The notes under the pieces are model-generated. The model saw only the letters and a list, made by a program, of their open reading frames with translations, was not told where the DNA came from and ran no database searches. From a virus, in the IMG/VR virus record IMGVR_UViG_3300037585_004471, positions 1 through 26,518 of that record: a stretch of 26,518 bases of DNA; one strand, 5' to 3'. Shown here piece by piece: positions 1-26,518 of the stretch (the stretch's first letter is position 1; the number at the start of each line of letters is the position of its first letter). The translations under genes were made by a program, and so were the position numbers.

Positions 1-179
1 TAAGATTTATCTTAAAAGAAAAAGTTGAAGATACTCTAAAAAGATTTGATGAAAAACATGAAAACTTGCAACACAGATTGGATATAATTATGCAGGAACT
101 TGGCAAGATAAAAAAGTGGAATGCAGAAATTAAGTCTGATTTAAAAATTTATATTGATTTAGTAATGAGAAATAAGTAA
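1..179 (+). CDS. C-terminal end of an unidentified coiled-coil protein (partial)
   Basis: An open frame runs in from the left edge (first full codon at base 3) and stops at TAA 177-179, leaving the last 58 residues. The visible part is rich in Lys, Glu, Asp and Leu/Ile with heptad-like spacing (KEKVEDTLKRFDEKHENL), which suggests an alpha-helical or coiled-coil tail, and it ends in basic IDLVMRNK. It lies 13 bases before the holin-like gene and reads the same way, so it probably belongs to the same late operon. The missing N-terminus prevents assignment. Confidence 0.6.
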   Translation, partial: RFILKEKVEDTLKRFDEKHENLQHRLDIIMQELGKIKKWNAEIKSDLKIYIDLVMRNK

Positions 180-192
180 GGTAAGATGAAGA

Positions 193-510
193 ATGGATTT
201 TATGGCGGTATATGGCGAAGCTGGAATGATAGGTGTTGTGGGAGCAATGTTTGTTTATCTTGTAGTACAAATGTCAAACAAGGCTGCTCAACAACAAGAA
301 ACTTTAGAGAATCTGAAAGTTGAAAACAAGGGGCAAAGTGAAACTCTTGAGAATATGGAAGGCATGATAATAAAATTAATTGGCAGATGGAACACGTCTG
401 ATGATAAATTAGATCGTAAATTTGATGCAATTACAAAAGAAATAAATGATCTTGATAATCAAGTATCTGAATTAAAAGGCTCTATGAGCAGAATAAATGG
501 AAGGCACTAA
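193..510 (+). CDS. Holin-like small membrane protein with coiled-coil tail (BhlA/UviB type)
   Basis: A 105-aa protein with one predicted membrane segment near the N-terminus (about residues 10-28, GMIGVVGAMFVYLVVQM) followed by a charged helical tail with heptad-like repeats (residues 33-100). This short-N-terminus, one-membrane-helix, long-coiled-coil layout is that of BhlA/UviB holin-like proteins. Family membership is inferred from architecture. The endolysin lies 0.4 kb downstream, which supports a lysis role. A start at Met4 (base 202) is possible, and the ribosome site is weak (TAAGG upstream). The stop codon overlaps the start of the next gene (TAATG). Confidence 0.65.
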   Translation: MDFMAVYGEAGMIGVVGAMFVYLVVQMSNKAAQQQETLENLKVENKGQSETLENMEGMIIKLIGRWNTSDDKLDRKFDAITKEINDLDNQVSELKGSMSRINGRH

Positions 511-656
511 TGGATAGTTTAAAAGTAACAAGTATAAGCACTGGTAGCGGGGCGGTATTTTTAATGGATTTAATCCCTTGGGGGTTAATGTGTATAATGT
601 TTGTAATGAACATTACATATTTGTATTGGAAAATAAAAAAGATAAAGGAGTCGTAA
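510..656 (+). CDS. 48-aa single-pass membrane protein, possible second holin or antiholin
   Basis: Starts at the ATG inside the TAATG that ends the holin-like gene and stops at TAA 654-656, one base before the next start. The 48-aa product has a polar N-terminus, one long hydrophobic stretch (about residues 14-40, including LIPWGLMCIMFVMNITYLYW) and a basic end (KIKKIKES). A single membrane span with a positively charged tail is typical of small phage holins, antiholins or spanin parts. Position between a holin candidate and an endolysin makes a lysis role likely, but which role cannot be decided. Translational coupling and tight packing argue that it is real despite its size. Confidence 0.6.
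   Translation: MDSLKVTSISTGSGAVFLMDLIPWGLMCIMFVMNITYLYWKIKKIKES
645..650 (+). promoter_or_regulatory. Ribosome binding site AAGGAG for the 75-aa gene
   Basis: AAGGAG lies 7 bases before the ATG at 658, inside the last codons of the 48-aa membrane protein. It is one of the clearest Shine-Dalgarno sites in the window and fixes the downstream start. Confidence 0.7.
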
Positions 657-657
657 A

Positions 658-885
658 ATGGACTTAAAGAAAATGCTGATGGATATGGCACAAGCACAAG
701 CTGATAAGATGCAAGATGAAGCAATGGGTTTCTTAGCATCTGATGAGTTTGCTAATGAAATCGCTACTAAAATCAATGAAAAGATTGACATCCCTTTTGT
801 TAGTGAGGAAAAGGAACAAGTTTTCTTTGAAAGAGTTGTTGATATTGTAACCGATCTGATGGAAGGTGTGTTTAAGGGTAAGTAG
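658..885 (+). CDS. 75-aa acidic helical protein, unknown function
   Basis: Follows a good AAGGAG site and is 75 aa long. The first half is Met/Ala/Gln-rich and helical (MLMDMAQAQADKMQ), and the second half carries amphipathic segments (FFERVVDIVTDLMEGVF). There is no signal peptide, membrane span or recognisable motif. It sits inside the lysis cassette, and its stop TAG overlaps a GTG start (TAGTG at 883-887) of the next small gene. It may be a small lysis regulator or a minor virion protein; there is no direct evidence for either. Confidence 0.65.
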   Translation: MDLKKMLMDMAQAQADKMQDEAMGFLASDEFANEIATKINEKIDIPFVSEEKEQVFFERVVDIVTDLMEGVFKGK

Positions 886-1001
886 TGGCAGCAGGTATAG
901 GAACATACGGAACAACAAGAGGGAGACCTCCAAAAAAAGGAAAATCAAATGCCAAGATTCGGAAGAAGAAGTCGGGAAAGACTAAAAGGGGTAAACGCTA
1001 A
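885..1001 (+). CDS. 38-aa very basic protein (GTG start), overlapping the endolysin gene
   Basis: A GTG overlapping the previous stop (TAGTG) opens a 38-codon frame ending at TAA 999-1001. The product begins VAAGIGTYGTTRGRPPKKGK and is about 40% Lys/Arg in its second half, with a GRPPKK stretch like an AT-hook or nucleic-acid-binding tail. Its last 53 bases overlap the endolysin gene in another frame. Small basic proteins of this general look are common in phage late operons. The coupled start, composition and exact fit after the 75-aa gene support it. Function is unknown; DNA binding is only inferred from charge. Confidence 0.5.
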   Translation: MAAGIGTYGTTRGRPPKKGKSNAKIRKKKSGKTKRGKR

Positions 1002-1329
1002 GTTAGTCAATGTTTTAAATGAGCTTGTAAAGATAATGGATGTTACCATTATTGAAGGTGTTCGATCCAAGGAACGCCAGGCAGAGCTCCTTGAAAAAGG
1101 GGCAACCAAGGTTAAATATTCAAGGCATATGGAGGGTAAGGCTGTAGACCTAGCTCCATATCCTATTGACTGGAATGATAGAGAAAGATTCCATTATATG
1201 GGGGGTATGGTACGTGGTATTGGACAGCAACTTGGAGTAAAGATTCGCTGGGGAGGAGACTGGGACAGTGATGGTGAAATTAAAGATAATAAATTTGATG
1301 ATCTGGTTCATGTAGAAATTAGAGATTAA
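949..1329 (+). CDS. Endolysin: M15-family L-alanyl-D-glutamate peptidase (T5 type)
   Basis: A 126-aa zinc peptidase expected to cut the peptide stems of peptidoglycan at lysis. The N-terminus (RFGRRSRERLKGV) matches the usual start of this family. Zinc ligands are visible: His60 and Asp67 in SRHMEGKAVDLAPY and His121 in LVHVEI. RWGGDWDSDGEIKD (about residues 100-113) corresponds to the GADWN segment of the phage T5 endolysin, and the length is similar. There is no signal peptide, so export would need the upstream holin candidates. AAAGGA at 936-941 supports the start. The first 53 bases overlap the basic 38-aa gene in a different frame. Confidence 0.9.
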   Translation: MPRFGRRSRERLKGVNAKLVNVLNELVKIMDVTIIEGVRSKERQAELLEKGATKVKYSRHMEGKAVDLAPYPIDWNDRERFHYMGGMVRGIGQQLGVKIRWGGDWDSDGEIKDNKFDDLVHVEIRD

Positions 1330-1330
1330 G

Positions 1331-2413
1331 ATGAATCCTAATGATAAGGTTGTAGATGACTTTAGGAAGGATGATGATGGTAATATAATAGGATGTCCTG
1401 CATGTGGGGCAAGGGCAATGAGAAAAGATGGTTTTTCTTATTATGCTGATTCTAAAAAGCAAGTATGGCATTGTAATGCCTGTAATAAAAAAACATCCAA
1501 CCCTACTATTGTTGAAGAATCATCATTCACAGTTGCAGATCGTGATCCAGAGTTTATGCCTGTGGAAGATATTATTGCTTTTAGAAAGAAGCAGTATACT
1601 CAAAAGCTAAAATCAAAAGAATCTAGAAAATTAGTAGATATTGCTATAAATATAGATGGCCCTATAGGTATTGCACATTTTGGAGACCCCCATGTTGATG
1701 ATGATGGAACTGATTTATCCCAAATTATTCGCTACATGGATGTTCTCAATGAAACCGATGGTATGTATTGCGGTAATCTTGGAGACATTCAGAATAATTG
1801 GATTGGCAGGTTGGCTGTTTTATATGGTCAACAGTCTGTTGGAGCAAAAGAATCATGGAAATTAACTGAATACTTCGTAAATAAGGTTAATTGGCTCTAT
1901 TTGGTAGCAGGAAACCACGATGTATGGTCAGGTGATGGTGACCCCTTAGAATTCATTATGCGGGATCACAAGGGCTTATATGAGCGTTGGGGGGCTAGAA
2001 TGAACCTACTATTCCCTAATGGCAAGGAAATTAGAGTAAATGCCAGGCATACTTGGAAAGGTAATAGTATGTGGAATACTGCTCATGGAGTTTCCAAAGC
2101 TGCTCAGATGGGGTGGAAAGATCATGTATTAACTTGTGGACATACTCATGTATCTGGTTATCAGGTTATTAAGGATCCAGCATCTGGTTTAATAAGTCAT
2201 GCTCTTCAAGTAGCATCATTTAAAATAATGGATAATTATGCTGATAAACTAGGATTAGATGATAAGAATATATTTAATTGTCCTGTAACTATAATAGATC
2301 CAAGTTATGATGATGATGATAATAGATTGATAACTACAATTTTTAATCCTATTGTAGCGTCAGAATACTTAACTTTTAAAAGGAAAAAATGGCAAAAAAC
2401 AAGAAAAAAATAG
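1331..2413 (+). CDS. Calcineurin-like metallophosphoesterase with N-terminal zinc ribbon
   Basis: A 360-aa protein. Residues 22-51 hold two CxxC pairs (Cys22/25, Cys48/51) spaced like a zinc ribbon. Residues 112-275 carry the metallophosphoesterase motifs in order: FGDPH (119-121), GD at 151-152, AGNHD (193-197), a conserved His near 240/252 and CGHTHV (269-274). This two-metal site splits phosphomonoesters or phosphodiesters; with a nucleic-acid-type zinc ribbon a nuclease role is plausible but not shown. It follows the endolysin with one base between stop and start, inside the late operon, so it may act in DNA packaging or nucleotide processing late in infection. The substrate cannot be read from the sequence. 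Confidence 0.88.
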   Translation: MNPNDKVVDDFRKDDDGNIIGCPACGARAMRKDGFSYYADSKKQVWHCNACNKKTSNPTIVEESSFTVADRDPEFMPVEDIIAFRKKQYTQKLKSKESRKLVDIAINIDGPIGIAHFGDPHVDDDGTDLSQIIRYMDVLNETDGMYCGNLGDIQNNWIGRLAVLYGQQSVGAKESWKLTEYFVNKVNWLYLVAGNHDVWSGDGDPLEFIMRDHKGLYERWGARMNLLFPNGKEIRVNARHTWKGNSMWNTAHGVSKAAQMGWKDHVLTCGHTHVSGYQVIKDPASGLISHALQVASFKIMDNYADKLGLDDKNIFNCPVTIIDPSYDDDDNRLITTIFNPIVASEYLTFKRKKWQKTRKK

Positions 2414-2496
2414 TGAATGTTCGTATTCCATACTTAATAAATAAGAATAATACAAGTATTACTAATACAATATTGATGTACCAATGGACTAAATAA
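2389..2496 (+). CDS. 35-aa hypothetical protein linking two genes by overlap
   Basis: ATG at 2389 opens a 35-codon frame (MAKNKKKIVNVRIPYLINKN...) overlapping the last 25 bases of the phosphoesterase gene and stopping at 2494-2496, where the stop overlaps the start of the 889-aa gene (TAATG). AAAGGA lies 4-5 bases upstream of the ATG. The product is basic at the N-terminus with no recognised motif. The exact bridge between two large genes, the ribosome site and the TAATG coupling favour a real small gene or a translational relay. Without it there would be an 82-base gap that is rare in this operon. Confidence 0.45.
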   Translation: MAKNKKKIVNVRIPYLINKNNTSITNTILMYQWTK

Positions 2497-5165
2497 TGCC
2501 TAAGCAAGTTTGGAAGATAGAACGCTTTGATGGCGGATTGAATACAAATGCCGATCCAAGGGATATTGATGATAAAGAATTAGCTGCTGCTACTGATATT
2601 ATAGTAGATAATGTAGGTAAGATCAGAACTATGGGTGGTACTGCTACTCATGGGACTGTTCAAGCTTTTACAGCTGCAATTGAGGCTGGTTATGGTTTAT
2701 TTCAGTTTAGTCATGATAGAACTGGTGCAAATGTTATGTCTGCTGATTATAGTGGTACTCATACTGCAGCTGATCATGGCACTATTATGACTGATTCTGC
2801 GGCTACATTTCCAGCAAATGCTTTAATTGGAGCAACAATAAATAATACAACTGATGGTAGTTCTGGTACGATTACTGATAATGCTGGAACTACAGTAACT
2901 GCAACTTTAAGTGGGGGTAGTGATGATAGTTGGGATACAAGTGATGCATATACAATAACTGCATTCCCTGAGACAGGTGATGATTATTTAGTAATAGCTG
3001 ATGCTGATTCAGCTTCAAATATAGATATATATAGTAAAAATAGTGATATGAGGGGTTATGGTAATATTGATTTAGGTAGTACTACAGGAATGAAAACTGT
3101 ATTTTATCAGGCAGATGGAGCATTAAGAGTTAGTGATAGTAATTTTGGTGTAGCTAATCAAAATAAATGGTATGGATATATAAAACAAACACACTTTGCA
3201 GCAGATTCAGATGGTGATGCTATAGCACCTGGAGGTTCTCCTGATGCTTATGATGGATGGTATTCAAAATCATTAAATCTTGCCAAACCTACTGGTGGTG
3301 TATTTGGCCCAGCTGTTGCTTTTACGGATACTACAGCTTCAAGTGGTGCTACTACTACTGATATTGAATATGGTGGTGGTGCTACTGATATATTTCAACA
3401 TTGGGCTAATTTTGATGGTGAAGAATATATTGCTGTTGTTTCTGGACAGAATGCAAGAGTTATTACAAAAGTACAAGATACTGGTGGAGGTAATAATGAT
3501 GATCTTGTAACTGTAGCTAATGCTGGTAATTGGACTGGAGAAGCTATTGAATTATACCCTCCTATAGGTAAAGGATTTAATGTTTATTTTGATAATTCTA
3601 GTGATACAGGTAGCTGGACTGGAGGTACTTATGAGATAGGTACTACATTTATATATCAAGGAGGTCAAGAATCAAATGTATTTGATATATCTGCAGGTGG
3701 AAATCGTAGTATCAATGATGATAATATTCTTAATACTGGGAGTGCTTTAGATGTAAAAATATTTGCTACATCTCCATATGATCCATTTATAACTGGTGGG
3801 CGTGTTTATATTAGAAAGTATGGATCTGATACTCCATGGGTGTTGCTTGTAGATATTAGTTTAAAGGATGGAGTCAGAAAAGATTTAACAACGTCCTATT
3901 CAGCTTGGACTTTAAGAACTGCAACTGGATCGGGAGATGCTCCTTCAAGTGTGTATTTGACTGTAGATTTAGGAGCCATAGTAGATCCTAGCCCCTGGAC
4001 ATATGAAAAAATTAATGGATATCAGGCAGATGAATCTATAGATATAGGTGCTGTAGGAGAAGGATTTAAAACAGCAGTTGTTGCTAATAGACAAACTTAT
4101 ATTGGAAATGTAAGAAGAGAAGGCAAAGATGGAGTAACAAGGACTGAAGGTGATGCAATGTATAAGTCAATGCCTGGTAAGTTTGATACATTCCCTCTTG
4201 CAAGAAAGATTGAAGCTAGTGTTCAGGATGGTGATCAGATAGTTAAACTTGAAGAATATGCAGATCGTATCCTGCAGTTTAAAAAGACTAAAATGCATTT
4301 AATAAATATATCTCAGGATGTTGAATTTCTGGAAGATACTTTTATGAATAAAGGGATATCACATCCTGCTTCTACCTGTAAGACTGATTTTGGTATTGCA
4401 TGGGTAAATGTGGAAGGATGTTATTTATATGATGGAAAGAATGTAATTAATCTACTTGAAAAACAGGGTAGACAGATAATAAAGGAAGAGGAATGGGATA
4501 AATTTTTAAGATCGGATAAGACTACAAGCGGTACAAGACTTACTCCAATGGTTGGATATTTGCCAAAGAAAAGGCAGATAATTGTTTTTGATGATATAAC
4601 AACTGGTAGTACAGCTGATCCTAGAATGTATCTTTATGATATGGTAACACAATCCTGGGTACAGGGAGCAGATGATAGTAGTACAAGAATTATTGATATT
4701 GTAAAAACAAACTTTGTTACAGATTGGAATGGTGATTTAATATATGCTCATACGTCAGGCACTGTAGTTAAGTGGGATGACACAAGCGATGCTACAGATA
4801 CAATTAGTTTTAAAACAAAGGATATAGATTTTGGTCATCCTGCTGTAAGAAAGAAAGTTTATAAAGCTTATATATCATATAAAGGAGATGGATCTGCTGT
4901 TACAATAGCATATCAAACTAATGGTGATACAGATGCAGGGTCACCATTTTATAGAACTGAAAGTGATGGTTCTTCAGATAAAACAAATTCAGATACAACT
5001 CCTTTATTAAATGTTGGGACTGACGATTGGGTACTTGCTGAGTTAAAGCCTGTAACATCTATTAAGAATATATATAGCTTTCAATTAATATTTGATGGTA
5101 CTGCTGCTGCTGATTTTGAGATTAATGATATTTCTATTGTTTACAGGATGAAAACTATAAGATAA
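2496..5165 (+). CDS. Large beta-rich phage tail protein (nozzle/hub-like), putative
   Basis: An 889-aa protein. The N-terminus (FDGGLNTNADPRDIDDKEL, residues 11-29, then VDNVGKIR) is a pattern common at the start of structural proteins of short-tailed phages. The rest is rich in Gly, Thr, Asp and Ser with many short beta-strand stretches, for example TVTATLSGGSDDSWDTSDAY near residues 128-147. Residues about 588-650 (ADRILQFKKTKMHLINI ... WVNVEGCYLYDG) look like propeller blades. No enzyme motif is seen. Its place just before a C1q-type receptor-binding candidate fits a tail nozzle or adaptor analogous to T7 gp12. That role is inferred from composition and position. Confidence 0.65.
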   Translation: MPKQVWKIERFDGGLNTNADPRDIDDKELAAATDIIVDNVGKIRTMGGTATHGTVQAFTAAIEAGYGLFQFSHDRTGANVMSADYSGTHTAADHGTIMTDSAATFPANALIGATINNTTDGSSGTITDNAGTTVTATLSGGSDDSWDTSDAYTITAFPETGDDYLVIADADSASNIDIYSKNSDMRGYGNIDLGSTTGMKTVFYQADGALRVSDSNFGVANQNKWYGYIKQTHFAADSDGDAIAPGGSPDAYDGWYSKSLNLAKPTGGVFGPAVAFTDTTASSGATTTDIEYGGGATDIFQHWANFDGEEYIAVVSGQNARVITKVQDTGGGNNDDLVTVANAGNWTGEAIELYPPIGKGFNVYFDNSSDTGSWTGGTYEIGTTFIYQGGQESNVFDISAGGNRSINDDNILNTGSALDVKIFATSPYDPFITGGRVYIRKYGSDTPWVLLVDISLKDGVRKDLTTSYSAWTLRTATGSGDAPSSVYLTVDLGAIVDPSPWTYEKINGYQADESIDIGAVGEGFKTAVVANRQTYIGNVRREGKDGVTRTEGDAMYKSMPGKFDTFPLARKIEASVQDGDQIVKLEEYADRILQFKKTKMHLINISQDVEFLEDTFMNKGISHPASTCKTDFGIAWVNVEGCYLYDGKNVINLLEKQGRQIIKEEEWDKFLRSDKTTSGTRLTPMVGYLPKKRQIIVFDDITTGSTADPRMYLYDMVTQSWVQGADDSSTRIIDIVKTNFVTDWNGDLIYAHTSGTVVKWDDTSDATDTISFKTKDIDFGHPAVRKKVYKAYISYKGDGSAVTIAYQTNGDTDAGSPFYRTESDGSSDKTNSDTTPLLNVGTDDWVLAELKPVTSIKNIYSFQLIFDGTAAADFEINDISIVYRMKTIR

Positions 5166-5166
5166 T

Positions 5167-5910
5167 ATGGGGAATATTACAAGACAGGATCGGATTAATC
5201 TTCATAAGAATAGATCTGGTATATCAGCTGGTGAAGGGACTCTTGAAAATTTAGTTGAAGGAATTCCACAATTTAGAACAGAAATTGATAATACGACTGG
5301 AAGACAGAAAACTGTTCAGTATATTAAGAGTGGTTTAGATGTTGTAAAATCTGAATTTAAGAATCTAGATGATACTGAATCAACTATTCCAGTTATAGCT
5401 GGTTATCCTGCATTTGGAGTTTATCAATCAGCAACTGATGATGGTCAGCAAATTGAACATAATGCATATGAAACAGTAGCATTTTCTGAAAAAAGATATG
5501 ATAATGGAGATAATTTTTCCACAAGTAATTATAGTTTTACAGCTCCTGTAAATGGAATATATCATTTTAATGCAAGAATATTATGGGATGCAAATGAGAC
5601 TTCAGGTGGCGATGACGATGGGGATTGGGCTGCTGGGGATTATCATCAGATTTCTCTAATGAAAAATGATAGAGCAGCCACTCCCAATTCAACAGCTATA
5701 GTTGCAATTGAAAGAGATACTGTTCAGGGGGCTATATTAGATGATTATCTAAGCAATAGGATTGTTAGTGATTTAGTATTAGATGCTGGAGATTACATTT
5801 CAATAGCCTTAAAACATTTTACAGCAGGTACGCAATCTCAGTATACTTATGGTCATGCTGATCCAGATATGTGGAGTGGTTTCTGCGGGCATCTAGTATG
5901 TGCACTTTAA
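5167..5910 (+). CDS. Tail fibre/receptor-binding candidate with C1q-like domain
   Basis: A 247-aa protein. The first about 75 residues include GTLENLVEGIPQFR and VQYIKSGLDVV and probably attach it to the virion. Residues about 79-247 match the C1q/TNF-like jelly roll: FGVYQSA, a core YDNGDNFSTSNYSFTAPVNG, IYHFNARI, then LDAGDYISIAL near the end. In phages such trimeric C1q-like heads sit at the tips of fibres or on virion surfaces and bind host receptors or sugars. It follows the large tail protein by one base and is followed by one of the few gaps in the operon. Receptor binding is inferred. Confidence 0.75.
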   Translation: MGNITRQDRINLHKNRSGISAGEGTLENLVEGIPQFRTEIDNTTGRQKTVQYIKSGLDVVKSEFKNLDDTESTIPVIAGYPAFGVYQSATDDGQQIEHNAYETVAFSEKRYDNGDNFSTSNYSFTAPVNGIYHFNARILWDANETSGGDDDGDWAAGDYHQISLMKNDRAATPNSTAIVAIERDTVQGAILDDYLSNRIVSDLVLDAGDYISIALKHFTAGTQSQYTYGHADPDMWSGFCGHLVCAL

Positions 5911-5977
5911 TAACCTTACTTAACTCTTGAAAATTAATTAATACAATGAGTAAATTACACACAAATATTCATTCCTA

Positions 5978-7402
5978 ATGCAATACTACGACCCAATAGA
6001 AGAGACTATCCCTTTTACGCTTTATGCAAAGCAGGCTTTAACTCAAAGAGAAAAAGCAAAAGAAGAGAAAGAAGAGAAAGAAGAGAAAAAATCAATATGG
6101 GCAAATCGTTTTATGACACCTGCTAAGATATTAGAAGCTAAGAGAGCTGGTGATATTACAGATAAACAAACTTTAATGGCTGAACTTGATAAAGATACTG
6201 TAACTGGGAAAACATTTAAATCTAAAGAATATGTTGCTCCTGAAAGAAAACAATATGATCCAAGAAGATTTAAGGATTGGGCACATAAACGTTATGGGAG
6301 ATCAGGTAGAGAAAGGGTTGAATATGAAGAATTAACACCAGAAGCTAAAAAACGTGGTGAAATCTACGGATTTAGACCTGGTGGGCCAGGAGGAGGACAA
6401 CAATTTGATCCTAATGTAGCCATTGAGAAATCAGTAGCACCATCAGGTACCAGAAATCCCTATTATGCAGAACAAAAGCAGTTAGAACAACTTAGTGATC
6501 CAAATACTAGACATGGTAAATTTGATCCTGTGAAAGAGCAGATGAAACTTGAAAAAAGAGCAAGGGAGCATAGACTTATTCAAGGAGGTGCTAAAAGATA
6601 TGATTATGATTTAGAACAAGAAAAGATAGCAAAGATACAAGAAGGGTTTGCTGCTAATGAGTATTCTTTAGCTATAAAAGGTAAAATACCAGAGATAGAT
6701 GATCCATATAATGTGGGTAGGACTACTCAACGTGTAGGAAATTTGGAAAAACAACAAATTGATTTACAAGAGCAAGCATATGACGATATAAGCGGTTATC
6801 AATTTTCAGGTGGAGGAGCACCAGGAAGCCTACGTAAAATTACAGATCCTAGAGAAGGTATTGTACCAGAACATATTACACCACATACATCATATGATCG
6901 TAGTTATGGTGAGCAATTTTTAAAACCGCAAATACAAGCACCTTCGGGTAAGCCTATTAGTAGTTTATTAGGCAAGAAGGGATTACTTGGTGGATCTGTC
7001 TCTCAAGAGTATGGTAGTTTTGATGAATTAGTAAAAGCCAGAAATGCTGCTAGAGGCACTGAAGGATTAGGTGTAATACAGGAGCAAGTAAATCAATACA
7101 TGCCTAAAGGAACATCTTATGGTGAAGCGTCTAAAGCTTTTGATGCTGCTAAAGCAGCTACTGAAACTGCTGGTGCTGTAGAAACAGGAGGTGATGTTAT
7201 TGGAGCTGCAGGTACTAAAGCTACACCTGGGCTTGGTGATATTATGACTATTGCAGAGAATTTTGATCCAGACAAAAGCGAAGAAGAAAAGATTTATGAT
7301 ACTATTGCAACTGGAGCTGCTTTTGCTGGGCCTTATGGACAAACTCTTTCTGCTATAATGAAAGGTGGTAAATTTCTTTATGGATTGAGGAATATGGGAT
7401 GA
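5978..7402 (+). CDS. 474-aa virion-operon protein with charged linker and hydrophobic C-terminus, unknown
   Basis: The family is not recognised. After MQYYDPIEETIPFTLYAKQ comes a strongly charged stretch (residues about 26-38, EKAKEEKEEKEEKK) encoded by a 9-bp tandem repeat. A long Gly/Pro/Gln/Lys-rich middle follows, probably flexible (for example GFRPGGPGGGQQFDP). The last about 100 residues are Ala/Gly-rich and end in a hydrophobic TGAAFAGPYGQTLSAIMKGG. The start overlaps a stop codon (TAATG) and has no clear ribosome site. The position between tail proteins and the giant polymerase-like protein suggests an internal or ejected virion protein. The hydrophobic end could touch a membrane; this is inference. 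Confidence 0.6.
   Translation: MQYYDPIEETIPFTLYAKQALTQREKAKEEKEEKEEKKSIWANRFMTPAKILEAKRAGDITDKQTLMAELDKDTVTGKTFKSKEYVAPERKQYDPRRFKDWAHKRYGRSGRERVEYEELTPEAKKRGEIYGFRPGGPGGGQQFDPNVAIEKSVAPSGTRNPYYAEQKQLEQLSDPNTRHGKFDPVKEQMKLEKRAREHRLIQGGAKRYDYDLEQEKIAKIQEGFAANEYSLAIKGKIPEIDDPYNVGRTTQRVGNLEKQQIDLQEQAYDDISGYQFSGGGAPGSLRKITDPREGIVPEHITPHTSYDRSYGEQFLKPQIQAPSGKPISSLLGKKGLLGGSVSQEYGSFDELVKARNAARGTEGLGVIQEQVNQYMPKGTSYGEASKAFDAAKAATETAGAVETGGDVIGAAGTKATPGLGDIMTIAENFDPDKSEEEKIYDTIATGAAFAGPYGQTLSAIMKGGKFLYGLRNMG
6062..6088 (+). repeat. Three tandem copies of GAAGAGAAA
   Basis: Three perfect 9-bp units in a row, in frame within the 474-aa gene, encoding EEK repeats that form a highly charged linker. The unit length is a multiple of three, so gain or loss of units would change linker length without breaking the frame. 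Confidence 0.9.
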
Positions 7403-8358
7403 GTTTAGAAAGAGGAAAACCAGTATTAAAAGCTTTTCAGAAAGGTTCTCCACATGGAAAGTTTAATAGTCTTTATGGTACTGGAGATCATCCTAGTGAG
7501 GGTGGTAAGATTGTAGATGGTGTAGATGGTAAGATACATATTATGGGCGATAATATTGAAGATGCTATAATGAAGATTCATCCTGAAGAAGGTGAGTATA
7601 TATTAATGCAAAGAAATGGTTATAATTCTTTTGCTGAAGTTCCTGTAAGCGAAGATGGGAATAGAAAGTATTCTAACAGATTTTCAAGATGGCTAAGAAA
7701 AAAACAGAAAAAACACTTGAGTAATATTTCAGATCGATTTTATAGAGGTGGTGCTCCAGAAAGTATGTGGGATAGAGTACAACTGCAAATGGGTTGGGGT
7801 GAATACAGTGAAGAAGAATTAACAGAAGCAGATGTTGAAAAGCGTCTTGGAAGTTTTATGGAAACAGGTTTTGAGAATTTACAAGCAGGAACTGATAAAA
7901 TGGTAGGAGAAGGAGGATTTATTCAGAAACAGCTATCAGAACAATTAGAACAATTTGGTATAAAAAAGGATATGCTTACTACAGCTGGTCAAAGACTTGA
8001 TACGCAAACTACTGGAGTACAGACAAGTATGGGTCAGTATGCTGGAGCAAGAGATCAACAAAAGAAAACTGGACTTATTACAGATACTAGTCCTGCTTTA
8101 GAAACTATCGAAACTCAAGGTGAGATGGGAATGCAAAATATAGGCCTTGCACGTAAAGATATTGCATCACAAAGAGAATTGATTACAGGACAAGAAGGTG
8201 CTGCTAGAACTCAAGCAGATATGGATGAATATAAATTTACTACACAAACATCAAGTGCTATGGCTAAAATGATGTCAGATTATATGAGTGCAACAGGAGA
8301 AGATGTACCTGAAGAATTTTATACTTTGTTTGAAGATTATTCGGAACAATATTCCTAA
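7399..8358 (+). CDS. 319-aa virion-operon protein, unknown
   Basis: Starts in an ATGA overlap with the previous stop; GAGG lies about 10 bases upstream. The N-terminal about 90 residues look folded (GKFNSLYGTGDHPSEGGK, then IHPEEGEYILMQRNGY). A basic patch follows (RFSRWLRKKQKKHL, about residues 94-107). The second half is Gln/Thr/Glu-rich and helical, as in coiled-coil or internal virion proteins. No enzymatic motif or membrane segment was found. The stop overlaps the next start (TAATG), so it is translated with its neighbours. It is a candidate packaged or tail-associated protein by position only. Confidence 0.6.
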   Translation: MSLERGKPVLKAFQKGSPHGKFNSLYGTGDHPSEGGKIVDGVDGKIHIMGDNIEDAIMKIHPEEGEYILMQRNGYNSFAEVPVSEDGNRKYSNRFSRWLRKKQKKHLSNISDRFYRGGAPESMWDRVQLQMGWGEYSEEELTEADVEKRLGSFMETGFENLQAGTDKMVGEGGFIQKQLSEQLEQFGIKKDMLTTAGQRLDTQTTGVQTSMGQYAGARDQQKKTGLITDTSPALETIETQGEMGMQNIGLARKDIASQRELITGQEGAARTQADMDEYKFTTQTSSAMAKMMSDYMSATGEDVPEEFYTLFEDYSEQYS

Positions 8359-9863
8359 TGGCTGAACTTGATACATTAGCATTAGTGCTGGGAGAAGCTG
8401 CTGATATATATCTCAAGTCTAAGAGTCTTGATCTTGCACATTCTCAATTTTTGCAGAAACAAGCTAATGTTGAGATTGATCGTCAATTACAGATAGAAAG
8501 GGATGATAAAGAAATTGCTGTAAGAGTTCTTGATGCTCAAATGGCAAGATCACAAAAAGAATATAATACTTTATATGCTAAAGTAGATGCAGCTCAAGCA
8601 GATTACCAAGCTCAAACTGGAGATCTTTTAAAGTTGGATCCGATAGCAAAAACATCTAGTGCTGGTGAGATAAGTAAGACTATGTTTGATGGAACTTTGG
8701 GACAGTATGGTCAAGCATTACAAGATTTAAATACTGATATAATTCAAATGAGAAGAACATCTAATGAACTTTCAAAAAGACTTTCTTCTATTGATATAAT
8801 GCGAGCTGATATAAAGGGTGGAGCAGGTGGATATGCAGGTGGTACTGAAGCTACTAGATATGATCCAGGTGATTTCTCATATGAGGATTATATTGCTAGA
8901 GCTGGTATTGAAGGCCAACCTTGGCTTGAAAAAGCATATAGAGATCCTACTCCAGTTGATATTACTACTCTGAATAAACAATTATTAGATATAGATTATA
9001 AAAAATCGTATATAGCAGCACGTGATTCAATAGGTCAGGGTAAATCTCTTAATGATTATTATAAAGGAAAATATTTTCAAGTTCAAGCAAACACAAAAGG
9101 TTTTGCCCCATATAAAGGATTATTAGCAACTGCTGGTACATTTACAGAAGAAGGAAAAGAAAATGATCCTACTTATCAAAGAGTATTATTACAAATTGAT
9201 TCAGAAAAAGAAAGAATAGCTAGATATCTTGATCCTGTTAATTATGATAAAATACAAGAAGCATTTAGCAAACAAGGATATACTCAAGAAATGTTTGATC
9301 AATATTCTGCTGGTGATACAAGTTTTATGAATAAATGGACTGCTGAACAGCAAAAATCTTTTGTTAGACAGTCAGATAATTATAAAAAATTTATAGAAGG
9401 AACTTTTTTTGAAGGTTATGATGCTGTAGAGCTGCTGAAGGGCAAAGGTAATATAGCAGGTACTGGGGATGATCTTAATAAACTAGTAATGAAAAAAGTC
9501 AGTCAGTATAATGCTCTTAGAAATACAGATCCTGTAAAAGCTAAACAATTAGCTGAAACCTTTAATCAAATAACTGGTATTGATATTTCAAATCCGAATG
9601 ATGTAGAAGAACTTCAGATGAAAGTAGAATCTGAAGGTTTTGTTGGGATAAAAGACCCTTCTCTTCGTACTATAATATCAAAGTCAAAAGATTCTCCTAC
9701 ATTTAGAGGATCCACTGATTATAGTGTATTGAAAGACAGTTGGTTAAAGGCTGATACATATCCTGATAGTCCTGAATATAAATTAGCAGTAGAGAATCTC
9801 ATAGGCGATTTACTTCCTAAGTGGGGTAGGGCTGAGATTATGAATGAAGTAGGAGCATGGTAA
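8358..9863 (+). CDS. 501-aa mostly helical virion-operon protein, unknown
   Basis: Begins in a TAATG overlap. The first about 160 residues are Ala/Gln/Asp/Leu-rich with heptad-like spacing (FLQKQANVEIDRQLQIERDD), predicting a long coiled coil. A Gly-rich hinge follows (IKGGAGGYAGG, about residues 151-161). The remainder is mixed helical and charged, without Cys and without recognisable motifs. Long helical proteins just before giant ejection proteins are typical of internal-core or cargo proteins of short-tailed phages, so a core/ejection role is a reasonable guess. A tape measure is less likely because it is short and lacks long repeats. Confidence 0.6.
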   Translation: MAELDTLALVLGEAADIYLKSKSLDLAHSQFLQKQANVEIDRQLQIERDDKEIAVRVLDAQMARSQKEYNTLYAKVDAAQADYQAQTGDLLKLDPIAKTSSAGEISKTMFDGTLGQYGQALQDLNTDIIQMRRTSNELSKRLSSIDIMRADIKGGAGGYAGGTEATRYDPGDFSYEDYIARAGIEGQPWLEKAYRDPTPVDITTLNKQLLDIDYKKSYIAARDSIGQGKSLNDYYKGKYFQVQANTKGFAPYKGLLATAGTFTEEGKENDPTYQRVLLQIDSEKERIARYLDPVNYDKIQEAFSKQGYTQEMFDQYSAGDTSFMNKWTAEQQKSFVRQSDNYKKFIEGTFFEGYDAVELLKGKGNIAGTGDDLNKLVMKKVSQYNALRNTDPVKAKQLAETFNQITGIDISNPNDVEELQMKVESEGFVGIKDPSLRTIISKSKDSPTFRGSTDYSVLKDSWLKADTYPDSPEYKLAVENLIGDLLPKWGRAEIMNEVGAW

Positions 9864-10787
9864 ATGAGTGACTGGCTTATAGATATGATGTCTGAAAAGA
9901 CTTTTGATAAGTCTATTGAAGCTAAAATGGATTCATTAGATAATGTTTTTAAGATAAGGGAAACTGCAAATCTTATAGGTGTCTCTCAAGATTCTGTTCT
10001 TAATATGTCAGATAGTACTTTAACAGCTGCAGCAGATAGTGCTTTACAAAAATTACAGGAAGTTCAAGACTTTCCTGAGATAGTTCAAGACCCTCCTGAG
10101 AATATGGCATATTTAAATCCAGATATTACCACATCAAGACCAGGAGGTTGGTTGGGAAGAAATATAAGGGAAAAAATGAGCATTAGAGGTACTGAAATAG
10201 CAGAAGGTGGTGAAGATAAAGGTTTTAGAATAGATCCTGATGCTATAGCTCATAGATTACCACCAACAGAAGGAAAAGAATATTTTGAAAGAGTACTTCA
10301 GCAATATCATAAAGAACTAAGCAAGCAAAGTGATGTTCTTTTGAGTCCTGGGTCTTATGGTGATTCTAGATTTGGTGAAAAACTAATGCAGTTAAATACT
10401 GATTTAAAAATTAGAGAAAATTTAACTCAACAGTTAAGTGATGTGTATAAAACAATACCTGAAACTGAAGAATATAAGAATATAAGAAATATTTATTTAT
10501 CTAGAATTGAATCGAATCCCACTGGTAGAAGTATTAGTGCAGGTAAAGAAGATTTTGTTTTACATACTCCATTGTCTGATGAAGAACCAGAAAAATATAC
10601 CAAGGACTTTTTACCCATACCTGAAGAAATTGCTGCTTTAGAAGGATGGGGGCGTAATCCATTTATAGAAGTTTCTGATTCTTTAAATGCTATATCTGAT
10701 TTTAAGGCTGAATCTTTAGCAGCGGATGTACCTATAACTACACAAGATCAGCCCGAATGGTTTTTTGACCAAGCTTCTGCTGAATAA
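9864..10787 (+). CDS. 307-aa acidic virion-operon protein, unknown
   Basis: ATG follows the previous stop directly, with AGGAG at 9851-9855 eight bases upstream. The protein is acidic, with a helical N-terminus (residues 1-75, SMDSLDNVFKIRETANLI-like), a Pro/Gly-rich middle (TTSRPGGWLGRNIREKM, about 91-107) and a Glu/Asp-rich C-terminus. No motif is recognised. It ends 5 bases before the start of the 3075-aa polymerase-like gene, so a structural or chaperone-like partnership with that protein is possible. Only gene order supports this. Confidence 0.6.
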   Translation: MSDWLIDMMSEKTFDKSIEAKMDSLDNVFKIRETANLIGVSQDSVLNMSDSTLTAAADSALQKLQEVQDFPEIVQDPPENMAYLNPDITTSRPGGWLGRNIREKMSIRGTEIAEGGEDKGFRIDPDAIAHRLPPTEGKEYFERVLQQYHKELSKQSDVLLSPGSYGDSRFGEKLMQLNTDLKIRENLTQQLSDVYKTIPETEEYKNIRNIYLSRIESNPTGRSISAGKEDFVLHTPLSDEEPEKYTKDFLPIPEEIAALEGWGRNPFIEVSDSLNAISDFKAESLAADVPITTQDQPEWFFDQASAE

Positions 10788-10792
10788 TATAT

Positions 10793-13700
10793 ATGTCTGC
10801 TTACGATCGTTTTAATGTAGATGCTCTACTAGAAGAGATACAAAACCCACCTGTTACAACTGATCTTGCACAACCGCCAAGAGAAGGATTTGGAGCTACT
10901 GCATTTGAAGCTATGGGTCAAAGTCTTTGGGGTTTTACTACTGGGTTTAGCTGGGGTCTTCCTGAGATAGCAGATATTGCTGATGAGGCGGTAACTGGAA
11001 GACCTAATAGAATAGAAGAATGGGTAACAAGTATACCTGCTAAAGCATTTACTTTTGGAGATGACAAAGAAAGTTATGCAGGAGATTTTTCTTCATCTGC
11101 TACTGATCGGGAACTAACACTTCCTGGCAAGATAGGATATACTGTAGGGAATGCAGTTGGTATGCTAGCTAGTTTCGGTTGGCTCGGGAAAGGACTTAGT
11201 GCGGGAATAAGAGGAGTCTCAAAATTAGGTTCAGGAGGTATGACTACTGCAACTAAACTTGCACAGGATGAAATAACTGAATCATTTGGTAAAATAGTAT
11301 TTAAAGCAGGGCAGAAAGAAGGAGCAGAGCAGTTTACTGAAGAAGTATCTAAAGATATTGCTACAAATGCTCTTAATATTGTATCAAAATCTGGAGTTCA
11401 TTACCAGGCAAATAAAAAGCTTGGTGATGCTATGATCCAGCAAGGCTTTAAGCAATCTATAAAAGAAGAAGCATTAAGACCTATATTGGGGAATATAGAT
11501 GATGCTTTACTTGATAAGTTTGCTGGAGAAACTCTTGAAATAGCAATGAGAAGAAGTCCCAATGAAGGTATGAATATTATTAATAATGGTGTTCTTAACC
11601 TGATGAGAAGGGGCGGTACTATACAAGATCTCTCCAGAGCACAAAGAATTTCTGCATCTGTAGCAGGTGCAAGTGTGTATGATGCATTGCTTGGTACTGT
11701 TATAGGTGCTGTAAGAGGTCTTGGTGAATATAAAATTAATGAATCATATAATTGGAATAAACCTGAATCTGCATTGGGCCATATTCTTGATACTGCTGCT
11801 CATGAAGCTGCAATCTTTTCAATACTTGGCCCTGTTAAATTTATTAGGGGTGGTGGCCGATTAAGTGCAATTAAAAAAACCAAGGATATGACACGTGGTG
11901 TTATTAATAGCTTAAGACCTGTTAAGAAAATGACTGCAGAACAACTTGAAACTAATATAGAGTTGATGCATCATTTGAGTGGTGGGAATATATCTTCTCA
12001 TTTAGGTGGTAAATGGATTGGTAAAGCTGATGGATGGTGGAAAGGTGCTGGTAAACTATCTAAGAAAGAAGCTGAAAAGTCTGTTAAAGAAATGCGTGAG
12101 TTCCTTACAGAATCACGTCGTGTATTTTTAAAGGAAGCACCAGGTGTATTTGCCAGTGAAGTAGGAGCAGATATGTTTTATAGTCTTCCTAGAATGATGA
12201 CTGGTGCTGTTGCTATGAATCTTACTGGATTGAAACAGGCTATTGATGAATATGGTGTTACTGGTTTTATGGAAGGATTTGGTGCAACTGATTATGAGAA
12301 GGTATCGAATATCATGACAGCTATGTTCTTTACAAAAACACCTCATTCATTTCATCTCCCAGGAGCAGCTTACCCTGCTTTTGAAACAGGTAATATAAGA
12401 AACTTCTCATCAAGGAAGGGTGAGCAATTTAGTAAAGTAGTTACTGGATTAAATCTTATAGGTGGTAGGAATTATAAAAGTGCATTACAAATAGCATCTC
12501 AATATGGTGGTATGAGTGATACTACTCCTGCTGATCATTTTAATAAAGTATATAGTAAGTCCTTTGAAGGGGCTGAAGAAATACAACGGATAAGAGAGGT
12601 AATAGATCCTCATACTTCTGAGAAATACGTTACTCCGCAAGGTGAAGAACCTATAGGTGGACTAAGAGTAGCAGGTGCTAAATATATAGCTGAGAATGTT
12701 ACTGAGATAGGAGAAAAAGCTGATTGGAGAAATAAACTAAGTACAGCTTTAAAAATAGTTAGATGGCATGATGAAAATTCTGCAAAGACTATGGACATCA
12801 GTGCAGGATTAACAAAGGAAGCAGCTGGTGATCTTATTAATAAACTATCATCAATTGAATTTGATGGTAAAAGATTAAGTCCCAGAGAGCCACAACAACA
12901 GTTAAATGATTGGCTTGCTGCAAGAATATCTAGAGAAAGTAATGTTCCTATCAGTATTATAAAAGATTTTGTTGTAGAATCATATAGAGAGCTTGGTGTT
13001 CCTAATGTAGGGGAAATAGATGGTGTAATAGTAGTTCCAAGAATAAATGAAAATCTTTTTGGGTCTTATGTTGATAAAAATACAAATAAAAGAGATGGAT
13101 CCAGACCTGAATCTGGAGAGGCTTTAAGAAGTCTTGTTACAGCAACTCAGCAATTAGAAAAATTAGGTGTTGTAAGATTTGCCGAAGCTGTTCACGATGC
13201 TTCTTCAGATGAAATGATTTCAAAAAGTATTGATGTAAAAAATACTGCTGTTAAGAAGATGATGCAGTATGTACATGGTGATGCATGGGAAACAAAAGCA
13301 TTAGATGATTCTATTCTAAGAAATCCTTCTTGGTATGTTCAGCATAATAAATTATCTGATATCTCTCAGAAACTGAATGTAGAAAGAGTATTAAAAGGTT
13401 CAGGTGATCATGGTCTTGATGAAAATTCTGCGAATAAATTATATGAAGACTTAAGAGACAATCTTTCAGGTAACAGTTTCCCCGAAATAACTACTAAAGA
13501 CAATCTTGTAATGGATGATGTGCAGATAAGTCAGACAGCTGATTTAGCAGGTGCCATTAAAGATATGAGGCGTGTACATAATCTTGTAAATCTTGTAAAC
13601 CCTCAAAGTATTTCAGGCCCCCAAAGGAATTTATCAGCAGAAAGATTACTTGAGATTCATGGACAATGGTCAAGGACTCTTGGTGATGCTGTTACTAATG

Positions 13701-16700
13701 ATGTTTTGTACAGTAAAATGCAAGAATATTTGGTTGGTAAAGCTATTAAGAATCTGGGTATAAGTCGTCTTTCTGGTGGATATAACCTGCATGCTGGTAT
13801 ACATCAGCTGGTAACAAATAAAGAATTTATGCGAAGTACTGGCATGCAAATTCCTAAAGTGGAACAAGTAAAGGCTATGCTTGAAGCAAAAGGAGATCAG
13901 ATTACTCCTGAAACACGTGACAGTGTTTTGAAATATTATAATAGTGTAGTTGGGGCTATAACTGAGTCAAGACTTGGAAAAATCCAGGTAAGAGAAATGG
14001 TTGAACAGCAACAAGGTGCCTGGTATGAAGCAATAAGATCATCTATGCTTACTGGAAGAGGAAGGGCAAGCGAGTTTGCTTATGAAAGAATTTTAGATTT
14101 TACGAATCAAGCACAGGATCTTCTTGATCAGCATCAAGTCTTTGCAGATGAAATGACGTTGAGTGCATCTAGAGAAGGTATCAATACTATAAAGGAAAAG
14201 AAATTAACTGGATTATTTATGGCAGCAGAAGGAGATATAAGAAAGGCTGTTGCTCAATATAAGAGTGCTATAGAATCAGGAGATGGATTTATTGTTCATG
14301 CATATGCAGATCGTATGGATAGATCTATGGAATTATTAGATTTAATAACTCAATCTGCTGTTACAGGAACGCATGGTCAGTATACTCAGGAATTATTAAA
14401 ACTTAGCAGAGAAGCTATAAGTGAAGCTGAAAGAAGCGGTTGGACTGAATTAACTGTAAAGGAAGAAGCTTCCAGAATAATGGGAAGACATACTATACCA
14501 GAAAAAGACACAATAAATACAGGGATTCGTGTTTCATCTTCGCAATTTGCTCAAAAATATGATTTAAATATTACAGATATGACAAATATGTTTTTGTCTT
14601 ATAGGTCAATGAACACTACAATGGGTAAGACTGCTGAATCCATATTGAATGTCTTAGATAAAGTGGATCCTATGATGGAATATAATGGTGTAAGAATATT
14701 TACACCACAGCAAGCAAGTGATATTTCAAAGACAAGGGAATATGTAAAGAATGTAATTGCTAAATCTGGATCTCCTGATCCAAATAAATTCTGGCAAGAG
14801 ATTGTAGATCCATTAATGTTCAGTATCAGAACAAATGAAATTGTAAGAAACCGTAGTAAGATTAATAAAGAGCCTGAAGGTGGATGGGATAAATATAACC
14901 AAACACTTATATCCGACATCAGTTCTATAACTACAGCATATTTTAGTAGTATGCCTGTAAAACAATATTCCTATAGAAATGGTCAATTATTTCTAGGTGA
15001 AGCTAAGGTAGGCTACACAGATAAACATGGCGTACAGGGTGTAATTTCAGCCTTAAATGGCACATCTGAAATATCTATGCTAAGTAATGGTTTTTATATA
15101 GGCGGTAAATATGTTTCAAAGCCAAATAAGAAACAAATGCAAGAGATTATCAGGGAGATTGAATCAGGTGATGGATTGCATGTTGAGATGGATAATGGAC
15201 TTAGGGAATATCTTGGAGATAGAAAAAAGATTGAAGATCATAAAGCAGCGGAAGGTAATGATGCTATTATCCTTAATAAGCAAAGATTTAAAGTTATAAG
15301 TGCTGATGAAAGCACGTTAATGCTTGTAAGAATAGGTAGGGATGGTCGTATTGAGAATGATCTTTTATCTGGCTTTCGTAAATCGGGTAAAAATGCAGAT
15401 GGTCAGAGAATGTCTGGTGGACATTTATATGAAAAGATCCAAGCATCATTAGAATACGATCCAATAACCAAGAGTGTAGATTATCCTACTGAAATTTCAA
15501 GAATTGTTGATAGAATCAATGAGGGTAAGCTTACAGATAATGAAATACATGATGCAGTGGTATTGACAAGAATTATTAATGATAGACCATCTCTTATAAG
15601 GAAGTTTGCTGAGTTATCTGCTGAAGAAAGAAAGAAATCCTGGAAGTATCTAAAGCTTAGTGAGATGAAGGGTGGATTTGTAGGTCATGAAGAGAATCTT
15701 GCAAGAGTTAGATCATTTTTAGAAGGAGCTGCTAGTCAAGATAAGTCTGGTTTTTTTGCAAATGTTTTAGAACAGGCAAGAATATTTTTACCTAAAGATA
15801 AGAATGCTAAGTTTCCAAAGATGAAACTGCTGTCTGTTGCTGATGAAATGGTGCATCAAGATGGTAAGTTAAATATATTTTCATCTATTGATCATAAAAT
15901 AGCAGAATTAACCGATCTGAAATCAAGAGAAATAATTGATGAAGCTACATTTAACGAGAATGTAACTAAATATAAAGCTCTTAGTAAATCTATAGTTGAT
16001 GGTGAAACATTTATATCTAAACGTGCTTATGTAGCTAATCTTGCTATGATGGGAGGTATCAGTCCTGATATGGTTAAGTTTGGCCCTGGTGGTGAGATAC
16101 AAGAGATAATGATAGGTGGTATCAAGCCTACTATATCTCATACAGATGTTAAAACAGACATGAGTGATCTTACAAGTTATGGGAGAGTTAAAGAATTCTA
16201 TGCAAAGACAGCATTCAAATACAATCCTGAGTTTGATCAACTATTTACTGATTTAAAAATAGATGGTATTACATTTAATTCAGCTAATAAGATCAATGAG
16301 TATAGAAATAAAATATCAGATCCGTGGTACAATACCGATATGGAACAAATGCAATCTACTATTGCAGCTGGGAATCGCAATGTACATGCATCAATAAAAC
16401 CTATTGAGAGCCATGTTGATATGCCTAAAGGTTTTGGTTCCGTAAGTCAATGGTTGGGTAAAATTGGTAATATTATACATCATAGTACAAATATACATGA
16501 AATACCTTTTGAATCTATCAACTTAAAATCTTTAGGACAGCCTCATGATCCATTAGTAGGATCAAATCTCAGTGTACATATGCATGATAATGTAGGAATC
16601 AGGGAATGGATTGGATTAGATGCTAAGATTAAAAATACATATAGTGCTTTTGAAAAATATGTAGATCCATATTATGCAACAAGATTAGCTCGTGATCTAT

Positions 16701-19700
16701 TTGCTCATTCTTCTGATACAGGAGATATGACATGGCTTAATACAGGTATAGATCATTTTCTAAAACATGATGGTCTTTTAATATCCCCATGGGCAAAGAC
16801 GAAGATAGAAGAAAAGATTATTCCATACTTTATGAATAATGGTATGATAGCTGCAGGTCGTGTACCAGAAGGATCTTTAGATGTTATGACTGCAGATACT
16901 GGAGGTTTAAGAACATCTACTGTAAGAACAGAAGCTGATGGTGGCAGATCAGTTCAATTATATGGTGAGTTTGTCCAATCAAAACATGCTGCTGAAAAAG
17001 AGTTTAAGATTGGTGGTGTAGGAAAGAGAGAAGATGTTCAAAGTGTTATTATACAGACTGTTAAGCATGGTAGTTTTGATCGTGAAGGCAATTATGAATT
17101 AAGATCTTCAGACGCATTTCTTGTTAGACGTGGTAAGGAGAAGTATGTTATTATAGAAGGTAAGGCTATTGATAAGGAAGGTAGTCTAAGAGATATATAT
17201 GATGATTCAATTATAAGCTATAAAGGTAATAATTCTACAGATAATAAACGTGCTAAGGTTGAAAATAGAAAAGTATTTAATGAAGTAGTAGCAAGAGAAA
17301 ATGAATTCCTTAATGATTATGTTCAAAAGGGAATGAATTATAGTGAAGTTATGACACAGCTTTACTGGCACGGTCAGGATCCAGCTTATAAAGAATATGA
17401 TATGGCACTTGGCTCACTCAATAATAGACAGCCAAGAAACCAGGCTGGTGATGTTGTAGTTAGCAGGTTGAAAGCACATGAAATAGATGGGAAGGTAATT
17501 ACACATAATGGTGAATTTGCTGGTAATAGCAGTAGGATGAATCATGCTGATGCTATCAATCCACAAGATGCTGATTATGATATGGATAAATCTTCTTCAT
17601 TCCTTGCTGCTCCAAGCAGATTGTGGGCTGAAGCTGGAAGACTTGCTGGATATAGAACTGTAGATGATATTAAAGGGATAGAAGCTATTTTTGATAAATT
17701 TAGTGCAGAGAATCCTAAACTTTTTACATGGGAAGGTGATCCTCATCAATATAAAGGTGAGATAAATGCTACTGATCTAGCACGTGGAAGATTTGTAAAG
17801 ATGCATCAAACCTTAACTTATATGCAGAATATATTAAGGGACAATCGGGGTATGATGATTAGGATGGCTAATCCTTTTGGTGGTTATAATCCTGTAGAAA
17901 TTAGAATGAATACTAATAAGTTAAGATATCTTAATACAGTTGATGAAGTTTCAAAGAATGTTAAATTATTTTTAGATATGTATAAGGAAAACCCTTTTGG
18001 ATATACAGTAAATCCAGAGCCATTAATAAGGGAATTAATATTTGGATTTGAACGTAGTGGTGTTAAACATGAAGGTTTATTTGATTTATATAATGCTAAG
18101 ACAGGTGAAAGAATAGTAGATCAGAACATAAATGACTCTTCTACTCCAATGAAAAGAGCAAGGGACGATATATATTATGGATTAATATCTCCTGTTGGAA
18201 GGTATCTGAAATATAATAAAGGTACTACAACAGATGAAACAAATAGAGATTTATCAGCTACTCTTCAGGATTATCAAAATGCCAGACGTGGTCTTATGTT
18301 TTCTATACTACCAAATAAAAAGGGATTAAACTTTAAAACTGAATACAAAGGTAAAGATGTATTGTATGATAATACAGGTATGTATGAAGCTGCAAATAAT
18401 TATTTTGCTAATTCAGCTAATCCATTTGATGTTGCGATGAAAGGTCTTCATGAAATTGCAAACAAACATCATGGACTGGATGAAACAAAGCCAGGTACTC
18501 ATCATATATTAAATTATCTAAAGGATGGTAGGATGCCAGCAGAATGGTCTCTGCCTCCTAATATAAAATCAGATTTAACAACTGAATTTCAAATGAATAG
18601 AATTGCAAAAGAAGCTATGCATCAACTCGCACAGAAAACAGGAGATATTGTCAAGTTTGAAGAGTTGGCTGCCAATCTTAGAAGGATCAATAGTAAAATA
18701 GAATATCTTGATGGCATTGGAGGTAATAGAGGTAGGGATATAAAGGAAACAACTGAGTATAGAGAACTTCAAGGTCAAAAAATAAGAACAGAAGAATTAA
18801 AGTCTATTGTTGAAGAACATTTATCATATGATTCCAATAATCCAAAGAATGAATATGTATATAACCCAGCTCAAAAGGAGCCTAAAAAACAGGGTGACTA
18901 TACTAATTTTGAAAATAGACCTCTGGTTGTAGTAAATAAAAAGGGTGAAACTAAAGAAGTAATATTGCCTGGAAGAAGAAATATTAAAGATATTTATTCA
19001 TCTGATCGTCTTGTTAAAAATGGTCATAGATATGAGATTGTAGATGGTGAAGCTCAAATGGGTTTAAGATCTGATTTTAGAGCTTTTGGAGGTCAAGTAA
19101 AATATGTACATGAAGATGGTAGGATTACTCATATATCAAAAGGGGAGCAAGTATATATAAATTCAGAATACAATAATTTAAGACAAAGAATTAATGAAAT
19201 GTATGCTAAGCTTCCTGATCGCACAGGGCCTGTACTTGCTGAATATGCGGCCAGACGTACTTCAGAGATACTTGATTTACTTTCAAGTCCTGAGTTTAGT
19301 GGTGATCCTGCACGTCAGTTTGCAATGATTGCAAGGATGTTAAGACCCAACTGGGATCCTAATGTTTCACCTATTATACCAACAAGATTTGGACAGCACT
19401 CACGTACTTCAGTAGTTGGATCTATAAAGTTTACTGAAAATAAATTAGCTCAGGGTGTGTGGAATACTCTTGCTCAAGTAGCAAATGGTAGTGTTGAAGT
19501 AAGTAAGGGTGGTATAGATAAAACAATGGCTAATCGGTTATTAAAGGATCTTATCTCTCTTTCAAGGAGTTATTATGTACAGGAGAAGACTGGTATTGAA
19601 GTTGATATGAGAAAATTAGAGAAGATAGGATTTACAGAACCAACAGAACTTCCTCATGGATATATGACAGATGCTCAATATTTAAACAAGGGTATATATA

Positions 19701-20020
19701 AAATAATGCGTGATGGTGATAAACAGCAGCGGCATGCAGCAGGATTAATGTATGATTATATGTCAGGTAGTAAAATGGTTGATTCAGCTACTCTTTATAA
19801 AGCATCTAAAGCTATGGAAGAAGCGGGGATACGTGTAGATGAACAGTTTATGATGAAGACTTATGATCGGGAAACAAATACATATGGTGATGTTGAAGTA
19901 AGAAACTTTGGTGTTATGGATGCATATAACAGTAGGAATAGAGGGCAAGGTGGTATAGTTAAGGAATCAACTACTGGTAGGGTAAAAGAATTATTTAAAT
20001 GCCTTGATCTAACTAAATGA
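10793..20020 (+). CDS. Giant virion protein with putative two-barrel RNA polymerase domain (crAss-like vRNAP type)
   Basis: One uninterrupted frame of 3075 codons. Residues 1-600 contain Gly/Ala-rich hydrophobic stretches (IGYTVGNAVGMLASFGWLG near 114; ILGPVKFI near 350) like ejection proteins that enter membranes. Residues 1736-1833 read VDGETFISKRAYVANL ... KTAFKYNPEFDQLF ... IDGITFNSANKI, resembling the first, beta-like double-psi barrel of crAss-like phage polymerases. Residues 2219-2266 read GDVVVSRLKAHE ... INPQDADYDMDKSS, resembling the beta'-like barrel; Asp2261, 2263 and 2265 would bind catalytic Mg, as in NADFDGD of cellular beta'. No T7-type palm motif or HExxH protease motif was found. 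Expected role: polymerase packaged in the virion and injected with DNA to transcribe early genes. The start lacks a ribosome site but lies 5 bases after the previous stop. The domain call rests on motifs read by eye. Confidence 0.75.
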   Translation: MSAYDRFNVDALLEEIQNPPVTTDLAQPPREGFGATAFEAMGQSLWGFTTGFSWGLPEIADIADEAVTGRPNRIEEWVTSIPAKAFTFGDDKESYAGDFSSSATDRELTLPGKIGYTVGNAVGMLASFGWLGKGLSAGIRGVSKLGSGGMTTATKLAQDEITESFGKIVFKAGQKEGAEQFTEEVSKDIATNALNIVSKSGVHYQANKKLGDAMIQQGFKQSIKEEALRPILGNIDDALLDKFAGETLEIAMRRSPNEGMNIINNGVLNLMRRGGTIQDLSRAQRISASVAGASVYDALLGTVIGAVRGLGEYKINESYNWNKPESALGHILDTAAHEAAIFSILGPVKFIRGGGRLSAIKKTKDMTRGVINSLRPVKKMTAEQLETNIELMHHLSGGNISSHLGGKWIGKADGWWKGAGKLSKKEAEKSVKEMREFLTESRRVFLKEAPGVFASEVGADMFYSLPRMMTGAVAMNLTGLKQAIDEYGVTGFMEGFGATDYEKVSNIMTAMFFTKTPHSFHLPGAAYPAFETGNIRNFSSRKGEQFSKVVTGLNLIGGRNYKSALQIASQYGGMSDTTPADHFNKVYSKSFEGAEEIQRIREVIDPHTSEKYVTPQGEEPIGGLRVAGAKYIAENVTEIGEKADWRNKLSTALKIVRWHDENSAKTMDISAGLTKEAAGDLINKLSSIEFDGKRLSPREPQQQLNDWLAARISRESNVPISIIKDFVVESYRELGVPNVGEIDGVIVVPRINENLFGSYVDKNTNKRDGSRPESGEALRSLVTATQQLEKLGVVRFAEAVHDASSDEMISKSIDVKNTAVKKMMQYVHGDAWETKALDDSILRNPSWYVQHNKLSDISQKLNVERVLKGSGDHGLDENSANKLYEDLRDNLSGNSFPEITTKDNLVMDDVQISQTADLAGAIKDMRRVHNLVNLVNPQSISGPQRNLSAERLLEIHGQWSRTLGDAVTNDVLYSKMQEYLVGKAIKNLGISRLSGGYNLHAGIHQLVTNKEFMRSTGMQIPKVEQVKAMLEAKGDQITPETRDSVLKYYNSVVGAITESRLGKIQVREMVEQQQGAWYEAIRSSMLTGRGRASEFAYERILDFTNQAQDLLDQHQVFADEMTLSASREGINTIKEKKLTGLFMAAEGDIRKAVAQYKSAIESGDGFIVHAYADRMDRSMELLDLITQSAVTGTHGQYTQELLKLSREAISEAERSGWTELTVKEEASRIMGRHTIPEKDTINTGIRVSSSQFAQKYDLNITDMTNMFLSYRSMNTTMGKTAESILNVLDKVDPMMEYNGVRIFTPQQASDISKTREYVKNVIAKSGSPDPNKFWQEIVDPLMFSIRTNEIVRNRSKINKEPEGGWDKYNQTLISDISSITTAYFSSMPVKQYSYRNGQLFLGEAKVGYTDKHGVQGVISALNGTSEISMLSNGFYIGGKYVSKPNKKQMQEIIREIESGDGLHVEMDNGLREYLGDRKKIEDHKAAEGNDAIILNKQRFKVISADESTLMLVRIGRDGRIENDLLSGFRKSGKNADGQRMSGGHLYEKIQASLEYDPITKSVDYPTEISRIVDRINEGKLTDNEIHDAVVLTRIINDRPSLIRKFAELSAEERKKSWKYLKLSEMKGGFVGHEENLARVRSFLEGAASQDKSGFFANVLEQARIFLPKDKNAKFPKMKLLSVADEMVHQDGKLNIFSSIDHKIAELTDLKSREIIDEATFNENVTKYKALSKSIVDGETFISKRAYVANLAMMGGISPDMVKFGPGGEIQEIMIGGIKPTISHTDVKTDMSDLTSYGRVKEFYAKTAFKYNPEFDQLFTDLKIDGITFNSANKINEYRNKISDPWYNTDMEQMQSTIAAGNRNVHASIKPIESHVDMPKGFGSVSQWLGKIGNIIHHSTNIHEIPFESINLKSLGQPHDPLVGSNLSVHMHDNVGIREWIGLDAKIKNTYSAFEKYVDPYYATRLARDLFAHSSDTGDMTWLNTGIDHFLKHDGLLISPWAKTKIEEKIIPYFMNNGMIAAGRVPEGSLDVMTADTGGLRTSTVRTEADGGRSVQLYGEFVQSKHAAEKEFKIGGVGKREDVQSVIIQTVKHGSFDREGNYELRSSDAFLVRRGKEKYVIIEGKAIDKEGSLRDIYDDSIISYKGNNSTDNKRAKVENRKVFNEVVARENEFLNDYVQKGMNYSEVMTQLYWHGQDPAYKEYDMALGSLNNRQPRNQAGDVVVSRLKAHEIDGKVITHNGEFAGNSSRMNHADAINPQDADYDMDKSSSFLAAPSRLWAEAGRLAGYRTVDDIKGIEAIFDKFSAENPKLFTWEGDPHQYKGEINATDLARGRFVKMHQTLTYMQNILRDNRGMMIRMANPFGGYNPVEIRMNTNKLRYLNTVDEVSKNVKLFLDMYKENPFGYTVNPEPLIRELIFGFERSGVKHEGLFDLYNAKTGERIVDQNINDSSTPMKRARDDIYYGLISPVGRYLKYNKGTTTDETNRDLSATLQDYQNARRGLMFSILPNKKGLNFKTEYKGKDVLYDNTGMYEAANNYFANSANPFDVAMKGLHEIANKHHGLDETKPGTHHILNYLKDGRMPAEWSLPPNIKSDLTTEFQMNRIAKEAMHQLAQKTGDIVKFEELAANLRRINSKIEYLDGIGGNRGRDIKETTEYRELQGQKIRTEELKSIVEEHLSYDSNNPKNEYVYNPAQKEPKKQGDYTNFENRPLVVVNKKGETKEVILPGRRNIKDIYSSDRLVKNGHRYEIVDGEAQMGLRSDFRAFGGQVKYVHEDGRITHISKGEQVYINSEYNNLRQRINEMYAKLPDRTGPVLAEYAARRTSEILDLLSSPEFSGDPARQFAMIARMLRPNWDPNVSPIIPTRFGQHSRTSVVGSIKFTENKLAQGVWNTLAQVANGSVEVSKGGIDKTMANRLLKDLISLSRSYYVQEKTGIEVDMRKLEKIGFTEPTELPHGYMTDAQYLNKGIYKIMRDGDKQQRHAAGLMYDYMSGSKMVDSATLYKASKAMEEAGIRVDEQFMMKTYDRETNTYGDVEVRNFGVMDAYNSRNRGQGGIVKESTTGRVKELFKCLDLTK
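15980..16297 (+). other. Candidate beta-like double-psi-barrel segment within the giant protein
   Basis: Residues about 1730-1835 of the 3075-aa protein. VDGETFIS, then KPTISHTDVKT, then KTAFKYNPEFD and IDGITFNSANKI follow the order of conserved blocks (DG-x-a-f/y-I-s, K-P, K-x-s/a, D-x-I-x-F-x-S-A-x-K) known from the first barrel of single-chain crAss-like polymerases. Lys1805, Lys1809 and Lys1833 are the candidate functional lysines. Confidence 0.55.
17447..17602 (+). other. Candidate catalytic beta'-like barrel with DxDxD triad
   Basis: Residues about 2219-2270. DADYDMDKSSSF aligns by eye with NADFDGDQMAVH of cellular beta' and with the D-F-D-I-D-K form of crAss-like polymerases. Arg2225 in VVVSRLKAHE precedes the triad at roughly the spacing of the conserved Arg in the same barrel. 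Confidence 0.6.
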
Positions 20021-20050
20021 AAAATAACGAAAATGATTTCATATATATAT

Positions 20051-20111
20051 AAAGTTTTGAAACCGAAAATAGAAAGTCGCCCCTCCCAGCGATTAAAATT
20101 TTCAAACCTTT
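20051..20111 (+). promoter_or_regulatory. Nested stem-loop in the only long gap of the late operon
   Basis: AAAGTTTTGAAA (20051-20062) and TTTCAAACCTTT (20100-20111) are complementary at 11 of 12 positions. Between them lies a GC-rich hairpin, TCGC (20077-20080) with GCGA (20089-20092) around the loop CCCTCCCA. The structure ends just before the ribosome site AGGAG (20113-20117) of the 964-aa gene. It could be a processing site, attenuator or partial terminator separating the two large genes. It has no downstream U-tract, so it is not a classical terminator. Confidence 0.5.
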
Positions 20112-20112
20112 T

Positions 20113-20117
20113 AGGAG
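20113..20117 (+). promoter_or_regulatory. Ribosome binding site AGGAG of the 964-aa gene
   Basis: AGGAG lies 6 bases before the ATG at 20124, immediately after the nested stem-loop, and fixes this start. Folding of the leader could affect access to the site. Confidence 0.7.
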
Positions 20118-20123
20118 TATAAT

Positions 20124-23018
20124 ATGTCCAGTGTATTATCATGTGCTTCTCATGTATTAATGAAAGCAAAGAAAAAGGGAGAAAAGCTTTCTCCTGAAAA
20201 GAAACAAGCAGTTTATAATAAAGTGATGGAAATATCTAAGAATTGGCAGACAGGTGCTAAATACAAAAATGTTAAGGATGCTCAATATAACACAATTGAA
20301 GTATTTGAACGTATTTATGAAGAAGCTACAGGATTTAGTATGGATCCAGTTGAATCGGTAATTCCAAATTTGAAAGATTTAAGAAAAGTTGAGATAAGAC
20401 TTGAAGAATTCAATTCCATACTTGGGACAAAAGATGGAGCTGTATTTGCTAATCTCAAGCTTCCAAGAAGAATTTTGATGCGTTTACCTGAATTGGATAA
20501 GTTTCAACAGGAAATTACTTCTCAATCATCATTTTTTAGAAAAGAAAATGTAGATAATAATCTACGCATTAATGATATTTTACGGAATTTTAAAAAGTTT
20601 TCTGGCTCTTTAGGTAGTGAAAAAGGAGATTATAGAGCTTATAGTCAGCTTGAAGCTAGACTAGAACCTATTATAGCAAATAAACGAGCTGGTAAGAAAT
20701 TTGATCAAAGACTATATACGGAATTAAGACACAAAAAAGCAAATATGCTTAATAATGGTGCAGGAACTGCAAATCTTATTTTATCTGAAGTATTTCAGGG
20801 TAGAAGTATAAAGGATTTGAGAGAACAGTATAAATTTGGTTCTCAAGAGGAAGCATTATTAAATAATATGAAACGTGAATATAATGAAGTAAGAAAGTCT
20901 ACTTCTGTTAATTTAATAAGGGGCTTGCAGAAACTTATTAGTATAAGTAAGGATAGTGACACTCCTGGAATAGAAAAAATATTAGAAGATATAAAGAATA
21001 GAATTAAGGAAATAGAATTCCAAAAAGTAGGTGATGAAAGAGATAATCCTATTAGGGATTCTGATTTCTTTAAGGCAGATGCAGAAATGCAGGCATTTGG
21101 ATTTACAACAGGAGATAGATATACAAAAAAGGTAGGAAATCAGTTTAAGGTTGCAAATAGACAATATATGCCTCAATTTGTTCTTGGTATTCCTAAAATA
21201 CTTGCAAAAGTAGAAAAAGCTATACGTGGCGAACCTGTTGAAGGTAAAACTAGAGATCAGTTGCTGGATAATATAAAGAAAGAAGTTGAAGAATTCGGAG
21301 GTATAATAGATCATGCTAAAGGAAGATCTGTAGCAGATAGTGAGTATAGTCTGGATCCATTTATGTTTTTAAACAAGTATGTGGGTGATGTATCCTTATT
21401 TAACTATAAAATACACGTTAAAGACAGTTTTAAGCGTGCATATGATACTTTAGTCAATCAACACATGAAACCAGCTACATTGGCTGGTAATGAAACTGTT
21501 GCTGAAGCATTAGATCATCATTTAAGAGTTGCTACTGATGTTTATAATGCAGTAAAGAAACTTGATCCTGGTGATACCGTTGTTAGTGATAATATTATGA
21601 GAACTATAAGTGCATTAACCTATTTTAGGTTATTAGGAGGAAACATACGTAGTGCGTTCAGAAATGGTACTCAAAGAGTCTATGAATTGAATAAATGGGG
21701 TTGGAGAGGATTGAGTGATGCTAGGAAATTTTATACTGAAGCAGGTGGTACTGAAAATACAGAACTTGCTAATAAAATGGCAAAAGAATTTGGTATTTTA
21801 TGGTTTGAAGGAAAAGAAGTTGGTTCTACAATTATTGATGCATTTAAAGGTAAAGGAGATCTTTCATCAGCATCTAGAGGTGCATTACAAGAATCCTTTT
21901 TTACTGGTAAAGGTTTAAAGGTAAGTGCTGAGGGAGAAATTGTAAGATCTACAGATGGTATAAGTGATATAGTTGCACGAGGAGCATCATCATTATCAGA
22001 TAAAGCAGCATTTGCACATAAAATTGTTGAAGATTGGAATAGAGCTCGAACATTTAGGATGGGTTTTGCTATTGCTTATAAGAATTTACAAAATATGTCT
22101 CCTGAATGGATCTCACGTAAATCAAAGATTAATCTAAGTGGTGAAGGTAGTGAAGTAAAAATAAAAAACTGGATGGCTAGAGAAGCAGGGCAAATAGCTT
22201 ATAATTCTGTTTTAGATATTCATTATGAGTATGCTAATTGGGCAAAAGCTAAAGCATTGCAAGGTGGAAAAGGAGTGAAAGCAAAAGCAGGTACTTTTCT
22301 CGGGCAATTTATGCATTATCGCTTTTCAAATTTTGATATGATGTATAATTGGTATGATAAAGCTAAACTTTCTGCTAAAGCAGGTGATTTTACAAGTGAA
22401 TCAATGTTTACAATGATGAGACTTGGTATTACTCAAGGTATTATAAACAATATTTTTGCACCATTAACTAATATTAGAACAGATAGTGTATTAAATAATG
22501 ATGTAGCTGAAACAGCAGATGCTGCTTATTCATGGTTTACTACTGATAGAGACGATCCAGAAGCTATGAAAAAACTTGAAAAGAAAACATATGGTCAAGG
22601 TGGCTATTATTTTCTTGGCCCTAATGTTGGTTTTCTTCTTTCTTTAGCTGAAGTTAAAAACTTTAGAGAGATGGATAAGGACTCACATTATAGAGATGAT
22701 CTTGAATTTGTTGATGACAGAGTAAAGCAATATAAAACATTGTCTTTAATTAATTCACAACTTGCGAGATCATGGGTATATAGTGTACCATTACTTTACG
22801 AACGTGGTTTGATTGATTCTATGAGATTAGATCTTGGCTTGTTTCCAGATCAGGATATACGTGATATAAGAGATTGGGCTAAAAAATGGGTTGGTAAGAA
22901 TCTTCATCCAACTTTTAAAGCTGATTGGATGAAATATAATTATGAAAGACTCCCGAAGAGCAAGCAACCAGGACAGAATTCGGATGCTGCTCTTCAGGCT
23001 CTAGCTTTATTAACTTAA
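20124..23018 (+). CDS. 964-aa large internal/ejection virion protein, putative
   Basis: The last gene of the rightward operon, with a clear AGGAG site. The N-terminal half is strongly helical and charged. Residues about 349-440 (RQYMPQFVLGIPKILAKVEK ... YSLDPFMFLNKYVGDVSLFNY) and the following long helical part resemble large internal virion proteins seen beside giant phage proteins; this is recall of a general pattern, not a named family. Residues about 480-530 and 720-845 carry hydrophobic stretches (TYFRLLGGNIRSAF; GGYYFLGPNVGFLLSLAEV) that could insert in or cross a membrane. It is probably co-packaged with the giant polymerase-like protein. No catalytic motif was found. Its stop codon overlaps that of the convergent gene. 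Confidence 0.65.
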   Translation: MSSVLSCASHVLMKAKKKGEKLSPEKKQAVYNKVMEISKNWQTGAKYKNVKDAQYNTIEVFERIYEEATGFSMDPVESVIPNLKDLRKVEIRLEEFNSILGTKDGAVFANLKLPRRILMRLPELDKFQQEITSQSSFFRKENVDNNLRINDILRNFKKFSGSLGSEKGDYRAYSQLEARLEPIIANKRAGKKFDQRLYTELRHKKANMLNNGAGTANLILSEVFQGRSIKDLREQYKFGSQEEALLNNMKREYNEVRKSTSVNLIRGLQKLISISKDSDTPGIEKILEDIKNRIKEIEFQKVGDERDNPIRDSDFFKADAEMQAFGFTTGDRYTKKVGNQFKVANRQYMPQFVLGIPKILAKVEKAIRGEPVEGKTRDQLLDNIKKEVEEFGGIIDHAKGRSVADSEYSLDPFMFLNKYVGDVSLFNYKIHVKDSFKRAYDTLVNQHMKPATLAGNETVAEALDHHLRVATDVYNAVKKLDPGDTVVSDNIMRTISALTYFRLLGGNIRSAFRNGTQRVYELNKWGWRGLSDARKFYTEAGGTENTELANKMAKEFGILWFEGKEVGSTIIDAFKGKGDLSSASRGALQESFFTGKGLKVSAEGEIVRSTDGISDIVARGASSLSDKAAFAHKIVEDWNRARTFRMGFAIAYKNLQNMSPEWISRKSKINLSGEGSEVKIKNWMAREAGQIAYNSVLDIHYEYANWAKAKALQGGKGVKAKAGTFLGQFMHYRFSNFDMMYNWYDKAKLSAKAGDFTSESMFTMMRLGITQGIINNIFAPLTNIRTDSVLNNDVAETADAAYSWFTTDRDDPEAMKKLEKKTYGQGGYYFLGPNVGFLLSLAEVKNFREMDKDSHYRDDLEFVDDRVKQYKTLSLINSQLARSWVYSVPLLYERGLIDSMRLDLGLFPDQDIRDIRDWAKKWVGKNLHPTFKADWMKYNYERLPKSKQPGQNSDAALQALALLT

Positions 23019-23028
23019 GTTTTTAAGT
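23013..23028. terminator. Short AT-rich inverted repeat at the operon convergence
   Basis: ACTTAA (23013-23018) and TTAAGT (23023-23028) form a 6-bp stem with loop GTTT at the meeting point of the two operons. Stop codons of both genes lie in the left arm. It could act as a weak bidirectional terminator, but six mostly A-T pairs is little. Confidence 0.25.
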
Positions 23029-23332
23029 ATAATTCAGCTCTATGGAGTAAATCAAGCCATTCATTATATTCCATGACAACATAGGCTTCACCCCGATCTT
23101 CACGTACTAATGCAATATCACAGCAATCTGGTGGCTTTAACCATTTTGCTATACGCTTCCTTCTCTTGCATTGTACTTTATACTGACCTATAAGGGCGTC
23201 AACCTCTTCTTCTAGTCCAAGCGACCTTCCATTAGATGCATAGGCTCTTTTGGCCTTTATGCCCCTTTCTTTCGCTTTATTTACACATTCACGCTCAAAT
23301 GTATTTCCTTTAACTTTACTTGGATGTGTCAT
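23015..23332 (-). CDS. Holliday-junction-resolvase-like PD-(D/E)xK nuclease
   Basis: A 105-aa protein with the layout of archaeal-type Hjc resolvases: KGNTFERECVNKAKERG at the N-terminus (Glu13/Glu15 as the first catalytic acid), a basic loop KRAYASNGRSLG, then EEEVDALIG with Asp45 and VQCKRRK with Lys56 as the D-x(n)-(E/Q)-x-K core, followed by DIALVRED and YVVMEYNEWLDLL. Gln54 replaces the usual Glu, a change known in this fold. Expected role: cutting branched DNA made during replication and recombination before packaging. It is last in the leftward operon. AGGA lies 8 bases upstream, and its start overlaps the previous gene by 17 bases. Confidence 0.75.
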   Translation of the reverse strand: MTHPSKVKGNTFERECVNKAKERGIKAKRAYASNGRSLGLEEEVDALIGQYKVQCKRRKRIAKWLKPPDCCDIALVREDRGEAYVVMEYNEWLDLLHRAELYLKT

Positions 23333-23519
23333 TAAAATATCCTGTTGCTTCAGTTAGATGATATGTATCAGCTATAAGTTTTATAACAGATTCGGCTTCA
23401 TTTAAAGATTTTACTATTGTATCTATATCTGAAAGTAGAAGTTTCATTTTCATTTCATATTGTTTATCAGTTTGCTCTTCAAGTGCTTTGTCATATTCGT
23501 ATTGAGATAAATCATCCAT
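23316..23519 (-). CDS. 67-aa acidic coiled-coil protein, unknown
   Basis: Preceded by AGGAG 7 bases upstream of the ATG. The sequence is acidic and helical with heptad spacing (MKMKLLLSDIDTIVKSLNEA, residues 23-42). No motif is recognised. Its start lies 3 bases after the previous stop, and its end overlaps the resolvase start in another frame, as expected for an operon member. It may be a small regulatory or dimeric accessory protein; nothing specific supports this. Confidence 0.65.
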   Translation of the reverse strand: MDDLSQYEYDKALEEQTDKQYEMKMKLLLSDIDTIVKSLNEAESVIKLIADTYHLTEATGYFNDTSK

Positions 23520-23522
23520 TTT

Positions 23523-23735
23523 TTACTCCTGACTTTGTTTGTTAATATTTTCTTCCCTAGTTCTATCTTTGAAGTTTATATTATGTTTGTCTGCAGTAGT
23601 AGGTTCTCCATCAAGAGCAGCCTGAGCTAACTGTTTCAAATGAATTGGATTTTCCTGATCACCTGCTGTAGCTATTTTACAGAGAGCAAGTTTATACCAA
23701 TTGAAATATCTTTCATAATAATCGTCTTCCTTCAT
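23523..23735 (-). CDS. 70-aa hypothetical protein
   Basis: Starts in an ATGA overlap with the 57-aa gene, with AAGG 8 bases upstream. The N-terminal part is aromatic and acidic (DDYYERYFNWYKLALCKI), and the C-terminal third is polar and probably disordered (FKDRTREENINKQSQE). No family is recognised. Coupling to both neighbours supports it as a real gene. Confidence 0.6.
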   Translation of the reverse strand: MKEDDYYERYFNWYKLALCKIATAGDQENPIHLKQLAQAALDGEPTTADKHNINFKDRTREENINKQSQE

Positions 23736-23905
23736 AATCCTAACCTTGATTTGATTATCTTTATATCTGATTGCATTACATTGATCATTTGTTCCAGTTT
23801 TTTGATTTTATTAGACACTAATGTGATGCCAGTCGCTGTCATTTTTCCTTCAGGTTTCTCTTTTTGGAATATTTTATCTTTGAATGTATCTGTTTTTTCT
23901 TCCAT
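23732..23905 (-). CDS. 57-aa hypothetical protein
   Basis: ATG at 23905 is preceded by AAGGAA about 6 bases upstream and lies one base after the stop of the histone-fold-like gene. The frame runs 57 codons to a TGA overlapping the next start (ATGA). The product is basic, with a charged N-terminus (EEKTDTFKDKIFQKEKPEGK) and a helical C-terminus (SNKIKKLEQMINVMQSDIK) that looks like a short coiled coil. The exact fit between coupled neighbours is the main evidence; function is unknown. Confidence 0.6.
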   Translation of the reverse strand: MEEKTDTFKDKIFQKEKPEGKMTATGITLVSNKIKKLEQMINVMQSDIKIIKSRLGL

Positions 23906-23906
23906 G

Positions 23907-24101
23907 TTATTTCCTTAGGTTGTGTCTGCCTAATGCGATCCACATTAGATCAGGCGTTAATCGTTTAACATTTCCTAGATGGCATCTTTTAGCCATCCTA
24001 TGAACCATTCTATATAGTTCATCTTCTATTGATTCCATGGCTCCAGATCCTAGTTGTACATTACAGGATTTGAATTCATTCTTTATCTGTTTTTTCGTCA
24101 T
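23907..24101 (-). CDS. 64-aa histone-fold-like small protein, putative
   Basis: A 64-aa protein matching the helix-loop-helix-loop-helix plan of archaeal histones: a short helix 1 (residues 3-13, KKQIKNEFKSC), loop NVQLGS, a long helix 2 (20-42, ESIEDELYRMVHRMAKRC), loop GNVKRLT with the Arg-x-Thr pair that in histones faces DNA, and a helix 3 starting at Pro50 (PDLMWIALGRHN). The length is near that of archaeal histones (about 65-70 aa). The match is by eye and no histone is usual in a phage replication module, so DNA compaction or a CBF/NF-Y-like regulator role is only inferred. AAAGGA precedes the start. It is the first gene after the structured intergenic region. Confidence 0.5.
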   Translation of the reverse strand: MTKKQIKNEFKSCNVQLGSGAMESIEDELYRMVHRMAKRCHLGNVKRLTPDLMWIALGRHNLRK

Positions 24102-24123
24102 CTTAGTTTCCTTTGAAATTTAT

Positions 24124-24208
24124 AGGCAGGATTCTACAACGTTTTTGTGTGACACTTCAAGCGAGGCTTACATCATATCGCCCAGTACGGATCTGGGGAA
24201 CCCTGCCT
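24124..24208. ncRNA. Structured module 1 of a tandem three-module array (85 nt)
   Basis: Closed by a perfect 7-bp stem, AGGCAGG (24124-24130) with CCTGCCT (24202-24208). Inside on the plus strand are a small-loop hairpin AAGC/GCTT (24159-24169, loop GAG) and a 5-bp stem with a 7-nt loop, CCCAG/CTGGG (24181-24197, loop TACGGAT), which has the geometry of a tRNA T-arm. There is no standard tRNA D-loop or anticodon arm, and the transcribed strand is not certain. It is more GC-rich than its surroundings. Confidence 0.5.
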
Positions 24209-24215
24209 AATTTAA

Positions 24216-24301
24216 TGGCAGTATATATTTTCCTATAGATGAAGTCCCAGATCTTCCATAAGTCTGACTTACACAGTCCCGAATCCCGAGGATTACTGCC
24301 A
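24216..24301. ncRNA. Structured module 2 of the array (86 nt)
   Basis: Closed by a perfect 8-bp stem, TGGCAGTA (24216-24223) with TACTGCCA (24294-24301). Nearly all the interior can pair as four hairpins: TATA/TATA (24224-24237), GAAG/CTTC (24241-24256), TAAGT/ACTTA (24259-24271, loop CTG) and ATCC/GGAT (24283-24293, loop CGA), giving a five-way junction like a tRNA with a long variable arm. Seven bases separate it from module 1. Confidence 0.5.
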
Positions 24302-24306
24302 AATTA

Positions 24307-24378
24307 TAGGTGATACTATCTCAGTAGCCAACCGATTGCCATGCTTCTTTTAAAGCTAACAGTTTATAATATCACCTA
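24307..24378. ncRNA. Structured module 3 of the array (72 nt)
   Basis: Closed by a perfect 9-bp stem, TAGGTGATA (24307-24315) with TATCACCTA (24370-24378). Inside are CTA/TAG around TCTCAG (24317-24328) and GCTT/AAGC around CTTTTA. Its right arm covers the stop codon of the 62-aa gene, so on the minus strand it begins inside that coding sequence. Five bases separate it from module 2. Confidence 0.5.
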
Positions 24379-24560
24379 ATGTTAGTTTTTTCAATTATTA
24401 TTTGTATTTTTTTTAGTTCTTCTAATAAGATTAGAGCTCTTTGTTCTTCAGTTGAAGATGGTTCTGTGTCTTTTAGTACCCTATCTAGTCCTTCTAATAA
24501 GATTAGAGGTTCTTGAATGTGTTCAAATACTAAAATTGGAACTTTCATAGATTTAGCCAT
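24372..24560 (-). CDS. 62-aa hypothetical protein with internal peptide repeat
   Basis: Starts in a TAATG overlap with the Gp157-like gene; GGGGGA lies about 10 bases upstream. It is Leu/Ile/Glu-rich and helical. A peptide LILLE(G/E)L occurs twice (about residues 19-25 and 43-49), encoded by an 18-base exact direct repeat. No family is recognised. Its stop codon is embedded in the closing stem of structured module 3, so folding of the transcript could affect its translation end or mRNA stability. Confidence 0.6.
   Translation of the reverse strand: MAKSMKVPILVFEHIQEPLILLEGLDRVLKDTEPSSTEEQRALILLEELKKIQIIIEKTNIR
24419..24436 (-). repeat. 18-bp direct repeat, copy 1
   Basis: CTTCTAATAAGATTAGAG on the plus strand; identical to 24491-24508, 72 bases apart, both in the same frame of the 62-aa gene. 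It probably arose by internal duplication. Confidence 0.9.
24491..24508 (-). repeat. 18-bp direct repeat, copy 2
   Basis: Identical to 24419-24436; encodes the N-terminal LILLEGL copy of the peptide repeat. Confidence 0.9.
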
Positions 24561-25054
24561 TATCTAAATCCCCCAACGAAATTCTTCCTTAGAAGTCTTA
24601 CACCAGGGATTTTAGTACCATCTTTTAGTTCATCTAGTATTCTTTTCTTGTCAAGTTTCTTTGTTTGAACGGTTATCCAGTATTCATCGGGTATGTCTTG
24701 TTCGTCAATTACTTCGACTGCACCAGCGGATTTTCTTATCTTTAATGGATTAAATACAGAATTCTTGGGCATTGTATTCAATTCTCCATGTGATTCGATA
24801 ACAAGCTGCTTAACCCGTTCGTTTGTATTGTGCAGCATTTTCTTTATATTTTTACATTTGGCTATATGGTCATTTACCATTTCCATCTTTTTTTCATTAT
24901 CACGGTAAAACCAGTATATACCATCTTCTTTTTGATATAATTCAGTAAACAGTTCTTTAATTTGAAGATTAAACTGTTCTGGATCCATTGACATCTCCAT
25001 ATTCATCTGTTGAGTCATGATGTCAGTGGTTATATCATTCATCGTCCTTTTCAT
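24560..25054 (-). CDS. Gp157-like phage protein (Siphovirus Gp157 family)
   Basis: A 164-aa protein. An N-terminal helical, Met/Gln/Lys-rich half (DHIAKCKNIKKMLHNTNERV) is followed by a conserved C-terminal domain: FNPLKIRKSAGAVEVIDEQ, IPDEYWITV, KLDKKRILDELKDG, IPGVRLL. The order (R-K-S-x-x-V-E-V, I-P-x-E-Y, V/L-D-K-x-x-I, G-x-x-I-P-G) is that of Gp157 proteins, found next to single-strand-binding or recombination genes in many phages; the molecular function is not settled. The start is set at 25054 because AAGGA lies 8 bases upstream. A start at 25078 (172 aa) is possible but overlaps the upstream gene by 44 bases. Confidence 0.75.
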   Translation of the reverse strand: MKRTMNDITTDIMTQQMNMEMSMDPEQFNLQIKELFTELYQKEDGIYWFYRDNEKKMEMVNDHIAKCKNIKKMLHNTNERVKQLVIESHGELNTMPKNSVFNPLKIRKSAGAVEVIDEQDIPDEYWITVQTKKLDKKRILDELKDGTKIPGVRLLRKNFVGGFR

Positions 25055-25235
25055 ATTGTTCTTCCTTCCCCATTTCATCCCAGTCTGGAGCTTGTGTCTC
25101 TGGATCTAAATCCATACCACATATACCACAGGTAAGTGATTTAGGAGTATTTGTATCTTCTTCTTTTGGTTGATATTCCATATCTTCCTTGGGGTGTTGA
25201 CATGAAAGATCTTTGGTTGTAATTATAGCAATCAT
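25035..25235 (-). CDS. 66-aa small protein with CxxC zinc-ribbon-like motif
   Basis: Starts in an ATGA overlap with the helicase stop. Residues 12-14 (CQH) and 36-39 (CGIC, in LTCGICGMDLDPE) could together bind one zinc ion. The C-terminus is very acidic (DEMGKEEQYEKDDE), a tail often used by phage DNA-metabolism proteins for protein contacts. No named family is recognised. Coupling to primase/helicase and the Gp157-like gene suggests a replication accessory. Confidence 0.6.
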   Translation of the reverse strand: MIAIITTKDLSCQHPKEDMEYQPKEEDTNTPKSLTCGICGMDLDPETQAPDWDEMGKEEQYEKDDE

Positions 25236-26518
25236 CCTATTAGTTTTATCCCATCCAGTGATAAGTCAACGTGTAATGTCTCTTTTTCACGGTTAGCAGT
25301 GCTCTCAAGCTTTAATCCTTTGATCAAATTGGTTTCATTTACATCAAATAGGGGTTGCAAGGATAATACCTTATTAACATTATATGCTACTCTAAAAGAG
25401 CCTTTAGATGATGCAATATTCATACCTTCATGAAATGCACTTTTTGTTATTTCACTTATTACAAATATAATAAGATCGTATTGTACTGCGAGTTCAGTTA
25501 AAAATTGAGATGCTTCTTCTACCTTCATATTATTGTCTTTCATTCGGCTTCTTAACAAGCCAAGATGATCAACAGCAACTATTTCAGGCTTTTGAGGTAA
25601 CATATTAATACGTTTCTCTATCTCATATGGATAGCATGAATTATAATCAACTGTAAGCCATTCAAAACTAGCATCAAGTCCATTTTTCTTTTTTGAATAA
25701 TGTACCTTTAAATCTTCTTCATCCCATCCCCTGTTAATCATTATGAATCTGGACATTATCTGTCTAGGAGACATCTCTAATTCCATTAAGTATGTTCTTT
25801 TCTTTAATGCATTTATCCAATTCAGGATCAGCATTGTTTTCATACTTTTAGGAGGAGCCTGGATCAGTACAACTTCACCAGGATAGATTGGAAATGAATC
25901 AACTTGTTCATACAAATCTTTAAAATCTATTGGTTTTATGTTACTTGTATAGAAATCAATTAATACATTTTCCATATCTGTAGCTGTCATTACCGATTGA
26001 TTTTTCTTCGATTTATATAGAAAACATGTTGGTTGACATAATTTGTCTTTTACTGGATCAGCACATCCATAATTATATCCACTACCTTTATTAGCAATAT
26101 AACAAGATGTAATAATCTTATCTAATTCTGCTTTTTTAAAGGGAGTATCATGTTTATCAACACGTTGTCTCCAGTCTTCCATAATAAGACGAACAGTATT
26201 TTCTGGGTATCTCCATCTTAGATGAGAACCTAATCTTAATGCTGTCATATGTCTACTACCCTGATTAACACCTTTTAGCATTAATTGAATACAGGTATAG
26301 TTTATTGGATCAGGCTCTCTTCCAAGTTCAGTTTTCTTGATTTCAGTTGATTCTTTTTTAGTTTTTCTTACAAGAACATCAAATACAGGTTCGCAAACCA
26401 TCTTGGGGTATTTGAAATCTCTTCTGGGGGTATTCTTAAAGTTTAAAGTAAAATTTGTAAATTCTGAATCATTTAATGGTATCTTCCATCTTCCAGATTT
26501 AGTATTAAGAGTATTGGG
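25232..26518 (-). CDS. DNA primase/helicase: PriCT-like region plus RecA/DnaB-type ATPase (5' end outside window)
   Basis: The frame is open to the right edge: 39 codons precede the first Met (26401) and read like protein (SGRWKIPLNDSEFTNFTL, then TPRRDFKYPK), so this is an internal Met and the N-terminus is missing. Counting from that Met, residues 44-101 (GVNQGSRHMTALRLGSHLR ... ELDKIITSCY) resemble a primase C-terminal (PriCT) domain. Four Cys (100, 113, 122, 126) follow and may bind metal. Then comes a RecA-like ATPase: Walker A APPKSMKT (182-189), the strand LMELEMSPRQI (205-215) and Walker B IVAVD (274-278). Expected role: replicative helicase, perhaps fused to a primase beyond the edge. 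Walker A lacks the usual Gly before Lys, as in RepA-type P-loops of the PKSxKT form. Confidence 0.8.
   Translation of the reverse strand, partial: PNTLNTKSGRWKIPLNDSEFTNFTLNFKNTPRRDFKYPKMVCEPVFDVLVRKTKKESTEIKKTELGREPDPINYTCIQLMLKGVNQGSRHMTALRLGSHLRWRYPENTVRLIMEDWRQRVDKHDTPFKKAELDKIITSCYIANKGSGYNYGCADPVKDKLCQPTCFLYKSKKNQSVMTATDMENVLIDFYTSNIKPIDFKDLYEQVDSFPIYPGEVVLIQAPPKSMKTMLILNWINALKKRTYLMELEMSPRQIMSRFIMINRGWDEEDLKVHYSKKKNGLDASFEWLTVDYNSCYPYEIEKRINMLPQKPEIVAVDHLGLLRSRMKDNNMKVEEASQFLTELAVQYDLIIFVISEITKSAFHEGMNIASSKGSFRVAYNVNKVLSLQPLFDVNETNLIKGLKLESTANREKETLHVDLSLDGIKLIG

Follow-up and report, generated by a model that had tools for sequence, protein, structure and literature searches.

The gap between a 62-aa gene and the 64-aa gene o64, in the replication operon of a marine phage, appears to hold three unrelated, independently folding RNAs that would be part of the operon transcript, be exchanged among phages as cassettes and serve as stable, trans-acting phage RNAs. 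Judged from sequence, we give this reading as a whole a probability of about 0.5. The modules, named m3, m2 and m1, form defined structures, and m2 and m3 carry compensatory changes; other modules of this kind change their position between related phages and nest inside one another. That they are structured modular RNA is highly probable; the further step to action in trans could go either way. They are not tRNAs, decayed tRNAs, members of any Rfam family or copies of each other, and they seem to form a set of structured phage RNAs not yet characterised.

Results

Genomic context of the array

The window, by which we mean the whole stretch of DNA analysed, comprises the 26,518 bases of a virus record that has no close relatives among isolates. 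Every gene between 23015 and 26401 has the minus strand as its sense strand, and the array was read on this strand (Table 1). Besides the two flanking genes, the operon encodes DnaB-like helicase, Gp157/Gam-like and RusA-like proteins. As an earlier note made from the sequence alone had stated, no protein-coding gene is apparent in the array (a 57-aa ORF at 24037–24210 lies on the plus strand, antisense to the operon), and the array is richer in GC than its surroundings (0.41 versus 0.33–0.34). The o64 protein is kept across the phage group with the pattern QLG...RC..GN.KRLTP and has no Pfam match. A plus-strand gene at 10793–20020 encodes a 3075-aa protein without a Pfam match, and the neighbouring large plus-strand genes mostly lack PHROG and Pfam matches. 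A longer contig of the same phage, L091, carries two more strongly folding intergenic elements (2336–2428 and 4051–4129) upstream of the helicase gene, beyond the window. An upstream gene of L091 first taken for an o64 paralogue was dropped, the link having arisen as an artefact of a fused ORF in L014; in the latter contig, o64 is extended at its front by a fused cysteine-rich reading frame, directly after m2 (9604–10044, minus strand).

Table 1. Features of the array and its operon in the window.
Feature	Position	Strand	Details
Gene o64 (64 aa), downstream	23907..24101	-	AAAGGAAA in front of o64
Module m1	24123..24209	-	12-bp closing stem (G-U allowed) TAGGCAGGGTTC/GAATCCTGCCTA; hairpin CCCAG-AUCCGUA-CUGGG; more small hairpins
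AT-rich spacer m2/m1	24210..24215	-	m5 (182 nt) at the same place in L007/L016
Module m2	24216..24301	-	8-bp closing stem TGGCAGTA/TACTGCCA; hairpins CUCG/CGGG and UAUGGA/UCUAUA; possible pseudoknot AAGUC/GACUU
AT-rich spacer m3/m2	24302..24306	-	In relatives, m4 (L007), m6 (L013) or a 42-nt module (L003, L014) at the same place
Module m3	24307..24378	-	13-bp closing stem (G-U allowed) TAGGTGATATTAT/ATAGTATCACCTA; variable middle arm; conserved hairpin UCGGU-UGGCU-ACUGA
62-aa gene, upstream	24372..24560	-	ORF list and sequence; TGA stop within the first strand of the m3 closing stem
Gp157/Mu Gam-like gene	24560..25078	-	PHROG 253, E = 4e-22; Pfam PF05565, E = 2e-16
DnaB-like helicase gene	25232..26401	-	PHROG 19, E = 8e-18

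The three modules fold separately on the sense strand

In the operon sense, the three closed modules follow head to tail in the order m3, m2, m1. Three consecutive closed modules had been described at 24124–24378; they are present, and no dinucleotide shuffle of the stretch contained three such modules (0 of 400; shuffle mean, 0.53). The closing stems, given as 7, 8 and 9 bp in that description, are longer with one G-U pair allowed, reaching 13 bp in m3 and 12 bp in m1 (8 bp in m2). The spacer pattern said to be shared at the 5' boundaries dissolved into an AT-rich spacer that is not conserved among relatives.

Both strands were folded and compared with shuffled sequences. The minimum free energy of the sense strand over 261 nt was −83.3, against −62.4 ± 4.5 for shuffled sequences (z = −4.6, 0 of 200 shuffles), and the antisense fold had a z of −2.4 (4 of 200). 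The minimum free energy structure of the array consists of three separate domains: a three-way junction in m3, a multi-arm junction in m1, and a closing stem with two hairpins in m2. This last fold, together with a possible pseudoknot, fits m2 better than the five-way junction proposed earlier. Folded singly, m3 and m1 were clearly more stable than their shuffles (z = −4.9 and −3.6, each 0 of 200), and the values were modest for m2 (z = −1.9) and for m4 and m6 of related phages (z = −1.2 and −1.5). With so modest an energy value for m2 alone, the support for this module comes mainly from comparative evidence.

Inverted-repeat boundaries and mobility would also suit hairpins acting at the DNA level (attC-like, MITE- or REP-like) or packaging or replication sites without an RNA function. 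We consider this very unlikely and rejected attC and MITE elements: folding is stronger in sense than in antisense, G-U pairs of m2 and m5 fall on the sense strand, and the orientation to neighbouring genes is constant.

The modules are neither copies of each other nor known RNAs

Pairwise alignments of m1, m2 and m3 scored no better than alignments against shuffled sequences, so that common ancestry has no sequence support. The small hairpins thought to be similar are not homologous, and the idea of one family fails: no two of the modules are related in sequence, and among relatives each is distributed differently.

The size and tandem order of the modules recall tRNAs, and m1 and m6 each contain a hairpin of 5 bp with a 7-nt loop resembling an anticodon arm. 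The suggestion of tRNA mimics or decayed tRNAs is nevertheless largely refuted and now extremely improbable. ARAGORN found no tRNA in the window or in 26 related loci, a T arm is missing, and RF00005 was not matched; the cores are conserved, covarying and unlike tRNA, and are not decaying. A tRNA array, intact or decayed, was rejected on these grounds. More generally, an Rfam 15 scan at gathering thresholds of the window and 15 relatives gave no matches, a permissive cmscan of the 281-nt array stretch gave none up to E = 5, and permissive scans of stretches from L007 and L131 gave none or chance-level matches only. Without any covariance-model match, Rfam 15 families (riboswitches, ribozymes, introns and sRNAs) were rejected. 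Group I and II introns and twintrons were dismissed, as there was no Rfam intron match and module ends differ completely between copies. A type III toxin–antitoxin RNA was also discarded: the modules are mutually unrelated, and their neighbours are the 62-aa and 64-aa proteins, Gp157/Gam, helicase and RusA.

Among isolate phages, neither the array region nor a six-core pool had a match at the DNA level, and neither the helicase nor an 889-aa protein had one at the protein level; only remote Gp157/Gam relatives were found. Cellular genomes gave no match for the m2 pattern or the helicase.

Compensatory changes support m2 and m3

Covariation was sought in homologues, and compensatory changes were found in both m2 and m3. 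In an alignment of m2 from eight related phage contigs, the interior is nearly invariant and the closing stem shows compensation, with changes on both sides of five of its eight pairs and all cells paired. One pair of an inner helix shows a compensatory U-A/C-G exchange, and the G-U exchanges in m2 stems fall on the operon-sense strand. The core DNA of m2 is about 90% identical among these phages, while for the proteins encoded on either side (62 and 64 aa) identity is mostly just some 46–62%. Matches of an m2 covariance model (R1) were confined to the close clade, with nothing convincing beyond it.

The architecture of m3 recurs in L003, L006, L011, L014, L017 and L031. In L031, a distant phage whose o64 is 36% identical, the m3 copy retains the GGUUGGC hairpin, and its closing stem of 12 bp differs in sequence. 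Compensatory changes affect 8 of 15 pairs in the m3 stem alignment, and the observed values were reached by 0 of 500 shuffles, although this alignment was hand-trimmed under guidance of the structure with the variable arm omitted, and the count therefore leans towards the structure. A search with a degenerate m3 pattern mostly matched unrelated, apparently coding stretches. The modules m1, m4 and m6 occur in one to three phages each, without covariation; m1 is represented by only three near-identical copies, and the support for it is its folding energy alone.

The position of m3 offers the best case for cis-acting elements, in which the modules would set the stability, processing or translation of neighbouring genes, as an insulator, an RNase stop or an autoregulatory binding site (for example, of o64 via m3). 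m3 overlaps the stop codon of the upstream gene and lies directly upstream of o64 both in the close clade and in L031, and all modules are intergenic and sense-oriented. We regard such a role as unlikely overall, though deserving of serious attention. Cores E, F, I and m5, described below, sit between different gene pairs and inside other modules, and long near-invariant cores are superfluous for a generic insulator.

Modules are gained and lost as units in close relatives

Module order is m3-m2-m1 in the window, m3-m4-m2-m5-m1 in L007 and L016, whose operon genes are approximately 90–97% identical to those of the window, and m3-m6-m2-m1 in L013, where the contig ends within m3. A 42-nt hairpin element stands between m3 and m2 in L003 and L014; L006 and L011 have m3-m2. 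L007 also carries, between m1 and o64, an HNH-like endonuclease gene (1095–1490, same in L016) that is absent from the window; the HNH assignment was made by eye, and Pfam gave no match. This gene may have a part in module movement.

Closed modules and recurring cores in related marine phages

A helicase alignment led to 80 related loci from marine phages on metagenomic contigs. Their 197 intergenic gaps, defined by a simple ORF caller, contained 92 closed modules, against 21.4 expected from shuffles; separate fold statistics for the gaps were based on 25 shuffles per gap. In same-length random, mostly coding stretches, used as a control, 28 were seen and 18.4 expected. At least nine recurring cores were found (A to G, I and m5), none of them with an Rfam match at gathering thresholds.

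The interior of core E is almost the same in L131, L134 and L148, where it is enclosed by three unrelated closing stems, and compensatory base changes are present in its closing stem. Its neighbours are c1 and c53/c12 in two of these phages and c17 and c4 in the third (labels of single-linkage gene clusters from the present analysis). Cores F and I likewise differ in gene neighbours between phages. The closing stem of module I is conserved with no compensatory change, which gives no covariation support for its structure. Cores are also nested: core A is whole in L109 and L134, contains only G in L111, and contains both G and E in L131. Core D lies inside C in L148 and beside C in L130.

The best-supported core is m5, which is 182 nt long in L016 and was found in 19 stretches of the viral collection. 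It occupies sites between different genes, and all copies are co-oriented with the neighbouring genes scored, short reverse ORFs being omitted from the scoring. Its closing stems include TGATTCAAT/ATTGAATCA, GGATGGT/ACCATCC, TGTAAACA/TGTTTACA, TGGTTCGAT/ATCGAACCA and GGTTTGAT/GTCAAACC. Compensatory change is seen at 15 of the 28 inner pairs when 14 distinct copies are compared (68 cells, counted by sequence and not by independent event). Overall, 94.7% of cells pair, and the covariation score was reached by 0 of 500 shuffles; the structure was derived from the same alignment and is favoured in the slid controls. About fifty positions are invariant across fourteen phage contigs with differing gene neighbourhoods. 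Closed modules adjoin m5 in other phages too, and arrays are therefore not peculiar to the clade of the window. In L169, L170, L178, L181 and L183, the module beside m5 has the stem GGGGCTTGG or a similar one, and lies upstream in some phages and downstream in others.

Nesting and relocation could also be explained if the cores were ribozymes or selfish elements that cleave, splice or insert themselves. Nested insertions with an empty site for comparison (L109 versus L111 and L131), the long invariant stretches of m5 and the HNH-like gene that immediately follows the L007 array speak for this. We think it improbable, since module boundaries lack the conserved nucleotides that group I or II introns would need, even permissive filters gave no Rfam ribozyme or intron match, the gene recognised by eye has no Pfam match, and ordinary phage recombination can also move modules. 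Known ribozyme families are covered by these scans, and a new class would be outside their reach; a catalytic role of m2, E or m5 is possible from sequence. Ordinary recombination of whole modules, with strongly constrained cores and compensated drift of the stems, is enough to explain relocation and nesting. Marine phages might also share mobile RNA cores whose insertion, between genes as well as into each other's loops, is driven by RNA itself, through new ribozymes or RNA guidance, and which so build nested and tandem arrays, including that of the window; in our view, this is quite doubtful.

Discussion

Independent folding, sense-strand bias, compensatory changes and unit-wise gain and loss support the earlier proposal of tandem phage small RNAs. 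We suggest that in each module a closing stem, whose sequence is free to vary, shields a conserved core from the surroundings, and that marine phages share a large reservoir from which modules would be gained and lost one at a time, move in sense orientation between intergenic sites and insert into each other's loops. The modules would be co-transcribed with the operon, and their closed stems may allow them to be excised from the transcript, or to be protected and persist within it. The resulting stable RNAs might then act in trans during infection, with the conserved core as the part that binds a protein or RNA of the host or the phage; by analogy with phage tRNA and stable-RNA arrays, the array could be a supply of trans-acting RNAs. 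Because modules change neighbours and sit inside others, cis control of one fixed gene is unlikely, and a generic insulator role is doubtful because conserved cores would not be needed for it.

Few noncoding RNAs of phages other than tRNAs have been found, mostly singly. Here, a single operon position led to a set of new structured RNAs, exchanged by phages as cassettes and comprising at least nine cores that recur. A core like m5, in which some fifty positions stay invariant over fourteen contigs, implies a specific role. Nesting presents RNA structures that evolve through the insertion of modules, and sites with and without an insert can be compared. In the literature searched, which comprised open-licence papers and left most subscription journals outside, no description of nested, stem-swapping phage RNA cassettes was found.

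The T4 tRNA cluster carries extra stable RNAs, RNA C and RNA D. By analogy, the present array would work most like such a phage stable-RNA array, yet without tRNAs. In both, small structured RNAs stand in tandem in one transcript, a predicted one for the present array, and the content varies among relatives; unlike T4-type arrays, the present one contains no tRNA, its modules are unrelated, the closing stems change freely, and modules are nested in relatives. Tandem structured RNA units are also found in the type III toxin–antitoxin repeats ToxI and CptI, but the units here are unrelated rather than repeated, and no recognisable toxin gene adjoins them. Twintrons and self-splicing introns share the insertion of structured elements within structured elements, whereas our modules are intergenic and have neither conserved ends nor a known intron core. 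Comparative analysis of metagenomic sequences has yielded candidate structured RNA motifs with unassigned function (PMC2864571), and GOLLD and ROOL are large structured noncoding RNAs linked to phages (PMC12286853). The modules resemble both groups as structured noncoding RNAs that emerge from comparative analysis, and GOLLD and ROOL also in their link to phages; they differ in having no Rfam match and in forming small units set in arrays rather than one large RNA.
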